This document shows, one piece after another, positions 1-64,000 of a stretch of DNA of 64,000 bases (position 1 is the stretch's first letter; the number at the start of each line of letters is the position of its first letter). The position numbers were made by a program, and so were the translations under genes. Source of the DNA: Muribaculaceae bacterium (GTDB lineage Bacteria; Bacteroidota; Bacteroidia; Bacteroidales; Muribaculaceae). The stretch covers positions 1 to 64,000 of the forward strand of contig CAJSYI010000001.1 in NCBI GenBank assembly GCA_910573745.1, given 5' to 3'. A model generated the notes under the pieces. The model was not told where the DNA came from and did not search any database. It saw only the letters and a program-made list of their open reading frames with translations.

Positions 1-3
1 TCA

Positions 4-37
4 AAAATCCCCGGGGCATCGAGCCCCGGAGGATTTT
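4..37 (-). terminator. Intrinsic terminator hairpin
   Basis: AAAATCC and CCGGGGC pair with GCCCCGG and GGATTTT around an ATCGA loop. In the minus direction the stem ends in a T-rich tract, so it would stop transcription of the minus-strand gene that ends at 132. Confidence 0.6.
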
Positions 38-79
38 ACCCCAACCTCGGGGATCTCAGGCTCATACCTGCATGTCTCC

Positions 80-95
80 ACAGTCTTCGGACTGT
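80..95 (+). other. Small UUCG-capped hairpin
   Basis: ACAGTC-TTCG-GACTGT forms a 6-bp stem with a stable UUCG tetraloop when read on the plus strand, followed by TTT. It could be a plus-direction terminator from outside the minus operon. Its role is unknown. Confidence 0.35.
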
Positions 96-131
96 TTAAC
101 ATTCATTCATAATCTCAAACCCTCTGACCCG

Positions 132-329
132 TCAATATTTTTCAGGACGCCACACACGCTTGGGATAATGAGAATCAACGCGGACCCCATTTACCTTACC
201 GGTTTTAGTGTTTTGAGAGACATATCCGATATAGGATGAATGATCCTTCTCAGACAGCTCAAATTTCAGCATAGTGAAGACCGTTCCCTCAGGATAAGTC
301 TTCTTCACTTGTTCTGTTGTGGCTTCCAT
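132..329 (-). CDS. Small hypothetical protein
   Basis: 65 aa, ATG start. No family recognised. It is a soluble, mixed-charge protein rich in Lys, Glu and Tyr. It sits alone between a terminator hairpin (4-37) and an operator-like inverted repeat (395-437), so it is probably transcribed as a single gene. Confidence 0.6.
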   Translation of the reverse strand: MEATTEQVKKTYPEGTVFTMLKFELSEKDHSSYIGYVSQNTKTGKVNGVRVDSHYPKRVWRPEKY

Positions 330-394
330 TCTATGTGGTTGTGAGAGGTTACTATATTAAAAATCGCCGACGAATTGTCTCGCCGACGTTACAA

Positions 395-437
395 AATTAC
401 CAAATATAGCTATTCAAAACAAATATTTTTGGTAATT
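395..437. promoter_or_regulatory. Operator-like inverted repeat overlapping a -7 box
   Basis: AATTACCAAA (395-404) and TTTGGTAATT (428-437) are perfect inverted copies 23 bp apart. The left copy overlaps TATATTTG on the minus strand (401-408), which matches the Bacteroidales -7 consensus TAnnTTTG, upstream of the gene at 132-329. A repressor site is an inference. Confidence 0.45.
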
Positions 438-572
438 GTTTATATCGTAACTATTTGATATTAAGCGGTTTTACAGGCTATCGAAATTTTGGAATTTACT
501 CGGTTATATCATCTATTCAGGCATTTACAAAATGCCTATAAACAATAATTAACAGAGCGAAAAATTTTCATT

Positions 573-845
573 TTAATAGTCAATTTCTTTTTCAAATTCC
601 AGCAATTCGACATCTGGTAACACATAATTGCCCCATTTATCACACTGAGATATGATTTGGATTTGGTGACATACCCCTAACCGTTCAATAAACTCGTCCA
701 GTTCAAATATGGGTATGAAATCGTAGCGAACTTTTGATTCCACTTCAATTGAGTATGCAAACCCTTCTTGAATACGAATAAAGACCGCTGTGGCAAATGT
801 TTTGCGCCTGAAGTAATCCAGGGCGTTCACAATGTCTTGTCTCAT
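573..845 (-). CDS. Hypothetical protein
   Basis: 90 aa, ATG start. Family not recognised. It follows the zinc-ribbon/HTH gene (849-1205) by 3 nt and so appears to be the last gene of the operon running from about 2.5 kb down to here. It is acidic, with several aromatic residues. Confidence 0.6.
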   Translation of the reverse strand: MRQDIVNALDYFRRKTFATAVFIRIQEGFAYSIEVESKVRYDFIPIFELDEFIERLGVCHQIQIISQCDKWGNYVLPDVELLEFEKEIDY

Positions 846-848
846 AGG

Positions 849-1205
849 CTATAATTGAATTGAGTTGATAGTACATTGATCACACAAACCATCATTACGC
901 CTGAGTTCTGCTTTCTTTACCAATCGACCACATTGAGGACAGAAAAACTCTTTTTTCTTTTTTTCATATATGGCATTTTGGACTGTGTTTTTAGAAACTT
1001 GATACTCTTGCATTATGGCTGCGGTTATTTGACGAACAGAATATCGTCTGTAAGATCTAATACGCTTATAGTCGTATTTAATCAAACAGGCGATAACAGT
1101 TCGGGGATTCAAAACCCCCAGAGCATGTAGATTCTGAAGATCTGCTACCGGTACTCCGGAGATGGTAGATAATTTTTCGAGTTCTTTATCTTGGAGTTGT
1201 TTCAT
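849..1205 (-). CDS. Small protein with HTH-like region and C-terminal zinc ribbon
   Basis: 118 aa, ATG start. The middle (about residues 55-85) reads like a small HTH, with YSVRQITAAIM followed by VSKNTVQNAIYE. It is followed by a CPQC...CDQC pair of CxxC knuckles typical of a zinc ribbon. The end is basic and a DNA-binding or regulatory role is likely. It lies between the P-loop kinase gene and the 573-845 gene with short spacing. It resembles in layout the HTH protein at 16207-16524. Confidence 0.55.
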   Translation of the reverse strand: MKQLQDKELEKLSTISGVPVADLQNLHALGVLNPRTVIACLIKYDYKRIRSYRRYSVRQITAAIMQEYQVSKNTVQNAIYEKKKKEFFCPQCGRLVKKAELRRNDGLCDQCTINSIQL

Positions 1206-1211
1206 CTATTA

Positions 1212-1937
1212 TTAAGTTTTACTTAAAAATAGCCGAGCCCAAGTTGGAGCGTTTTCCATAAATTCCTCAACTAACGCCCCATCTTGAAAGCGATAGACCA
1301 TTTGAGGCGGTTCACTGTCTGAAGAATTATTTATGATATACAAATCGTGGATAAACGGCATCAGAGCTAAACAACCCGACAATGACTTGAAATATCGGCT
1401 GAAGATTTTGTCTGTCTCGCAGTCCTTTCCTTTTAAGATAACTCGTTTGGCAATTCGATTGATGTTTACCAATGGAGAATCAGTACCTATAAAAAACATA
1501 CTGATCTTACAACCGCCATTGCGCAAATCTACGATATAATCTCTTTGGTCATTAGATGTCAGAATAGTTTCAACCATCAAATTATTTTCATTTGGTATGA
1601 AGCCATTCTCACTATCACCGACTATTGGGCGTATATATTCGAGGAATGAATAGTATTGGTGATTCCTATATTGGAGATTTGACATCAGTGCTTCAACCAA
1701 CAATGATTTGCCAGCTCCAGTACCACCGGCAACTATTGTTATCTCTGGCATTTCTGAAAGCACCTCTCCCTCAGAATATAAATTGGTTGCATATCTTTTA
1801 GCGTGACGAGGAACATTAGCTAACCGTTGAGATATGAGTGCTGAAACGTTATTAGTTGTTTCATTCCCCTCAATTGATACTTTACGGAGGGTTTGTCCCA
1901 GCATCATCATCCGGAACATCTTTTGATCTATATTCAT
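1212..1937 (-). CDS. P-loop kinase resembling zeta-toxin family
   Basis: 241 aa. Walker A is GGTGAGKS at about residues 71-78. Further on, an ETIL motif, a GGCKISMFFIG strand, a conserved N-x-x-R (NINRIAKR) and an SRYFKSL segment followed by a DLYIINNSSD strand match the order of motifs in zeta-toxin-like kinases. This supports an AAA_33/zeta-like fold; the substrate is not known. The start overlaps the stop of the upstream membrane-protein gene by 4 nt (ATGA), so the two are translationally coupled. It could be a toxin, an anti-host factor or a nucleotide kinase. Confidence 0.5.
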   Translation of the reverse strand: MNIDQKMFRMMMLGQTLRKVSIEGNETTNNVSALISQRLANVPRHAKRYATNLYSEGEVLSEMPEITIVAGGTGAGKSLLVEALMSNLQYRNHQYYSFLEYIRPIVGDSENGFIPNENNLMVETILTSNDQRDYIVDLRNGGCKISMFFIGTDSPLVNINRIAKRVILKGKDCETDKIFSRYFKSLSGCLALMPFIHDLYIINNSSDSEPPQMVYRFQDGALVEEFMENAPTWARLFLSKT

Positions 1938-2548
1938 AGGTACTTGCTTATAAAGATATGATAGATGATAATTGCCACAATATTGACGAAGAATAGCCCT
2001 ATTCCAACTGGTAACAAGCTATCAAAATGGCACCAGCTTCCTAAGAACATAAGGATGATAGGCAAACTTACAACATACACGCAGTAAGCTGGAAGACGAC
2101 CTTGTAATTGTGTGCCAGATAACAATGATATAAGGGCAAAGAATAACGCAAGACCCACGTCATTTTGCGCTATGATACAAGCAACGGCCCAAAACGAAGC
2201 TATAAGCAAACCTAAAAGAGCATAACCTCGTGTTAATTTGGATTCTTGTAGCATTACATCCTTATCCCGATTGAGAACCCAATCTTTAACTCCAGCCCGT
2301 TTCTTTTTTCGCAGTTTGTTATAGATATGTACAGGCATTGCAGTGTAGATCCAACCAATAGTACCAAATGCAACCAAAGCAATAATGGCAAATATATCAA
2401 AAGCTACTAAAGCAAAGCCCTTAATCTGAATAAAATGTGCAGCTGTATATTGTAAACAAACGAATCCACATAATATAGCAAGGACGCACACAATAAATAA
2501 TATGAGCCTTTGCCTTCTTTGCGATTCGGTAAGTGATTCTATATTCAT
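1934..2548 (-). CDS. Polytopic membrane protein
   Basis: 204 aa from the ATG at 2548. A longer frame to 2677 would need a GTG and would run through the structured leader, so the ATG is preferred. About six hydrophobic segments are visible, with a basic loop (NKLRKKKRAG) after the third. No family is recognised. It is coupled by ATGA to the zeta-like kinase downstream, so the two probably act together at the inner membrane. Confidence 0.6.
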   Translation of the reverse strand: MNIESLTESQRRQRLILFIVCVLAILCGFVCLQYTAAHFIQIKGFALVAFDIFAIIALVAFGTIGWIYTAMPVHIYNKLRKKKRAGVKDWVLNRDKDVMLQESKLTRGYALLGLLIASFWAVACIIAQNDVGLALFFALISLLSGTQLQGRLPAYCVYVVSLPIILMFLGSWCHFDSLLPVGIGLFFVNIVAIIIYHIFISKYL

Positions 2549-2626
2549 CTTCTCGATTACTCCGTAGGCACTCGACCGGAGGTGGTTGATGTACACAAGA
2601 AAAGTGGACTGCCTTCCCCATGCTTT

Positions 2627-2736
2627 CCTTGTAGGTATCGCCAAATACCTGTAAACACGCACGGTTAGGCAGCCCACATTATATGAGCTGTCACCGTGCC
2701 TCGTGTTTACGTGATTATTTTGGCGATTTCACAAGG
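2627..2736 (-). ncRNA. Long structured RNA / 5' leader
   Basis: Nested pairs are all perfect or near-perfect: CCTTGT/ACAAGG (2627/2731), ATCGCCAAA/TTTGGCGAT (2637/2719), GTAAACACG/CGTGTTTAC (2651/2702), ACGGT/ACCGT (2661/2693) and GGCAGC/GCTGTC with one G-U. Together they make a hairpin of about 110 nt. It lies between a -7 box (2784-2791) and the ATG of the membrane-protein gene at 2548, so it would be in the 5' UTR of that operon. A cis-regulator or independent small RNA is possible; no known class was recognised. Confidence 0.55.
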
Positions 2737-2783
2737 TATGAGGCACCTTTCTATTTTCCTATGTCTTGGCTTGTTAGCCGCTG

Positions 2784-2791
2784 CAAAGATA
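2784..2791 (-). promoter_or_regulatory. Bacteroidales -7 promoter box
   Basis: On the minus strand this reads TATCTTTG, a match to TAnnTTTG. No clear -33 TTTG is seen at the usual distance. It would start a transcript that begins with the structured leader and reads the 2548-to-573 operon. Confidence 0.45.
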
Positions 2792-2825
2792 CGAAATTTT
2801 CAGGATTTAACGAGCATATATTGGG

Positions 2826-3059
2826 CTAATCGCCTGCAAATTCCTCGATTCTACTTTTGATTTCATCAATTTCGCTTTCCCATTCATCCATTGTATCAAT
2901 GGCTTCTTGCATAGCGCCTCCACGAGAGCCGTACTGAAGGCTTTCAGGCATATTGTCGAAAGCCTCTTGTTCTTCATCTCGAACTTCTGATAGCCGATCC
3001 AGCGCTTCTTGCAGAGACTCGGCTACATCAAGCAAGTCTTTTCGTCGTTGTTTATTCAT
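2826..3059 (-). CDS. Small coiled-coil hypothetical protein
   Basis: 77 aa, ATG. Strongly acidic and alpha-helical, with heptad-like Leu/Ile spacing in both halves around a Gly-rich turn (GSRGG). Family unknown. It overlaps the upstream zinc-finger gene by 8 nt. Confidence 0.6.
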   Translation of the reverse strand: MNKQRRKDLLDVAESLQEALDRLSEVRDEEQEAFDNMPESLQYGSRGGAMQEAIDTMDEWESEIDEIKSRIEEFAGD

Positions 3060-3264
3060 TTTTATCGTTCATTATGTTATTCATTTTTACAAAAGCTTTC
3101 GCCTGTTTCTCACTAAAAGCAAAAGATTTAATCAGCACTTCAATCTTCGCTTTATCCAGACACCTACGACAATATGGATGTTCAGGAATATCCGGATCAA
3201 TCAATGGCCAAAAAGCCACTGCTGGTTTACCACATACGCAGCATTTACATTCAGAGGCTTTCAT
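3052..3264 (-). CDS. Small zinc-finger-like protein
   Basis: 70 aa, ATG. Cysteines occur as CKCC-x2-C near the N-terminus and CRRC near residue 35, suggesting a zinc-binding fold. It overlaps both neighbours and so belongs to the same operon. Function unknown. Confidence 0.6.
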   Translation of the reverse strand: MKASECKCCVCGKPAVAFWPLIDPDIPEHPYCRRCLDKAKIEVLIKSFAFSEKQAKAFVKMNNIMNDKNE

Positions 3265-3511
3265 CGGTTTTCGGAGGATGAGTGATTCGGAAACTGGAGT
3301 TGGGCTCCTTACTGGTTCGATTAGTCCACAAGACGTATTTATCAGGGCCTAAACTATCACTGGGATCTGGAAATAGAATACCCCAGCAATAGTATTTGTT
3401 ACCTTTAGAATCCTTGGAAATGCGTCCATGCTTTACAGCGTATAAAACACATTCCAACGCATCGACATCTGGGATGTCATCGTCAACAGTGATTGTTATT
3501 CGTTTGCTCAT
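3251..3511 (-). CDS. Hypothetical protein
   Basis: 86 aa, ATG. Family not recognised. The N-terminus reads as a beta strand (KRITITVDDD) followed by a helix. It overlaps the downstream zinc-finger gene by 14 nt. Confidence 0.55.
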   Translation of the reverse strand: MSKRITITVDDDIPDVDALECVLYAVKHGRISKDSKGNKYYCWGILFPDPSDSLGPDKYVLWTNRTSKEPNSSFRITHPPKTDESL

Positions 3512-3521
3512 GGCCGGACTC

Positions 3522-3908
3522 TTAGTTATAGATTACATCACCCGACCAGTCTAACAATGGGCTGGTGATGGCGATCAGCTCTCCTAAATCCATACAGCCA
3601 TCAAGTTCATCGCCAATCGCCTGAGCGAATATGACTTGGCTATTATTTTCGCCACAATTCAGAGTTAAGGATAGCCAACCCCATCTGTATCTCGCATAAA
3701 TGTACCTGTCATCATCAGTGAAAATATCCCATTGACTTGGACAAGCGCCACAAGTTTGTTTGCACGTCTTGACTTTGTATCTGGCATTATCATTCATATA
3801 TTCCAACTCTTGTGGAAACCATGACCTTGAATGTCCGGATTCTATGCAAATAGCAGGAGAGAAACATATATTGACTATCTCTCCAGTTGATTTCACTCTT
3901 GCTTTCAT
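3522..3908 (-). CDS. Hypothetical protein
   Basis: 128 aa, ATG. Starts with a short beta segment (KARVKSTGEIVNI), carries a C-x3-C-x2-C cluster in the middle and has many aromatic residues. Coupled to the NadM-like gene upstream by an ATGA overlap. Function unknown. Confidence 0.6.
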   Translation of the reverse strand: MKARVKSTGEIVNICFSPAICIESGHSRSWFPQELEYMNDNARYKVKTCKQTCGACPSQWDIFTDDDRYIYARYRWGWLSLTLNCGENNSQVIFAQAIGDELDGCMDLGELIAITSPLLDWSGDVIYN

Positions 3909-4465
3909 TTTTTGAATACGTTGAGAAATGCTTTGATGGTCTCGCGTCTTTTGTAAACGCTCTCCGGCACAACACCATTTTCAGGAAGTCGGCCATTGAG
4001 AATCAACTCACGCACTTCAGTTGCTGAGATTCCATCCTCACATGTGTTGCGGGCGAGCAGCGACAGCGATACGTTGTTCCTCAGAAGGAATCCGGGGAAC
4101 CATGACGTGATAATCTCGAAGCCGTCTGAGTAGTAGATGGTGAAATTCGGCTCATGGGTCTGGGAAACAATGTACGAATAGAGATAGAATCCCCAGTCAT
4201 GGCTGTTGTCAGATTCATCGGATAAATCCGGCAACTCCACTACTGTGATACATTCCTTGTGTCCTTGTACAAGGAATGTATCACCGATGGCTTCTTCAAC
4301 CATCTCTTTGCGAATGGTCCACGGTATCGGGTTACGAGCATTAAGCTTGTCAATAGATCCGATGATTACGAGAACCTTGTCATTCTCTTCTACAGCCTTT
4401 TGAATAAGCTGGAGGTGTCCATTATGTATTGGCTGGAACCGGGCCAGTATTACTCCTGTTTTCAT
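3905..4465 (-). CDS. nadM: NadM-like nicotinamide-nucleotide adenylyltransferase
   Basis: 186 aa. The nucleotidyltransferase signature is clear: RFQPIHNGH at residues 9-17 gives the HxGH motif, and ISATEVREL about 40 residues from the C-terminus matches the ISSTxxR-type motif. Length and both motifs fit the NadM/NMNAT group, which joins nicotinamide mononucleotide and ATP to make NAD+. The genome also has an NAD-dependent DNA ligase (39098-41053), so extra NAD+ during replication, or restoring NAD+ after host defences deplete it, are plausible roles (inference). A related cytidylyltransferase activity cannot be excluded from sequence alone. Confidence 0.7.
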   Translation of the reverse strand: MKTGVILARFQPIHNGHLQLIQKAVEENDKVLVIIGSIDKLNARNPIPWTIRKEMVEEAIGDTFLVQGHKECITVVELPDLSDESDNSHDWGFYLYSYIVSQTHEPNFTIYYSDGFEIITSWFPGFLLRNNVSLSLLARNTCEDGISATEVRELILNGRLPENGVVPESVYKRRETIKAFLNVFKK

Positions 4466-4716
4466 TTCGTTTTATTTATTCGTTCAACCTTGCCTTCCAC
4501 AAATACTGGATGACCATCTTCATATTTGACATGCGGTATCGTTACCATCACATCGCCATTCATATCATCGGCATACGCTTTGAGTAGAGCTTCAGCGAAT
4601 GGTATCACATCCCTTTCAGGAATCCGAAGACAAAACTTCTCTCCGTCAGAGAACTCACCATCATAGGCGAAATCTGCCAGAAAGAATGGGTTGCGATTGC
4701 ATTGTTTTATTGTCAT
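4462..4716 (-). CDS. Hypothetical protein
   Basis: 84 aa from the ATG at 4716; the longer frame to 4725 starts with TTG. Family unknown. It overlaps the NadM-like gene start by 4 nt, so it is co-translated with it. Confidence 0.55.
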   Translation of the reverse strand: MTIKQCNRNPFFLADFAYDGEFSDGEKFCLRIPERDVIPFAEALLKAYADDMNGDVMVTIPHVKYEDGHPVFVEGKVERINKTK

Positions 4717-4721
4717 ATTGT

Positions 4722-5108
4722 TCAAATTTGTTCTCCTGTCAAATTTTGATAGATGTTTTGTAGTTCATGTACATAATCTATCATATATTCGTCACCACCT
4801 TGGGTATTATTAAGCGAAATGGTTATCCCGAAACGCTGACTCATTCCCACTTTAACCTTGCGATCATCACGGTAGAAATACGAACCGAACTTACTTGGCC
4901 ATACCTCTTCAGTGGTAAATCCAAGTTTTTGAAGCCATGCTACCGATATAGCTACGCCTTTTAACATGTGCGGATAATAAAATATCGCACCAATTCCAAC
5001 AATAGGCCATGCCCCAGCTGGTTCTGTCTGAAGCTTAATTTGAGAGACTTGCTCTACAGTTTTACCTGTATCAACATAGTTTCCTCTTCTTAATTCTGAA
5101 TGTTGCAT
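4722..5108 (-). CDS. Conserved phage-type hypothetical protein
   Basis: 128 aa, ATG. The N-terminus (LRRGNYVD) and the C-terminal YVHELQNIYQNLTGEQI resemble a small protein repeatedly seen in Bacteroidales phages and conjugative elements. Its function is unknown. Confidence 0.6.
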   Translation of the reverse strand: MQHSELRRGNYVDTGKTVEQVSQIKLQTEPAGAWPIVGIGAIFYYPHMLKGVAISVAWLQKLGFTTEEVWPSKFGSYFYRDDRKVKVGMSQRFGITISLNNTQGGDEYMIDYVHELQNIYQNLTGEQI

Positions 5109-5128
5109 ATTATATTAGGTTCAATGGT

Positions 5129-5596
5129 TTACCAAATCTTATTCACAATCGGTTCGCCAATTTTACAAGGCTTGTCACACTGACTGATACCATCGTCAAT
5201 TCGATATAAAGCTTGACAGCCACGATTTGTTTCGTCAGCGGTTTCTATGTAATACATGTTTTCACATGCACACTCTTGGTTTGCTATAGCTTTGTCATAG
5301 ATACGGCAAGCATCTACCCAAGCATTAAAAGCTCGCTGGTAATCATCGCGGGTGCCCAACTTATTTTCCATAGCCTTTAATGCTCTGTTCATTTCAATAT
5401 GGAGCTTATTGAGATATTTTTCATCGTCTTTCTCAGCTTCATATCGCATAAGGCAGCGAGAGGTTTTGCGCACCTCAAATTTCGGGCGGCATACTCGCAT
5501 CCACGGCCTTGCTTGATACTCTCCAACATCTTCTCCATGCGGCCAAACTTTCAGCTCAGTCTCGAAGACACCGGTTGTATAGATGAGTTGTTTCAT
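5129..5596 (-). CDS. Hypothetical protein
   Basis: 155 aa, ATG. The central part is helical and charged. The C-terminal third contains CEC, C and C-x4-C cysteines that might bind metal. Starts with an ATGA overlap on the stop of the upstream 72-aa gene. Function unknown. Confidence 0.55.
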   Translation of the reverse strand: MKQLIYTTGVFETELKVWPHGEDVGEYQARPWMRVCRPKFEVRKTSRCLMRYEAEKDDEKYLNKLHIEMNRALKAMENKLGTRDDYQRAFNAWVDACRIYDKAIANQECACENMYYIETADETNRGCQALYRIDDGISQCDKPCKIGEPIVNKIW

Positions 5597-5811
5597 TGCG
5601 GTAGCATATCTTTGAGTTTCTGAATTATTCTCATTTTCAGTCGCTCCTGAAACTCTTTACAGCGCGACGTATGGAGGCCAGTTGCCAATGCTCCGCAAAA
5701 GCAGAATATCGGCGTCATGTCATCCAGCTCATTCATGGCCTCAGCTTTAGCTCTGGCGTATGGGCCGGGAGCGTGTTGAAGGAGCCAAGCTATTTTGTCA
5801 TTCTTTGTCAT
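5593..5811 (-). CDS. Small hypothetical protein
   Basis: 72 aa, ATG. Contains CFCG and a later Cys. Family not recognised. Coupled to the gene at 5129 by an ATGA overlap and located 10 nt after the ParA-like gene. Confidence 0.5.
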   Translation of the reverse strand: MTKNDKIAWLLQHAPGPYARAKAEAMNELDDMTPIFCFCGALATGLHTSRCKEFQERLKMRIIQKLKDMLPQ

Positions 5812-5821
5812 GTTTGATTTG

Positions 5822-7078
5822 TTAAGTGTTTAGCCATTCATCATATATCTCTTCCCAGCCATTCAGCAGTCCTATTCTGGCACCAAATGTATCAGCCATT
5901 TCTTGCACGGTTTCTTTTGGTGGCATATATCTCCCATCTGATAAAAGATGATAATCATCTTGAAGCATGGAGTGAATCAAATCCATATCAGCAGGCATAA
6001 TCTCATCAGGGAACAATACCACCGAACCCTTGCTTGTTGTATAAGATATTCGTGGGATTTCAAAATATCCTTTTTCGCCAATCAATAAAGAACAGAGTCC
6101 TATTTCACCTGGAATCAACTGTATTGCGGTGTTTGGCGCATTTGTTACCATGAAATATGCGTTCTCATCGCCATTAAAAGCATCGAGCATACGCTTTATT
6201 CGCTCTGTATCACAGTTGGATATACGCTGGTCGAAATGTGTATTAGGCATTTGCTCACTCCAATCGTAAATAAACTCTCTCATAGCATCCCAACTTCTCA
6301 GTGATAAGAATTTAGGCTGCTTTAAGTATAAGGTTTTACCAGTGCCATCATCATAAGTCAGCTCACATTCAACAGTATAGTTCTTTTTGTTACAGTTAAA
6401 ACATCTGATGTCAAAAGTTTCATCATAACCATTTGTGGTTGAATATTCTTCAAGGATGACATTTTCGCTTTTTTCGAGAGCATCCAGTATCTTCTGAAAT
6501 TCACTTTTTGCATTTTTCAAAAGGTTGGACGTATCCATTTGATCTTGCATAGGGATTTGTGCTATAACCGGTATAGGATATTCTCTAACATCCGTGTCGT
6601 AGCACATATTCTCTACTATGCCACATTGTGCGAGCCCTGAACATTGTTTGCGAAAGAAATCCATTGTGCGCACCACATCTTGTGTACTTAACTTCGTGGG
6701 TTGCGTCACAAAAAGCACATAACTCACTTTTAATCGTTTAAGGATCTCAATATGAACATTGGTCACGCTCGGAGGGGTGTCAACCAATACATAATCAGGA
6801 GCCATTGACGACAACTTCTTCTTGGCATCTTCCAGATATTTCCGAATCATAGCCTTTTCAAGATATATGAAATCACTGAACATATTTCCGGAAGAGTGTA
6901 CCCAGATATTGTCGTGAGGATGTTCGCTGTCAAACTCAGTATTCATTGATGGTGTATTGATGTCAGCATCAATAATGAATACTCGTTTGCCTTGTTCAGC
7001 CAGTAGTCGGGCAATGTTCGCAGTAGTAGTTGTTTTGCCTACGCCACCTTTGCCTGAATATATAATTATCGCTTTCAT
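5822..7078 (-). CDS. parA: ParA/MinD-type ATPase
   Basis: 418 aa from the ATG at 7078, chosen because the next residues begin the ParA fold directly (MKAIIIYSGKGG). The deviant Walker A is GKGGVGKTTTT at about residues 9-19, a DADINTPS motif follows near residue 40, and VLVDTPPS near residue 105 is Walker B. The C-terminal 200 residues are an extension with CFNCNKK and no recognised domain. ParA proteins move DNA by binding a centromere complex. No obvious ParB follows, but the 21-bp palindrome array at 30.6-31.6 kb is a candidate centromere. A cargo-positioning or MinD-like role is an alternative. Confidence 0.7.
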   Translation of the reverse strand: MKAIIIYSGKGGVGKTTTTANIARLLAEQGKRVFIIDADINTPSMNTEFDSEHPHDNIWVHSSGNMFSDFIYLEKAMIRKYLEDAKKKLSSMAPDYVLVDTPPSVTNVHIEILKRLKVSYVLFVTQPTKLSTQDVVRTMDFFRKQCSGLAQCGIVENMCYDTDVREYPIPVIAQIPMQDQMDTSNLLKNAKSEFQKILDALEKSENVILEEYSTTNGYDETFDIRCFNCNKKNYTVECELTYDDGTGKTLYLKQPKFLSLRSWDAMREFIYDWSEQMPNTHFDQRISNCDTERIKRMLDAFNGDENAYFMVTNAPNTAIQLIPGEIGLCSLLIGEKGYFEIPRISYTTSKGSVVLFPDEIMPADMDLIHSMLQDDYHLLSDGRYMPPKETVQEMADTFGARIGLLNGWEEIYDEWLNT

Positions 7079-7123
7079 TTTAATTGATTTTAGAAGTGAA
7101 ATTGAGACAACGAACCCCACATT

Positions 7124-7222
7124 TTAGAACACAAGGTCTGTAACATCTTTTGCTACGGGCGCATACCCCACTTGCGTAATACCGGCACTTCTGAGGATTC
7201 TGATTATTTTGTTTAAGTCCAT
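7124..7222 (-). CDS. Micro-ORF before parA
   Basis: 32 aa, ATG at 7222 overlapping the stop of the upstream gene by 10 nt and ending 45 nt before the ParA start. The sequence begins MDLNKIIRILRSAG and has a helical look. No family. Inferred to be real from its tight fit in the operon; a non-coding linker is the alternative. Confidence 0.4.
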   Translation of the reverse strand: MDLNKIIRILRSAGITQVGYAPVAKDVTDLVF

Positions 7223-7428
7223 TCTTCATATCCCAGAATGTTTCTCATATTACCACATTCATACGCCAATGTTGGTGCGTCTTCCGGATTCATCTGATAT
7301 TCGTCATAGACCTTTTTGTCAATCACGCATATCTGGTCCGAGCCAATAATGACCTTAACATCATTCGGGATTGATGAAAGACATCTTTTTATCTTCTTGG
7401 CGAGTTTTGCTGCTTCGTTTTCAGTCAT
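7213..7428 (-). CDS. Small hypothetical protein
   Basis: 71 aa, ATG. Helical N-terminus (ENEAAKLAKKIKRCL). Family unknown. ATGA-coupled to the 75-aa gene upstream. Confidence 0.5.
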   Translation of the reverse strand: MTENEAAKLAKKIKRCLSSIPNDVKVIIGSDQICVIDKKVYDEYQMNPEDAPTLAYECGNMRNILGYEEWT

Positions 7429-7652
7429 TTTTTATAAATTAAAAACTCATAATTTTTATATCGGCCATCTCTCGCCCGATCACGAGCAAGCTCCAGCGCT
7501 TTACGATAAGTTTTGGGAATGGCTTTGCCTTCTTTGTCACGCTTCTTGTTATAGTATTGAAAGATGACTGAAACCGTATCGTCTTTCATAAGCGACAGCT
7601 CGTTTTGGAAGCAGTAGTCATCCACCCAGATTTTATGTTCAATTTCGTGCAT
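7425..7652 (-). CDS. Small hypothetical protein
   Basis: 75 aa, ATG. Charged, mostly helical, no recognised domain. First of a coupled pair with the gene at 7213. Confidence 0.5.
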   Translation of the reverse strand: MHEIEHKIWVDDYCFQNELSLMKDDTVSVIFQYYNKKRDKEGKAIPKTYRKALELARDRARDGRYKNYEFLIYKK

Positions 7653-7683
7653 ATAAATACTTAAAAAGTACAGAGTTATCTTT

Positions 7684-7992
7684 TTACGACTGGTTTAGCA
7701 CTTTAGGAATAATCATCCAGTATGTAGGGTAAAATTCTTTATTTGTAATCTTACCATTATAAACCATAAATTTGCCACGAACATAGACACACAATGCCGT
7801 TGCACGGTCATCTTGCATTAAGCTCGTACAAATGAGTATGGTGGTTCCAGGCGGCACTCTATCCCCAACCTTTACCCACTGATGAGAAAGCGCCCACTTT
7901 GCTCCTTCTGTGAAACAATAGATATTGGGAACTGGATATTCGCTGTCCTTGAAAAGCTCTTCAGCTGCTTTTTGGATTTCATTGTCGCTCAT
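7684..7992 (-). CDS. DUF551-like protein
   Basis: 102 aa, ATG. After a helical N-terminus, the segment WVKVGDRVPPGTTILICTS and the late TYWMIIPK match the start and end of the DUF551 domain, common in phages and of unknown function. Located in the small-gene operon. Confidence 0.55.
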   Translation of the reverse strand: MSDNEIQKAAEELFKDSEYPVPNIYCFTEGAKWALSHQWVKVGDRVPPGTTILICTSLMQDDRATALCVYVRGKFMVYNGKITNKEFYPTYWMIIPKVLNQS

Positions 7993-7994
7993 AA

Positions 7995-8207
7995 TTATTC
8001 TATTTCGTTAATTTGGCGTTCCATATCAGCCTTACTTGCCTTCTCTCGTTTACCAGCCAATTCAGCTCGGTCAAGATCGCGGTCAAAGTTGTGCCGGCGA
8101 ATTTTGTTAATGTAACTCCATCTCAGTTTGAAAGGAACCCGAAGATTGAGGTTGCCATCCTTGTCATAAAAGATATGACGAACTTTTTGCTTTAATGTCT
8201 TGCTCAT
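7995..8207 (-). CDS. Small basic hypothetical protein
   Basis: 70 aa from the ATG at 8207, which begins MSKTLKQKVR; an upstream start would overlap the preceding gene. Rich in Lys and Arg, suggesting nucleic-acid contact. No family recognised. Confidence 0.5.
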   Translation of the reverse strand: MSKTLKQKVRHIFYDKDGNLNLRVPFKLRWSYINKIRRHNFDRDLDRAELAGKREKASKADMERQINEIE

Positions 8208-8217
8208 AGCCACAGGA

Positions 8218-8547
8218 TTATTTAGGAGCACTCATATTTTCTACAATGTCCAGAATGTCATTTAACCCTTCAAGGTAGATATTATCTCCAGAGGGTGATA
8301 CATATATCGAATGGTCGAACACATCTACAAGAGTAAATTCAACTACAGCACTTTTGTTGAATATCACTTCTTTAACTAATGCGTTAGTAACTTTTTCGTC
8401 AGTCTCAAACGTCACGATAGGAGCTGAAGCATTGGTTATTAAAACACCATTAGATTTTTGCATCAACCGAGACGCATATTCCCGAATATCTTTCAGGATT
8501 TCTTGACGCATCTGATAGATAGCGTCATTATATTGTTGATATTTCAT
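8218..8547 (-). CDS. Hypothetical protein
   Basis: 109 aa, ATG, with an ATGA overlap on the upstream gene. N-terminal helix followed by predicted beta strands. Function unknown. Confidence 0.55.
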   Translation of the reverse strand: MKYQQYNDAIYQMRQEILKDIREYASRLMQKSNGVLITNASAPIVTFETDEKVTNALVKEVIFNKSAVVEFTLVDVFDHSIYVSPSGDNIYLEGLNDILDIVENMSAPK

Positions 8548-9185
8548 TGTGTCAGACTATTAGGAATATATAGGATTGTCGGATTATTCTTGTGAACATC
8601 AATCTCCGGAAACTTTTCTTTGAACTTCTGAAGATTGAAGGGTTTGGTGATAAGATGACAACCATTCATCGTCGGGATTTCAGCATAGAAATATACTGCG
8701 TCACGATGACATTCATTCAGGTACTCTTTCGATTCTGGGTGTGTTTCCAACCAGATTCCGTCCAGTTCTTCCAGCACCTCATACTTGGTATCGAGGTCTC
8801 GTGTGTCTATGTCAATTATCCAGCACTTACGACGACTTTTCAATTCGCCACAAGCGCTATTATAGACATGCCAGGGATTGATAATATTGCCAGTATGAAC
8901 GTTATCAGCCAGTTTTTTGAGGATAAGGGTGTTTAGCCTATTGAAATCTTTTCCAGCAACATTGATATATGCTCGCGCTTTATAATGCTCACACAAGAAA
9001 ACTATCTCATCTTTAAGGCTGCCAAGTTGTTCACGACTCCTAACAAGCCAAGAGCGAATAAGCTTGTTAGCAGCCGGTAGTTCCGGGTGGTCCTTACCAC
9101 GCCTCAATATCTGAAGGTGGAAGAACATATTGTTCGCTTCGTTGAAGTAAAACAATGGCTTTATTATATCAAAGTTGTCTATCAT
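8544..9185 (-). CDS. Hypothetical protein, possible primase-like (AEP) fold
   Basis: 213 aa, ATG. It contains KCWIIDIDTRDLD near residue 120 and later NGCHLITKPFN and ILYIPN. The spacing of an acidic DxDxxD strand and a GxHLI strand is reminiscent of small archaeo-eukaryotic primase-polymerase catalytic cores, but the similarity is by eye only. No helicase is next to it. A novel phage protein is equally possible. Confidence 0.4.
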   Translation of the reverse strand: MIDNFDIIKPLFYFNEANNMFFHLQILRRGKDHPELPAANKLIRSWLVRSREQLGSLKDEIVFLCEHYKARAYINVAGKDFNRLNTLILKKLADNVHTGNIINPWHVYNSACGELKSRRKCWIIDIDTRDLDTKYEVLEELDGIWLETHPESKEYLNECHRDAVYFYAEIPTMNGCHLITKPFNLQKFKEKFPEIDVHKNNPTILYIPNSLTQ

Positions 9186-9194
9186 AAAAATTAC

Positions 9195-9593
9195 TTATTG
9201 AGGCTCATTTGACCGAGATACAACTTCTGACCGGAAAAGCGCCGTAGATTTTTCTACGAGCAGTTCTTCTTTCAGAATTGTAATCTTACGTCTTTTAGCT
9301 GATTTGAGAAACTGATGATACTCTTTGAGAGTGTAAAAAACCGTACCATATTCCAATCCTTCAGGGTTACGATGAAGGACGTATATGGCTGGGGTGTAGA
9401 GGTCTGAATCAGTGATTACTTTTAATTCATCACAGTAATACACGCCACCAAATGGAGCACCCATATCAGTTTTGCCGGAAACATCGACAGCCGGACGACC
9501 ATCAATGTTTCCGAAAATACCGACAACTTCGCCATAGTAACCGCAGCCAACTTTATGAGCTGCGGTTACAAGAACTTTATCACCTATTCTCAT
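9195..9593 (-). CDS. Hypothetical protein with SH3-like N-terminus
   Basis: 132 aa, ATG. The first 60 residues (IGDKVLVTAAHKVGCGYYGEV and onward) have the strand-rich pattern of a KOW/SH3-like barrel. The rest is helical and basic. Overlaps the downstream 69-aa gene's start by ATGA. Function unknown. Confidence 0.5.
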   Translation of the reverse strand: MRIGDKVLVTAAHKVGCGYYGEVVGIFGNIDGRPAVDVSGKTDMGAPFGGVYYCDELKVITDSDLYTPAIYVLHRNPEGLEYGTVFYTLKEYHQFLKSAKRRKITILKEELLVEKSTALFRSEVVSRSNEPQ

Positions 9594-9799
9594 AGCTTAG
9601 AGATTTTGGCTTCAATCTCGCTCATGGCTTTTTCCAAAGCCTCTTCTATGTAAGGCATCGCTTCTTCTGGGAATGATGTCGTGCCATTGCTCATGCACAC
9701 TACAAGAGTTTTGTCAGCCTTCATTCTTGACTGGATGGCTTTAATCTTATTTCGATGCTTCAGTAATTCAGCGGCATCTTGTGCTTGTTCGATTGTCAT
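9590..9799 (-). CDS. Small helical hypothetical protein
   Basis: 69 aa from the ATG at 9799. The longer frame would overlap the RNA ligase gene by over 100 nt and is rejected. The protein is almost entirely helical and charged. It begins 10 nt after the RNA ligase stop. Confidence 0.5.
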   Translation of the reverse strand: MTIEQAQDAAELLKHRNKIKAIQSRMKADKTLVVCMSNGTTSFPEEAMPYIEEALEKAMSEIEAKISKL

Positions 9800-9809
9800 A
9801 TTCAGTGAT

Positions 9810-10589
9810 TTATTTATTGTATTTCGGATTAGGCGTTTGTTCAACTGGCCCGTCTCCGTATTTGGCGCGATATTTTTGGAAATCGCAAGTTTTGATTTTT
9901 GTGATGATACGCTCTCCATTACGGAACTTCAGCCCACATGGAGTTTTCAGAACCAACCCCTCTGCATCATAGTCCGGATTTTCGGCTATTGTTGATTTGA
10001 ATCCTTTTCGGACATATTTGATAGCTTCAGGTATAGTGAAGTAGCCGATAATTGGTACGATGGGGACGCGGAGAGTGGCGGCAATATCCTCACAGGCTTC
10101 ACGCGAGAGCCACCAGTTGCCAACTTTGACATCAAAGAGAATAAATCCCACACCATCTTTAATATAGTTCCCGCCTTTCTGAATCTTGGCGCCATAGCCT
10201 TCTCCATATATTGATACAGACAGCCGATCGTCACCTTTTGCGATGGCCTTGTCAATTGCGGAGCTGAAAGCAAGACTAACCAATTGTCCTTCAGATGAAC
10301 TTCCGTGTATAATTTCATTAAGACGCTTGTAGAGGTGAGTTGGAATCTGTGCCGAAGCAGTGCGCCCACATATTGTGATTTCTTTTGTTATCTCCACAAC
10401 CCCATTGTCGGCTTTCCTGAAGATAAAGTCAACATCAAAGTGAATATTGGTACCGTCAATTTTCTCGGTACATTCCCAGAGATTATTGACGAGATATGTG
10501 AACTCCGAGGCTGTGAAGCGGTCCGGAATGATGATGTTGTTCTCGTCTCGGAGAAACAACGTATTGATTTTCTGATAATCGTTTGCCAT
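9810..10589 (-). CDS. Rnl2-like RNA ligase
   Basis: 259 aa. Nucleotidyltransferase motif I is EKIDGTNIH with Lys43 as the predicted AMP-linked residue. Motif IV is EGLVLK at about residue 210 and motif V is KIKTCDF near the end. Length and motif spacing match the compact Rnl2-type RNA ligases used by phages to reseal broken tRNA or other RNA. No polynucleotide kinase/phosphatase partner lies next to it. It is in the early small-gene operon, as expected for a counter-defence or RNA-repair function (inference). Confidence 0.75.
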   Translation of the reverse strand: MANDYQKINTLFLRDENNIIIPDRFTASEFTYLVNNLWECTEKIDGTNIHFDVDFIFRKADNGVVEITKEITICGRTASAQIPTHLYKRLNEIIHGSSSEGQLVSLAFSSAIDKAIAKGDDRLSVSIYGEGYGAKIQKGGNYIKDGVGFILFDVKVGNWWLSREACEDIAATLRVPIVPIIGYFTIPEAIKYVRKGFKSTIAENPDYDAEGLVLKTPCGLKFRNGERIITKIKTCDFQKYRAKYGDGPVEQTPNPKYNK

Positions 10590-10609
10590 GATTGGTTTTA
10601 TATGTTATA

Positions 10610-10840
10610 TCATATTTTTACAATTGATGATTTACGGAGTTCGCCTGTATAGCGGCGTTCACGAAGTAGACCGATGATAAAGTCATCTGAGAAGTCACGG
10701 AAGTCGTTCATTGATGATATGACTCCAGGGCGCTTCAAGACTTTGGCATCGGGACAAGTATCCTCGTTAAATTCACACGAATCTCTTCGAGGACATGTGC
10801 CAGAACACCAACAGGTCTTGGGTTTTAGCATCTTTTTCAT
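10610..10840 (-). CDS. Small Cys-rich protein with LRxRxYxGELR tail
   Basis: 76 aa, ATG. The N-terminus has five cysteines (CWCSGTCPRRDSC) that could bind zinc. The C-terminus DFSDDFIIGLLRERRYTGELR matches the end of the 63-aa neighbour (10837-11028), so the two share a domain of about 30 residues, probably from duplication. Coupled to that neighbour by ATGA. Confidence 0.55.
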   Translation of the reverse strand: MKKMLKPKTCWCSGTCPRRDSCEFNEDTCPDAKVLKRPGVISSMNDFRDFSDDFIIGLLRERRYTGELRKSSIVKI

Positions 10841-11028
10841 ACGCTGATGATTTTGAGCTGACGAAGTTCTCCGTTGTAGCCTCGACGCCGGAGTTCCGCA
10901 AAGATGTTCTCGTCTGTGAAATCAGCAAGGCTGAGAGTCGCCTTGTTGCCGGGCTGTGGACTGTAGTCTGCCGGACGAATTGCGGAGCAATTATCTTTTA
11001 CCTTGGTGGTTTTAGCTTGTTTTGCCAT
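10837..11028 (-). CDS. Small protein, paralogue of 10610 gene
   Basis: 63 aa, ATG. Basic N-terminus and a C-terminal DFTDENIFAELRRRGYNGELR that aligns with the next gene's C-terminus. Function unknown; the shared motif may bind a common partner. Confidence 0.55.
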   Translation of the reverse strand: MAKQAKTTKVKDNCSAIRPADYSPQPGNKATLSLADFTDENIFAELRRRGYNGELRQLKIISV

Positions 11029-11030
11029 TG

Positions 11031-11234
11031 TTATTGTGTTTTGATGATTTCGTCAAGTTGATTTATAATGTTTGAATAGTCAATACCTTCAACTAAGCAG
11101 CTTAGGTCGTGAATAAAATGATCAAGATAGTCGTATGCGCTCTCGCCTGAAGGAGTGAGTTTGCCAGTCTTGTCATCGAAAGCTGGGCCATAACAGCCAC
11201 AGTAATCGGTTAGGATTTCTTCCAAGGTTTTCAT
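11031..11234 (-). CDS. Small acidic hypothetical protein
   Basis: 67 aa, ATG. Acidic, with four Cys. Coupled to the upstream 88-aa gene by ATGA. No family recognised. Confidence 0.5.
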   Translation of the reverse strand: MKTLEEILTDYCGCYGPAFDDKTGKLTPSGESAYDYLDHFIHDLSCLVEGIDYSNIINQLDEIIKTQ

Positions 11235-11497
11235 AAATCATCTACGGATTGAGTTTTCTTGGTTGTTGTGTATGTGTGAAGAAAAGCCTTGATTTCCCAT
11301 AAGCGGCATATATACGCGATAGCACTTGGTATATCCTGGCTCTTCACTACAATAGTTTCTACATCATCGGGATCATACTGAGCAAGAAAATACTCAATAA
11401 AGTCCGACGAGGGGTAGAAATCCCCAGGGGCATAGACATTGCTATTATCCGAAAGGATTTCTACCTCATATTCAGTCTTGATAATATCCGGCAGCAT
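11231..11497 (-). CDS. Hypothetical protein
   Basis: 88 aa, ATG. Acidic N-terminal half, mixed helix and strand. No family recognised. Second gene after the 360-aa zinc-ribbon protein. Confidence 0.5.
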   Translation of the reverse strand: MLPDIIKTEYEVEILSDNSNVYAPGDFYPSSDFIEYFLAQYDPDDVETIVVKSQDIPSAIAYICRLWEIKAFLHTYTTTKKTQSVDDL

Positions 11498-11508
11498 TAC
11501 TGTAGGAA

Positions 11509-12591
11509 TTATTTACGCCACTCAGCCATCTTGGCTTCGATGTTGATATGGTTAGTTTCAAGGAACTCTTTGAGGATGCCAAGCATCTTGTAACCCTCCA
11601 GAGTTTTATCATTCATATACCCATAGAGGCTTACCATAGAGAGATTGGCGGTTGGGGCGGTTGGGAACACATATCCGTGAAATAGGATCAGGTTCTTCAG
11701 CGTATAGAACGCACCGACACCTTTGTAGGCATCTTTGAACGCCGGGCTCTGGGGTGTGCCATAAGCAAGCCACGTTTTCTTAACCTCGTTGTGGAACTTG
11801 GCAAGTGCCGAGTAGAGGTTTTGAGGGGTCTTGGCTCTGCGAATGTTATCGAGCGCATGGTACAGCGGACGATACACCTTTGCCGACAGATCGCTGACAA
11901 AAATGTCTCGCTTGTAGAGGTGAACGTAAGGTACACCCTTGCATTTACGCTTTTTTAGAGTCTTGATGTGATTCTCCAGCTGCACGATGTAGTGTTCAGC
12001 CATAGCGACCACCACTTCTTTGTTGAACCAGCGGTTACGTTCTGCAAAGTTTTCTTTGTCGTTGATGAAGAGTTTGGCCTGAACGCGGAACTCTTCGACG
12101 GTCATCTCCCAGGAGTATTTATACCCCTTTCGATTGAGGGCTTCGGTGAACCCCATAGGGTGGCGTTCTTTATACCCTTTCTGAGTGAGCATGTGGAACA
12201 TCTGGGCCATAACCCAACGACGGAAGAGACGGCGATTGGGTACAGTCTTACCAGTGATGATTGCTGTGAAGATAGGGTCGTCATCCGGCACCGGCTGGAA
12301 GAAACCGCCCTTACGACGTACAAGGACATCTGAACCATCTGCGCCCTGCATAGAAAAGAGGTTGCTGACATTTACACCAGCGGCACGGAGTGCTTCGATT
12401 TTAGCCTGAGTGCGATTGCTCCGGGTAGCACCAGGGATGTGAACGTGAAGTTCGTCAATCTGAACGGTTGATGACTGAGGGCCGCAATTGTGAGTGTCGG
12501 CGGCTGATACAGTAAGTTCAGTGCCACATGCCGGGCAATTGAATTTGATTTCTGACATGGTTGTTTTTTGTTTAGGTGTTAATTTTTTCAT
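11509..12591 (-). CDS. Zinc-ribbon protein of unknown function
   Basis: 360 aa from 12591, where the ATG overlaps the upstream stop by 4 nt; an alternative ATG at 12558 gives 349 aa and starts just before the zinc ribbon. The N-terminus carries CPAC and a later Cys. The middle is basic and helical with RRLFRRWVMAQMFHML, and a KKRKCKG stretch follows. DNA or RNA binding is plausible. No family was recognised. Last-but-one gene before the hairpin array. Confidence 0.55.
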   Translation of the reverse strand: MKKLTPKQKTTMSEIKFNCPACGTELTVSAADTHNCGPQSSTVQIDELHVHIPGATRSNRTQAKIEALRAAGVNVSNLFSMQGADGSDVLVRRKGGFFQPVPDDDPIFTAIITGKTVPNRRLFRRWVMAQMFHMLTQKGYKERHPMGFTEALNRKGYKYSWEMTVEEFRVQAKLFINDKENFAERNRWFNKEVVVAMAEHYIVQLENHIKTLKKRKCKGVPYVHLYKRDIFVSDLSAKVYRPLYHALDNIRRAKTPQNLYSALAKFHNEVKKTWLAYGTPQSPAFKDAYKGVGAFYTLKNLILFHGYVFPTAPTANLSMVSLYGYMNDKTLEGYKMLGILKEFLETNHINIEAKMAEWRK

Positions 12592-13052
12592 TCGTTGTTC
12601 GTATTTTGTGGTTCAATCCATTCTCGAAGAAGAATGAGGTCTTTGTTTTCAGGCGATTGCCAAAACCATAATCCTTTGGCAAAATCGTCCCATTTTAGCG
12701 AGCCATTAAGAATTACGCCAAGCACATAAAGTTCAAGTGCAATCTGAGTGTATTCCCTTGACCGACCGTAGAGCATATCTTCATCATTTAGTAAATGTTC
12801 TGGGAGGGATTTGAAATAACATTTACGTTTATTCTCACTTCTCTCAGATGGAAGACTATGCTGGTAGCGAGTGTAGAGTTGTGTGATTTGTTCTAATGGA
12901 GAATCGGTCAACTCTACACCAAGTTCACCATCATACTTGCCGTCTTTGATGACGTATTTGCCATCTATCTTCAGGCTTCGATTCTGAAAGTTGACGCGGA
13001 ATCGTGATCCATTCTCAACTTTTGCAAGTGCTTGTTCGTATATTGTATTCAT
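12588..13052 (-). CDS. Hypothetical protein
   Basis: 154 aa, ATG. N-terminal strands (SRFRVNFQNRSLKIDGKYVI), then helices. Family unknown. It is the promoter-proximal gene of the operon whose upstream edge is the hairpin array; its ATG lies only 35 nt from the first conserved box of the array. Confidence 0.55.
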   Translation of the reverse strand: MNTIYEQALAKVENGSRFRVNFQNRSLKIDGKYVIKDGKYDGELGVELTDSPLEQITQLYTRYQHSLPSERSENKRKCYFKSLPEHLLNDEDMLYGRSREYTQIALELYVLGVILNGSLKWDDFAKGLWFWQSPENKDLILLREWIEPQNTNNE

Positions 13053-13086
13053 TGCTAATTAAAAATTGGATGCTCAAAGTCTTGGC

Positions 13087-13110
13087 GTATTTCTTTATTC
13101 TCTCGATCAT
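13087..13110 (+). promoter_or_regulatory. Conserved box upstream of hairpin unit 1 (type example)
   Basis: GTATTTCTTTATTCTCTCGAT here recurs, diverged, before all eight hairpins, e.g. near 13246, 13428, 13598, 14119 and 14277. In several copies it contains a near or exact TAnnTTTG (TATATTTG in unit 3, TAAATTTG in unit 4), so it may be a promoter that starts each hairpin RNA. No -33 TTTG is evident. Confidence 0.45.
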
Positions 13111-14410
13111 AATCAGGATGATGAATCGACGAGAAACAGGGATCGTCCTGTTACTCGTCGATTTATTAAGATCCTGATGGTAAACTTGGACTTCTTGCAT
13201 GGGTTAATGTTACGCTACATTTTTCACAATTTCATTCAGTTTGGCACATTACTGTATTCTTGCGATGATGGAGCTGGTTTGAGCGGCGCTCCTGATGAGT
13301 CATCTGGCCACGGTAACAACCTGGCCCGATGACTCATAAGGTTCCCGCATCTTTACCAGCTCGGCTAAACTTACTGACCTTAATTGTGAGATTCTGTACT
13401 GAAATCATGATTCTCAAAACATTGATGCGTTTCTATATTTGCTTGATGTAATCCAGATTGGAAGCATACGACGCCGGCCTTACCGCTCGACAGGGCTGTA
13501 ATGCCGGCGTCGTAGAGCTTATTAAGATCTGGATGACTAAAGTTTGTTTTCTTGAACCATATTGTCGCATTACATAGAATCCTCAAACGAAATGGTATAT
13601 TACTATATAAATTTGATGTTTCTCCTTCATGTTGGGCTGCGCGACAGGCCGGACAGGGCGTAGAGGGCAGCCCTTAACTGAAGGATGATACTAAACAATC
13701 GTCGCTTGGATTCTTGCCATATACTTAGCCATTATCATTTGTCATGTTTGTAGTATGTCCCTTTATGTTCGTGATACACAACTGTATTATGGACGTATGC
13801 CCAGTAAGAGGTCATCTTTGATAAGAGATGAACGATACTGGGCACAACGTCCGTTGATACAGTATTGTTAAATATCAAACCATTCAAATGACACTGCATA
13901 CTCAGTTTGCTGACAGTCAAGCAATATTACACATTTCTCTATCCTTATGATAATGTACGATGTCATCTGACAGACCCACGAGGTCAGCGTCAAATCTTAC
14001 GGGTACCGGAAGTTTGACTCAGCCCTCGTGGTTCTGGATTTGAGGATCGTATTTGAATTTGTTGCCATTCTGTCAATTACTTTGTGCTAAGTTATAAGAG
14101 AAAGTCATACTCATTATATGTTTCTTTATTATTCCGATTGATAGATGGAAGCTTGTCTTCTGAGTCATCCACAGATATGGGATGACTCAGAAGATATAGT
14201 TCCATCTTAAATAAATGTTGAGCCATTCTTTCTCAGTCTGCATATTCAGATTATATATGATGTCAAGTTACTTGGTATGTCACTTTAGTTTGACGATATA
14301 TGCCGCCTGTATGGTGTTGCATCCAGGACCGATAATCCTGGATGCTGCCATTAAGCGCGGCAGATTGAATCGCTACAACTCTTCATCATATTCCGCATAC
14401 TCGGTATTCT
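13087..14410 (+). repeat. Array of eight diverged hairpin units (RT-associated)
   Basis: No gene fits here. Eight long hairpins occur at 13112-13178, 13271-13362, 13451-13534, 13623-13685, 13781-13863, 13957-14050, 14143-14207 and 14294-14372, a period of 151-186 nt. Most have an outer stem of 5-8 bp, an internal loop, and an inner stem of 7-15 bp (for example AATCGACGAG/CTCGTCGATT, ACGACGCCGGC/GCCGGCGTCGT). The stem sequences differ in every unit yet still pair, so structure rather than sequence is conserved. Each is preceded by a conserved box close to TTTCTTTATTnTTnCGAT and most are followed by TAAA. The box gives the array a plus orientation, converging on the RT gene. Confidence 0.75.
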
Positions 14411-15673
14411 TTATAAGTTAGCAATCAGTGTTCTATAAGCGGCTCGATTAGTCACCAAGGCGTTCTGCATACAGTTCAGCGTAAGATAACCGGAAATCTG
14501 TTTCTCAGTTTTCTTTCGGTTGGCTCGAACATTTCTGCCAATACCTCGCTGGATGCAGCCTTCAGCCTGAGTAGCTACAAAACCAAGGCCACCTACCTTT
14601 TTCTTTTTAGTCACTACGGCCCGTAAACAATCCATAACGAACTCATTGAGTGTTTGGATGTCTTTCTTAACGTTACATACTGAAAGAATCTGGGTCGCCC
14701 AGCTAAACTCGCCATTGCCGTGATATAAATAACGGTTAACAGCGTTAATGGCCTTGCGAAGTGTAGTATCTCTCAGACGGATAGTACGAGCTTCAATTTC
14801 TTTTTGGAATGTCTTTATACGTGTCGGACTCATTGATATGTCTGCTCCTTTGATTGAATATCCCAAGAATTTGAACCACCGTAATGGAGTTAGATATTCA
14901 ATTTTTTTAGGATTAAGTTTCATATCACGTTTTGCAACTTCATCTTCCATAATTACCATTGCTTTCTGGTAATCAGGGCCAACAAAGAGTGCGTCATCAG
15001 AATACCGAACATATTCACCATTCAAGGCGCTCAGACGTTCATCAAGCGAATACATGATTACATTTGCAAGCCACGATGCAACTGAACAGCCTTGCTTCAA
15101 AGACTGGTAGGTTTCTTTCAGTGTACCATCAATGTCAAAATAGAGGTCGCAATGATAATACTTACGTAGAACATCTATGATTGCTGAATGTCCGTGTTTG
15201 GCTTCTACTGCATCAAAAACTTCGTCTATGAACCGAATCGGCACCGAATCAAAGTATTTGCTGAAGTCAGACTTCCAGCCAATCACATCGCCTTTGGTTT
15301 CACAGATTCTCCGAGAAATGTCTTGTACGACTTTTCCACACCCAATTCCTTTCTGATATGAGGTACAAGCCGGATGTATCATCTCAGGCGTTAACTCAAA
15401 CAAAAGGTCATTGGCAATGCTGAGGAAAACACGGTCTATTGGTTCGTTGACATAGACGGTTCTGAACTCTCCGTTGTCTTTAGGGATTTGCGCTGTATGT
15501 GGTGGCGCAATTTCGTAGCGTCCTTCTTTAATAACCTGATACATTTCCGCTCTTTTTTCCGGCTTTGTCAATTGATAGAGATCAGACTTGCTGATATTCT
15601 TATCAACTCCTTTATCTAAAGCGTACTCCCAGCGGTCAGGCTCAAAGAACATTCGTAATATCTTGTCTTCCAT
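14411..15673 (-). CDS. Reverse transcriptase (not canonical DGR or retron type)
   Basis: 420 aa. Palm motifs are in order: motif A SDFSKYFDS with Asp136, motif B KQGCSVASWLAN at about 193-204, motif C YSDD with Asp226-Asp227, then KFLGYSI as the thumb-proximal GY motif. The region 300-420 is a basic C-terminal domain with GGLGF and a GIGRNVRANRKKTEKQ stretch. Motif B lacks the GxxxSQ pattern of typical DGR enzymes, and no maturase/HNH domain is present, so it is not a group II intron protein. The gene's 3' end abuts the hairpin array and its start is 900 bp downstream of a DGR-like variable gene. Either could be its partner. Confidence 0.85.
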   Translation of the reverse strand: MEDKILRMFFEPDRWEYALDKGVDKNISKSDLYQLTKPEKRAEMYQVIKEGRYEIAPPHTAQIPKDNGEFRTVYVNEPIDRVFLSIANDLLFELTPEMIHPACTSYQKGIGCGKVVQDISRRICETKGDVIGWKSDFSKYFDSVPIRFIDEVFDAVEAKHGHSAIIDVLRKYYHCDLYFDIDGTLKETYQSLKQGCSVASWLANVIMYSLDERLSALNGEYVRYSDDALFVGPDYQKAMVIMEDEVAKRDMKLNPKKIEYLTPLRWFKFLGYSIKGADISMSPTRIKTFQKEIEARTIRLRDTTLRKAINAVNRYLYHGNGEFSWATQILSVCNVKKDIQTLNEFVMDCLRAVVTKKKKVGGLGFVATQAEGCIQRGIGRNVRANRKKTEKQISGYLTLNCMQNALVTNRAAYRTLIANL

Positions 15674-15684
15674 TGTACTCTTGT

Positions 15685-16002
15685 TTAGAAAAGCTTTTTC
15701 TCATCAGTGTAATTCTGAAGCACCCATTCCAGAAGAATCTTGCGATTGTCGCCATCCAGATTGGCATAGAATTTAACAAGGTAGGCATCCGGATTACGGG
15801 GCTGACAAGCATTATTCCATTTTTCAATCATGTGTGGTAGATTACAAGTCCATTTTGCTTCCGCGAGGAACTGTGGAATATGAACTGTTTTGGAACCACC
15901 ATTGACAAAATCGGGAACTTCAACGTTTACCATTTCATAATTCCATCCATGAAATAGCCATCTGTTGACGGCTTCAATACCGATTTTCAAAGCTTCTGTC
16001 AT
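15685..16002 (-). CDS. Hypothetical protein upstream of RT
   Basis: 105 aa, ATG; ends 11 nt before the RT start, so co-transcribed. Trp-rich: it contains AEAKWTCNLPHMIEKWNNAC and a C-terminal RKILLEWVLQNY. Similar small proteins occur in Bacteroidales mobile elements, so it may be unrelated to the RT. It does not look like the DGR accessory protein Avd, a four-helix barrel of about 120 aa. Confidence 0.6.
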   Translation of the reverse strand: MTEALKIGIEAVNRWLFHGWNYEMVNVEVPDFVNGGSKTVHIPQFLAEAKWTCNLPHMIEKWNNACQPRNPDAYLVKFYANLDGDNRKILLEWVLQNYTDEKKLF

Positions 16003-16022
16003 TTTGTTTCCTGTTTTTGTGA

Positions 16023-16247
16023 TTAAAACCAGCGTAAAATTTTCGGAGTTTCCCAGTAGTAGCTATATTCAGGATAGAACTCCTTCAACACTTCCAGCAA
16101 CTTACCCCTCAATGGGTTTTTGTTGATTCGGAGTTGATGGGGGCGAATTGTATAATCTTTACCACGTTGGAGTCCAGCCAGAGCTAAAACTGATTGAATA
16201 AACTTCTCAATTTTTACCGGTTCGCTTTCTTTTGTTTGTTTTCTCAT
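16023..16247 (-). CDS. Small hypothetical protein
   Basis: 74 aa, ATG. Basic and helical, ending in YWETPKILRWF. It overlaps the upstream HTH gene by 41 nt. No family recognised. Confidence 0.55.
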   Translation of the reverse strand: MRKQTKESEPVKIEKFIQSVLALAGLQRGKDYTIRPHQLRINKNPLRGKLLEVLKEFYPEYSYYWETPKILRWF

Positions 16248-16524
16248 AAAGTTGTCCGGATTTATAAAGAGCTTGTTTTCTTTTCCGATACTCTCGTTTC
16301 TTCTCAGTCCAATATGCTGTTGAGCGTTTCTTTGCAGCTTTATGGATTTGAGGATGAATGATATTCTGAATAGACCATTTGCTGCATCCGAACATAGCAG
16401 CCAATTGACGGTAACTATAGCCTTCTTCTTTGAGAAGTTTAATTGCAGCCACTTGGTCTTTAGTCAGTCTTCGTCGTTTATCGAGATGCGCCGGAAGTTT
16501 TATATGCTCACTTTTATATGGCAT
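16207..16524 (-). CDS. Small helix-turn-helix DNA-binding protein
   Basis: 105 aa, ATG. Residues 18-58 read as a trihelical HTH: LTKDQVAAIKLLKEEGYSYR, QLAAMFGCSKWSIQNI. The C-terminal third is Lys/Arg-rich. Similar to terminase-small-subunit-like or resolvase-type HTH domains. It lies between variable gene 1 and the RT and may regulate the operon. Confidence 0.6.
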   Translation of the reverse strand: MPYKSEHIKLPAHLDKRRRLTKDQVAAIKLLKEEGYSYRQLAAMFGCSKWSIQNIIHPQIHKAAKKRSTAYWTEKKREYRKRKQALYKSGQLYEKTNKRKRTGKN

Positions 16525-16542
16525 TTAAGTTGTGGTTTTTAT

Positions 16543-16566
16543 GGCCCGCACCAAAAGGCGCGGGCC
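16543..16566. other. GC-rich hairpin directly after variable region 1
   Basis: GGCCCGC (16543-16549) pairs with GCGGGCC (16560-16566) across a 10-nt loop. It starts 8 nt beyond the stop codon of the variable gene, inside the short stretch (GATCAATCG) shared with the second variable gene. DGR targets commonly have such a hairpin just 3' of the variable repeat; it could also serve as a terminator. Confidence 0.5.
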
Positions 16567-16574
16567 GATTGATC

Positions 16575-16694
16575 TTAGATAAATGCTGCCACTGCCCGCA
16601 CATCGTTACTGCCGTACTTGCTGTAGTTGTAGAAGTTCCCTGAGCCGAAGTAGACGCGCCAGGCGTGGCTGCTGGAGTGCTCAGTGGAGGCCCA
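16575..16694 (-). repeat. Variable repeat VR1
   Basis: Spans the final 39 codons and stop. Invariant positions are identical to VR2 (25198-25317), and variable codons are CAC, AGC, CAC, CGC, AAC, TAC, AAC, TAC, AAC, GAT. A parent AAC/AAT codon at each site explains every difference by adenine mutagenesis. The template repeat was not found in this window. Confidence 0.75.
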
Positions 16695-17315
16695 GTAATA
16701 CTTGTCGAACAACAGCGGGTCGCCACCAACAAGTTTCAGAAGATCATTGATTTCTTCCTTATAGGCGCAGATTGTACCGAGTTCCAACAGACTGGGGAGA
16801 TACCACTGGAGCTCCTTATGATTGTAGTTCCAGCAAAGTTTAGCGGCTGTATCACCTTCATCTTCCTGAGCTTCGACAAGCTGTCGGGTATGCTCTAAGC
16901 CAGAAAGGATTTGCATGGCCTGCGCTTCATTGTGTTCACCAGTGATACAATGATCAGTGTCTTCACTCCAGCGCTCTTTCCACTGTTTAAGGGAAACAAT
17001 GAATGAAAGCAGCGGAGTACGAACAGCTATACCGACCACTTGGTCTTTGCTGTATTTCTCGGAACCGGCAGTCCATTCAACTTTTGTGACACATCGTCCG
17101 TCGTCCAGCACTATAAAGAATTGGGGTTCTGAAACATTTGCAGTTTCTGTAACATTGACATTGAAGTCAATTCGTCCATTACCCTGACAGGTCTGCTCAT
17201 TTTCGAGCCAAGCAAGTTTTCTTCTATTGGTCTCGTTAGCGATAAAATTAAGAGCGTCCTGAGCTTTATCGCCGAACTCACGGAATAAATCCGTTAGTAC
17301 AATTGTTTTTTTCAT
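16575..17315 (-). CDS. DGR-type variable protein 1 (C-type-lectin/DUF1566-like tail)
   Basis: 246 aa, ATG. The C-terminal 65 residues (WYLPSLLELGTI onward, then YYWASTEHSSSHAWRVYFGS) match the DUF1566/formylglycine-enzyme-like C-lectin fold used by DGR targets, where ligand-binding residues vary. The last 39 codons (16578-16694) are the variable region. Compared with the second copy, 14 bases differ, all at codon positions 1-2 of ten NNC/NNT codons. The N-terminal 180 residues have no recognised domain. It is not in the tail module, so it may be a secreted or surface-active factor, or a minor virion protein. Confidence 0.75.
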   Translation of the reverse strand: MKKTIVLTDLFREFGDKAQDALNFIANETNRRKLAWLENEQTCQGNGRIDFNVNVTETANVSEPQFFIVLDDGRCVTKVEWTAGSEKYSKDQVVGIAVRTPLLSFIVSLKQWKERWSEDTDHCITGEHNEAQAMQILSGLEHTRQLVEAQEDEGDTAAKLCWNYNHKELQWYLPSLLELGTICAYKEEINDLLKLVGGDPLLFDKYYWASTEHSSSHAWRVYFGSGNFYNYSKYGSNDVRAVAAFI

Positions 17316-17365
17316 GTGGTTTATTTTTGAGTTTTTATTTTAGAATAGCTTTGGCATTTGTGAAA

Positions 17366-17384
17366 GGTGTGACAAGTTGTACAC
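17366..17384. promoter_or_regulatory. Shared regulatory palindrome (copy 1)
   Basis: GGTGTGACAAGTTGTACAC is identical except for one base to 26623-26641. Both are upstream of minus-strand genes (the first is the leader of variable protein 1) and each is accompanied by AGAATAG nearby (17342, 26607). It may be an operator or promoter element of the phage. Confidence 0.4.
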
Positions 17385-17404
17385 TTTAACTATGGTTAAA
17401 AAGA

Positions 17405-17426
17405 AGCCCGACATTTCTGCCGGGCT
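17405..17426 (-). terminator. Intrinsic terminator
   Basis: AGCCCG pairs with CGGGCT; on the minus strand the stem is followed by TTCTTTTT. It ends the long operon whose last gene is 17447-17740. Confidence 0.7.
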
Positions 17427-17446
17427 ACACATAGCAATGGTTTCTG

Positions 17447-17740
17447 TCAGGATTTACGCAAACGATGGTAATTTTCAATGGCTGCAAGCATATTACGACA
17501 GTAGAGTTCTAAACGATCCACCTCAGCATCGTAAATGTTTAGCCCATATTCTTTGACACACCATTCAGCTGCATCTCCTTCTTCGACCTCACCATCAACA
17601 AATTTCTGTAGATCTCCCTCCCAGGCAATTTCATCGCAATTATAGTTAGGATGAAAAAGTCCAAGAAATTCAACTTCATCAAATGGCTGGCCTATCAGGT
17701 CTTTTCGACCCATTGACTTAAAAATTTCATTCCGTGTCAT
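17447..17740 (-). CDS. Acidic hypothetical protein
   Basis: 97 aa, ATG. Acidic in its middle (DGEVEEGDAAEW). ATGA-coupled to the gene upstream and followed by a terminator, so last in its operon. Function unknown. Confidence 0.55.
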   Translation of the reverse strand: MTRNEIFKSMGRKDLIGQPFDEVEFLGLFHPNYNCDEIAWEGDLQKFVDGEVEEGDAAEWCVKEYGLNIYDAEVDRLELYCRNMLAAIENYHRLRKS

Positions 17741-18306
17741 TCATCTTCATTTTCTTTGATTATAGGAATGTTCGCTGCTTCACAGGCATACTGAAGTGAG
17801 CTCCAGTAGATTTCACCATCGAAACCTTTAGCCATTTTCCATGCTAACGACTGCATTTCATCGTCGGTGAGATTATCACCATCGAACCCAACAGCTTTGA
17901 GATCATCGCGGGAAACAGAAACAACCGTAAAATCCGTAATACATAGCACTTCCGAAACGTCACTGACTTCTTCAGTTTCAGGTATTTCGTCAATGATATA
18001 TCCGATCTGTCCGTGATCTATCCAGTACATATAGTCCGGAGTGGTACTCCATCCTTCTTTGGGATAACCATAAACTCTTACATAATTACCTTCTGCTTCT
18101 ACATGAGTAATAATATAGTCTTCTGAACTTTCCATGTGCTTCCATGCCCCAACTATGATAGGAGCATTGCGCCCTTCTATTTCTTCGCCGTCCTCATCGT
18201 ACCAGCGATAAATGCCGCCGTGTGCCTTGACGGCAGCAAGAAGTTCTCGACGATCTTGTTCGTCAATAACCCTGAGCTTTTCGTATGTGTTGGTATGTTT
18301 CATCAT
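17737..18306 (-). CDS. Acidic hypothetical protein
   Basis: 189 aa, ATG. Clearly acidic with DEDGEEIEG, IDEIPETEEVSD and a KENEDE terminus; aromatic-rich. Acidic charge and small size are compatible with a DNA-mimic type anti-defence protein, but no family was recognised. Confidence 0.55.
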   Translation of the reverse strand: MMKHTNTYEKLRVIDEQDRRELLAAVKAHGGIYRWYDEDGEEIEGRNAPIIVGAWKHMESSEDYIITHVEAEGNYVRVYGYPKEGWSTTPDYMYWIDHGQIGYIIDEIPETEEVSDVSEVLCITDFTVVSVSRDDLKAVGFDGDNLTDDEMQSLAWKMAKGFDGEIYWSSLQYACEAANIPIIKENEDE

Positions 18307-18572
18307 CGGAAACTTTTGGGTGTTAAACGTTTAATTTCAGGCTTTTCATCAAACCATTGCCATTGACAACAGTTGGGTGAATAGCCACAGTATTGAAAGA
18401 GAAAATACTCACATTTCTCTTCATTCGTAGCATCAATCCATTCTTGTTCGGAATCTACAATTCCCTCGTCAAACATAGATTCACCGAGGTCCTTATCCAG
18501 AAATTCCTGAGAAACTTCAATTACATCCACAGTTGGATTTATAAGGCTTCCATCAATAATTACTGCGTACAT
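18303..18572 (-). CDS. Acidic hypothetical protein
   Basis: 89 aa from the ATG at 18572 (MYAVIIDGSL); the longer frame to 18605 uses GTG and overlaps the upstream gene. Ends with a Cys/Trp motif (CGYSPNCCQWQWFDEKPEI). Coupled to the gene at 17737. Confidence 0.55.
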   Translation of the reverse strand: MYAVIIDGSLINPTVDVIEVSQEFLDKDLGESMFDEGIVDSEQEWIDATNEEKCEYFLFQYCGYSPNCCQWQWFDEKPEIKRLTPKSFR

Positions 18573-18585
18573 GGCTTTAGTAGAT

Positions 18586-18978
18586 TTATCCGTAAACAAT
18601 TTCACCGAAGATTACAAACTGGAAGAAGTCATAGGCATCCCCCATATCTCCGTTTTCTGTCACGAGATTAGCGAAAGAATTAGGCGATTCCCAGATAAAC
18701 TTGTCAAGGGCATCGGAAATGTCCTGAAGTGTTACGAAGTGGTCATAATCGTCATCTTCGTCTTCGTAAGCATATTCATCTCTTACGACAATTCGCCCAC
18801 CTTTGATGAGATGTAACGCCTTTTTCTCATTCCCGAAGTAAGGATATTCAACCCCTTCAATCATCTCATCAGAAAGTATTCCGATTGATAATCCGGAGTT
18901 TCCGTATGTGGCGGTTTCTATGAGATTCGCCAGATTTTCAAAGGACAGAAAGTCCTCTTTACTTTTTATTTGTGCCAT
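18586..18978 (-). CDS. Acidic hypothetical protein
   Basis: 130 aa, ATG. Contains the acidic run DEYAYEDEDDDYDH. No recognised domain; part of the acidic cluster. Confidence 0.55.
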   Translation of the reverse strand: MAQIKSKEDFLSFENLANLIETATYGNSGLSIGILSDEMIEGVEYPYFGNEKKALHLIKGGRIVVRDEYAYEDEDDDYDHFVTLQDISDALDKFIWESPNSFANLVTENGDMGDAYDFFQFVIFGEIVYG

Positions 18979-18983
18979 TTTAT

Positions 18984-19430
18984 TTATTCAAAAGTTACGG
19001 AATCCCATTCAGTCCAATAACACTCGCCGTCAATTTCTTCGGCATGACTGAGATCTTCTTCCATTTGTTTTTTGTCACCGTCGTATGCTTTTAGGCAGCA
19101 CTCTTCACAACAGGCAAATTCCCCGGCGAGGTAGAAGCCCTCAATCATGGGGAAACCACATTGCTCGCAGCAGCGAATGTCTTCTTTATCTTGATTGTAC
19201 ACAGCATCTACTACTTTGTCATATTTTTCAGCCCATTGGTTCAGAACCTCAAAATTTACAGAGTTGAAGCGCGTTTTATCGCCCGGAATGGTTCGGAGTT
19301 CGATTGTCTGCTCATACGCCAAGTAAATAGCGTCAGCATACGGATAGTTTTTACTTATATTTTTGCGAAATTTCTCACGACAATAGTTCGTGTAGAAATC
19401 CCACCATTCGTGATTTGTTTGCGGTTTCAT
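18984..19430 (-). CDS. Zinc-ribbon protein of mobile-element type
   Basis: 148 aa, ATG. The C-terminal half has CCEQCGFPMIEGF, then ACCEECCLKAY and an YWTEWDS ending. This order (CxxCG-M-EGF, CxxEC-KAY, YWTEWDS) recurs in small proteins on plasmids and phages. A zinc ribbon is likely; function is unknown. Confidence 0.6.
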   Translation of the reverse strand: MKPQTNHEWWDFYTNYCREKFRKNISKNYPYADAIYLAYEQTIELRTIPGDKTRFNSVNFEVLNQWAEKYDKVVDAVYNQDKEDIRCCEQCGFPMIEGFYLAGEFACCEECCLKAYDGDKKQMEEDLSHAEEIDGECYWTEWDSVTFE

Positions 19431-19657
19431 AACGGTTGTTTAGTAAAGTATTTGACAATCCGATATTTAATGTCGCGGGCATTTTCATTACGATAGAAAA
19501 ACTCGTTGGGCGTGTCCTTAAATACGCAATATATTTTAGATTGCATAATCTCGGACTTGATAGATTGTAACTGTTGTCGGGCTGCTACGACTGAACTAAC
19601 AGCAGTAGTTTCCCAGCATTTATGGCCGTCAAACCATTTTTCAATACTAACTGTCAT
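19427..19657 (-). CDS. Hypothetical protein
   Basis: 76 aa, ATG. Basic C-terminus (RDIKYRIVKYFTKQ). ATGA-coupled to the zinc-ribbon gene. No family recognised. Confidence 0.5.
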   Translation of the reverse strand: MTVSIEKWFDGHKCWETTAVSSVVAARQQLQSIKSEIMQSKIYCVFKDTPNEFFYRNENARDIKYRIVKYFTKQPL

Positions 19658-20003
19658 TTTTATTTGGAGTTTCGCCCATCAAGTCCACAGCTAAACCATT
19701 TGGGCAGCGTTCATCGAACCAGTGCCAGACATCAAATCGAGAAGTACCCGCTTCAAAGAAAAGGAAAGGTTCTTCTATCTCATCATTACCATTGATAGGG
19801 ATTTGTGAAAAATCGTTCCACAGAATTTCAATGGTAGCAAGTTCTACGTTTGATTCGCAATTCTCGCACCATCCATCTTCTTCGTCCGGTGGATTTGTAA
19901 CAAGAGAATCAAACTTTTCAGTGTTTGGGTCAACCCAGGCTTTTGCGAGAACATGGGTGCTTCCACAGTCTCTACAGTATAAAGTATTTAACGTGTAGTT
20001 CAT
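19647..20003 (-). CDS. Cys-rich protein ending in VWHWFDE motif
   Basis: 118 aa, ATG. N-terminal YCRDCGSTHVLAKAWVDPN and CENCES give two CxxC pairs. The C-terminal FDVWHWFDERCPNGLAVDLM resembles an ending shared by several plasmid- and phage-borne proteins. Zinc binding is likely; function is unknown. Confidence 0.55.
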   Translation of the reverse strand: MNYTLNTLYCRDCGSTHVLAKAWVDPNTEKFDSLVTNPPDEEDGWCENCESNVELATIEILWNDFSQIPINGNDEIEEPFLFFEAGTSRFDVWHWFDERCPNGLAVDLMGETPNKNDS

Positions 20004-20218
20004 ACCTTATGAGTTTTATAGTATTCTTCTACATCATCTTCTTCTGGTTGCCAATCGGTTTCCAGTTCATAATCGCCGGTTGGCTCAAATGTTCTGGGGT
20101 CGATTTCTCCTTTTCGGAGTTTTTCTTCAACGATACGAATTGCTTCGTCTTTATCCTTAGCTACTACCATTACAGCTTTTGCAAAGTCGTAATGAATGTC
20201 AACATTGATTTTTCTCAT
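20000..20218 (-). CDS. Hypothetical protein
   Basis: 72 aa from the ATG at 20218, which gives the ATGA coupling typical of this operon; a longer frame reaches 20242. Begins MRKINVDIHYDFAKAV and ends in an acidic tail. Function unknown. Confidence 0.5.
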   Translation of the reverse strand: MRKINVDIHYDFAKAVMVVAKDKDEAIRIVEEKLRKGEIDPRTFEPTGDYELETDWQPEEDDVEEYYKTHKV

Positions 20219-20520
20219 ATTCGTGCGAATGTTATGAGACACTGATACATTTGCTCTCCGAGTTCATCCCAGCTAATCATTTGCTGGAGTTCTTCATCAA
20301 AAGAGCCAATTTGTCCGGCAAAAAAGTACGCTTGGTCTCGGATTTCATCGGCGATAGCTTGACGCCGGAAATTGTTTGTTTCTTGCTTGTATATTTCAAG
20401 CAATTCGGATATAGGAGTTTTGAACTCACCACAAACCAAACAGATATACTCCATTCCATTTGGACCTTCGTCTAACAAGTTGAGTTCTGCTCCATTCGGG
20501 AGGGGAAATAGTAGTTTCAT
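20215..20520 (-). CDS. Hypothetical protein
   Basis: 101 aa, ATG. Contains one CLVC pair and acidic helices. ATGA-coupled on both sides. Confidence 0.5.
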   Translation of the reverse strand: MKLLFPLPNGAELNLLDEGPNGMEYICLVCGEFKTPISELLEIYKQETNNFRRQAIADEIRDQAYFFAGQIGSFDEELQQMISWDELGEQMYQCLITFARI

Positions 20521-21365
20521 TCTTCTAATAGTCCAGGGATTACAGGTTGAGCGGCAAGTGCAGCCTTACGTTTTTGTTCTTCTTCGTATGTTTCAAGGTA
20601 TTCCATGAAACTTTCTTTGTAGTCATCCCAGTCATCTTCGGTATAGTAAGTTGGACGATTAGGGTCAGGATAGCGAATGGGATGTTCTTCTGCATAATCA
20701 GCATATAGAATCCCATATTTCAGATATAGTTCGTATTCTTCTTTGGCTTCATCTGTTTCAGGTTCCACACAATGATAATCAGTGCTTTCCGAAACGTATG
20801 AATAGATGGCTTCATTAAGATTTTCTATTTCTGCGGGACAAATGGCGTCCAGCAGATAACCAATAAAGTAACTTGTGTAATGAGAGTTGTCTGGATTAAC
20901 CATTAAACCAAACCATTCCTCAATGTCATTACTCATCCACGACCAAAAGCCATCGCAACTTGTATGTTCGTTTTTGATTGTCTGTGCAATTTTAGTCCGA
21001 TAAATCGGATTGCTTGCCAAACTGCACAGTTTTTCTACAAGAGTGTCGTAATCCGATACATCTACTATGGTAAAGATACGGTCGGTGCGGAAATTGTATT
21101 CTTTTGGAGAATCAATATCATAACCAACCAGTTCAATGTCAATACCGAGATAACGCTTCATTATGTCTACATATTCTTCTGCAAACAATTTAGCGATTTT
21201 ATCTCGATAATCAGGGCCGAACCCCCAATCGTCAAGGAAATTCAGGTGTTCAAAGCCATTATCGTCATACTTTCTCATCTGAATCTCATTATATTCGTTC
21301 TCACTTTGATCCCAAATTCCTTGATAGAATCCGGTAAAGCTTGGAACTTCAAAGTCACATCTCAT
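20517..21365 (-). CDS. Large acidic hypothetical protein
   Basis: 282 aa from the ATG at 21365; a 2-codon longer GTG start exists. Very acidic, with YYTEDDWDDYKESFMEYLE near the C-terminus and a central DIDSPKEYNFRTDRIFTIV segment resembling a strand-turn-strand core seen in uncharacterised phage and plasmid proteins. Negative surface charge along the length raises the idea of a DNA mimic (inference only). Confidence 0.55.
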   Translation of the reverse strand: MRCDFEVPSFTGFYQGIWDQSENEYNEIQMRKYDDNGFEHLNFLDDWGFGPDYRDKIAKLFAEEYVDIMKRYLGIDIELVGYDIDSPKEYNFRTDRIFTIVDVSDYDTLVEKLCSLASNPIYRTKIAQTIKNEHTSCDGFWSWMSNDIEEWFGLMVNPDNSHYTSYFIGYLLDAICPAEIENLNEAIYSYVSESTDYHCVEPETDEAKEEYELYLKYGILYADYAEEHPIRYPDPNRPTYYTEDDWDDYKESFMEYLETYEEEQKRKAALAAQPVIPGLLEE

Positions 21366-21376
21366 AGTCACATTGT

Positions 21377-22009
21377 TTAGAATGTTTCGGGGAATAAAGT
21401 TCGACCAATCTGATAGCCAAACTCTTCATAACACAGCCAGCAGATGTGAGTGTAATGAGGGGCGCCATTTTTATTTGAGATGAATCCCGCCTCTTCATAA
21501 ATCTGCTCGGCATATTCTTCCATATCGTCGATATGTTCAATATAGATGCGCTTACAATCAGAGTTGTAAATAAGCATACCGATCATTCCTGACTGACAGC
21601 CGTGTGTGAGATCATTGAAAAACCCCAAAGGATTGCTGTAGCCTTCAATATGTTCAGCCATATCTCTAAGGAAATCTTCAGCGAAACTGGGAAGTGTTGT
21701 TGCATCTCCATTCCACCAGCTTGCATTTTCTTTCAACATTTGGTAAACGAACTCGGCCGTGTCAGGCATATTGTCCGGACATAGACCATCACCGCTGTCA
21801 TAGCCGAAATACTTGCTGTATATCTCATCTGCATCCGTCATATTGGCCATCAGCCAATCATAGGGGCATGAAGCATCTTCAGGAATATAATCTTCAATGG
21901 TTTCTTCTTCCCCAATAAGATTTTCCATCAACGCTTTGAGGGTATCGTCATCAGCTTCAGAGAGATAATTATGCCACCAATCGAAGACATATTCATCAAA
22001 GGTTTTCAT
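21377..22009 (-). CDS. Acidic hypothetical protein
   Basis: 210 aa, ATG. Acidic N-terminal half (EADDDTLKALMENLIGEEE). No recognised domain. Part of the acidic cluster. Confidence 0.55.
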   Translation of the reverse strand: MKTFDEYVFDWWHNYLSEADDDTLKALMENLIGEEETIEDYIPEDASCPYDWLMANMTDADEIYSKYFGYDSGDGLCPDNMPDTAEFVYQMLKENASWWNGDATTLPSFAEDFLRDMAEHIEGYSNPLGFFNDLTHGCQSGMIGMLIYNSDCKRIYIEHIDDMEEYAEQIYEEAGFISNKNGAPHYTHICWLCYEEFGYQIGRTLFPETF

Positions 22010-22031
22010 TGTTTCAGAATTAAAGTAACTT

Positions 22032-22832
22032 TTAAGTACGACTCACACAGATAATGTCCTTACCAACGGTATATTCTTCATACTTTCCATCGTAATGATT
22101 TAGGATGTTGCACCACCCATCATTGTCAAGGACATCATTAAGCCAATCTTCAAGACCAAGTTCTGTTTGTTGAGCTTGTACGGCTTGACGCCATAAATCA
22201 TCGTAACAACCCTCATCGAAAATATAGTTACGAGCAGCATCAGTAAGTTCATCATCAGTGCCAACAAGATAGTCAGTGCCAAACGCAGAATATTGATTAG
22301 GCCAGTTAGCATCAGCCTCAAAAGATTCATCCAGATCACCAAATGTGCAGCCAAGGAACATTCCCAGAGCTATAAAACGACGGGCTTCATCTTTATCACA
22401 GTCACGAAGTTCCATTACTTGTTCAACTGTTTCTTCAGTTGGCTCAAATTCTTCATCGCCCATATCAAAAACATAGGGGAGATTAGCTGTATATTTACGC
22501 TCATCAGCCTCAATGCAATTGCATAAGTCATTGAAAAGAATTATGTAATTATCAGGAAGCGGTTGCCGATTCTGACAAATGCAATGATAGCGATTCCAGT
22601 ATTCTTTGAGAAGTTGCTGAAATTTTGTCCGTGGATTGATATGGTCAACAATCTGACCACAACCTCTACCTCCGCTGCCAGAGAAAGAAACTTCGATTGG
22701 TCCATCATAATATACCCACTTACCGTTCTCGTTACGCATCATTTGAGCGGGCCTTACCTCAATATCTACCTCCCAGCGAGTCAGGTCTTTGTCGCGGAAA
22801 ACAATATGTCGAAAGTATTGTATTGTGCTCAT
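22032..22832 (-). CDS. Acidic hypothetical protein
   Basis: 266 aa, ATG. N-terminal beta-rich region with GSGGRGCGQIVDHI, then an acidic helical part (DMGDEEFEPTEETVEQVMEL). ATGA overlap with the upstream gene. Unknown function. Confidence 0.55.
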   Translation of the reverse strand: MSTIQYFRHIVFRDKDLTRWEVDIEVRPAQMMRNENGKWVYYDGPIEVSFSGSGGRGCGQIVDHINPRTKFQQLLKEYWNRYHCICQNRQPLPDNYIILFNDLCNCIEADERKYTANLPYVFDMGDEEFEPTEETVEQVMELRDCDKDEARRFIALGMFLGCTFGDLDESFEADANWPNQYSAFGTDYLVGTDDELTDAARNYIFDEGCYDDLWRQAVQAQQTELGLEDWLNDVLDNDGWCNILNHYDGKYEEYTVGKDIICVSRT

Positions 22833-23407
22833 TTTTGTTCAGTTTGAGTGTTATTCCCTTTCTCAGCCATAGCCCACTTGCGAAGCTGCTTAGTGGTTGG
22901 GATCCGGTCATCAACATACTCGTGACCGGAATCATCTTCGTCAAAGAGATATTCCATAAGACAAAACTCGTTGTTCTCATAGCAACGAATAACATAATCA
23001 GCAACATCATCTTCGGCTTCATACTCTTCCCATTCTTCATCAGATTGACCTACACCTATCTGTTCAGCTATGGCTTCTAACAGTTCATAATCATCGTGAT
23101 TCTTATTCACAAAGTCATAGAACCATTTTTCTGCATATTCAGCTAACTCATCGTCATCGACATAATTTGATGAGTGTTGCATATCAAAATCTTCCTCGTC
23201 TTTATAACCGAGGTGCTGGGCAAGAGTATCGAACTCGAACCAGAACATATCGTTGATGGCAGTATCGGTCCAACCTTCTTCGGGTTCAATTTCTTCCAGA
23301 AATTCCTCAATACAATCAAGCTCACTGGAAGAACACATGTCCGCTCTTTCTTTGCCCCCACTCCAGAAATTAAAGTTGCGAAGGCTTTCTTCTACAATAT
23401 ATTTCAT
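22829..23407 (-). CDS. Highly acidic hypothetical protein
   Basis: 192 aa, ATG. Among the most acidic in the window (LEEIEPEEGWTD, DEEDFDM, DEEWEEYEAEDDVADY, EDDSGHEYVDD). No recognised motif. Coupled on both sides by ATGA. Confidence 0.55.
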   Translation of the reverse strand: MKYIVEESLRNFNFWSGGKERADMCSSSELDCIEEFLEEIEPEEGWTDTAINDMFWFEFDTLAQHLGYKDEEDFDMQHSSNYVDDDELAEYAEKWFYDFVNKNHDDYELLEAIAEQIGVGQSDEEWEEYEAEDDVADYVIRCYENNEFCLMEYLFDEDDSGHEYVDDRIPTTKQLRKWAMAEKGNNTQTEQK

Positions 23408-23700
23408 TGCGCTATGATTTGACAGATATTAGTTAATTCTTCCCATTGCCCAATTTCGTGAGCATCAAAAACATAATTCCGAGGTATGCCAGTAATAAGT
23501 GCCCAATGTTTAGCGAGCTTAACAAGAGGCATGAAAGATTTGAACTTTTCTTCAGTATATCCGTATTCTTTGAGATGTCGTTTCTGAGAAAAGTGTAAAT
23601 CGTTGTATGAATCGACATTGCATAGAACCTCAGCAATAAAGTTTATTGGAGCAATTTTGTTGAACTCTTGATTGGATTCAACCATTATTCCTACTTTCAT
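23404..23700 (-). CDS. Hypothetical protein
   Basis: 98 aa, ATG. Helical with HFSQKRHLKEYGYTEEKF. Coupled by ATGA to both neighbours. Unknown. Confidence 0.5.
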   Translation of the reverse strand: MKVGIMVESNQEFNKIAPINFIAEVLCNVDSYNDLHFSQKRHLKEYGYTEEKFKSFMPLVKLAKHWALITGIPRNYVFDAHEIGQWEELTNICQIIAQ

Positions 23701-23918
23701 GCGGCTTCAGTTTTAATAGTGTATGTAAAGTAGCCGGTTTCATCATACCCAGACCCGCTCATGCCATCCTCGTCAATATCAAGGCTTTCAACGGTTCGGC
23801 GGTATTCTGGATAGTATCTCACGTTTTTAAGGTGTTGTTGAGCTTCTTCGAGGCTATCGTAGCGTCCAACTATGGTTTCTCCGTCAGATTCGGAGAGAGT
23901 GACAATATATTTTATCAT
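23697..23918 (-). CDS. Small hypothetical protein
   Basis: 73 aa, ATG. Contains GRYDSLEEAQQHL. No family recognised. Confidence 0.5.
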   Translation of the reverse strand: MIKYIVTLSESDGETIVGRYDSLEEAQQHLKNVRYYPEYRRTVESLDIDEDGMSGSGYDETGYFTYTIKTEAA

Positions 23919-23936
23919 ATCTGTGGAGATTAGAAA

Positions 23937-24140
23937 TTACAGATAACGTTTTGCGTATTCTCGTGCTTCGTTGAATGTTGCACGGTTAGTATTTAGGCTG
24001 CTGTCAGTATAGCTAATGACATCCCACCAACCTTTTGCAGATTTTTCAATATGACCCACACAACATTGTGTGTTGTAATGGCCGGTAAGATGAATGACTG
24101 AATATCCGGAGCACACTGATTTTCTGACAACTGTTTTCAT
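23937..24140 (-). CDS. Small hypothetical protein
   Basis: 67 aa from the ATG at 24140; a GTG would extend it to 24164. Starts 1 nt after the stop of the gene at 24142. Unknown. Confidence 0.5.
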   Translation of the reverse strand: MKTVVRKSVCSGYSVIHLTGHYNTQCCVGHIEKSAKGWWDVISYTDSSLNTNRATFNEAREYAKRYL

Positions 24141-24141
24141 A

Positions 24142-25137
24142 TCAGTCAATCCAGAATGTGCCACAATGAGGGCATTTACTACCGCACGGGATTTCGTTGC
24201 GGTAGTACACGTCTCTATGGCGTTTATAATTCATATCGCCGAATGTACAACCGCCAGCTTTGAATATTCGGTCAAGTTCAGCTTCACGAGCTCTATCTTG
24301 AACTGCGGTTGATGATTTGAGTTTGCGGTTGTTCTTTGGAGCATCGAAAGAGAGAGTCGGTGCATCAGTACCTCTCAACCAATCGCCGCACATCCCGAAG
24401 CACTTTTCTAAGCTGTATTTTTCAGAATCGGATAAAGCCAGATTCTCACGCTTGAATGGGAATTTTCGGTCAATTTCAAATTCTTCGTAGTAGCCAGAAC
24501 CCTGATTGTGATCATATAAAGCCACCGCCACAGTTCCTTTGAAGTGTATGGATTTGAAATCTTGATCATGTTCTTCATATTTACGAGACAAAACTTCTCG
24601 AAGATCGGTCTCAAAATAGATACGAAGTTCACCACCATACGGAGCATTACATACGATGGTCCATATTTTCTTTGCTTCTGGAGAGTCTTTGCTTATGCCA
24701 AGAGCGCGGCGAATTTTGTATGCGGCCATCTCTTCGCTTTCACCTCGCCAGGGGTTGCACAAGAAAGCTGAGTGCCACCCGTCTATTTCTACCCCAAGGG
24801 AGTAGAACATTGTGATAGCCCCAGTATTTCGTAGAAGGTCATTGATGGGGTCGCTTGTGTCTTTGGCCCACAGCGCATCTCGGATTTCATCAACCCAATC
24901 ATCATCCCATTCGATACCACCTCGTTCCATTTGGTTCTGCATCTCTTCGAGGTATGGAGCTTCAGGATATTCCCACCAATCATCAAGATACTCACTGATT
25001 GGGTACAGGGAGTTTTTGTCAATACAGTCTTGTAGTAATTTTGTATTGTCCGAAAGGTCGTCCCTATAATCGACATAGTACATATCGACATAAGTTGGGA
25101 TATACGGCTCCCAGGGCCGTGTTTCTTTTTCGTCCAT
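24142..25137 (-). CDS. Large acidic hypothetical protein with C-terminal CxxC
   Basis: 331 aa, ATG. Acidic N-terminal third (EDDW-type residues, WDDDWVDEI); a central region with GTVAVALYDHNQGSGYYEEF; C-terminal CGSKCPHCG suggests zinc binding. No family recognised. First gene after variable protein 2 in this operon. Confidence 0.55.
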   Translation of the reverse strand: MDEKETRPWEPYIPTYVDMYYVDYRDDLSDNTKLLQDCIDKNSLYPISEYLDDWWEYPEAPYLEEMQNQMERGGIEWDDDWVDEIRDALWAKDTSDPINDLLRNTGAITMFYSLGVEIDGWHSAFLCNPWRGESEEMAAYKIRRALGISKDSPEAKKIWTIVCNAPYGGELRIYFETDLREVLSRKYEEHDQDFKSIHFKGTVAVALYDHNQGSGYYEEFEIDRKFPFKRENLALSDSEKYSLEKCFGMCGDWLRGTDAPTLSFDAPKNNRKLKSSTAVQDRAREAELDRIFKAGGCTFGDMNYKRHRDVYYRNEIPCGSKCPHCGTFWID

Positions 25138-25165
25138 TGTTTTAAGGTTGTCGGTTTGTTTTGAA

Positions 25166-25189
25166 GCTCCGGGTCAACAGACCCGGAGC
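25166..25189. other. GC-rich hairpin directly after variable region 2
   Basis: GCTCCGGGT (25166-25174) pairs with ACCCGGAGC (25181-25189), loop CAACAG. It lies 8 nt beyond the stop codon, the same relative position as the hairpin at 16543-16566 but with a different stem sequence. Covaried stems at the same place favour a structural role in DGR retargeting; terminator function is the alternative. Confidence 0.5.
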
Positions 25190-25197
25190 GATTGATC

Positions 25198-25317
25198 TTA
25201 GATAAATGCTGCCACTGCCCGCACAACGATACTGCCGTACTTGCTGTTGTAGCCGAAGTACCCTGAGCCGAAGTAGACGAACCAGGCGCCGTCGCTGGAG
25301 TTCTCAGTGGAGGCCCA
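25198..25317 (-). repeat. Variable repeat VR2
   Basis: Final 39 codons and stop of variable protein 2. Variable codons relative to VR1 are AAC, GAC, GGC, TTC, TAC, GGC, TAC, AAC, ATC, GTT, all with invariant third base. The remaining 29 codons are identical to VR1 at the DNA level, although the N-terminal parts of the two genes are unrelated by eye. Confidence 0.75.
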
Positions 25318-25890
25318 GGTCCACTTCAGTAACTTGTCGCCACCGACTTTCTCCAGTGCTTCGTTGACCTTGGTGAGATTCATGCAGATGATGGTTAGCT
25401 CACCAGCTGAAGGAATCCATTCGCCATCGTTGAGCGGAATCTGACAACCATAAGATTTCAGACGCTCGGTGTTGCCCTTACCATCGAAGTCTTCGTGGGC
25501 ATTGAAGCGGTATGTGTCAGTGTTGCGATCCCAACTGTAGTGCGGAGAATCTTTAGGGCATTTATCAGTGTCCGGGAGCAACGGAAGCTCACCGTCTTCG
25601 TCACCGGGGATGTCGTGGAGAGTCACGGCGACACTGTGGTTGCCACACTTGACGCCAATGTACTTGACTTCAGCGCTGGGGTTCTGCCCATTGTACTGCT
25701 CGATTGAACCGTCTTCGTAAATGTAGTAAATACCATCGGCGATGTCGGGGCGAATGTCGGCAAGAGCTGCACGGCGATATTCAGTGTAATCCGGCTTACC
25801 GCCGAATACGAACTCGTGTGCCTCCATTGCTTGCTGGAGGTTGGGGAACTCACGGAAGAGTTCCATGCGTTTTGTTTCTGAAGGTGTCAT
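25198..25890 (-). CDS. DGR-type variable protein 2
   Basis: 230 aa, ATG. The N-terminal region contains YYIYEDGSIEQYNG and GVKCGNHSVAVTLHDIP segments of unknown fold. From about residue 165 (GEWIPSAGELTIICMN) to the end it has the DUF1566/C-lectin pattern with WTWASTENSSDGAWFVYFGS. The tail RAVAAFI is the same as in protein 1. Different N-terminal scaffold with an identical recombining tail implies that one template diversifies two separate proteins. Confidence 0.75.
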   Translation of the reverse strand: MTPSETKRMELFREFPNLQQAMEAHEFVFGGKPDYTEYRRAALADIRPDIADGIYYIYEDGSIEQYNGQNPSAEVKYIGVKCGNHSVAVTLHDIPGDEDGELPLLPDTDKCPKDSPHYSWDRNTDTYRFNAHEDFDGKGNTERLKSYGCQIPLNDGEWIPSAGELTIICMNLTKVNEALEKVGGDKLLKWTWASTENSSDGAWFVYFGSGYFGYNSKYGSIVVRAVAAFI

Positions 25891-25897
25891 CTTTAAT

Positions 25898-26344
25898 TTA
25901 GTGTTCGTTAATTGGTTTTTTAATAAGATTGTCTATTGTTATTGGTTCTTGGTTATATTCATACCATTCTTTAAGAGCATCATCCGAATCTTCAAGGAAA
26001 TCCTCTTCCAGCCATATTTCATAGGCTTCAAAGAAGTCGCATAAATATTTGGGGTCTATGCCAAAACTGTTTCGGTAATCGTCGATATAGAGGCTTCCAA
26101 GTCTTACTTCGTTTCGTAACTTAGGGAGAAAATCAGACTTAAAGCAGCCATGCTCATCCCAACATTGTGTATCATAATCAGGAAGTTCAATGTCATCACA
26201 CTGGAGTATCACATATCGTATGGGATCTAAAGCCCCACTTAATCCCATATTCCCATGAAGTGTGCAGTAGATTGAAATGTCTCCCAGACCGTTGTAATAA
26301 ATACCAGTACAAAATCTACACTCCTTGCAAATTGGTGTTGCCAT
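25898..26344 (-). CDS. Cys-rich acidic protein
   Basis: 148 aa, ATG. N-terminus CKECRFCTG and a CTLH and C-x-D pattern suggest metal binding; C-terminal half is acidic (LEEDFLEDSDDALKEWYEY). Overlaps the upstream gene by 29 nt. Unknown function. Confidence 0.55.
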   Translation of the reverse strand: MATPICKECRFCTGIYYNGLGDISIYCTLHGNMGLSGALDPIRYVILQCDDIELPDYDTQCWDEHGCFKSDFLPKLRNEVRLGSLYIDDYRNSFGIDPKYLCDFFEAYEIWLEEDFLEDSDDALKEWYEYNQEPITIDNLIKKPINEH

Positions 26345-26576
26345 AAGCTCTGAGGATTTGTCGAATTTGTTCTATATGGTCATTAGCCTGACTTACACAC
26401 TCTCCCTGGGAGATTGTCATTTGGGCCACCGACACTGTTTCACCAGTGATTTTACTCTGCCAAACTTCAGTTCCAGCAACGTGTTCTATCATACACGCCG
26501 TGGATGAAATGGCAGAGAGCTTGTCTATGATGTGCGAAAGATGACTATCAATTTCGCTTATGAATTTCTCAGTCAT
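26316..26576 (-). CDS. Hypothetical protein
   Basis: 86 aa, ATG. Helical and rich in Ser/Thr/Gln. First gene of the operon that starts after the palindrome at 26618-26647. Unknown. Confidence 0.5.
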   Translation of the reverse strand: MTEKFISEIDSHLSHIIDKLSAISSTACMIEHVAGTEVWQSKITGETVSVAQMTISQGECVSQANDHIEQIRQILRAYGNTNLQGV

Positions 26577-26617
26577 AATTGTGGTTTTCGTTTGTTGTTT
26601 TGCGGAAGAATAGGAAA

Positions 26618-26647
26618 GCCACGGTGTGAAAAGTTGTACACCGTGGC
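26618..26647 (-). terminator. Hairpin terminator containing shared palindrome (copy 2)
   Basis: GCCACGGTGT pairs perfectly with ACACCGTGGC (10 bp) around ACAACTTTTC on the minus strand, followed by TTTCCTATTCTT. It ends the operon of 26698-27414. Positions 26623-26641 also match 17366-17384 in 18 of 19 bases, including the loop, which suggests an added protein-binding role. Confidence 0.6.
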
Positions 26648-26697
26648 TCCATTAACAAACCTTAAAACAATATTTAACTTTTACCTTGTTGTTCAGA

Positions 26698-27414
26698 TTA
26701 AGTGTGGATTGACCAACCATAATGAGGGTCGAGTTGAACGGAGCCGTTCTCTTTATAGCCCGTTTCCGGCCAGCCGTGAAATACAATTCCACCGACAAGC
26801 CCGACCTTGCCATTAGTATATTCGCAGAAAGTAAACTCTTGGCAATATTTATAATAGGAGACTTCGATATACTGATCAGAAGCTGAACGGCTATATAATC
26901 GGAATCGTTTCAGACAATCCATCAACGAATCATTACCGTGGGAGCGGCAATCAGCTATGAGCGCTTTGAGTTCATCAATACTAATGTTTATTATTTTTAT
27001 TTTGAGCCTATCGTTTTTGGGAAGTGGACCATTTTCAGCAACCCATGCGTTTACAACAGGGGTAACATAATCCATAATAGCTGATTTAGCTTGTTCTCGA
27101 TTGATTGGTTGGAGCGCATCTTCAGTAATGAGGAACCAGCGGTCATTGGCAAAGTATCTGTCATTCAGATAGAACTGATATGGATTGTGTTCCCGAATAT
27201 AGGCAAACCTAATGCTCTCTTCCCTATAAAAGACATCCTTATAGTTACCAAGTGCAAGTAAATGTGTATGCGATTCTCCAACAATCCAAATTGCTGGGAA
27301 TTTGAACTCCAAACCCGTGATTCGGGGCTTATCGTGGTCAAAGAAGTCAGTCTGGAAACTCTTCATCGTTTCATGTACGACTGTTTCCATCTGCCGAAGT
27401 ATTTTATCTTTCAT
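26698..27414 (-). CDS. Hypothetical protein
   Basis: 238 aa, ATG. Mixed helix/strand, no recognised motif. ATGA-coupled to the gene upstream and followed by a terminator. Unknown. Confidence 0.55.
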   Translation of the reverse strand: MKDKILRQMETVVHETMKSFQTDFFDHDKPRITGLEFKFPAIWIVGESHTHLLALGNYKDVFYREESIRFAYIREHNPYQFYLNDRYFANDRWFLITEDALQPINREQAKSAIMDYVTPVVNAWVAENGPLPKNDRLKIKIINISIDELKALIADCRSHGNDSLMDCLKRFRLYSRSASDQYIEVSYYKYCQEFTFCEYTNGKVGLVGGIVFHGWPETGYKENGSVQLDPHYGWSIHT

Positions 27415-27611
27415 GCTTTTCTCGTTATTTCTATGCCTTTGAGGAATGGACGGTTACGCATCTTCTCCACATACTCAGGTGTGGCGAGAAAGCGAACTGT
27501 CAGGGGTTTATTCGGACCTTCCTTATGTGTATAGAACTCCCGGCCACCGTTACGAAGATATTCAACAGCTTCTCTCGTGGCCGGCATAACATAGTAGTGT
27601 ACCATGCTCAT
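27411..27611 (-). CDS. Small hypothetical protein
   Basis: 66 aa from the ATG at 27611, which gives an ATGA overlap with the upstream gene; an in-frame ATG at 27629 is the alternative. Basic; contains VMPATREAVEYLRNGG. Unknown. Confidence 0.5.
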   Translation of the reverse strand: MSMVHYYVMPATREAVEYLRNGGREFYTHKEGPNKPLTVRFLATPEYVEKMRNRPFLKGIEITRKA

Positions 27612-27844
27612 ACTGTTGCTGGTTGCCATTCAGGATGCTCGATGTAGATACGTTTTTGATTCCGTGCTGAACGGCGTTTCCACCATATCTTGTACAGTGG
27701 GGTTTCAATACCGAAATAGCGCTTCCAGAACTTACGGGCCACCCATGTCAGAAGCTCAACAGTGAGTGTGAATATGAAAACGACAAGCTCGCAGAAAAAT
27801 TCAAGAGCCGTGTCAGTAAGCGATTTTACTTGTTTCTTTTTCAT
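27608..27844 (-). CDS. Small membrane protein
   Basis: 78 aa from the ATG at 27844; the longer frame uses GTG and runs into a terminator hairpin. One hydrophobic helix (FFCELVVFIFTLTVELLTW) followed by a strongly basic cytoplasmic tail. Function unknown. Confidence 0.55.
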   Translation of the reverse strand: MKKKQVKSLTDTALEFFCELVVFIFTLTVELLTWVARKFWKRYFGIETPLYKIWWKRRSARNQKRIYIEHPEWQPATV

Positions 27845-27868
27845 TGCTTTATGGTTTGTTAAAAAAGA

Positions 27869-27897
27869 GGGCCGATGCACACCACCAGCACCGGCCC
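27869..27897 (-). terminator. Intrinsic terminator
   Basis: GGGCCG pairs with CGGCCC; on the minus strand the stem is followed by TCTTTTTT. It follows the gene at 27922. Confidence 0.7.
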
Positions 27898-27921
27898 CGA
27901 TCTTCGATTATGGTTTCACGT

Positions 27922-28332
27922 TTAGATATTTGCTGATGCGTCGGCCATTTCAAATTCCGGTTCTTCCATGAATGTGAACACTTCTACACCATCGTAGGAG
28001 TAGTCATCATTCAGAACGAGAGTACCGACAATATGTTTACCCGTTTTGTGAGATTGCATACAAAGCTGGTAGGTCTCCAAGTCAACCACAATCTCAACGT
28101 TGAACATGTTGGCATCGGCATCGTCATAGAGCAGAACATAAGCATCATCGTACTCATATTCCTCGACCACGTTTTCAGAGCTGAAGAACATTCCCGGCCA
28201 TGCCTTGTTGTCCTCCAGATATTCTTCACTGACTGGCGCTTTAGACTCAGTATTTGCTTTTGTGTGAGCATCAAGCATGTGTACTCCAAGCACCAATGCA
28301 AGGATAACACAGAATTTTGTTGAGGCTTTCAT
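27922..28332 (-). CDS. Exported hypothetical protein
   Basis: 136 aa, ATG. Signal peptide-like start (MKASTKFCVILALVLGVHML) then an acidic, strand-rich mature part. Probably secreted or periplasmic. It overlaps the stop of the 37-aa ORF upstream (ATGA). Unknown function. Confidence 0.6.
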   Translation of the reverse strand: MKASTKFCVILALVLGVHMLDAHTKANTESKAPVSEEYLEDNKAWPGMFFSSENVVEEYEYDDAYVLLYDDADANMFNVEIVVDLETYQLCMQSHKTGKHIVGTLVLNDDYSYDGVEVFTFMEEPEFEMADASANI

Positions 28333-28442
28333 TTTAAGTTCTTTTTGGAATGAGCGAAATTGGTGTAAACACCGTTGTTGCAGGTTGCGACACGGACAGC
28401 GGTATGAGGGCGTCCGCAGATGAAATAAACTTTAGTTTCCAT
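28329..28442 (-). CDS. Micro-ORF, 37 aa
   Basis: ATG at 28442; the product starts METKVYFICGRPHTAVR and ends in a basic SKKNLK. Its stop overlaps the next gene's start as ATGA, the same coupling used throughout this operon, which supports it being a real gene. Function unknown. Confidence 0.5.
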   Translation of the reverse strand: METKVYFICGRPHTAVRVATCNNGVYTNFAHSKKNLK

Positions 28443-28462
28443 TGTGGTTTGGGTATAAAAAG

Positions 28463-28493
28463 AGCCGCTTCAGATTTTTACTCCAAAGCGGCT
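28463..28493 (-). terminator. Intrinsic terminator
   Basis: AGCCGCTT pairs with AAGCGGCT; minus-strand reading then gives TCTTTTTAT. It ends the transcript of 28517-29134. Confidence 0.7.
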
Positions 28494-28516
28494 AAAATGA
28501 ATGAAATTGTTTTTAC

Positions 28517-29134
28517 TTAAATTGATGCGAAAATTCGATTGGCCTCACACAGAACACGGCCCTCAGCAATCAGTCGCTCAGTTCTTACTCGCTGTGCTCT
28601 CGCTTCCTCAAAGCTGATACGACAGCGACCACCCTTTTTGCTGCGGATAGGTCGAGCAAGGTCATAAAATTCTTGTTCTTTTTTGCGAGCCGTAGTAATA
28701 CGCTTTATTTCCCTTGCGGAGAGTTCATGGTCATAGATTTGGGCGTCGATTGTGCCGGGAGTGAGGGAGGCATAAGTTTGTTTCCAGTTCTCCCACGAAA
28801 TTTCACGATTTGCATTAACCCAAAACATTGCGTAGCCACGTTTCAGTTCCTCGCCCAAATGTCTGGCAAATCTCACGCTTTTAGCTCCGAGTTCAATGGT
28901 TACGATGTTATCCTTTGCGAGTATAATTATGCAGTCGCCGGAGTTGAGGTCAGACTGTATTTGCTTCCAAAAACTTACCGACAAATCGCAATTATTTTCA
29001 GCTGCGAATTTGTAAATGTTATCTCGCTGTAATTCGGTCAGTCCGGGGGCGTATGTTTCGGCGTTGGTTGTTGCAGTTGCAACGGAGCGCATTGCGCTTA
29101 TCTGTGATGCAGAAAATAAGTCTTGAAGTTGCAT
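28517..29134 (-). CDS. Hypothetical protein
   Basis: 205 aa from the ATG at 29134; the longer frame starts with TTG. Helical, Ala/Arg-rich, with a C-terminal basic region (TTARKKEQEFYDLARPIRSKKGG). It is the first gene of the GC-rich segment. No family recognised. Confidence 0.55.
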   Translation of the reverse strand: MQLQDLFSASQISAMRSVATATTNAETYAPGLTELQRDNIYKFAAENNCDLSVSFWKQIQSDLNSGDCIIILAKDNIVTIELGAKSVRFARHLGEELKRGYAMFWVNANREISWENWKQTYASLTPGTIDAQIYDHELSAREIKRITTARKKEQEFYDLARPIRSKKGGRCRISFEEARAQRVRTERLIAEGRVLCEANRIFASI

Positions 29135-29238
29135 AATCTTACTCTTTTGTGGGTCGGGGAAATTCAAAATTTTCTCACGCTTTTAGTTGACTCTCAACGC
29201 AACACGACACAACGTATGTGCGCCGGAGCGTATGTGTT

Positions 29239-29279
29239 ATCCGTGTGGGCACGTTGTATATGTGGGTGCGCACACGGAT
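29239..29279. other. Hairpin between two genes
   Basis: ATCCGTGTG pairs with CACACGGAT around a 23-nt loop. It follows the terminator at 29288-29312 in the minus direction and sits just before the gene at 29134. Possibly a leader structure. Confidence 0.35.
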
Positions 29280-29287
29280 AAAAGAGA

Positions 29288-29312
29288 GCCACCGACCTTG
29301 CGGGCCGGTGGC
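29288..29312 (-). terminator. Intrinsic terminator
   Basis: GCCACCG pairs with CGGTGGC; the minus strand continues CTCTCTTTTAT. It ends the transcript of the gene at 29333-29959. Confidence 0.65.
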
Positions 29313-29332
29313 GTGAGTTATATGTCGGTTGC

Positions 29333-29959
29333 TTATGCGGCAGCGTCCTCGGTTTTGGTTTCGGTCGATGCTGCGGGCTTGGCGGGTACGTTGTAGGCGG
29401 CGTTGAAGATACTCTTTGCCTCGCCCATGATGTCCTTGAACATCGTAGCCTGTTTGGTGATAGCTTTTGCCGTCTGGAAGAGCAACACTCGCTGAGAGTC
29501 GCCCTTTGCGCTGAACAGCGGCTGTTTTTCAGTTACGCGGAGGGCGGTGTTGCGGAGGTGCATACCCTCGTCGAGTACGAGCGCCTTGTTGAGTTCGCCC
29601 TGCGAGTTGGACTTGTAGATTACGTTGCCCTTCAGCCACTTCGTGAACGCGCTTTTGGCAGTGAGTTTGGTTTCGATGTTTTCGCCGTTGACGACTACGA
29701 CCTTGAAGTCGCTTGCAAAACCGCCTCGCTTACGAGCATCGGCGAGCATCACGGCGAGTACAGGGAGCACGAGGTCTTCGTTTTTCGTGCTTTTTACGCC
29801 CTCCACGGCCATGAACTCCGTTACGGATTTGAGTTTGCCGTTGATGCGCTTGCGGCACTCGTTCAGGAGTACGGCGGCATTTGCGGGTACGGCGTCGATG
29901 CCGAGGATGCCGAATGTTACGTTGAATTTCGTTGCGTTGGTGTTGTTGGTGTTAGCCAT
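29333..29959 (-). CDS. Hypothetical protein of the GC-rich segment
   Basis: 208 aa, ATG. Asn/Thr-rich start (NTNNTNATKFNVTFG), a compact core with GENIETKLTAKSAFTKWLKGN, and an Ala/Glu/Thr-rich tail. GC-rich codon choice differs from the flanking operons. Its Asn/Thr-rich start is echoed in the gene at 31659-32243. No family recognised. Confidence 0.6.
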   Translation of the reverse strand: MANTNNTNATKFNVTFGILGIDAVPANAAVLLNECRKRINGKLKSVTEFMAVEGVKSTKNEDLVLPVLAVMLADARKRGGFASDFKVVVVNGENIETKLTAKSAFTKWLKGNVIYKSNSQGELNKALVLDEGMHLRNTALRVTEKQPLFSAKGDSQRVLLFQTAKAITKQATMFKDIMGEAKSIFNAAYNVPAKPAASTETKTEDAAA

Positions 29960-30423
29960 AATCGAGTCGCTTGGCCCTTATGCCTGAGTGTAGCCTGCAC
30001 ACCGCTTCCGTGTGCCACTGTGAGTTAAAATTTACGCTTGACTCTGCCTATTCAGTTGCTACAAAACTAAATTTTCGCCTTGTCACGAGCGGACATAGTT
30101 ATGACCTATGTTCGGGGGCATTAAGCGTGTCAGTCGGTAATTGTTACACCACGCACTATGCAGTCAGACCGCAAAGGTTGTGATGTCGTATGATGCGTAG
30201 GCCACAAGTCGCTCATAAAGTGCGTCAGACGCAAGCTCGTTGTGTGTATGCCACGTTAGCAATCACTCGCAATGTCAAAGTTCTCTATCCGTGCGGCTTA
30301 CTGGCAGCACCGCGACGGCCTCTCTTCAATCATCATTCAACCGCCGTCGATTGATTTTGAAGACGGTGCAAACTAAATGCGAAATTCGTTGGCTGTCAAG
30401 AGTTTTTGTGTTAATAAAAGTAC
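29960..30423. other. Intergenic region without a supported gene
   Basis: About 460 bp. It holds TAGTTTTG on the minus strand (30062-30069), a candidate -7 box for the gene at 29333, and a few small inverted repeats (ACATAG/CTATGT near 30092, CCGTC/GACGG near 30345). Open frames here are short and unconvincing. Confidence 0.4.
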
Positions 30424-30446
30424 AAAAAATCCTATAGGGATTTTTT
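30424..30446. terminator. Bidirectional terminator-like palindrome
   Basis: AAAAAATCC pairs with GGATTTTTT around TATAG, with A/T tracts on both sides, so it could stop transcription in either direction. It marks the left edge of the TGG-N4-CCA array. Confidence 0.6.
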
Positions 30447-30616
30447 AACTTTTATACCTGGGCCCGCATTATGCTTGCCCACAATTGCGAGAGTGACGCG
30501 AGCCCATGTGGCCGCTGCGTGGACTCGTGACGTGGGCTTGCATGATGTGTGGGCCCAAGTGTGCGAGTGGGCCCACAATCACATGTCCCCACGCAAGAGA
30601 GTGGCCACGCGAATCG

Positions 30617-31577
30617 TGGTCAGCCACATACACATGTGGGCAGTCACGGCATAGGCAACTTGGACATCCACATTCGACCACGCCCAACCCGACATGAGCG
30701 TCCACACACATTGCGTATGGCCACCCAACAATGGCGACATAATGGGCGTCCACGCTACACAATGGGTGTCCACAAAATTATTGGGCGCCCATGTGAGAGG
30801 TCTTCGTGGGTGTCCACATGATCATACGGACGGCCACGAAGTTTTGGGCGACCACACATAGGAGTGTACAGCCACGAGATATTGTGGGTGCCCAGATGAT
30901 GTGTGTGTACAGCCACGCGAGGGACTTAATGGGTGCCCACGGATATATATGGAAGGCCACACGTTTAATGTGGGCGCCCACGTGGATTTATGCGCCACCA
31001 CCACCAGTAATGGGCGACCATTATCGTGGATAGCCACACAATATTTGTGGAGGCCCACAAGATGTTATGGACGGCCACACAAAGATTTGGACGCCCATGT
31101 TAGATGTTGTGGGTAGCCATGTATCGTATGTGGTGGCCTACGCCCAGGATAATGGGGGTCCATCACGCATTAGTGGGCGAGTATTATGGACATCCACGAT
31201 GTTGAGTTGTGGGCTGCCCCGAAGTTTTGTGGACGACCATAGCAAGCCGTTTTGGGCATCCACATCCGGGAATTTGGACGACCATCACGCATTAGAGTGG
31301 GCAACCACCAGTGGCCACGAGTTTGTGTTGGGTGGGCATACCATACGCCGTGGAGAGCCACGCGACAGGCTTTTGGGCATCCACGAGGCTTTTGGGTGCC
31401 CATATTGTGTTGTGGGCGTTCAGGCGTCGCATTGTGGTCGCCCAGTGTGTTGTGTGAGCCTCCACGTGTTTGTGTAGGTGGCCACGAATTGCGTGTGGTC
31501 TGGAGTGGGTGCGCACGAGGTCTTGTGGGCGCACGTGGAGGCGCGTAATTATGTGCGTGGTCGTATGTGGGCGCCCA
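30617..31577. repeat. Phased array of TGG-N4-CCA palindromes (about 21-bp period)
   Basis: At least 28 exact TGG-N4-CCA sites were counted, e.g. 30743, 30763, 30782, 30807, 30845, 30885, 30930, 30950, 30971, 31011, 31027, 31048, 31068, 31088, 31110 and 31153. One-mismatch copies fill most gaps (30827, 30865, 30906, 30991). Steps are mostly 18-25 bp, centred near two helical turns. The favoured core is TGGGCGnCCA, and the bases between cores do not repeat. A protein-binding array such as a centromere or origin is the best reading. No convincing gene is present. Confidence 0.75.
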
Positions 31578-31601
31578 CGTGTAAGGGCAAAACGAAACCC
31601 C

Positions 31602-31616
31602 CACCCCAAAGGGGTG
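31602..31616 (-). terminator. Hairpin after palindrome-rich gene
   Basis: CACCCC-AAA-GGGGTG. It lies 43 nt beyond the stop of the gene at 31659 and could end its transcript, although it has the same small-loop style as the hairpins inside that gene. Confidence 0.45.
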
Positions 31617-31658
31617 AGGGCTGCGATGGTTGAGGGTTAAGCCTACGGCTTATGCGGC

Positions 31659-32243
31659 TTATTTGGCTTTTTTCGCCGACTTTTTCGGCTTAGCCTCAAC
31701 CCCTTTAGGGGTTGCTTCAACTTGGAGTTCGGTTTGCTTGGCTTCGCCAAGAGCGGCGAGCAACGCCTCAGCGAGTGAGCGACCCTGCTTGGCCTCAGCT
31801 TTGCTGAGGATGCGGCGAGCTGCCGTTTCGGGGTTTTCAGCACCGGAACTTGCTTTAGCAAGTTTGGTTTTCAGCAAAATCGCTATGGCGATTTCCTCAC
31901 GCTTGGCTTGGTCTGCCAACACTTCGTGTTGGGTAAAGACTTTTCCGGCCTTTTTGCTGGCAAAGCCAGCAAGTAGCGACTGAGCGTATTGGCGACTGTG
32001 AGGCTCTACTTGGGGCTTGCCAAAGGCGTAGCCTTTGCGGGGGTCGTCAGGAAGGGCTTCGCCCTTTACGGCTGCGGCCAACAGGGCGACTGTGTGGGCG
32101 AAGATGGCCGACCATTGGTCGCGGGTTTCTAAAACCCTTTGGGTTTTAGGCTTGCTGTCAGCGGTTGCAGTGTTGGCGGTTGCAGACTGGGGGTTAACAA
32201 CTACGTTGTTACGGGTGGCGGTGGTGGTGTTTGAAGTTGCCAT
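31659..32243 (-). CDS. Basic-tailed hypothetical protein, coding sequence packed with hairpins
   Basis: 194 aa from the ATG at 32243 (MATSNTTTATRNN); a longer frame runs into the promoter region. Low-complexity Asn/Thr/Ala start, helical middle, Lys-rich tail (KPKKSAKKAK) suited to DNA binding. At least 11 perfect stems of 5-9 bp with 3-4-nt loops lie within the gene, e.g. CAACCCC-TTTA-GGGGTTG at 31697, TTGCTGGC-AAA-GCCAGCAA at 31954 and CTAAAACCC-TTT-GGGTTTTAG at 32129. It adjoins the 21-bp array and may encode its binding protein (inference). Confidence 0.6.
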   Translation of the reverse strand: MATSNTTTATRNNVVVNPQSATANTATADSKPKTQRVLETRDQWSAIFAHTVALLAAAVKGEALPDDPRKGYAFGKPQVEPHSRQYAQSLLAGFASKKAGKVFTQHEVLADQAKREEIAIAILLKTKLAKASSGAENPETAARRILSKAEAKQGRSLAEALLAALGEAKQTELQVEATPKGVEAKPKKSAKKAK

Positions 32244-32302
32244 AAATCGAAGATTTAAGTTTGCCGAAACCCGTCGGCGGCGGTTTGTCGATGTTGACGG
32301 TG

Positions 32303-32310
32303 CAAAGTTA
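32303..32310 (-). promoter_or_regulatory. -7 promoter box
   Basis: Minus-strand TAACTTTG matches TAnnTTTG, 60 bp upstream of the ATG of the palindrome-rich gene. No -33 TTTG is visible. Confidence 0.4.
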
Positions 32311-33056
32311 GCCTCCCTCCCAGTGGGCTGCTGCGTGAAGGATTTTAATACTTTTTTAACACTGTAAGTGTTAAAACAAGTATCAAAATCCCGCTCGCGT
32401 CCACGCCGGAGTCGCAAGCCCACGCACCCGATGAACAACCCCGCGCCCACACGCACGATTTTAGCTCACACACCCACACACGGGGTTGTATATCGCGCAC
32501 ATGGGCGCATGGTTGTCTATACAAACCGCAAAGGAATGGAGTTTATGTATATACTTGATTATCAGGTGTTTAGCACTTTGGCTTTTAAGCTCTTTAGGCT
32601 ATCAATCTATTTGGTATCTAAATGCTTGATTTTCAATGCTTTTACTTTCACTTATTACAAAAGTGAAACAATTAAAATGCTGAATATCAATGATATAACA
32701 AATAAAATGGAGTGGAGGGTGCGTCATCAGGGTCGGATTCCATGTGTATAGTCGGCCCCAATTTTTTGAGTTCGTTTTTTGGGACAGCTGGAAGACATGA
32801 TGTCTAAATTACCTCAGATTTTCCATAGTCCCATTTTTAATCTTCTTACACCTTTAATAATATAGGGCTATCAAAAATCTCAAAATCGCTGATTTTACAC
32901 CTTATTATACACCAAACATCTTTTCCTTAACAAAAACGGTACTAAAAATTTATATCTACCACAAAATCGACTATATACTCATTTCCAAATTTTCCCCGGA
33001 CCCCAGATTTTCAAACCGATTTTTCCAGCGAATTATTATTTTAAGTTTGTGCCATG
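32311..33056. other. Mostly AT-rich intergenic region
   Basis: About 750 bp. The left end is GC-rich with an AACACT-GTA-AGTGTT hairpin near 32358. From 32540 it is AT-rich and separates the minus-strand segment from plus-strand genes. A plus frame (32368-32751) is open but looks like chance: mixed composition and no family. Confidence 0.4.
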
Positions 33057-33087
33057 ATTGTAGGTTGCCGATTATTTCGTAAATTTG
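33057..33087 (+). promoter_or_regulatory. Bacteroidales-type promoter
   Basis: ATTG (33057-33060), 19 bp, then TAAATTTG (33080-33087) fits TTTG-N19-21-TAnnTTTG with one mismatch. It would start a transcript about 15 nt before the ATG at 33109. Confidence 0.55.
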
Positions 33088-33108
33088 CGACACAAACTGA
33101 TTATACAC

Positions 33109-34065
33109 ATGAAGAAAACCGCATTACAGATTTCAAGTTTCCTTTCTCAACACTCATTTAAGAGCGATCAGGACTTGAACAGAATCTTAGCAATATGCCA
33201 ATCTGAAGGAGGCTTACCGTCTCATTCAAGCTACACTATCGACACTGAGAACGGCATAACAGTTATAGACTATTTACACTGGAATGACAACTGTGTTGGA
33301 GCCGGAGATATTTGCAGAATGGGAGACGACCTTGTAATATGCGGAATTTGCCGTCTGGAGTGCGCTACAATCGTCGGAAAGCTTTCAGATGACGAAATCC
33401 TTATCCTCGACTCTGAAACGCCTCAAACGGCCTTAAAATTGGCTTCGGATGAAGAGCGCTATGATTTCATGTGTATCATGCTGGAGAATCGGCTTCAATT
33501 TAGCCTGAAAGAAATGAAGCTGGTCGAAAAATATGTTCCTCAACCCGGCGAAAGAGTTATCTTCACTTCTCCAACCGTATCAGGACTGGGAGTCGTTAAA
33601 ACAGTTCATTTTGATACCGATCGAGTGGACTACTTCTGCTACTACATCAACGAGACTGAACAAGTCGGTTATTCTATGGATGAGAAATCAGTAACCGGCC
33701 TGAGTGATGTTATATTTGAGCCGATGAATAATTCCTCCCTAAGACAAACTTCCGGCAACGGCATTTATCTCCAACGTAAGCTCAACAACATTCTCAGCAA
33801 ATACGGCAAAACCTGGAATGAGAAGCTTCATCGTATAGAACCTCTGGAACCAATGTCAGAAAAGGGAAAGCCTTATTGGTACATCAACGATAAGCTGGAA
33901 TTGGTACAGGATGAAGAAAATGGTAAAATGTCTTCCCGGTTCCGTTATCGTTGTGCCAACTATTTCAAGACACACGCTGAAGGTTTAGAGTATCTTGGCC
34001 GAGTTGCTGAACTGCTCCGAGATAGACTTGCTATCCCTGATGAGAACTACCCCAAACCTGAATGA
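33109..34065 (+). CDS. Hypothetical protein
   Basis: 318 aa from the ATG at 33109; an upstream TTG overlaps the promoter. The middle has strands with PQPGERVIFTSPT, and the C-terminal KPYWYINDKLELVQD segment resembles an ending seen in Bacteroidales prophage proteins. Function unknown. Followed after 1 nt by the lipoprotein gene. Confidence 0.6.
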   Translation: MKKTALQISSFLSQHSFKSDQDLNRILAICQSEGGLPSHSSYTIDTENGITVIDYLHWNDNCVGAGDICRMGDDLVICGICRLECATIVGKLSDDEILILDSETPQTALKLASDEERYDFMCIMLENRLQFSLKEMKLVEKYVPQPGERVIFTSPTVSGLGVVKTVHFDTDRVDYFCYYINETEQVGYSMDEKSVTGLSDVIFEPMNNSSLRQTSGNGIYLQRKLNNILSKYGKTWNEKLHRIEPLEPMSEKGKPYWYINDKLELVQDEENGKMSSRFRYRCANYFKTHAEGLEYLGRVAELLRDRLAIPDENYPKPE

Positions 34066-34066
34066 C

Positions 34067-34624
34067 ATGAAACGTTGGTTGGCAATAACCCTGGGAGTCC
34101 TTGCATTGGTCGGGTGTTCTAAAACGCCGGCCCCGGTTCAATCAGATATGATAGAATCCACGGCAACATCCACGGCAATAGACACTGCGGCCATTATTCC
34201 CAAAATATCTTCTTCGATTTCAATCCCTGCCGATAGCCTTGCTCTTACAAAGTATGTCTCTGGTCCGGAAACAGAAAAATATCTTCTGTTATCCAAAATG
34301 CAAGAGAACCGCTCTCAAATCAGCGCCCTATCTGATAAAATCGTTAGACTGGGCTTTGAATACGAATTTAGAGCAGACAATCCTGGTGGTTACAATTATT
34401 CCGACACCTATACCTTTGCCATCAGCTCTGATCTCGATAAATTTTCACAATGGCAGAAACAAATTAACAATCTTCTTGCCACCAATGATGAAATTGTAGA
34501 AAGACTTATGGAAGGCGATTTTAACGGCTCTGGAGCTTTTTATGAAGTTAAGGCTGGTAAATCTACCTATTGGATATTTGAAAGCTCTGGTGGGGCTATT
34601 ACGAAAACACTGAAACGAAAATAA
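34067..34624 (+). CDS. Lipoprotein
   Basis: 185 aa from the ATG at 34067, selected because it begins a lipoprotein signal: MKRWLAITLGVLALVGC with the lipobox LVGC. The mature protein has Ser/Thr-rich linker residues and a helical domain. Likely anchored in the host envelope; a prophage surface-exclusion or lysogenic-conversion role is possible but not shown. Confidence 0.65.
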   Translation: MKRWLAITLGVLALVGCSKTPAPVQSDMIESTATSTAIDTAAIIPKISSSISIPADSLALTKYVSGPETEKYLLLSKMQENRSQISALSDKIVRLGFEYEFRADNPGGYNYSDTYTFAISSDLDKFSQWQKQINNLLATNDEIVERLMEGDFNGSGAFYEVKAGKSTYWIFESSGGAITKTLKRK

Positions 34625-34628
34625 ACAA

Positions 34629-34662
34629 CAAAGGCTGCAAGGAAATCTCCAAGCAGCCTTTG
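34629..34662. terminator. Bidirectional terminator
   Basis: CAAAGGCTGC pairs perfectly with GCAGCCTTTG between the convergent lipoprotein (+) and initiator (-) genes. Confidence 0.7.
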
Positions 34663-34679
34663 TTATCTTCTTCCATACG

Positions 34680-36563
34680 TCATTTCAACAAATCTTCAAG
34701 TTTCTTTTCGTCGATGACACTGGTAAAGCCGTGTTTCTTGTTTGCCCTTCTGATTTTGTCCGCTGAGAACATCCTGGGCCGGAGATCTGTTTCTTTAAGA
34801 TCTCTGGGAACTGAGGTACAGCAGATGTCTGAGAAGTCTTCCAGCTTTAATCCTTGCTCTAACAATCCACGTCTGACATCATCTTCTCCTTTGACACATA
34901 GCTGGGCTCTTTGTCGGTCTGTGATGCGGTGGTTATTATCTTGTATCAAACAATCCTGACAGAAGTAGTAGATGAAAGCCTCAATTGGAGTAAGCTGGTC
35001 GAATCCCTCATCAGTATCTCCAAGAATATTTATTTTTTGAACATACTGGAAGTCATCTTCTCTTTCGGAATTGTCTTCTGAGTTGCTACGGCGGCTACGA
35101 CAATTAGCTTTAGGTTTTTCCTCTAACGACTGCTGGGGATTATAGAACTCTGTTTTGGTTGCTGTAAAATATTCAGCACCTTTGGAACGATATTGTTCCC
35201 AACCCATGATAAGCTGAACATCTTCCGGCGTAAACTCTGCATCAACCACTGGAAGTTCTTCATCATCCGGAGAGAGTCGTTTTTCTTTAAGAAGACTGAG
35301 AGTATCTTCGTAGGCTGATTCCATATACCGTTTGATGAAAGATGCTGGAATTGCTTCTTCAGTTATATCCACTGATGAAAGTTCTTCATCATCGTCTTCT
35401 TCGTTTTCAGGCTGAGAAAAATCCACTGCCATATAATTCCACAAACGATTTATAAAAATCTTAGCTGGAGAGTCAAGGCAGTTGTTGAGATCTTCTATAA
35501 TCTCGTCAATCTCTTCTTCTGAGAACTTCTGGAGATTTTCTCTCTTTCTACGAAGTTGAACCTCTTTAGGAAGATTGGTTTCTTTACGTTGTCTTCTTTT
35601 TTTAGACTTTTCTGCAATTTCTTCATCAGAGTCTTCTTCCCCCATACCCCCTATATCTACTAACGCCTCGCTTCGCTCGTTGTATTCTTCTTTTTTATTT
35701 ATATTATTATTACTGTGCGGTAATTTTGCACGTTTTTCGTGCATAACTCCCGCACCTTCATGCAAAACTCCCGCACTTGATGTACATAACTCCCGCACCC
35801 AGGAAGCACAATTACCGCACCCAATTAGTAAAAAAGAGGGGTGATATTCGATAGAAGGGTCAAAAATGGCATCAATGAACGAATCTATGATGTCAGAATC
35901 CTCCAACTGCGGGAATTGTGCATCGCAAATACCGCGAAACCCCTTTTTGCTGAAGTTCTCTGTGATATTTTTGCGAATTTGGCCGATAAAAGTAAGGTAA
36001 TATTGCTGCATAACTCCTTCAAGTGCGGGAGTTGTGTTGCATAACTCCTTCACATGAGGTAATTGTGTAGCATAATTACCGCAAGTGCGGGAGCTGTGTT
36101 GCAAGATTACCTCACTTGCGGGAGTTTTGTCGGTAGGAAGAGCGCCTTTCATCTGCTGAAGCTCATCATCAACATTTAGGTTGTCGTTGAATCCGAGCTC
36201 TTTCATTTTATCAACATCTCCAGTAATAAAGGCTTGTGCGAAATCTTCCTGTTGACCATCTCTCAATTCGCTATATGCTTGTGCGGCCCCTATCCATCTG
36301 GTCATGTTCATTTCACATACTGAATCGGAAAAAGTAGCAAGTCCTACTTCTTCCATCCAGTCCAAAGATTTTTTGGAAGTGCGACGATCGAGATTGTGTT
36401 TTCTGGTTATCTCACGGAATGATACTCTAAAGCTGAATTTTCCATTCTTTCTCCATTGTGTTAGAGATTTTTGTAAGACATAGAAAACAACGTCTCGATG
36501 GCTTTTGGGTACAAGCTCAGGGAAACAGTTGTAAACAGTTGTATATGTCGGAGTCTTAGCCAT
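34680..36563 (-). CDS. Replication-initiator-like protein with internal iterons
   Basis: 627 aa from the ATG at 36563, which overlaps the upstream stop. The N-terminal region (residues about 20-90) has the pattern of a winged-helix initiator: FREITRKHNLDRRTSKKSLDW. A long acidic, low-complexity region follows. The middle of the gene (35715-36125) carries repeated TGCGGGAGTT elements in both orientations, as in phage initiators whose origin lies within the gene. No helicase or primase gene was recognised next to it. Confidence 0.6.
   Translation of the reverse strand: MAKTPTYTTVYNCFPELVPKSHRDVVFYVLQKSLTQWRKNGKFSFRVSFREITRKHNLDRRTSKKSLDWMEEVGLATFSDSVCEMNMTRWIGAAQAYSELRDGQQEDFAQAFITGDVDKMKELGFNDNLNVDDELQQMKGALPTDKTPASEVILQHSSRTCGNYATQLPHVKELCNTTPALEGVMQQYYLTFIGQIRKNITENFSKKGFRGICDAQFPQLEDSDIIDSFIDAIFDPSIEYHPSFLLIGCGNCASWVRELCTSSAGVLHEGAGVMHEKRAKLPHSNNNINKKEEYNERSEALVDIGGMGEEDSDEEIAEKSKKRRQRKETNLPKEVQLRRKRENLQKFSEEEIDEIIEDLNNCLDSPAKIFINRLWNYMAVDFSQPENEEDDDEELSSVDITEEAIPASFIKRYMESAYEDTLSLLKEKRLSPDDEELPVVDAEFTPEDVQLIMGWEQYRSKGAEYFTATKTEFYNPQQSLEEKPKANCRSRRSNSEDNSEREDDFQYVQKINILGDTDEGFDQLTPIEAFIYYFCQDCLIQDNNHRITDRQRAQLCVKGEDDVRRGLLEQGLKLEDFSDICCTSVPRDLKETDLRPRMFSADKIRRANKKHGFTSVIDEKKLEDLLK
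35715..36125. repeat. Iteron-like repeats inside the initiator gene (candidate origin)
   Basis: About 14 diverged copies of TGCGGGAGTTnTGCA in both orientations, e.g. 35715, 35740, 35761, 35783, 35805, 35906, 36007, 36022, 36038, 36055 and three or four more up to 36125, with GGTAATT as a variant of GGGAGTT. They fall in two clusters separated by AT-rich DNA around 35820-35900. The placement within the initiator gene recalls the lambda O arrangement. Confidence 0.6.
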
Positions 36564-36744
36564 TGTTTTTAACATAGAAATATCGTTTGACACCTTTGAT
36601 TTTTTGCCAGGCTAAACGGTACCCTTGTTTTCGAGCGTATCGGCCCACAGCATTTCGATTGGGAATAAATCCCGGATTATCCTGAGCGTATGCTTCGGAC
36701 ATTTCGTCCATAGACATCGCCGGTTTCATTTCAATTTTAGACAT
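36556..36744 (-). CDS. Small protein upstream of the initiator
   Basis: 62 aa, ATG. Reads like a short HTH module: PNRNAVGRYARKQGYRLAWQ. Stop overlaps the initiator start. Perhaps a regulator of the initiator; function unproven. Confidence 0.55.
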   Translation of the reverse strand: MSKIEMKPAMSMDEMSEAYAQDNPGFIPNRNAVGRYARKQGYRLAWQKIKGVKRYFYVKNNG

Positions 36745-36831
36745 GGTTCATAATTTTAAGTTTTTATTAGAGAATAGCAATCATTGTACATTTAGGTTTA
36801 TAAAGGTCCATGATTTTTATGCTATTATTTA

Positions 36832-36853
36832 AGGGCCGAGTTTTCCCGGCCCT
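36832..36853 (-). terminator. Terminator-like hairpin
   Basis: AGGGCCG pairs with CGGCCCT after the gene at 36864; the minus strand continues TTAAATAAT, a weak T tract. Confidence 0.5.
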
Positions 36854-36863
36854 GATAGTCGGA

Positions 36864-37148
36864 TTAGATCGTGAGAAGAACAGCGAACATGAGCAGCATC
36901 ATTTCCAGCGGAACTTTCAGATCGCCATCGTTAGTGGCCCGGCGATTGTACCTCGGATAGTGGTATCTCTGTCGTTTGCTGAATACGTAGAGTTTTGCCA
37001 GGTAAGTGTGATAGTTGGAAAGTCCTTTCCATTCTATGAGGTTTTGTTTTTTTATCATAGCTTCCAGCCACTTCTTAAAGCGTCTGAGTTCTTCTATGAT
37101 TTTCTCGGTCATGCCGAGCATACTTGTGATGATGTTATAAATTCTCAT
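36864..37148 (-). CDS. Small basic hypothetical protein
   Basis: 94 aa, ATG. Basic helical N-terminal part, then a hydrophobic C-terminus (PLEMMLLMFAVLLTI) that could insert in the membrane. Unknown. Confidence 0.55.
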   Translation of the reverse strand: MRIYNIITSMLGMTEKIIEELRRFKKWLEAMIKKQNLIEWKGLSNYHTYLAKLYVFSKRQRYHYPRYNRRATNDGDLKVPLEMMLLMFAVLLTI

Positions 37149-37353
37149 GGGTTGTTGATGATTTATGACGTAGATGACATTCTGTGCAAATAGGGAGAGA
37201 GGATATATCGGTGTTGAAGAGCAGCGGACAATTTTTACATTTTTCAGGAATGTTTATTTGTGTGAAAGCCATAATAATAGCTATGAACATAATAAATAGT
37301 GTTGCTGCCAATACAGCGCCACCGACTGCGAGAAGAAGTGATACTATCGACAT
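37135..37353 (-). CDS. Small membrane protein with Cys motif
   Basis: 72 aa, ATG. One hydrophobic helix of about 30 residues, then CKNCP and CTECH, which may bind zinc. Overlaps both neighbours. Confidence 0.55.
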   Translation of the reverse strand: MSIVSLLLAVGGAVLAATLFIMFIAIIMAFTQINIPEKCKNCPLLFNTDISSLPICTECHLRHKSSTTHENL

Positions 37354-37688
37354 GAGTATGTTTTGATTGTTTGTCTTACTTGATTGATTAGTTGCTGGAT
37401 GTCCTGAGCTGCTTCGTATTGTTCAGTTGATACTGCTTCATGGAGGATTTGAAATAGTTCAAACTGAGATTTGGCGAGAAGCAGAATCATATCTTCTTTG
37501 ATGTCTGCGGCTCTTTCTGCGGCAGTGTCACCATAGACTTGCACCAATTGGCATAGCGCATTAATTACTTCCAACAATTTTGCATGTTGTTGGATCCACG
37601 CTTTATTTTGTTTGCTGATTTTTCTCCCTATTCTGAAATTGGTGTATAGAATCAGGAGAATGAGAATGGCGAAAAATACTGTATTCAT
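37344..37688 (-). CDS. Membrane-anchored hypothetical protein
   Basis: 114 aa, ATG. N-terminal transmembrane helix (MNTVFFAILILLILYTNF) and a helical, coiled-coil-like remainder. Layout is similar to phage spanin or lysis-inhibitor-like proteins, but no evidence beyond topology. Confidence 0.55.
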   Translation of the reverse strand: MNTVFFAILILLILYTNFRIGRKISKQNKAWIQQHAKLLEVINALCQLVQVYGDTAAERAADIKEDMILLLAKSQFELFQILHEAVSTEQYEAAQDIQQLINQVRQTIKTYSCR

Positions 37689-38254
37689 ATTTCTGGTATC
37701 TCGGCTTTATTTATGAATAGAGGACACCCCTCCCAGCCAGGTTGACAATTGGCTGGAATTTTATTCCACGGCCCATCGGGTTCGGTGAGTTCGGGGTGGT
37801 AATAGTAGCAATGGTATCGGTCATAGCAACCTTTCATTTGGCAGTTATGGCCGACATTATCTCTCAGGCGATAATAGAGTTTCCGTGTGATGAACTGTCC
37901 TTCATTGGGTAGCAGAGCTTTGAAACGCTCTGGTATTTTGCCATAGCTGATCAGTGAGTTTGCCATACCGACTTGACCGGATTTCAGGAGATAGTATTTT
38001 TTTCGCTGGAGAATCGAAGCAAATGGATTGGTTTCTGTATGATCCACCAGCACAAGTTCTCCGGAAATAACCAGAGAATTTTTCGGCCTATTTTCAGAAA
38101 GATGTCGCCAATAAGTGCAGTCATAGCACTCTTTGTTGTGGTACATCAGACCTAAAAGTCTGTTGCCAGGTTTGTAGAGGTTGAGATCTACTTGTTTACC
38201 ACATGAAGTGCATGAATATAAAAATGGCGTGTCTATGGCCCTCAATCTTGGCAT
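37685..38254 (-). CDS. Zinc-binding hypothetical protein
   Basis: 189 aa, ATG. CTSCGK near residue 15 and CYDC near 38, later CQMKGCYDRYHC, suggest two metal sites. ATGA-coupled to the downstream gene. Unknown. Confidence 0.55.
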   Translation of the reverse strand: MPRLRAIDTPFLYSCTSCGKQVDLNLYKPGNRLLGLMYHNKECYDCTYWRHLSENRPKNSLVISGELVLVDHTETNPFASILQRKKYYLLKSGQVGMANSLISYGKIPERFKALLPNEGQFITRKLYYRLRDNVGHNCQMKGCYDRYHCYYYHPELTEPDGPWNKIPANCQPGWEGCPLFINKAEIPEI

Positions 38255-38305
38255 ATATGTATTGTTAAGCCCGGCAATGGGCGTTAAACTTGGATTATGC
38301 AGAGG

Positions 38306-38320
38306 GCGCGATAAACGCGC
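38306..38320. other. Small GC hairpin after recombinase gene
   Basis: GCGCG-ATAAA-CGCGC. It follows the recombinase gene in the minus direction but has no T tract there; it might be a terminator or part of a recombination site. Confidence 0.3.
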
Positions 38321-38346
38321 TTCAATTTGTAGTGAGGAATGTCCTC

Positions 38347-38934
38347 TTAGAATTTGATGGAATCGAAGACTTGATTGATTTCTTCTTTGGTGATTCCGAT
38401 GTAACGTTTAGTAACGTCGATGTTTGAATGGTTAAGTATCTTATTTAGGAGCAATAGGCTTTCAGCACTATGGTCGTGTGTATCGTAAATATATCGACCG
38501 AATGTTTTTCTGAAAGTATGAGTTGAAAAATGGTCAATATTCAAGCGATATTTATATTTGAATACCTTTAGTCGTTGATTGATATACTGGATGGTCAACG
38601 GTTTGCCGGTGGCTTTGCTTCTAAATATGAGATCTTCTTTATCCGGGCACCCTAAATTATGATAGAGGTAGCCGAATTTGACTCTGACAGAAGGATTAAA
38701 TGGTATTTCACGGGTCTTGCCGGTTTTTTGTTCGGTTACAGAGCAAGACGTTTGACCTATAATATCCTTCCAGCGCAGATTCAGTACATCTGAAGCACGT
38801 AGAGCGGCACAGAAAGCGAGACGGGCGTAGAGTTCAAAGATGTATTCTTTGTCCTCATGTAACTGGTCCAGCAATCGTTGATATTCGTCGTACTGGAGAT
38901 GATCACTTGTTGTTAGCTGATGTTTTTTAGCCAT
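38347..38934 (-). CDS. Tyrosine recombinase (minimal catalytic form)
   Basis: 195 aa. The catalytic set is visible: Arg46 (ALRASDV), Lys in QKTGKT near 70, HTFR (His139, Arg142), His169 (LNHSN) and the nucleophile Tyr178 (KRYIGI). At 195 aa it has no arm-binding domain and only a short core-binding part, so it is smaller than usual phage integrases. Integration, inversion or dimer resolution are all possible. It has its own strong promoter (38961-38992). Confidence 0.8.
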   Translation of the reverse strand: MAKKHQLTTSDHLQYDEYQRLLDQLHEDKEYIFELYARLAFCAALRASDVLNLRWKDIIGQTSCSVTEQKTGKTREIPFNPSVRVKFGYLYHNLGCPDKEDLIFRSKATGKPLTIQYINQRLKVFKYKYRLNIDHFSTHTFRKTFGRYIYDTHDHSAESLLLLNKILNHSNIDVTKRYIGITKEEINQVFDSIKF

Positions 38935-38960
38935 ATTGTGTCTTGTTTCAGTTTCGAGAG

Positions 38961-38992
38961 CAAAATTAGCTCAAAAAAATTAAAACACCAAA
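38961..38992 (-). promoter_or_regulatory. Perfect Bacteroidales promoter for recombinase
   Basis: On the minus strand: TTTG (38992-38989), exactly 20 bp, TAATTTTG (38968-38961). It matches the TTTG-N19-21-TAnnTTTG consensus fully and lies 27 bp before the recombinase ATG. Confidence 0.75.
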
Positions 38993-39052
38993 TATATCTG
39001 AAAATATTTTGACATAATGATATGCTATATTTTGTAATTAACTGATAATAAT

Positions 39053-39078
39053 AACGCCCGACGCTTTCGCCGGGCGTT
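39053..39078 (-). terminator. Intrinsic terminator
   Basis: AACGCCCG pairs with CGGGCGTT after the DNA ligase gene; the minus strand continues ATTATTATC. Confidence 0.55.
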
Positions 39079-39097
39079 GCTATTAGTGAGTGGGTAC

Positions 39098-41053
39098 TTA
39101 AAGTGCCTTGAATTGGCCGATGGTGAGAATGGGGATATTTAGCTGATGGGCTTTTCCGATTTTTGATGATGTACCGGAAGGATCTTTAACGACCAAGTGA
39201 GTTGTAGTTTTACTAACTCCACTGGCTATTTTCCCACCTTGTTTAATGATTGAATCTTCCAGCTCTTTGTCTCGGATTCCAGAGAAACATACTGCAAATC
39301 CGGAATATTTGCCATCTGTCGTAGTTTCCGGTGTGGAAATTTTGAACTGAATCTCGGTTTCCATTAGGAATTTGTGGAATGGCACGATTCCATCAAGAAA
39401 TGATTTTGTGGTAACAGACGGGGATTTGAACTCTGGCTGTGTTACGATACATTCAGCTCGCCCTCGGACGAACCAATCCAATAGTGTGGGTGAAAGCGAA
39501 TCGAGGATTTTTTGAGCCTTAATTCTGCCAATTCCTTTGAAGCAATCGCTCGCTTGCATGAGAGTTGTAAGATCAACTCCTTCCGAGATTTTGCGATTAT
39601 TCTCCAAAATTGTATTTACCATACCTTCGCCAAACCCTTCGATTTTTAGAATATCGTCCGGAGTGAGACTGAGAATTGCCTTGATAGACGTATATCCCGC
39701 ATCAAATAATTTGGCGAAAGTTTCTTCTCCCATATTTTCGGCGCCGACTGTGGTAAAGAAGAATACCATTTTCGCAAGTTTAATGCCAGGACATTCAGGA
39801 TTTGAGCAATATAGTTCAATTTCCTTTTCATCGAATTTAGTCTCTTGGCCACAATGAGGGCACTGATGTATTTTATGCCACATTCTATTTTCATCCATTG
39901 GAACAGGAGGGGTTATGGTTTCCAGTATTTTAGGAATTACACCGCCAGAACGAGTGACCAAAATTTTTGCTCCGGGAGCAATATGATGATTGTAAATCCA
40001 CCCTGCATTATAGCCGGTGGGGTTTTCCATATTGCAGTCGCCAGTATCTACTGTTTCGATATTGACAACCGGTTTTAATGCTCCTGATTTGCTGGCTTTC
40101 CAATTAACGCCCTTAACCGTGGTCTCGAAAGATTCGGTAAAGTCTGGATGCTTGTAGGCTATTGCATAGAGAGGATTGCCTGATGTTTGTTGTCGGCCAA
40201 TTACTTTCCATAGACTGAGGTCATCTATGTAGAGTACGAGGCCGTCAATATAGAAATATTGGCGCCAGAATAAGAAAAGCTCCGACAATTCTGATTCTGT
40301 CAGGTCTTTAAGCTGGACGGTTACGAATGGGTATTTTTGACCATTCTTTGTATTCATCATTTGCCCGAACTCAATGCTTAGGTCTTCTAACAATGAAGAG
40401 TATCGAGTCCAGTTGTCGAGTGATTTTTCATCTATCCCGTAGCGAATAAAACTTGCGTGTTTTATATCTTCAGATACTTCGTCTCGATTTATGAATCCGG
40501 CCACAGTGTTGCGTGGAGAACGATAAGGTTCTCCAGTTGAAATAGATTTTTTACCAACCATATTTTCTTCCCAGTTAATACGAGCGAACACAAGTTCTCC
40601 ATAGGTGAACGAGACTGGGAATACTGAAGGGTCAAGCACTTTTTTGAAATTACCCACATTGAAATGTTCAGTGCAATCTTGGCCTTCATTTTCAGCTCCA
40701 CCACGTGAGTAGGTTTTATGGGAAATTTCATCATGTAGCCATGACACCCCGTCGTATTTAGGAGTAATTACGAGTTGGGCTGTCGGAGGTAAAGCAAGGC
40801 TTTTAGCCCACTGTTGAAGTTCAAAAAGGCTTTTGACCTTATTGAGAGACTTCATGGGAATTGGCAACTTACGTTTACGGCCCGTTAAAACCGGCGCTGG
40901 TTCTACTGCTGAGAACCATTCATTGTTTGGGTCGAGATTCCTGAGTTCATCGACCAGACGGTCATATTCTGAATCAGAAATCTCAGGGCTGCCGACGCGG
41001 TAGGCTTCGTTGTACCGTTTTATATCGGCAACCAATTCTGAGATTGATTTCAT
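39098..41053 (-). CDS. ligA: NAD-dependent DNA ligase
   Basis: 651 aa. Ia-type N-terminus, then the adenylation motif KYDGVS with Lys99; a CPHCGQ...CSNPECPG zinc finger; helix-hairpin-helix segments (ILKIEGFGEGMVNTI, FKGIGRIKAQKIL); and a C-terminal BRCT domain (GFAVCFSGIRDKELED to the end). Length is close to bacterial LigA, so this is a full enzyme that seals nicks in phage DNA using NAD+. It starts 2 nt after the antirepressor stop, so the two are co-transcribed. The NadM-like gene at 3905 could support its cofactor supply. Confidence 0.9.
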   Translation of the reverse strand: MKSISELVADIKRYNEAYRVGSPEISDSEYDRLVDELRNLDPNNEWFSAVEPAPVLTGRKRKLPIPMKSLNKVKSLFELQQWAKSLALPPTAQLVITPKYDGVSWLHDEISHKTYSRGGAENEGQDCTEHFNVGNFKKVLDPSVFPVSFTYGELVFARINWEENMVGKKSISTGEPYRSPRNTVAGFINRDEVSEDIKHASFIRYGIDEKSLDNWTRYSSLLEDLSIEFGQMMNTKNGQKYPFVTVQLKDLTESELSELFLFWRQYFYIDGLVLYIDDLSLWKVIGRQQTSGNPLYAIAYKHPDFTESFETTVKGVNWKASKSGALKPVVNIETVDTGDCNMENPTGYNAGWIYNHHIAPGAKILVTRSGGVIPKILETITPPVPMDENRMWHKIHQCPHCGQETKFDEKEIELYCSNPECPGIKLAKMVFFFTTVGAENMGEETFAKLFDAGYTSIKAILSLTPDDILKIEGFGEGMVNTILENNRKISEGVDLTTLMQASDCFKGIGRIKAQKILDSLSPTLLDWFVRGRAECIVTQPEFKSPSVTTKSFLDGIVPFHKFLMETEIQFKISTPETTTDGKYSGFAVCFSGIRDKELEDSIIKQGGKIASGVSKTTTHLVVKDPSGTSSKIGKAHQLNIPILTIGQFKAL

Positions 41054-41054
41054 A

Positions 41055-42149
41055 TTATTTAGGCATTGATGGGTCTATAAGATTGAATATTGCGTCACGA
41101 CCTTGTTTGTTCCATTTGAAGTCGGTACGTTTACGTAAGCCGGTTCTGGGTTCATGGGTCCCCCATGTTTCATGTCCGGGCGTAACCACCAGTTTTCCGA
41201 CACCAGTTGTTATGATACCGGCGTTGAATAGCTTCATACGAAGTGTTTTGTAGCACATTCCAAGTTCTGAAGCGATTTGAGTGGTTGTGTATAGCTCTCG
41301 GTCGGTAATGACCGCATCGTAATAATCAACTTTAGGTGCAGCCAGAATCAGGTTGTTTTCAGCTGTGATTGCACGTTGTTTCATTCTATCAAGAGCTTCT
41401 TTTGCTGCCACTAATCCACGTGCCATGACAATCTCTGGGGTATCGTCTGGACCAGCGATAACATAACCTCCAGTTTTTCTTATAGAAGGTAATACTTCTT
41501 TTGTTACCCATTTGCGGAATGGTCTTGCTTTAGGAACGTCACTGCGTAAGATTACTTCGTAGAGTGCCGATTCATTGATAAAAGTTGCTTTTGAGTTTCC
41601 TACCGACTGGGGGTAACTCAAAGTTAGGGCGTGTAAATCAATGAGTTGGGAGTCTGATTCGTCCAATCGGCTTTTAACCTTGCTTGGATTAGAAAGTTCT
41701 AACGCTTTGCAGACATCGGCAAGACAGAATAAAGGACCGTCTTCAGATGGCACAGAGCGCACCTCTCCAAATTCAGGGTGTGAGAAGATCTTTAGAGCTT
41801 CCTCCGGAGTTGATTCTTCTGTTTTGATTTGCTTACAGATTTCTCGCATCCACGCAATTTTCTCTTGTTGATCGGGATAGATATGGGCCTTGACACCTCG
41901 TTTAGCAAGGTTTTCAAGGTCGCAAGATTGGATTGCTGAAAGAGCTTTACCGTTTTTGTAAAACTCAATCTTTGCACATGTGTAGCAGATTTGAAAGATG
42001 GGAATTGAACTTGCACCTAATTGAAGTAGGTTGCGGGCATCAGTTACGGGTATATAAACCGCATCTTCCACTTTTCTGAATCGCACAACCATTCCTCGAT
42101 AGCTATGCGAAACGACCTCTGGGTGGTCGGCATATTTTCTTGTGGCCAT
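41055..42149 (-). CDS. BRO/KilA-type antirepressor-like protein
   Basis: 364 aa. Residues about 125-230 match the BRO-N domain (PLFCLADVCKALELSNPSKV, then RPFRKWVTKEVLPSIRKTGGYV). The C-terminal third (DRELYTTTQIASELGM to the end) has the KilA-C/ANT pattern. An extra N-terminal region of about 120 residues is unassigned. Such proteins regulate lysogeny, so it may control phage development. It is preceded by a run of eight C/G at about 42181, a possible slippage-prone tract. Confidence 0.7.
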   Translation of the reverse strand: MATRKYADHPEVVSHSYRGMVVRFRKVEDAVYIPVTDARNLLQLGASSIPIFQICYTCAKIEFYKNGKALSAIQSCDLENLAKRGVKAHIYPDQQEKIAWMREICKQIKTEESTPEEALKIFSHPEFGEVRSVPSEDGPLFCLADVCKALELSNPSKVKSRLDESDSQLIDLHALTLSYPQSVGNSKATFINESALYEVILRSDVPKARPFRKWVTKEVLPSIRKTGGYVIAGPDDTPEIVMARGLVAAKEALDRMKQRAITAENNLILAAPKVDYYDAVITDRELYTTTQIASELGMCYKTLRMKLFNAGIITTGVGKLVVTPGHETWGTHEPRTGLRKRTDFKWNKQGRDAIFNLIDPSMPK

Positions 42150-42208
42150 AAATAGGTAATTGGGGAGGGTACGGAATATACCCCCCCCAGTTTTGATGAT
42201 TTGTTAGA

Positions 42209-42652
42209 TTATTTGATGCCAGTATGGCCGTAGCCTTTTTCGCCACGTTCAGTTTCGGTGAGTTCTTCGACTTCTTCCCATTCAGCTTGTACGACAGGCT
42301 TAATGACAAGTTGTCCGATACGGTCGCCATCATTGATTTCAACTGGCTCATAGCCATTGTTGAAAATGATTACGCCGATGTCGCCACGATAGTCACTGTC
42401 GATGGTGCCAAGATGGGCTACGACACCGAGTTTGATTGCGTTACCTGAACGACCTCGAACTTGTCCTTCGTAGCCGACAGGGAGTTCAATGTGGATGCCG
42501 GTGGGAACCAGGGCTCTTTCTCCGGGTTGGAGGCGAACTGGTTCGTCGATGTTAGCGCGGAGATCGGCGCCAGCAGAACCGGGAGTTTTGTACTTGGGAA
42601 GCTCGTGCTTTGACTTGTTAATGATTTTGACTTTCAGTGTTGGTTGTTTCAT
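42209..42652 (-). CDS. dut: dUTPase
   Basis: 147 aa with the five trimeric dUTPase motifs: AGADLRA near residue 28, RGRSGNAIKLGV (motif 2), GTIDSDYRGDI with the catalytic Asp (motif 3), RIGQLVI (motif 4) and GEKGYGHTG (motif 5). Motif 2 reads RGRSGNA where RPRSGLA is usual, and motif 5 reads GYGHTG where GFGSTG is usual. Hydrolyses dUTP to dUMP, lowering uracil in phage DNA. Confidence 0.9.
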   Translation of the reverse strand: MKQPTLKVKIINKSKHELPKYKTPGSAGADLRANIDEPVRLQPGERALVPTGIHIELPVGYEGQVRGRSGNAIKLGVVAHLGTIDSDYRGDIGVIIFNNGYEPVEINDGDRIGQLVIKPVVQAEWEEVEELTETERGEKGYGHTGIK

Positions 42653-43016
42653 TGGGGTCTGTTTTGAAAGGGTAAAACGGTGATTTCTCTTTTGCGGCTT
42701 TGGAGTATTTCATGCCTTTTCTACTCATTTTCCCATTTGGGTAAACTTTGCGTTCTACTTGACAAAGCCTATCATATTCTTCCAGATTTAGCTTTCCCAT
42801 ATCATCATCTTCAAGAGTGATGTTAGGAGCCAAATATCGGAAATAGAGTTTTTGGTATGAAATAATCTTACCAGTACATGCTGCACGGATAGATGAAACA
42901 TTCCAGTCGTGAGCCTTAGCCAGTGCAAAAGCCGATTGATTGATAGAAATGAGTCTTTTCTGAGGGTTAAAGACCAAGACTCTTTTAGTTGTTGTGTTCG
43001 TGCTCGTCATCTTCAT
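42618..43016 (-). CDS. Hypothetical protein
   Basis: 132 aa from the ATG at 43016 (MKMTSTNTTTKR); the longer frame to 43181 would overlap the next gene. Basic, with NPQKRLISINQSAFALAKAHDW, likely a nucleic-acid-binding small protein. Overlaps the dUTPase start by 35 nt and the upstream gene by 32 nt. Confidence 0.5.
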   Translation of the reverse strand: MKMTSTNTTTKRVLVFNPQKRLISINQSAFALAKAHDWNVSSIRAACTGKIISYQKLYFRYLAPNITLEDDDMGKLNLEEYDRLCQVERKVYPNGKMSRKGMKYSKAAKEKSPFYPFKTDPNETTNTESQNH

Positions 43017-43440
43017 CTCTGCATAACACTTCCGTAGGGATGCGCTGGCGAGCTTTGCGCAAGAGGTAAGCGTCAGAGACGGCGAATCCGTTACTGAACA
43101 ATTCGTCCATTCTATCGAATATGTACAGAAGGAAGGGAGGGTTAACGAAAGATATAAAAAGGTAGACGAGGCTACTTTCAATTAGTATATGACCCTCAGT
43201 ATTGAGATAGCAGACTCCATCTTCATTCAGTTGAAGTGTGCTTATGATGTCGCTGATTGGGCCTTCATATTTTTTAAGGAAGGCATCAACACTCAATGAA
43301 AGTCGTTTGGATTTTATATAAGCGGTCGCATCGAAAAAGATCTGACCATCAATTTGCCTCCCGAAGAGCATTTCGGGAAATTCTGGAAAAAGCGGCTCTG
43401 TGCATTTAAGGTCTATTGCTTTCCCAGCATAAGATAGCAT
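42985..43440 (-). CDS. Hypothetical protein
   Basis: 151 aa, ATG. Contains DGQIFFDATAYIKSKR, faintly like the start of KilA-N domains, and an acidic EDDEHEHNN tail. Function uncertain. Confidence 0.5.
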   Translation of the reverse strand: MLSYAGKAIDLKCTEPLFPEFPEMLFGRQIDGQIFFDATAYIKSKRLSLSVDAFLKKYEGPISDIISTLQLNEDGVCYLNTEGHILIESSLVYLFISFVNPPFLLYIFDRMDELFSNGFAVSDAYLLRKARQRIPTEVLCRDEDDEHEHNN

Positions 43441-43443
43441 TTG

Positions 43444-43992
43444 TTATGCAAGATTTTTCACTTTGTTTTCGTAAACCTCTACAGGCCACATAATGGCAGC
43501 TGTCGGGTCAAATTCTGCTTTTCGGACAACAAAATCACCCATAGCTACAGAGTTGTGAAGATATTCTGCCACCAGTTTGCTTGCCTCAGCGTTAGAGGTA
43601 GCCGGAATGTAGAGGGTTTTGTGGCTGCGTTTTTCTTTGGCAGTTTTTTCATCAATGGTGATGAACATGACTTTGACACCATAAAGACCTACGCCTGTTT
43701 CATCTCCTTCCTCGAAATAACAGCTTACGAGACCACATACGAGGCTGTCATCTTTATGGAGATTGTCATTGTAAATGATGTCTTCGATTTTCGTTTTCAG
43801 AATTTCGATTGATACATCATCTGAGAACTGTTTGCGATTTTGGCTTGCGATAAGCTCATACGCTACTTTCTCTGCTTCAGTATAGCTGGTTGCTAAAACA
43901 AGTTCTTCAGTCTTCAGTTTTTGAAGCTGACCGCTCTCATTAGCCTCACCCAGCCACCCTGTCTTGATACGGTAATAATTTAATCCGTCCAT
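43444..43992 (-). CDS. DUF4494-like protein
   Basis: 182 aa, ATG. N-terminus YYRIKTGWLGEANESGQ followed by EELVLATSYTEAEKVAYE matches the layout of DUF4494 proteins common in Bacteroidales phages and elements. Promoter-proximal gene of the dUTPase/antirepressor/ligase operon. Confidence 0.6.
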   Translation of the reverse strand: MDGLNYYRIKTGWLGEANESGQLQKLKTEELVLATSYTEAEKVAYELIASQNRKQFSDDVSIEILKTKIEDIIYNDNLHKDDSLVCGLVSCYFEEGDETGVGLYGVKVMFITIDEKTAKEKRSHKTLYIPATSNAEASKLVAEYLHNSVAMGDFVVRKAEFDPTAAIMWPVEVYENKVKNLA

Positions 43993-44030
43993 GTGATTTG
44001 GTTTTTAGTGAGTAAAAATGTTTTCGACTG

Positions 44031-44062
44031 CAAAGTTAACACATCTCGTTTACATACACAAA
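44031..44062 (-). promoter_or_regulatory. Perfect Bacteroidales promoter for the early operon
   Basis: Minus strand TTTG (44062-44059), 20 bp, TAACTTTG (44038-44031). It lies 39 bp before the ATG of 43444-43992 and would drive the genes down to the ligase. Confidence 0.75.
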
Positions 44063-44246
44063 TATATTTCTATTTATGAATAGTTAAAAGATGTTATGTA
44101 TCTTATATTGCATAATATATGAGCTTAAATGAAGTGTCTTGAAATTTTATGATTTAACAGACTGAAATAATCTGGATGAATATAGCTATGGCTTAACTCA
44201 AACAGAAAAAATCCATAAGGACTATTCTTTGGTAAAACAATTTACG
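44063..44246. other. AT-rich divergent intergenic region, late-operon leader
   Basis: Between the early minus promoter and the portal gene. No match to TAnnTTTG with correct spacing was seen on the plus strand, so the late genes may use a phage-specific activator. Confidence 0.35.
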
Positions 44247-45572
44247 ATGTCTGTAGCTACATATTACCCACGATATAATGCTGATATGCTGGAGAGTAAC
44301 TTCCGTACCAGCAAGAAAACTATACAGGAGTATGTTCGGGAAATCGAGCGGCACTGTAGATATAAGTCTGTGGCCCATCAATTGGCCGATGAGACAATTC
44401 TCGACGACAGAGGTAAGCTGATTGACCTCTATGAAGCATGTGTGCAGCAAGACGCGCACTTAGCCGGTGTCTTGGAAACACTCTACTCCCAGATACTTGG
44501 TGAAAGATATATGCTTGCCCGTCAGACTGACAAAGGTAAATATGTACCAGATACCCAGGAAACGAAAAAGATTAGAGGACGCCAATTTGATAAGGTTATT
44601 AAAGGTATTGTAGATTCAATGCTTTATGGCTTTACAGGGTTAGAGATACTCCCTGGTATTGATCCTCGAACTGGCAAATTGAAGGAAATCAATCAGATTG
44701 AGCGCCGTAATATCCTCCCAAGTCAACGCCGTATCGTTCAGCGACAGAATATATGGAACCCTGGCTGGAATTTTGATTCTGCACAATATGTAGATAATTA
44801 TGTGTTGATAGACTCCGGGGGGCTTGGGGCGTTTTCAGCTACTACTCCTTTGATTTTGGCAAAAAAGTTCACTTTTGCTAATTATGTAAACTTCTCACAC
44901 ACTTACGGCCAACCTATCATTCATGGCAAACTTCAGTCCGAATCACAGTCAGACAGACGACGTTTTGCTTCTGAGATAGCTAATGCTGCAATGAATAAAA
45001 TTGTAGTAACGGGCCTTGAAGATGAGGTTGACATTAAGACTTTTACGATGTCTAACTCCGAGAAGATTTTTACCGGTCTGATTGAACTGGTAGATCGAGA
45101 TGTTTCCAATCGAATCTTAGGTTCTGAGTCTATGGCTGGTGCCACTCAGTCTTATGTTGGTGCCACTAAAGCACATGAAGACATATTCAGAGATCGCATT
45201 TCGATGTATCGGGATTATATAGAGAATGTGATGAATGAGGAAATTATTCCTCGTCTTGTCGCTATGGGTTATATTAAACCCGGTCTGGAGTTCATGTATT
45301 CACGTCGTTTGGAAATGTCTAATAAAGACCAGATAGACCTCTATACATCTTTACTCGGTTTCTACGAGATAGAATCGGATGAAATTGAAAAGACATTTGG
45401 TGTGCATGTAGGTAAACAGCTCAATGTCGTAACTGGTGGTGGAGGTCCCGCTGGTGGTTCTACAAGTGGTGGAGATGGTTATGGTCCTGGACGGCATTTA
45501 ACAGATGAAGAATATATGCGCCGGTATGGTCATCCTCGTAGAGCTGCAAATTTTCTCCAGGGGAGAAAGTAG
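44247..45572 (+). CDS. Portal protein (DUF935/Mu gp29-like)
   Basis: 441 aa from the ATG at 44247; a TTG 18 nt earlier is less likely. The RRNILPSQRRIVQRQNIWNPGW core, the FTFANYVNFSHTYGQPIIHGKL segment and the SESMAGATQSYVGATKAHED motif identify the DUF935 portal family. It forms the dodecameric vertex through which DNA enters. Near the end the codons GCA AAT TTT form a -1 slippery heptamer (45548-45554), and the frame for the next gene stays open from there. Confidence 0.85.
   Translation: MSVATYYPRYNADMLESNFRTSKKTIQEYVREIERHCRYKSVAHQLADETILDDRGKLIDLYEACVQQDAHLAGVLETLYSQILGERYMLARQTDKGKYVPDTQETKKIRGRQFDKVIKGIVDSMLYGFTGLEILPGIDPRTGKLKEINQIERRNILPSQRRIVQRQNIWNPGWNFDSAQYVDNYVLIDSGGLGAFSATTPLILAKKFTFANYVNFSHTYGQPIIHGKLQSESQSDRRRFASEIANAAMNKIVVTGLEDEVDIKTFTMSNSEKIFTGLIELVDRDVSNRILGSESMAGATQSYVGATKAHEDIFRDRISMYRDYIENVMNEEIIPRLVAMGYIKPGLEFMYSRRLEMSNKDQIDLYTSLLGFYEIESDEIEKTFGVHVGKQLNVVTGGGGPAGGSTSGGDGYGPGRHLTDEEYMRRYGHPRRAANFLQGRK
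45548..45554 (+). other. Probable -1 frameshift site joining portal to MuF-like gene
   Basis: The heptamer A-AAT-TTT is in the zero frame 18 nt before the portal stop. After a -1 shift the frame is open (SPGEKVGSALLPDIQARR...) straight into the head-morphogenesis gene, which otherwise has no ATG until well inside. The same type of heptamer (A-AAT-TTA) is used at the tail chaperone (52857). Confidence 0.5.
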
Positions 45573-45676
45573 GCAGTGCTTTACTCCCCGATATTCAGGC
45601 CAGACGACTGCCAAAAGAAGATAAAGACAAAGAAGATGAGGAATACGCTGCTCTTGTTGCCGCTTTCCAACGTTTT

Positions 45677-46462
45677 GTGGATCGAGTGTCTACAGGATTG
45701 GATGCAGATGAAGTGTTTGAGGAATTGGTGTCAATTCGTGCAGATTTCGCTCTTCGTCATGCTTTTGACGGCTTTGGGATGGAATATGATCAGGCTCTTG
45801 AACTAATACGAAATAAGGAAAACCTTACACCTGAACAGAATACTGAGCGCGAGATTTTACTTGCAGCTGTTGATAATCTGATTGATTTCGCTACTGTTGA
45901 AGAATATCATGCTGTATCTGAGACCATTGATTTCTTAGATAACGAAGAGTTAGAGCATGAGGACGACGGAATGGATGAGGAAGAACGTGAGGAAGCAATT
46001 CTTGCCATTTGCGCCAAATATAATCGTCGATATGCTAACACTGAGAATCACGATATTGAGTATGCGATGATTGTTGCAGCTCAGTTATCGGCCCTTTCAG
46101 ATGACAGCTATTTAATGTATATGACGATGGGCGATGAACGTGTTCGCCCCTGGCATCTCCAGTATGAAGGGTTCACAGCTCCTAAATCTTCATTCCCGGC
46201 ATGGCTGGTTCCTCCTATTGAGCATCAGTGTCGCTGTTATTTGATTGAGGATGGTAAACCAACCTCACAGATGAGCGACATTAAAGCCCAGAGAGTACAA
46301 ATTGAGCCTCCTTATTGGTTTAATCCAACATTCAAAGAATGTGTGGCATTTGGCGGCAGGATATTTTCTGATGAACATCCATATTTCACAATTGACGAGT
46401 CCCATAAAGATAGGTTAAAAGAAATTTCTGAACATATTAAATCTCATTACTTAAATGCCTAA
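45677..46462 (+). CDS. MuF-like head morphogenesis protein
   Basis: 261 aa from a GTG at 45677, or longer if made as a fusion by -1 frameshift from portal at 45554. The C-terminal part has MTMGDERVRPWHLQYEGFTAP and WLVPPIEHQCRCYLI, the conserved core of phage Mu F-like head proteins. They are thought to act at the portal during packaging or injection. The region before the GTG (RRLPKEDKDKEDEEY) is open in frame with no start codon. Confidence 0.75.
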   Translation: MDRVSTGLDADEVFEELVSIRADFALRHAFDGFGMEYDQALELIRNKENLTPEQNTEREILLAAVDNLIDFATVEEYHAVSETIDFLDNEELEHEDDGMDEEEREEAILAICAKYNRRYANTENHDIEYAMIVAAQLSALSDDSYLMYMTMGDERVRPWHLQYEGFTAPKSSFPAWLVPPIEHQCRCYLIEDGKPTSQMSDIKAQRVQIEPPYWFNPTFKECVAFGGRIFSDEHPYFTIDESHKDRLKEISEHIKSHYLNA

Positions 46463-46997
46463 AATTACTTTACAGCAGATGATTAGGCAATGGGCCGGAG
46501 CTGCACATAAGTTTGAGGTTAATGTCACTAATGCTGAAGCGCAACTTGCACGGTTTGCATGGGAGACATTCAGGAAATCTTTTACTCTGAAGAAATTCAA
46601 TTCTAAAGGAGCCCCGGCTTGGAGAAGCCTTCAGAACCCACCAAAGCCAACTCATGTGGGTCTTTTACATGAGACCGGGGCTTTGAAAGATTCATTAGAA
46701 TACAGATTTACTCGCCAGTCAAAGGGGGGGGAGATTAAAGTTTGGACTGATGAAAAGAAATTCATGCGAGAAAACCGCAACAAGCAGGGACAATGTTTTG
46801 CTGCCATACATAATAATGGTGGTCTGACAGCCACTCGTGGATCAAAAGCCAGTCATATCATTCAACGTCAATTTATGCCGGTGGAAAAAGAAGATGCCGG
46901 ATCTTTAGTCGGTCCAACAACTTATGGAGATTCTTCCTACATGATTGACCGATTATCAAAACTTCATGTTCAAATTTTTTACGGACTTCCGAAATGA
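46455..46997 (+). CDS. Mu gpG-like virion morphogenesis/tail completion protein
   Basis: 180 aa, ATG overlapping the previous stop by 8 nt. FRKSFTLKKFNSKGAPAWRSL, then LHETGALKDSLEYRFTRQ and a late RQFMPVEKE are typical of the gpG-like family. Links the head to the tail. Confidence 0.7.
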   Translation: MPKITLQQMIRQWAGAAHKFEVNVTNAEAQLARFAWETFRKSFTLKKFNSKGAPAWRSLQNPPKPTHVGLLHETGALKDSLEYRFTRQSKGGEIKVWTDEKKFMRENRNKQGQCFAAIHNNGGLTATRGSKASHIIQRQFMPVEKEDAGSLVGPTTYGDSSYMIDRLSKLHVQIFYGLPK

Positions 46998-47752
46998 TAG
47001 TTGATAAGAAGAAACAAGACCAACTGCCAGCTCCTATCGAGCCGGAGGTTAATGTAACTGTCGTAGACGACCGTTATCAGACTGAACAAGAGTTAATTGC
47101 TGGAAATGCTCTTGAAGATTTATATTTAGCAGTATCTAAGGTTATTAAGGACTTAAAAGTCAATCCTGATGATCCCAACAGTAAGCCATTATTCCGGACG
47201 GTAAAATGGAATATGGGGCAGTTGAACCGTATTCGCAATTCCAAACATAATGAGGAATATGCAATGGCTCTCCCGTTATGCCTTATTCACTTTATCAATG
47301 TTTATTGGAACCTCGGTTTTAATAAAATAGGTCAAGCTTACGCACAAATGCGTATATGTTATGTACTCAATCGTCTGAACACCAATGACGATGAATACCA
47401 GACTGAAGGTACTCGTGTGCTCAAACAAATTATTGAGGCACTGAATGATAACATGACCAATATCTCACCACTGATAACACGTTTCCAGCTATCTTATTGG
47501 GATCAAGTAGAAAGCTTTGATCGTGGAGTTCAGCAGTTTTGGATAACTTATGAAGTTCGTTTCAACGATTATACCACTTATCGCTATAAAAAATACACTC
47601 CAGTATATCTTGTGGCTCCACCCTTTACGAACTTCTCCGATATGGATAAAGAGCATAATACTGATAATAAAGAGAATGTGGTTCGTCCGGTAGAAGATGC
47701 TGCAATATTCACAAAAGAGGTTCCCAATGTGGAACCTGAAATAACTACTTGA
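46994..47752 (+). CDS. Structural-module hypothetical protein
   Basis: 252 aa, ATG with 4-nt overlap. No recognised domain. Position between gpG-like and protease genes and the TRVLKQIIEALNDNMTNISP helix suggest a head-tail connector or tail terminator. Unproven. Confidence 0.6.
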   Translation: MIVDKKKQDQLPAPIEPEVNVTVVDDRYQTEQELIAGNALEDLYLAVSKVIKDLKVNPDDPNSKPLFRTVKWNMGQLNRIRNSKHNEEYAMALPLCLIHFINVYWNLGFNKIGQAYAQMRICYVLNRLNTNDDEYQTEGTRVLKQIIEALNDNMTNISPLITRFQLSYWDQVESFDRGVQQFWITYEVRFNDYTTYRYKKYTPVYLVAPPFTNFSDMDKEHNTDNKENVVRPVEDAAIFTKEVPNVEPEITT

Positions 47753-47800
47753 TTCAACCTTTGAAATTTCAGTCTGCTATTCTTCAGAAAAAACACAGAA

Positions 47801-49069
47801 ATGGAGATTAGCAATCTGAAATATATTGTTGGAAAAGCCGAAGCCAATAAACCGGCGATTATCCGGTTTTTTGGCCCGGTTGACCAATACACTACCAGAG
47901 ACTTTAATGATGAGTTTCTGTATCTGCAAAATTGCGTCCAGCCTTCTAAAATTGTCGTGATGATAAATTCAGAAGGTGGGTCAGTGGTGTATGGCATGAG
48001 CACATTTTCTGTCATTCAATCTTGTCCTATCCCTGTTGATTGTGTAATCGAAGGACTTGCAGCTTCTATGGGCTCTATCATCTGGGCCGCTGGCGATCGT
48101 CTCTATATGCACGATTATTCTTTGCTTATGGTGCATAATCCATTTATGCGATGTGCAGAAGAGGCTGATGCAAATACAAAAGCTACAATAGAAGCTTTCC
48201 GTGGTCAACTGGAAACAATCTATTGCAAGCGCTTTGCAATGAAGAAGGAAGATGTGCAGAAGATGATGAATGGCGAAGACAATGTAGATGGCACTTACTT
48301 CAGTGCTAAAGAAGCAGTCGCTGCTGGGATTATCAGCAAAGAAAACATCATCAAAACATCAAAGCATATTCGAGATGAAATACATGCAAAAATAGATGGC
48401 GTAACTGATGCAGCGTCACTTCGAGATATAATGGCCTCTGCTGTTGAAGCAGAGGATTATAAACTTGGTGACAAAATGCTTGCTATTCTTGAACAAAACA
48501 ATGAATCAACAATAAACCAAAGCAAAATGGAACCCAACTCTAATCCAATTTTCGCTGCTCTGATGGCACAGCTTGGTTTTGCAGAAGATTCCCAACTCAC
48601 CAATGTTTCCAATCGTATCGCCGAGCTTATTCAGGCAGAGGCTGAGCTGAAGATCGTGAAATCTAAGTATGACGACCTTCAGATCAAATTCACCGGTAAG
48701 GAGACCGAAGTTGCCAATCTTACTGAAAAACTCGGTAAAGTCGAAGGTCAGCTCAAACAGTATCAGGACGCTGAAGCTGCTGCTCGTGCAGAAGAAATCA
48801 ACGCCCTTATTGAAAAAGCAGTTGAAGACGGCAAGATTAAAGCCGAGTCCAAAGCAAAATGGATCGAGATGGCTAACGCCAATCTCGAAACCGTGAAAGA
48901 AACACTCGACTCAATCGCTGGTCGCCAGGTCATCACCCAGGCTATTGCCAATGACCCTGAAAACCGTGCTGATGCCGCTGCCGGTGCTACTCCGGCTGAA
49001 CGAGAACTCGCCGAAATGGTGAAAGCCGCTGTCGGTGCCGATTTTCAGTTCAAGAAACTCGAAGACTAA
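47801..49069 (+). CDS. ClpP-like prohead protease fused to scaffold domain
   Basis: 422 aa. The N-terminal 220 residues are a ClpP/S14-type protease: GLAASMGS with catalytic Ser89 and LLMVHNPF with His112; the third catalytic residue is likely the Asp in DGTYFSAKEA. The C-terminal 190 residues are helical and coiled-coil-like (TEVANLTEKLGKVEGQLKQ) with no fold of their own, as expected of a scaffold removed by the protease. Immediately precedes the capsid gene. Confidence 0.8.
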   Translation: MEISNLKYIVGKAEANKPAIIRFFGPVDQYTTRDFNDEFLYLQNCVQPSKIVVMINSEGGSVVYGMSTFSVIQSCPIPVDCVIEGLAASMGSIIWAAGDRLYMHDYSLLMVHNPFMRCAEEADANTKATIEAFRGQLETIYCKRFAMKKEDVQKMMNGEDNVDGTYFSAKEAVAAGIISKENIIKTSKHIRDEIHAKIDGVTDAASLRDIMASAVEAEDYKLGDKMLAILEQNNESTINQSKMEPNSNPIFAALMAQLGFAEDSQLTNVSNRIAELIQAEAELKIVKSKYDDLQIKFTGKETEVANLTEKLGKVEGQLKQYQDAEAAARAEEINALIEKAVEDGKIKAESKAKWIEMANANLETVKETLDSIAGRQVITQAIANDPENRADAAAGATPAERELAEMVKAAVGADFQFKKLED

Positions 49070-49089
49070 ACAAAAACACAACGAAATAA

Positions 49090-50199
49090 ATGGCAAGCTC
49101 TGTTAATTTCGCGCAAAACTCTTACGCTGGTGAGGTCCTTGAAGACCTTCTCACGTACACCGCGCAGGGTAATGATACCTATAAGGAGGGTCTTATCCAC
49201 ATCAAGTCCGGCATCCAGTTTGAATACACAATCCCCGCTGTGAAGCTCGGTAAAATCATTCAAGACAACAAACCTACTCCTACTTCGACTGAAGGCGCCG
49301 GTGCCGGCACTGTCGATGGCCTGAACCAATATACCTTTACTGAACGTAAGCTGACACCGGCAGAGTTCATGGTATATCTGGAGTTCAATCCCCGCGACTT
49401 CGAGAAGTATTACAAGTTCGCTCAACCGGACGGTAATCTCGTGTTCCGTGAACTCGATCCCAAGATTCAGGCAACGATGCTTCGTCTGCTCATGGATCGC
49501 AAGAACGAATGGATCGGCGAGTCTATCTGGAGCTCGGCGAAGGGTGGCTCTGCACAGGCTAAAATCACCGCGCCGATGGCTCTTAAAGCTGATGGTACTC
49601 TCGATACAACTGCTGACACCACTTGCACCACTATCGGTGGCGACAACGCTGGTGGCCCGATGAAGTATTTCGATGGCGCAATGAAGCGTCTGCTCGAAAA
49701 GACCGTCACTGACCCTAAAACTGCACAGAAAGAAGAAGCCGTAATCCTTGCTGGTGACACCCGTCTTGATACAGGCGAAGCCGTAGAAGCAGCTTTCAAG
49801 GCTATGTATCGCAAGTGTCCCAAGCAGATCCGTAAGAGCTCCGGTCTTGTGTTCGTCTGTGGCATGGATGTCTGGGATCTCTACGACCAGTATCTTTCTG
49901 ACAAGACTGTCAAATATGCTGACAACACCAAGATCAACCAGTATCGCTACAAAGGCATCCGTATCGTCCCGATTATCGGTGTTCCTGAGCACACTATCGT
50001 TCTCGGTCACTTTACCACTGGCATGGACTCGAACCTTTGGATGGGCGTTGACTACGCCAACGACACCGAGGTTCTGAAAGTAGACCGCCTCCAGGCAAAT
50101 TCTGAGCTCTACTTCTTCCTTATGCGTATGAAGATGGACGTAAATATCGTGCGCCCTGCCGAAATCGTCCTTTGGACCGCATACAAGAAAACAGCGTAA
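49090..50199 (+). CDS. Major capsid protein
   Basis: 369 aa, ATG. First large gene after the protease. N-arm then alpha/beta segments consistent with an HK97-like fold (FEYTIPAVKLGKI, GMDVWDLYDQYLSDKT, GIRIVPIIGVPEHTIVLG). Codon use is GC-richer and more regular than in its neighbours, typical of a highly expressed structural gene. Confidence 0.75.
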   Translation: MASSVNFAQNSYAGEVLEDLLTYTAQGNDTYKEGLIHIKSGIQFEYTIPAVKLGKIIQDNKPTPTSTEGAGAGTVDGLNQYTFTERKLTPAEFMVYLEFNPRDFEKYYKFAQPDGNLVFRELDPKIQATMLRLLMDRKNEWIGESIWSSAKGGSAQAKITAPMALKADGTLDTTADTTCTTIGGDNAGGPMKYFDGAMKRLLEKTVTDPKTAQKEEAVILAGDTRLDTGEAVEAAFKAMYRKCPKQIRKSSGLVFVCGMDVWDLYDQYLSDKTVKYADNTKINQYRYKGIRIVPIIGVPEHTIVLGHFTTGMDSNLWMGVDYANDTEVLKVDRLQANSELYFFLMRMKMDVNIVRPAEIVLWTAYKKTA

Positions 50200-50274
50200 C
50201 CAATAATCGACAATTAACACACAAAAGGGAGTGGAGATTGAAACTCCGCTCCCTTTTCAAATATCACGAATATT

Positions 50275-50532
50275 ATGGCAAAAGTAACAGCAGAACCTAA
50301 GACGGTAGCGCAGTCTGATACTCCTGATACCGATACACCCACCACTCCTACAACATCTCCAACTGAGACTGAAAAGCCTGTGGTGGTACCGGATAACATC
50401 GCACCGCTTTTCAAGGCTTGCCCGCAGTACGATCAGCTATGGATTGATCGAGAAGGGGGCGTATTCGCCAGCAAACCCGTGGACTCAACCACGGCTATTC
50501 TTTACAAAAAACCTACCGCCCAGAAGGCATAA
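50275..50532 (+). CDS. Thr/Pro-rich small structural protein
   Basis: 85 aa, ATG. The N-terminal 40 residues are Thr/Pro/Asp-rich (TPDTDTPTTPTTSPTETEKP); the remainder is a small folded part with DQLWIDREGGVFAS. Perhaps a minor head decoration protein. Confidence 0.55.
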   Translation: MAKVTAEPKTVAQSDTPDTDTPTTPTTSPTETEKPVVVPDNIAPLFKACPQYDQLWIDREGGVFASKPVDSTTAILYKKPTAQKA

Positions 50533-50565
50533 GGATTTTCAACGAATAATTAAACTCACCAATAA

Positions 50566-51888
50566 ATGGCAACAGGAAATGTAATAATGATCGACGAAGA
50601 TGGCAACATCGGGTCGGCATCTGTCAGCGAGAACTCTGAGCAGATCAGTGGTCTTCTGTTTGACATTTCAGGTCAGACTCAGTTCTGGGAAACTGGTAAA
50701 GGCGCGGAACTGGCTGGAAAACTGAAAGACACTGTTGTAGAACTCCATAGCCTTCAGGACGCCAAAGACCTCGGTCTGGAACCTTTTGCGGGCGGCGAGT
50801 CTGCCACAGAGCTGTTGATGGGTATTCCCTATTACCACATCAAGCACTTCTTCGATCTCACAAACAACTACGACAAAACTCTCTATCTGATGTTTGCTGA
50901 CTGCTCTGCTGATTGGGAAGCAATCGTCACTATGCAGAAAGCGGCAAACGGTCAAATCGGTCAGTTTGGCGTATGGACTGAGAAGAAACTGTGGAAGAGT
51001 GTATCTGACACAGCAGAAACTTACAAGGTACTCCTTGTAGATGAGCTTCAGACTATTGGCAATACGCTGGCCAACGTCTATAATGCTCCTGCCAGCATTG
51101 TTCTCAACGCCAATACGGCGCAGATTGACGGTGCCGCTACGGGCCAAGCTGACACTGTAGCTCTTAGCAAGATACCTACTTGTTATGTAGATGCCCGATA
51201 TGTTACGGTGGCTCTCGGTCAGGAAGCAACTAATGAAGTTCACCAGATGCAGGGTGGTCTGACATCCAAGACGCCGGTTGGCAATATCGGCATGGCTCTC
51301 GGCCTTCTGACACGTTGCAATGTCGCTCACTCTATCGGTTATGTGAACGCTTGTAATCTCCGTAATATCATCTCGACTGAGATTGAGATGGGCTTCGGTA
51401 ATGCTGCACTCAATTCTGGTATTCTGACAAATCCCACTCCTTACGACGCGCTCTCCATGCCTCAGCTGGACGCTTTGGATGATAAGGGTTATATCTTTCT
51501 TCACAAGTATGCTGGTTATGCCGGAGTTTTCTTCTCAAAGGATTACAGCTGCTCTGATGGCGACTATAACTGCATCTCTCGCAACCGTGTCATCAACAAG
51601 TCGCGTCGTATGGTTCGTCGCTCTCTGCTCCCCTATGTAAACGCTCCTATCTACCTTTCCAGTGGTGGCACACTTTCTACTGGCGATCGCACAAACTTCA
51701 TCAACATCATTACCGATGTATTGAACGCAATGAAGACTGCCGGAGAAATCAGTGCAGTAGGTGCTGTTGAGTTCGACAACACAACAAATCTGCTTCAGAC
51801 CAAAACGCTTCTCTTCAGCTACAAGGTTCTTCCTGTAGGCTGTGCTGAAATGATTAAGGTCACTGAAGGCTTTACCGTAACCGTATAA
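50566..51888 (+). CDS. DUF2586-family tail sheath-like protein
   Basis: 440 aa, ATG. The segment IPTCYVDARYVTVALGQEA and PVGNIGMALGLLTRCNVAHS match the DUF2586 family found at the sheath position of Bacteroidales phages. It supports a contractile tail. Followed by the tube-like gene at a 19-nt spacing. Confidence 0.75.
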   Translation: MATGNVIMIDEDGNIGSASVSENSEQISGLLFDISGQTQFWETGKGAELAGKLKDTVVELHSLQDAKDLGLEPFAGGESATELLMGIPYYHIKHFFDLTNNYDKTLYLMFADCSADWEAIVTMQKAANGQIGQFGVWTEKKLWKSVSDTAETYKVLLVDELQTIGNTLANVYNAPASIVLNANTAQIDGAATGQADTVALSKIPTCYVDARYVTVALGQEATNEVHQMQGGLTSKTPVGNIGMALGLLTRCNVAHSIGYVNACNLRNIISTEIEMGFGNAALNSGILTNPTPYDALSMPQLDALDDKGYIFLHKYAGYAGVFFSKDYSCSDGDYNCISRNRVINKSRRMVRRSLLPYVNAPIYLSSGGTLSTGDRTNFINIITDVLNAMKTAGEISAVGAVEFDNTTNLLQTKTLLFSYKVLPVGCAEMIKVTEGFTVTV

Positions 51889-51907
51889 TCTCTAACAACA
51901 CGAAACA

Positions 51908-52363
51908 ATGGCAATTATCAACAATGTCTCGTATTCGTGGGCTATGATCCAGCTTTCGGCTCCGGCTCTGACCGGTACCGGGGGTTCGACAGTGCTGAAC
52001 GGTGTGTCGGCTATCAAGTATAGCATTAAACAGAACGTCAAGCCCAACTACGGTCTCGGTGGCCGCATAATCGGGCGAGGCTTCGGTAACATCGAATGTA
52101 CAGCCTCGATTACGATGGACTACAACACTCAGGTAGAGCTTCGCAATATGTGCGGTTCTCTTCGTAACCTCGGTGAGTTTGACCTCGTGATTTCTTTCGG
52201 CAATTTCGTTGGCGAAGGCGAAATCACAGAAGAAACAGTTACTTTGAAGGGCTGTATCTTCAATGAGGATGGCTTCGAGGCTAATCAGGATGACACCAAC
52301 CTGACTCACGAGTTCGATCTGAATCCATACGACATCGTTATCAGTTCCGCGACTGGTGCGTAA
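51908..52363 (+). CDS. Tail tube-like protein
   Basis: 151 aa, ATG. Beta-rich with a Gly-rich entry; the spacing between sheath and chaperone genes is where the tube gene is expected. Ends at a terminator-like hairpin. Confidence 0.6.
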   Translation: MAIINNVSYSWAMIQLSAPALTGTGGSTVLNGVSAIKYSIKQNVKPNYGLGGRIIGRGFGNIECTASITMDYNTQVELRNMCGSLRNLGEFDLVISFGNFVGEGEITEETVTLKGCIFNEDGFEANQDDTNLTHEFDLNPYDIVISSATGA

Positions 52364-52378
52364 TAATCCTTCCATAGA

Positions 52379-52419
52379 TTTGCAAGAGCCGGTATGAAAA
52401 ATATCGGCTCTTTTGCAAA
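52379..52419 (+). terminator. Attenuator/terminator hairpin
   Basis: AAGAGCCG pairs with CGGCTCTT plus a TTTGC/GCAAA extension. Placed after the tube gene it may reduce downstream transcription, keeping tube and sheath in excess over the tail chaperone. Confidence 0.6.
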
Positions 52420-52479
52420 CCAACATTTTTGGCATTAGCTATTCATAAATAAAAAACATCAAAAACATCAATATCCAAT

Positions 52480-52881
52480 ATGGAACAGGAACTCGATTTT
52501 ACAGCACTCGAAAATCTCGGTGTGACCGATGTGATGCTCACAGACATCAAGAAAACAGTTAAAGAACTGAAAGAGAAGAACCCCTCAATCAAAGCTATCT
52601 TCCCTCTTGTTGTGCAGGGAGATCCCACTTTTGACGACAAGGAACTGTATGTCGGCTATTTCCGTCAGCCGGACTTCAAGATTTTCTCAAAGTATCTTGT
52701 TGCTTCCGCACAGAATCAGGCCGGCGCTATGCGTCAGCTCGCCCGCGACACATTCCTTGCCGGTGACAAGGAACTCATTGATGACGACTCGCTTTTCCTC
52801 TTCGGTCTCACTGGCCAGCTTTCCAAGATTATTGCAACTCGTAACGGTGCCCTGGTAAATTTATCAAAGACCGGGAAGTAA
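52480..52881 (+). CDS. Tail assembly chaperone (zero-frame product)
   Basis: 133 aa, ATG. Gene position before the tape measure and the helical, acidic sequence fit the gpG-type chaperone. A -1 shift at 52857-52863 gives a longer second product. It binds the tape measure during tail assembly. Confidence 0.7.
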   Translation: MEQELDFTALENLGVTDVMLTDIKKTVKELKEKNPSIKAIFPLVVQGDPTFDDKELYVGYFRQPDFKIFSKYLVASAQNQAGAMRQLARDTFLAGDKELIDDDSLFLFGLTGQLSKIIATRNGALVNLSKTGK

Positions 52882-53057
52882 AAGATACCGACTATTTCAG
52901 GCACAAACTCATCTTTATACGCCACTACTTTCCCGGTGTTGACATTGAAAACCTTTCAGACGAAGAATTTGCAGAACTTGCCAATGACGCTGAATGGTTC
53001 AATGCACAACAGATGATGGTCGCTCAAACGCAAACGCTTGGACTTCTTTCAAAGTAA
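52480..53057 (+). CDS. Tail assembly chaperone, -1 frameshift extended product (gpGT-like)
   Basis: The slippery heptamer A-AAT-TTA (52857-52863) is in the correct phase for tandem slippage, 16 nt before the zero-frame stop. The -1 frame then encodes 64 more residues (IKDREVKDTDYFRHKL... ending LGLLSK) before TAA at 53055. Join at 52863. This mirrors lambda gpG/gpGT and is general for long-tailed phages. Confidence 0.7.
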
Positions 53058-53059
53058 CT

Positions 53060-53090
53060 GAAACCCTGCCGCCAAAAGCGGTGGGGTTTC
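53060..53090 (+). terminator. Hairpin after chaperone
   Basis: GAAACCC and CCGC pair with GCGG and GGGTTTC, loop CAAAA, followed by TTAATCTTT. Likely a partial terminator before the tape measure gene. Confidence 0.6.
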
Positions 53091-53146
53091 TTAATCTTTA
53101 ACGCTCTGATTCAGCTATTCTTGATTAAAGCAACTTCCAGAAAATA

Positions 53147-56100
53147 ATGAGTCAATATACAGTAGAATATAATATTCTGGTCAACACCAATAATGCTCCG
53201 CAAGCATTGATGGCGTTTGAACAGGCTGTTGCCCCATTGACCGCTGCTGCTAAGACCCTTCAGTCTGTTGCCAATTCTGTAGCTGCATTTAATCGTGCAA
53301 CCAAGAATCTTACAACAAAACCCCTGAATATTCAGGTCAATATAGCTGCTGGCACTGAAGCAAAGCTCGATAGACTACTTTCTAAGATACGCCAAATACG
53401 TCAAGAAAGCCGGACAATGTTGGCTGGCGGTACAGTTCCTATGGCTACTGGTGGTGCTACACGTGCTCCCAGAACAGTAGCAACACCTTCTACTTATGCT
53501 GCTCCAGCTCGTCGGGTAAGTACCGGCAATATGGGGTACCGTGTTTTAGGTCCTACGCCTATTGATGTGAATGGTGTCGCAGCTATTGATTTCCTTAAAG
53601 GCATGGGTATCGCTTATGGTATTGCCGGTGCCGGAAAAATGGTTAGTGATATTGTTAAGAGCGTTACTGAATACGACAATCTCATTCAGACTACTAAGAA
53701 TATTCTTCAAACCCATGATAACCGTACAGATTTTGCTCGTCGCTTTACGCAAATGGAATCGGTTATCCGCAATGTGGGTGTAGAAACAAAATTTACCGCT
53801 CCAGAAGTTGCTGATGCGTCAAAGTTCCTTGCTATGGCGGGTTTGAATGTTGATGCAATCATGCAAGCAATACGACCTATTGCCGATATTGCACTTGTTG
53901 GCGACACTCAGTTAGGTGAAACCGCCGATGTTGTGACCAACATTATGACGGCATATCGAATGAAGCCATATCAAATGAGGAACGCGGCTGATGTAATGAC
54001 TATGACATTCACCAAGTCGAATACCACGTTGATGGAAATGGCCGAAGCGTACAAATATTCAGCGGCTCTTCTTTCGGCTGGCGGTATCTCCTTTGAAGAA
54101 GCCTCCGGCGCTCTTGGTGTGCTTGGTGACGCCGGTATAAAAGGATCTCAGGCTGGTACAACAATGCGTACCATTATGGCCAATATCGTTAACCCGACTA
54201 AGAAGCAGTTAAAAAAATGGGAAGAGATTGGGGTTGAACGTTTTGGCGCAGATGGTCAGGTTCGACCATTAAGAGCTATTTTTGAAGACCTGGCAAAATC
54301 TGATTTGTATGTTAGTGACTTCTATCAGCTTTTCCATAAGACAGCTGCTCAGGGTGCTGTTTCTCTTGCCAACAGTGTGGAGAAATGGAATGAAATAGTG
54401 ACTCAGAATTTCTTGTCTGATGGTTTATCAAAACAACTTGCAGATAAGAAGAAAGAAACTATTCAAGGCTTATGGGCCCAATTGACCTCTGCTATCACTG
54501 AAGATGGCATGAAAGCCTTTGGTGGTGTTCAAGAAAATATAAAGTCTATCCTTAAAAAAGGAATTGGCTGGCTCAAATCTGATGAAGCTGTAAAGTTATT
54601 CCATGACGGTGCCAAGAATTTTATGGAATTTGGCTCGATGATGGTGGATTCGATGCAACAGATCTTTTCTATCTTCTCCAAACTTGGCGGTCTTTGGAAG
54701 CTTTATATTAAATTTCAACTTTGGATTTATCCTTTGTTGACGATTGTTCGTGCTATAAAATCTATAGCATTAGCAGCCAAAGGCTTGGCTTTACTCCCTC
54801 TCGGTCTTGGCAGAATGATTGGGGGCTTCGGATTATCTCCTTTGATGGCCGGAGCATCTGCTGGTAGTAGTATGATGCTTGCAGCTGGAGCAACTGGGGT
54901 ACCGATGTTTGTGCCGTATTCCAATACATTTGCTGGACGTCTCAGCAGTGCAACATCAACATCTCGATTAAATAATATAAGTACATTCTTGTCTGGTGGC
55001 ATGATTCCTTTAACAAAGGGTGGGCGTATGTCTGCTGCTTTGGCTGCTCGACAAGGTATGTCTACATCTTTGACCAAGGATCAAAGAACTACTCTTTGGA
55101 ATAAAGCTGTCAAAGATTATCGTTCCAGTGCATGGAATACTGCACGACAGTCTTTATCGCCTCAGGAGTTCAGGCAATGGCAAAAGGGTTATATGAACCC
55201 TAATGAGTGGGCTTTAATAAGAGGTCAATATCAGGCTGAAGTACAACAGCAAAACGCCGCATTACGTCAACAACGGCAAATGGCTGGTAAAAAGGCAGCT
55301 CGTAATTGGGGGCTCAAACGTGCTGGCGGTGCCGCTGCTACTGGGCTTGCAGCTGCTGGTACTGGCTACTTGATTGGTGAATCTACAGAATGGAGTTCTG
55401 GTGGTATTCTTGCTGCCGGCTTGACTACTGCTGCCGGTGTTGCCGCTATGGGTGGCCCTGTTGGTTGGATTGGTGGCGCTGTTATTGCAGTTGGTACATT
55501 AGCTGCTGCATGGTTTCAGGCCGGACAAGAGCAAAAGAGAGCTCTTGAAGCATTAGATCAATACAATAATTCTATTCAGACTTATCAAGGTCTTTGGGTT
55601 GGCGAAGGAGCTTCTGCTGAAGCTCGACAAATGCGAGCAGTATATCAGCAAAATGTAGACCTGAATGTTCTCATTGCCACTCGTATTGATTTAATGAGAG
55701 AACTCATAGGGCTGTCAACGGGTCCAGTTGATACCTCTGGCATCAAATTAAGTACAGATTTAGCAGATACACTTTTTGATAAATTTGATGCTGCTGATAG
55801 TATTTGGGGTAGTGGCGATATGTCTAATAAGGCAATCGAGATGTCACGTAAATATAACGAAAATTTATATGCACGTTACGGAACCTCGGATAAGCAAGGT
55901 TGGCATACTGGTTTATGGTCGTATGATGGTGACATATATTGGACAGGGTTAACTGGAACTAATTACAAATTAAATAATCCTGATAGAACCAGTGACCAAC
56001 ACGACGTTGCAACTGCGATTGCGATTGCAGAAGGCTTAGCAATACGTGGAAATGAAGCACAAGACATATTATCTCGTTATAGTGAATTAAAGAGAAAAGC

Positions 56101-57166
56101 GTTATGGAGTGGCCAAAACTTATCTGAAATCCAAGATATAGCGACCAATTGGGAAAACACGTATGGATGGGATGCAAGTTTGGCTCGTGCAAAAGCTGAT
56201 ACGAGACCAGATTTATGGAATTATAGTGCAGAAACATTCAAGGCATGGACTGGTGAAGATTGGGCACAGACCTATCCGTATGTAATGATGTTACATAATA
56301 TGTTTGCGGATAGATTTGGTAACAACGCATCGTTCTTGACTGCTGCAAACTCATATTTCACTGGCCTTGAAAACAATTCTCTTGATGAAGCGACGGTTGT
56401 CAACTATATCAAGGAGATGGATAATAATCTGGGTATGTGGCTTGTGGATTATACCAAAGACAACATCGACAATTGGTATCGTAACATGGGTATAGACCCG
56501 GCCACAGGACAATTCTCAGGTATTACAGTAACAGACCCCATAACCGGTCAAACACGTTCATATACTGGCAGAGAAGCGGCACAAGCAGTACAAGCATTTG
56601 CAGAACAAATGTTGAAACTTATCCCGGTATTACCTCCGAGCGCCCAGCAGACAATGATTGATTTTCAACTGAGAATACAACAGTTGTTAGCTTTTGCTCG
56701 CGCCGGTGCTTATGATGCTGAAACAATGGGGGCTCCAAATGTCGGTACCCATCGTGACGGCGAAAAAATGACTGTTGGAGGTGTGACTTGGACTCGTACA
56801 AATGGGAAATGGCAAGCTGCATCTGGCCCCTTCCAACTAATGGATGATACCCAGTTTTCTCAATACCAACAAGCTTTAGATTCAGATAAGAGCACCGATA
56901 ATAATTCCGATGGAGGTGGTAGTGGCACTACCCATACCCCTCGCGTACCAACAGGGAGCACACAAGATTATAAGAATCATTATAAGAATCAGGCTGCTGC
57001 ACCTCGTCAGATTATCATTAAGATGGATAGTCTTATGAATGTTGAATCTATTGATATGACAAACGCTGATAATTCGGCTGTTATCTCCAATGTAAAAGAC
57101 CAGTTGGCACAGGCCCTTGTTGATGTGGTCGCAGATTTTGCCGCATCTTCTCAAAATTTAGTATAG
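53147..57166 (+). CDS. Tape measure protein
   Basis: 1339 aa, the largest gene. The N-terminal third has the phage tape measure core (TEYDNLIQTTKNILQ, TKFTAPEVADASKFLAMAG, GALGVLGDAGIKGSQAGTTM), the middle has hydrophobic, Gly/Ala-rich segments that can cross the membrane (LAAAGTGYLIGE, VIAVGTLAAAW), and the end is Asn/Gln-rich. A protein of 1339 aa at roughly 1.5 A per residue predicts a tail of about 200 nm (rule of thumb). Confidence 0.9.
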   Translation: MSQYTVEYNILVNTNNAPQALMAFEQAVAPLTAAAKTLQSVANSVAAFNRATKNLTTKPLNIQVNIAAGTEAKLDRLLSKIRQIRQESRTMLAGGTVPMATGGATRAPRTVATPSTYAAPARRVSTGNMGYRVLGPTPIDVNGVAAIDFLKGMGIAYGIAGAGKMVSDIVKSVTEYDNLIQTTKNILQTHDNRTDFARRFTQMESVIRNVGVETKFTAPEVADASKFLAMAGLNVDAIMQAIRPIADIALVGDTQLGETADVVTNIMTAYRMKPYQMRNAADVMTMTFTKSNTTLMEMAEAYKYSAALLSAGGISFEEASGALGVLGDAGIKGSQAGTTMRTIMANIVNPTKKQLKKWEEIGVERFGADGQVRPLRAIFEDLAKSDLYVSDFYQLFHKTAAQGAVSLANSVEKWNEIVTQNFLSDGLSKQLADKKKETIQGLWAQLTSAITEDGMKAFGGVQENIKSILKKGIGWLKSDEAVKLFHDGAKNFMEFGSMMVDSMQQIFSIFSKLGGLWKLYIKFQLWIYPLLTIVRAIKSIALAAKGLALLPLGLGRMIGGFGLSPLMAGASAGSSMMLAAGATGVPMFVPYSNTFAGRLSSATSTSRLNNISTFLSGGMIPLTKGGRMSAALAARQGMSTSLTKDQRTTLWNKAVKDYRSSAWNTARQSLSPQEFRQWQKGYMNPNEWALIRGQYQAEVQQQNAALRQQRQMAGKKAARNWGLKRAGGAAATGLAAAGTGYLIGESTEWSSGGILAAGLTTAAGVAAMGGPVGWIGGAVIAVGTLAAAWFQAGQEQKRALEALDQYNNSIQTYQGLWVGEGASAEARQMRAVYQQNVDLNVLIATRIDLMRELIGLSTGPVDTSGIKLSTDLADTLFDKFDAADSIWGSGDMSNKAIEMSRKYNENLYARYGTSDKQGWHTGLWSYDGDIYWTGLTGTNYKLNNPDRTSDQHDVATAIAIAEGLAIRGNEAQDILSRYSELKRKALWSGQNLSEIQDIATNWENTYGWDASLARAKADTRPDLWNYSAETFKAWTGEDWAQTYPYVMMLHNMFADRFGNNASFLTAANSYFTGLENNSLDEATVVNYIKEMDNNLGMWLVDYTKDNIDNWYRNMGIDPATGQFSGITVTDPITGQTRSYTGREAAQAVQAFAEQMLKLIPVLPPSAQQTMIDFQLRIQQLLAFARAGAYDAETMGAPNVGTHRDGEKMTVGGVTWTRTNGKWQAASGPFQLMDDTQFSQYQQALDSDKSTDNNSDGGGSGTTHTPRVPTGSTQDYKNHYKNQAAAPRQIIIKMDSLMNVESIDMTNADNSAVISNVKDQLAQALVDVVADFAASSQNLV

Positions 57167-57175
57167 TCTATAGTA

Positions 57176-58228
57176 ATGAGCATATTTTCAAATATATGGG
57201 GGACATTAGTGGTTTCTACCGCACGAGGCGCGACCGACGCTTTGGGCGGTACAAACCTTAGTTATCGTTATCGAGAAAATGGTGGTCAGCTTGTCTATCG
57301 TAAACACCGAACTTATAAAAGTAAGTTGATTCAAGAAGCCTCACGCATTGCCATTCAAGCGGCCATGAATGAGATTAACCAATTATATCCGCGTTATATC
57401 CAGCGCCTTCAAAGAGAGAAACGCAAAGTTACTTTCCAGGATCAGATGGCGAATCTTTCAACACTGATTGAAAATCAAAGAATTTTTATAGAAAAAGATT
57501 ATGGACGATTGAAAGATACAACCACCAATAGGGAAATCTTAGCGGTGGATCAATATGGGACTATAGTTCCGGAAGCATTGATGCTCTCTTATGAAGGAGA
57601 GGAACAATTAGACGCAGGTCAGTATTACGCCACTTCTTCTGGGACTGGAGATAAATCTCAAACAGAGAAATCAGGCGATTTCAAGACTAAACTTGTAGTT
57701 CATATAGATCTTGCTCCGCAAATATCTCTTTCCAGTCAGAAAAATATAGTGCTGACCCCAGTCCAGGGCCGTGATTTTTCTCGTAAAGAACTGGTGTCCG
57801 GCGGCGATTTCATGTTCAGTGTAAATGGTAACATTCAGAGCAATCAACCGGGGGTCTATCCGACAGCCGCAGTACAAAAGTTTTTATTAACTATGCAATA
57901 CGGTGGCATTTTGGATGTACACCATTTCCAGTTTGATCAACTGGGAGTAAGTCGGGTAATCATAAAAGAATGGCAGTTAGGCAATCAGGATTGTAAAAAT
58001 GTTCAGCCATACAGTTTCACTTGTGTTGCCGTAGAGCCGGATGAAGAGATTCAGATTACAGATACCATTAAAGAACTGAACCAAGACCTAACTTACGCTC
58101 CGGGACTTAGCAAATGGCAACAACTGTTACTCCACGACAAGTTCCAACAGATCGCCCAGAACGCCATGACGAATATTCTTAACTCGTCGATAAGCACACT
58201 TACGGATATGTCATCAGGTAAAATCTAA
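57176..58228 (+). CDS. DUF6046-like tail/baseplate protein
   Basis: 350 aa, ATG 10 nt after the tape measure stop. The N-terminal part is basic and helical, and the C-terminal part strand-rich with GVSRVIIKEWQLGNQD, similar to DUF6046 proteins found at this position in Bacteroidales phages. Likely a baseplate or tail-tip component. Confidence 0.6.
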   Translation: MSIFSNIWGTLVVSTARGATDALGGTNLSYRYRENGGQLVYRKHRTYKSKLIQEASRIAIQAAMNEINQLYPRYIQRLQREKRKVTFQDQMANLSTLIENQRIFIEKDYGRLKDTTTNREILAVDQYGTIVPEALMLSYEGEEQLDAGQYYATSSGTGDKSQTEKSGDFKTKLVVHIDLAPQISLSSQKNIVLTPVQGRDFSRKELVSGGDFMFSVNGNIQSNQPGVYPTAAVQKFLLTMQYGGILDVHHFQFDQLGVSRVIIKEWQLGNQDCKNVQPYSFTCVAVEPDEEIQITDTIKELNQDLTYAPGLSKWQQLLLHDKFQQIAQNAMTNILNSSISTLTDMSSGKI

Positions 58229-59736
58229 TGAAAAATAAACTTTACGGTCAAGACGGAAAACAAGCATTTCATATTCTCATCTGCCTTATTCAAGTATGGG
58301 ATAAGGCAGATGGGGACATGGTGCCTCCATCCAACAATACATTGGAAATTGCAGAAGTGGAGTCTATTGAGATTTCTGATAGCTATCGACAGTTAATAAA
58401 CAAGGCTAAGGTTCGATTTCCTCGTGGTACAGTGATAAGGAAAACCAGTGAAACTGTAGAGGATTTGTTGGAAGATGCCAGGAAAGTGACTGCTGAAATT
58501 GATAACCGAGGGATTTTGCTGACAACCCGAAAAAGCTATTCAGCAGCAGCAAGTGTTGCCGATTTCTCTGTAGGGAAACGGATAAGAATCTATCTTGGAT
58601 ATACAACTGATCCACATATTGCTTCGCTGCCTAAGTTTAATAGTAAACGAGGTTCCATCTTCACAGATTCTACCTTACATGAAGAATACTTTGATGCGAT
58701 AAAAGCCAGTCCAGGGTATAGTGGGCCTATATTCGATGGTTATGTCACTAAATGTAGTATTGACACACCTATAGAACTGGAGTGTGAAGATCTGGCCAGT
58801 GTACTGAAACAATTTACGACTCCCAATATCGAGCCTAAAAAGGATTTGACAGTCAATGATTTGTTGGCTGCTGGTGGTAAATACGACTTACTCAAAGATA
58901 CGGGATTTGAATTATACCCGGAAACAAAATCGTGCGATATAAATATTGGTAAGGTTTTATTCACAAGGGATTTAACACTGGCTGACGTACTCACTACATG
59001 GTCAAAAAATCATTTATACGCTTATGTGTATGTTGATTATAACCAAGATCCTCCGAAACCATACATTGTTGTAGGACGCTCTTATTTCACGCTTAACTTT
59101 GCCAAAGGAACTGGAGGCAAAGATTCAATATTGAAACAGCGTGAACGAATGGGTTTCCCTTCAGCAGTTGATATTGATTTTAATTATAATGTTGCTGACA
59201 ATGGATTAACTCTTGTTCAATCCAACAAAGATTTTCTTTGTGTACAAGGTCAATGTTTCCAAAAAGATAACAGTGTATATCATATCTCGCTTATTAAAAA
59301 TCCAGATTGGAAAGAGGGCGATTCTGAAGATTCAAAATGGCGTTGGGTCAATGAAAGTAAGCTTTCTAAAAAGAAACAACGGGCCGGTCAGTCGCCTACA
59401 ACTTCAGCAAAGATAGATATGAACAAATATACTGTGGTTCCGTATGTGTCTCGAAAAATAGGTTGTACTCCTGATGAATTGAAAGCAGAGATGATTGCCT
59501 ATTACGAAGACTTTCATACCAATGGAATTGAAGGCTCACTTACTCTATTTGGCGATCTCCAGCTTCAATCTGGTATTAAAGTTCATCTTATTGATCCATA
59601 CTATCCGGCAAAAAATGGAATGTATTTTATTGATGAAGTGACCACTAAGTTTGGTTTAGGTGGCTTTCGCCAGACTATCAGATTGCCATATTGCATAAAA
59701 CTTGATTCTGAAGAAGATGAGCAGAACAATCAATGA
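58228..59736 (+). CDS. Baseplate hub-like protein (gpD/late-control type position)
   Basis: 502 aa; the ATG overlaps the upstream stop by 1 nt. Contains KVRFPRGTVIRKTSETVED, VGKRIRIYLGY and a late KVHLIDPYYPAKNGMYFIDEV, fitting the beta-rich, LysM-like parts of hub proteins. Family assignment is by position and fold pattern, not by a clear motif. Confidence 0.55.
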   Translation: MKNKLYGQDGKQAFHILICLIQVWDKADGDMVPPSNNTLEIAEVESIEISDSYRQLINKAKVRFPRGTVIRKTSETVEDLLEDARKVTAEIDNRGILLTTRKSYSAAASVADFSVGKRIRIYLGYTTDPHIASLPKFNSKRGSIFTDSTLHEEYFDAIKASPGYSGPIFDGYVTKCSIDTPIELECEDLASVLKQFTTPNIEPKKDLTVNDLLAAGGKYDLLKDTGFELYPETKSCDINIGKVLFTRDLTLADVLTTWSKNHLYAYVYVDYNQDPPKPYIVVGRSYFTLNFAKGTGGKDSILKQRERMGFPSAVDIDFNYNVADNGLTLVQSNKDFLCVQGQCFQKDNSVYHISLIKNPDWKEGDSEDSKWRWVNESKLSKKKQRAGQSPTTSAKIDMNKYTVVPYVSRKIGCTPDELKAEMIAYYEDFHTNGIEGSLTLFGDLQLQSGIKVHLIDPYYPAKNGMYFIDEVTTKFGLGGFRQTIRLPYCIKLDSEEDEQNNQ

Positions 59737-60685
59737 TGTTGGCATCAATGCCAACAGACGAATATATGACGCTATTCAGGCTATAGCTGGGCATGGTATT
59801 ATCAATCCACGTACCGGTACAACGTACCGTGGAAATGGCGTAAGTGGATATGTTGCTAAAATTCACGATGACCCTTCTGATGAATACTATGGTACCATCG
59901 ACGTGAAGGAATGGAACACCCTTACTGGTAGTGAGACAGACATCGAACTTGAAGGCTATCATACAGCAGTTCGATTAAGTGCTATCCAAGAAAGTAGCAA
60001 AGGCTTTGTAATCATCCCAAAACTTTATTCGGATGTGATGATTGCCGAAGAGCCAACAACAGGAACAGAGTATGTGACTATGTACTCTCATGTTGATGTC
60101 ATTCAACTTGATTCACATGATACTATTGTTGTAGGTGTCAAAGAACGAAAAGAATTTGAACCTGATAATGATGGCTCTCCAGATATTGATGATTTGGAAG
60201 AAACCGGATTACGTTCTCAGACAACATATACTAAAGATAGGATTGAAACTGAGGTCGTTGATGAAAAAGGAAGCAAAAAAGTTGCTACTACTATTGATGC
60301 AGAAAGTGTTGCCTTTGATGTCGCCGAGGGTAAAACAACTTTTAAGGCTGACAAGGAAGAAGTTTTAATCAAACGTGATGACTCATCTCAGTCTATGAAA
60401 AAGGGTGAGACTATTGTTAAGGTCGGAAACGAGATTATCAAGGTTTCAACTGATGGTGTGTTTTTAGGTTCTGATAGTGGAACCAGTCATGCGGTTCTTG
60501 GAGAAGAATTGGCTGACATTTTAGCAGACATCTGTGACATGATCTCTCAAATAAAAACGACCACTCAGCTTGGGCCGCAACCACCTTTGAATCTTGCTCA
60601 ATTCATTGCTACCAAAGCAAAAATTCAAGCATGGAAAGGCGCACTTTCCGGTTTCATTTCTAAGAAAGTAAACGTACAACACTAA
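59717..60685 (+). CDS. Baseplate spike-like protein
   Basis: 322 aa from the ATG at 59717 (overlaps the hub gene by 20 nt). The N-terminal part (GVSGYVAKIHDDPSDEYYGTI) looks like an OB-fold; the C-terminal ETIVKVGNEIIKVSTDGVFLG has the short-repeat pattern of a spike beta-helix. Comparable to gpV/VgrG-type cell-puncturing spikes. Confidence 0.55.
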   Translation: MSRTINDVGINANRRIYDAIQAIAGHGIINPRTGTTYRGNGVSGYVAKIHDDPSDEYYGTIDVKEWNTLTGSETDIELEGYHTAVRLSAIQESSKGFVIIPKLYSDVMIAEEPTTGTEYVTMYSHVDVIQLDSHDTIVVGVKERKEFEPDNDGSPDIDDLEETGLRSQTTYTKDRIETEVVDEKGSKKVATTIDAESVAFDVAEGKTTFKADKEEVLIKRDDSSQSMKKGETIVKVGNEIIKVSTDGVFLGSDSGTSHAVLGEELADILADICDMISQIKTTTQLGPQPPLNLAQFIATKAKIQAWKGALSGFISKKVNVQH

Positions 60686-62574
60686 TGGCAGATAAACCGA
60701 CACCAACGTTAAATCCAAAGATTGCGGAGATAGAAAAAGGGTCTATGGTGGACCAACTTTATACCGCTTTCGTTGATATGACCAACCGGGCCAATAATGT
60801 TGCGGCTCCTGATTTTTCATCCAATCCTCCGATGAAGGTTGATGAGCATGGGAATCAAATATATGACCCAAATGATCCGAATGTGCCATTAGTTGATTCT
60901 GATGCTATTGACAAGGCACTTTCTGATTATGCGGAGATTCAAACGAAGAACTATGCCTATGATATGGCAAGTTCTATCATGTCTGTTATGCAAGGAAGTG
61001 GGGGTTCTGGCGGATCTGGAAGTGGCACTTCTGGAGGTGGTTTTCTACCACTTGCCGGCGGCTCGATGTCCGGGCGCCTTTCAGCTAATTATGGAGTTGA
61101 ATTAGGTGATTCTGGGAAAGCACTCATAACTATCACACATGATGGAAGTAATAAGCCTGTCGGTTATTTTAAGCTTCCAATGGAGATTACCGGCAATGTT
61201 TCTATTGATGGAGAGCTGTCTTTAGCCGATACTGGAATTTGGTTTAACAAGCATCAGTCTATATTCATAGCCGATCAGACTCTGAATATAGATTATCAAA
61301 ATGTTAAAATAACCGGCACGACCGAAATAGATGGTCAAATAACAATCGGTAAAATACTTATCAATGGGACAAACGGCATTACGTTTGACGGACATGAGTA
61401 TTATCATGCGGGTAATTGTAACAATCAAAATACAGATTGGGTAACTAAGGATCTTCATGTATATGGAGATTTAGTCGTCGATGGAGAAACTGAAATCAAT
61501 GGCCGATTCAAGGCTCTGCGTGGTTTCGATTTGGGTGAAAACGGGGACCGGTATCTCTATTCATCCTATGACAATGGCAAGTGTCATCTTTGGTTGGCAA
61601 CCGATCTTACTATCATGGGGTATGAGAATGGTATTAAGTTCGATGACCATTATATCATCAGGACAAGAACCACTGCAAATGATGTGATTTCATTTTGCGC
61701 TCCTGGCCGTGTGCTTAACTTAGGTGATACAGATACACCTGGAGACCCCCAATTCGCCACCAAATCGGTAGCCCTTCAGACTAATTTTACAACAGCTGAT
61801 GGGCTTACGACATTGATTACTCCAAGTGGTAAAGGCTTTTTCAGAGGTTTGTCCGCGACAGCTGTAGAGAGTGGTGCCGATGTTGTGAAAGAGCTGGTCA
61901 AAGGCACGGTAATCGCCACCTACTCAGATAGCCCTACAAATAAAGGGGTCGTTTTTCGTAATCGAGCAACATTCTACGATCCGTCTTCGGGTCCATCATT
62001 ATATTCTGATGACGGCGTGATTTTCAATGTTGAGCTGCCTTATATTCAGAATATTAACGGAGTACCCAATACAACTAAGTATTTATGGACTACTAAGTTA
62101 GTTGTTACTGATTCTCCTTACGGAAATCCAACTCTCTCATCTCCTACACTTGCATTGGGGACAGATGCTCAATTTTTCCGTTTCGACAAACCAGTTGAAG
62201 CTGAATTTTTCTCCATAAAGTTAGGAAAACACCAAACCAAGCTTGGCGATGGAGTCCTATTCTTGGATAACAACGACAAGATTGGCGGCAATAATCTGTT
62301 TCTGGAGGCTGTTGGAAATTCGATTTTTCATTCCGGCAACGCAACATTCAATCACAGCCTGAGTTCGCAAGTATTTACAAGCGGCATGGCTGGTTCAGGT
62401 TGGGCTATACTGGAAAATGCACTTAATGGCAGTTTCCATGCGACCTTCGATGAACTAACGGTTCGTAAAAAGATGAGAATCTATGAGCTGGAAGTTCAAA
62501 AACAGAATGTTACCAATGGTTCTTGGTGGGTCACTGATTCTTGTTCGGGTGATTTAGTAGAAGAAGTTCTGTAA
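60685..62574 (+). CDS. Tail fibre-like protein
   Basis: 629 aa. The N-terminal part is followed by a Gly/Ser linker (GSGGSGGSGSGTSGGG) and LPLAGGSMSGRLSANYG, a start typical of phage fibre repeats. The rest is repetitive beta-rich sequence (GNVSIDGELSLADTGIWF, then DGITFDGHEYYHAGN-like segments). Likely a trimeric receptor-contact fibre. Confidence 0.65.
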   Translation: MADKPTPTLNPKIAEIEKGSMVDQLYTAFVDMTNRANNVAAPDFSSNPPMKVDEHGNQIYDPNDPNVPLVDSDAIDKALSDYAEIQTKNYAYDMASSIMSVMQGSGGSGGSGSGTSGGGFLPLAGGSMSGRLSANYGVELGDSGKALITITHDGSNKPVGYFKLPMEITGNVSIDGELSLADTGIWFNKHQSIFIADQTLNIDYQNVKITGTTEIDGQITIGKILINGTNGITFDGHEYYHAGNCNNQNTDWVTKDLHVYGDLVVDGETEINGRFKALRGFDLGENGDRYLYSSYDNGKCHLWLATDLTIMGYENGIKFDDHYIIRTRTTANDVISFCAPGRVLNLGDTDTPGDPQFATKSVALQTNFTTADGLTTLITPSGKGFFRGLSATAVESGADVVKELVKGTVIATYSDSPTNKGVVFRNRATFYDPSSGPSLYSDDGVIFNVELPYIQNINGVPNTTKYLWTTKLVVTDSPYGNPTLSSPTLALGTDAQFFRFDKPVEAEFFSIKLGKHQTKLGDGVLFLDNNDKIGGNNLFLEAVGNSIFHSGNATFNHSLSSQVFTSGMAGSGWAILENALNGSFHATFDELTVRKKMRIYELEVQKQNVTNGSWWVTDSCSGDLVEEVL

Positions 62575-64000
62575 TGGCAGTATTCAACTATAAGAAATAC
62601 AAAATCTCGCTTGCCCCCAACTCATGCAAAACGCAAGGGTTGAGGGTCGGCGATATTGTACGCCGACAATACTTTGATAATCAGCTTGAACAAGTAATTA
62701 AAACCGATGCGCAGGGTAATCCTATAAAAGACCAAGACGGTAATATAGTTAAAGTTTACACCGGGAAACACATTGAGTCGGTTTATAATCTCATGTGTGT
62801 GTTGGAAACCGGTGAATCTTTGGTTGACCAATTACTTGAAGATGGAACCCCAGTCTTAGATGAAACTGGCAATCCTGTAAAATTTAAGCAGCCGTGGTTT
62901 ATTGGCGCTTTAATAGACGGTGTAGATAGCCCTCCACAGCAAGGACAAGTTCTTGATTTTGCACGTGTAACCAGTCTGTTTGATACGGACCGATCCGGAG
63001 CCTTGTACCTGACGGCTTCCGATGATCAAGCTCCTTATATGGATGTTATTGATGGTATTGGTCGAAATGAAAGTCTTTGTTGGCCAGAAGATATTTGTCA
63101 GTCCCCTAATCCTGATTGTGAAACACAATATTATCTTCAAGGTACTATCAGTGGAGATTACACCCCTTATGATGGCAATGGTCATAATCGTGTACTTCAT
63201 GTAGTCCGAGAATCTGGTGGTGCCTCTTTTACTGGTATTCAACAAGATTTTTACAAATATGTTTCCAACCCAAATATGGTGTTGGTATCGTATAAAGCCA
63301 GAGCTTCTGCTACAGTCCGAGCTGGTGTTACTTTGGGATATGTCAATGATTCTAAAAGTGATACTGAAAACCCAATAGAAGTTCAGTTTGGCAATGAATG
63401 GAAATATTATTTCCACGCCATTACTGTCGATTGGTCTGGACGCCATCTTCGCACCCTGAAGATGAATCTCGGTTCTATGCACGTTGATGAAGAAGTCTGG
63501 ATTTCTGACTTCAACATCATATTGCTCTCCAGTGTTGCTAATTTCAAAGACGCTTCAAAAACCCGTATCGGGCGCCTTGATGGGGTCGTAGATCCCGTCT
63601 TTGGCCGATTGGAAGGATATGGAGGCTATCTCCAGAAACTTTTCGCATCTCAATCTGCTCATATATCTGGTACGTTAACAGCCGGAGATGAAAATGGGTT
63701 TGGGTCGTCTTTCTATGCTGGCAAAATCCATAAGAATGTTCTCAAAAATTCTTTGGGACTGAATACGGTTGGTGGTGTATTGCTTTCAACCGAGAATAGT
63801 CCTACTGGTGTAGGTAATACAATACGCATACAAAGTGCGACTTCACTTATAATTCAGGAGAACAAATGGCTATATCCTAATCCCGGTGAAGGAGAAAGTA
63901 AGGTCGGAAAAACTTACACATTTTCTTTCTGGGCTTATTCTAAGAAACCATGTGTAATAGATTTGCTTCAGAATGGCAAATCGTTAGGCGCAATCTATAT
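62574..64000 (+). CDS. Tail fibre/receptor-binding protein (partial)
   Basis: At least 475 aa, open to the window's right edge; the ATG shares one base with the upstream stop. Contains GDIVRRQYFDNQLEQV, a carbohydrate-binding-module-like stretch (GGASFTGIQQDFYKYVSNP through KARASATVRAGVTLGYV) and again near 63880 a similar strand pattern. Probably a host-recognition protein. Confidence 0.65.
   Translation, partial: MAVFNYKKYKISLAPNSCKTQGLRVGDIVRRQYFDNQLEQVIKTDAQGNPIKDQDGNIVKVYTGKHIESVYNLMCVLETGESLVDQLLEDGTPVLDETGNPVKFKQPWFIGALIDGVDSPPQQGQVLDFARVTSLFDTDRSGALYLTASDDQAPYMDVIDGIGRNESLCWPEDICQSPNPDCETQYYLQGTISGDYTPYDGNGHNRVLHVVRESGGASFTGIQQDFYKYVSNPNMVLVSYKARASATVRAGVTLGYVNDSKSDTENPIEVQFGNEWKYYFHAITVDWSGRHLRTLKMNLGSMHVDEEVWISDFNIILLSSVANFKDASKTRIGRLDGVVDPVFGRLEGYGGYLQKLFASQSAHISGTLTAGDENGFGSSFYAGKIHKNVLKNSLGLNTVGGVLLSTENSPTGVGNTIRIQSATSLIIQENKWLYPNPGEGESKVGKTYTFSFWAYSKKPCVIDLLQNGKSLGAIY

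Follow-up and report, generated by a model that had tools for sequence, protein, structure and literature searches.

A phage-borne UG27 reverse transcriptase locus with a tandem array of predicted structured RNA units

Why should a reverse transcriptase (RT) gene be followed by more than a kilobase of gene-free DNA that folds into one long hairpin after another? The question is raised by a stretch of 64,000 nucleotides from a Muribaculaceae bacterium (hereafter the window, meaning this whole stretch), which is part of the 191-kb contig C1 in a 3.08-Mb genome assembly. A tailed phage is encoded there, with tail sheath, tape measure, head protease, NAD-dependent ligase, ParA, and anti-repressor. 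An earlier note, made from the letters of the sequence, had described an RT beside eight hairpins that differ in sequence and share their pairing, and had proposed that the RT copies each hairpin RNA into a separate cDNA.

The UG27 locus and its eight units

The RT matches the PADLOC UG27 profile over its full length (1–420 of 420 positions) and also matches Pfam RVT_1. Its YSDD active site is intact, and [YF]xDD is found in 26 of 26 aligned homologues. Among the PADLOC profiles, UG26 and Drt9 are nearest to RT_UG27; UG26 relatives were sought for comparison in 295 genomes and none was found, the control being equally silent. The genes and units of the locus are as follows, with bit scores for the units from the covariance model R2.

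14411..15673, minus strand: UG27-type reverse transcriptase, 420 aa (PADLOC RT_UG27, 760.6 bits, E 1e-229)
14255..14391, minus strand: predicted ncRNA unit 1, hairpin 14362-14298 (R2 40.3 bits; fold z -5.65)
14097..14235, minus strand: predicted ncRNA unit 2, hairpin 14207-14143 (R2 28.4 bits; fold z -9.41)
13909..14077, minus strand: predicted ncRNA unit 3, hairpin 14036-13971 (R2 24.5 bits; fold z -4.56)
13739..13887, minus strand: predicted ncRNA unit 4, hairpin 13863-13781 (weak R2, 12 bits; core motif score 14.7; fold z -9.15)
13575..13715, minus strand: predicted ncRNA unit 5, hairpin 13691-13619 (R2 47.5 bits; fold z -4.12)
13406..13561, minus strand: predicted ncRNA unit 6, hairpin 13534-13451 (R2 77.8 bits, full alignment; fold z -7.21)
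13224..13389, minus strand: predicted ncRNA unit 7, hairpin 13362-13271 (R2 42.1 bits; fold z -8.39)
13070..13200, minus strand: predicted ncRNA unit 8, hairpin 13178-13112 (R2 30.3 bits; fold z -7.14)
12588..13052, minus strand: RTas346, 154 aa, RT partner (PADLOC RTas346, E 2e-67)
11509..12591, minus strand: RTas337, 360 aa, with an N-terminal CPxCG zinc-ribbon-like motif (PADLOC RTas337, E 4e-136)

The 3' end of the RT (15673-14411, minus strand) faces about 1.36 kb without plausible genes; the gene-free stretch between the RT stop and the RTas346 start measures 1358 nt (14410-13053). Eight units, spaced by about 170 nt, occupy it on the RT-sense strand (14391-13070). Folding finds exactly the eight hairpins that the earlier note had counted, with a centre spacing of 156–182 nt where that note gave 151–186, and every hairpin beats 200 of 200 dinucleotide shuffles (z -4.1 to -9.4). 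The conserved 3'-core motif has eight matches in the array, and covariance model R2, a kind of check that the earlier note had suggested, matches seven of the units at E<=0.005 and unit 4 weakly (12 bits, E about 1). The eight units of the window are one sequence and structure family. No Rfam family reaches its gathering threshold in the array, other similarity to Rfam being at chance level only.

The earlier note took the system to be the RT plus the array; both belong to it, as do two proteins that the note did not name. RTas337 and RTas346 are the two PADLOC partners of UG27, and both are full-length matches. Among distinct RT loci with at least 1.4 kb of downstream sequence, RTas346 is present in 87 of 87 and RTas337 in 86 of 87; other RT neighbours are not conserved across loci. 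In 13 loci (L031, L039, L062, L063, L084, L086, L138, L140, L141, L143, L144, L149, and L151) the RT and RTas346 form a single open reading frame of about 530–600 aa, which points to a partnership between the two, whether physical or functional. Profile and structure searches assigned no known enzyme domain to RTas337 or RTas346: the AF2 models of RTas346 (pLDDT 91.7) and RTas337 (pLDDT 78) found no convincing match in the PDB, and RTas346 has one match, to an uncharacterised phage protein.

Tandem structured RNA units beside protein genes, with partner proteins that lack a known enzyme domain, are also what one would see if the units were never copied and instead bound protein, for example as an antidote or decoy array that restrains the RT and RTas proteins after the fashion of the RNA antitoxins of type III toxin–antitoxin systems. 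The RNA repeats of those systems are near-identical and are processed by the toxin, whereas the array hairpins are wholly different from one another and adjoin an RT, whose catalytic motif is kept in all 26 homologues. We consider this reading improbable.

Two further genes deserve mention. An RNA ligase domain protein (Pfam PF09414; 9810-10589, minus strand) lies a short way downstream of the system in the window, and a second RT gene in the same assembly (contig C9, 1753-2454; L043) is 25% identical and unclassified.

Linkage of the array to the RT across loci

RT homologues came from IMG/VR contigs, from Bacteroides phage BS-TP1, and from the genomes of Bacteroides, Phocaeicola, Prevotella, Alistipes, Butyricimonas, Muribaculaceae, and relatives; the carriers of UG27-RT arrays are for the most part gut Bacteroidales phages and prophages. 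Of the 87 distinct RT genes followed by 1.4 kb or more of sequence, motif scanning finds units at 85, and the other two (L168 and L171) have strong hairpin arrays by folding. RT homologues lacking an array, which the earlier note had named beforehand as refuting its reading, are therefore not found among these 87. The second refuting observation would have been an array without an RT, and none was found: in the host family the RNA model matches 7 of 397 genomes, all among the 12 that bear the RT, and of 11 motif matches in viral contigs nine lie in RT contigs, the remaining two (L047 and L052) matching a fragment only.

The median unit spacing across loci is 171.5 nt, and relatives carry from one to about twelve units per RT. 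The position of the array varies: it may lie behind the RT, between an RT–RTas346 fusion and RTas337, or behind RTas337. Two or more units stand behind RTas337 in 21 loci; L035 has five units before RTas337 and seven after it, and in L021, where both partners precede the RT, the array still lies behind the RT. In our judgement it is highly probable that the RT has this array as its RNA partner.

In phage BS-TP1, the UG27 RT (gp79; PQ571274.1 79351-80613, corresponding to L041 8001-9263) carries the annotation "tail protein", and the unannotated 1.35-kb stretch behind it has eight units by motif scan.

Architecture, strand behaviour, and evolution of the unit

Each unit combines a covarying closing helix (P1) that has a conserved internal loop, the sequence UUYAAU, a long hairpin that varies between units, and a conserved core. 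Read from 5' to 3' in DNA letters, the order is the P1 5' arm, AAG, P1 continued, TTYAAT, P2 with the variable long hairpin, the core, P1 continued, TGA, and the P1 3' arm. The core is the most conserved part; its RNA form is AUCAAA-N3-AUAAAG-N-AAUGUGCC, and its DNA consensus over 30 representative loci is ATCAAA-N3-ATAAAG-N-AATGTGCCA. In 30 arrays the core motif matches 155 times on the RT strand, with a single match each for the reverse strand and for shuffled sequence. The earlier note had equated the unit with its hairpin; the hairpin is indeed present, but the conserved scaffold around it belongs to the unit as well. At E<=0.01, a covariance model built from the matches recovers 185 units, spread over 61 loci, all of them on the RT strand in RT-oriented loci and on the minus strand, like the RT, in the window and L060.

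That the units differ in sequence and keep their pairing reflects true covariation, as seen in a P1 swap test, a covariation score, and compensatory changes. Own P1 arms pair at -14.1 kcal/mol vs -6.7 for swapped arms, and the own arm is better in 171 of 177 units that had not been selected on P1 (p 2e-30). In a gapless set of 33 units (A5), which was picked by pairing register so that its pairing percentages lean towards structure, all 21 pairs have changed on both sides, and the covariation score is 0.617 vs 0.212 for shuffled units (0/500) and 0.12–0.21 for slid partners. This set was used in place of the consensus alignment A4, in which P1 is misaligned and RNAalifold returns no structure. 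P2 pairing entered in part into the selection, and we therefore base no claim on P2. The hairpin pairs of related units show 51 double compensatory vs 48 single wobble-type changes.

We compared G-U with A-C pairs, setting pairing registers by Watson-Crick pairs only and taking the four inner pairs for P1. P1 has 28 G-U vs 3 A-C pairs (p 5e-6), and the long hairpin has 54 vs 60 (difference from P1, Fisher p 1e-5); this is a comparison of P1 with the hairpin of the same arrays, the external tRNA control having only 2 tRNAs. Hairpin counts by other rules agree (46:46 and 17:17). Other rules give a weaker result for P1 (13:9; pairwise 18:8, p 0.08, a trend only), and a fold-based pairwise count, in which spurious pairs are perhaps included, has no asymmetry (99:105). 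P1 tolerates G-U and not A-C and is therefore most likely kept as an RT-sense RNA. The long hairpin, to judge from these counts, appears to pair on both strands, as would be expected if a DNA copy of the hairpin must fold too, and this symmetry of the stem indirectly favours the copying of each hairpin into a separate cDNA that the earlier note had put forward. At the hairpin apex UAUC is over-represented (65 of 233 vs 13 in shuffles) and the complement GATA (9) is not, a strand-specific signal suggesting that the hairpin is to some extent recognised as RNA.

Strand-symmetric stems are equally predicted by a pure DNA element, and the reverse complement of the hairpins folds slightly better. 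The hairpins could then serve replication, packaging, or recombination as cruciform or single-strand sites, with the RT merely a neighbour. Such an element fits poorly with the strand-specific P1 and core, and the units occur only with the RT and stay with it through changes of gene order; we judge this explanation quite improbable. A promoter for every unit was also rejected, since the Bacteroides promoter consensus TAnnTTTG occurs in the arrays at chance level (7 vs 6.5).

Some members of the family have much smaller units. Five RT-bearing genomes in the 397-genome scan, all divergent, have no unit match; four of them (G127, G236, G405, and G423), scored alone, each have a single short unit, about 85 nt long, behind the RT, and the fifth (G369), whose RT is near a contig end, was left out of single scoring. 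A single minimal unit also accompanies the divergent RTs of L089 and G392, and the clade of L089, G127, G392, G405, and G423 has the minimal unit only, with a hairpin of 8–10 bp, so long hairpins are not needed by every family member. At the end of several minimal units a T run comes after P1, as in an intrinsic terminator. In the tree, a supported clade nested among the array RTs unites most RTs that have one unit, and the fused RTs group in a second clade. We set aside the single minimal unit as the ancestral form, since most such RTs fall in this one nested clade and the tree gives no direction. Minimal one-unit versions of about 85–88 nt from host genomes lie at L089 5774-5859, L225 633-720 (minus strand), and L221 3304-3389. 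A far relative in the same host genus (L226, 42% identity) has a unit-like structure with a T run at 3155-3330, between an upstream RTas337-like protein and a fused RT.

The core, the most conserved part of the unit, is kept in these minimal versions without a long hairpin, and Class 2 DRTs copy a defined region of their ncRNA (PMC12632851, PMC13174585). Both observations would suit a template consisting of the constant single-stranded core, yielding a constant or repetitive cDNA as in DRT9 and DRT10, with the hairpins there for stability, dosage, or sensing, or to evade a phage inhibitor. Identity associations within the core, at offset 8, point the same way, although this signal is weak and uncorrected for relatedness or one-base register errors, and the pairing of the hairpins on both strands is left unexplained. 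We hold copying of the core to be possible, if unlikely.

Units are gained and lost as modules: comparison of L006 with L004 reveals a difference of exactly 165 nt, one unit, which is absent from L006. Orthologous units can be recognised between loci. In close pairs the hairpin stems are no more variable than the unpaired spacers, which disfavours mutagenic diversification. This bears on another reading, in which the locus is a diversity-generating retroelement (DGR) whose array is a template set that mutates other genes, or whose RT diversifies the hairpins. An Lcl_C gene does lie close to the RT (16575-17315), but the DGR that serves it is a separate one, which has a template-like repeat of its own as well as a YxDD protein (C1:72.2-73.7 kb), and the array has no second copy elsewhere in the genome. 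On these two grounds we rejected the array as a DGR template, and with the stems no more variable than spacers the DGR reading as a whole seems extremely implausible.

The separate DGR is of interest in itself. Two Lcl_C-type genes in the window (16575-17315 and 25198-25890, both minus strand) share a 161-bp 3' end at 84%, and a third ends near C1:71.6 kb (G000:C1:71523-71685). An A-rich template-like copy at C1:72330-72445 lies beside or within the reading frame of the YxDD protein (C1:72227-73657), and the Lcl_C differences fall mostly at A positions of this copy, which suggests that a single DGR acts in trans on three or more targets.

The hairpins have no match in the phage collection. Searched against the flanking phage and host DNA of the fetched loci, their stems give 3 matches of at least 32 bits vs 0 for shuffled stems, unmasked array sequence in L144 being excluded; these matches are not convincing, and on the phage collection and this flanking DNA we rejected the idea that the hairpins are guides copied from phage or host genes.

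Relation to known systems and a proposed mechanism

The UG27 DRT of PADLOC-DB 2.0.0 has the same three genes, RT, RTas346, and RTas337, that are found here in nearly all loci; its PADLOC models cover proteins only. The literature searched makes no mention of UG27 RTs, nor of an ncRNA or array for them, and an earlier mention is possible in the 2022 survey of UG/Abi RTs, which lay outside that search. A conserved, cis-encoded, structured ncRNA, the mark of Class 2 DRTs, is present here. DRT9 (UG28), DRT10, and DRT3a likewise pair a UG-group RT with a structured cis ncRNA, which they copy (PMC13174585, PMC12483538, PMC12632851). These systems are described with one ncRNA, whereas eight units are found here and up to about twelve diversified ones in relatives. 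What is new is a DRT-type system with the ncRNA multiplied and diversified, the RT group itself being already UG27 in PADLOC.

As in a retron, a closing helix (comparable to a1/a2) encloses a long variable hairpin, which could act as an msd does and of which a DNA copy is possible; the array differs in that its units lie downstream of the RT and in tandem. We rejected a retron on RT motifs and profiles: NAxxH occurs in 0 of 26 homologues and a conserved VTG in 3 of 26, and retron profiles score far below cut-off (NCBIfam retron_St85, 43.7 bits vs 235). A group II intron was rejected as well (TIGR04416, 92.5 bits vs a cut-off of 300; no Rfam match). Like CRISPR, the locus joins one protein set to an array in which each unit holds a different insert in a common frame. 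Unlike the short identical repeats of CRISPR, the array units are structured RNAs by prediction, and their hairpins match no other tested DNA clearly beyond chance; a CRISPR array was rejected, as near-identical direct repeats with unique spacers were not found in the region.

From the association of RT and array and from the structure of the units, we infer how the array may be expressed, copied, and used. The system would comprise the RT, RTas346, RTas337, and a cis-encoded structured RNA, here in eight tandem paralogous units. The array would be transcribed together with the RT; the RT with RTas346 would recognise the constant scaffold (P1 with its internal loop, UUYAAU, and AUCAAA..AUAAAG.AAUGUGCC) and copy the hairpin, not P1, into DNA, so that one enzyme would give rise to a set of DNA hairpins that differ from one another. 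Its role in phages and prophages would most likely be competition with other phages or an interaction with host defence, and the variety of hairpins may provide breadth or escape from recognition. Taken as a whole chain, a phage-borne UG27 DRT-type system with an ncRNA array whose hairpins the RT may copy into separate DNA hairpins is, in our estimate, evenly poised between right and wrong. Our broader generalisation, array-type reverse transcription, is tentative and leans slightly towards doubt: here RT and RTas346 would read a CRISPR-like series of scaffolded hairpin RNAs into distinct DNA hairpins, the units being modular and each hairpin selected on both strands.

The locus ties one enzyme family to a modular array of diversified RNAs, whereas descriptions of retrons and of the studied DRTs give each enzyme one RNA. 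Should the hairpins be copied, the system would be a natural multiplex writer of defined DNA hairpins whose scaffold could be re-loaded. If the hairpins prove to be separate templates, the system would deserve its own category; even if they are not copied, the array would supply the missing RNA partner of the unstudied UG27 group, together with a minimal 85–88-nt version that suits reconstitution.
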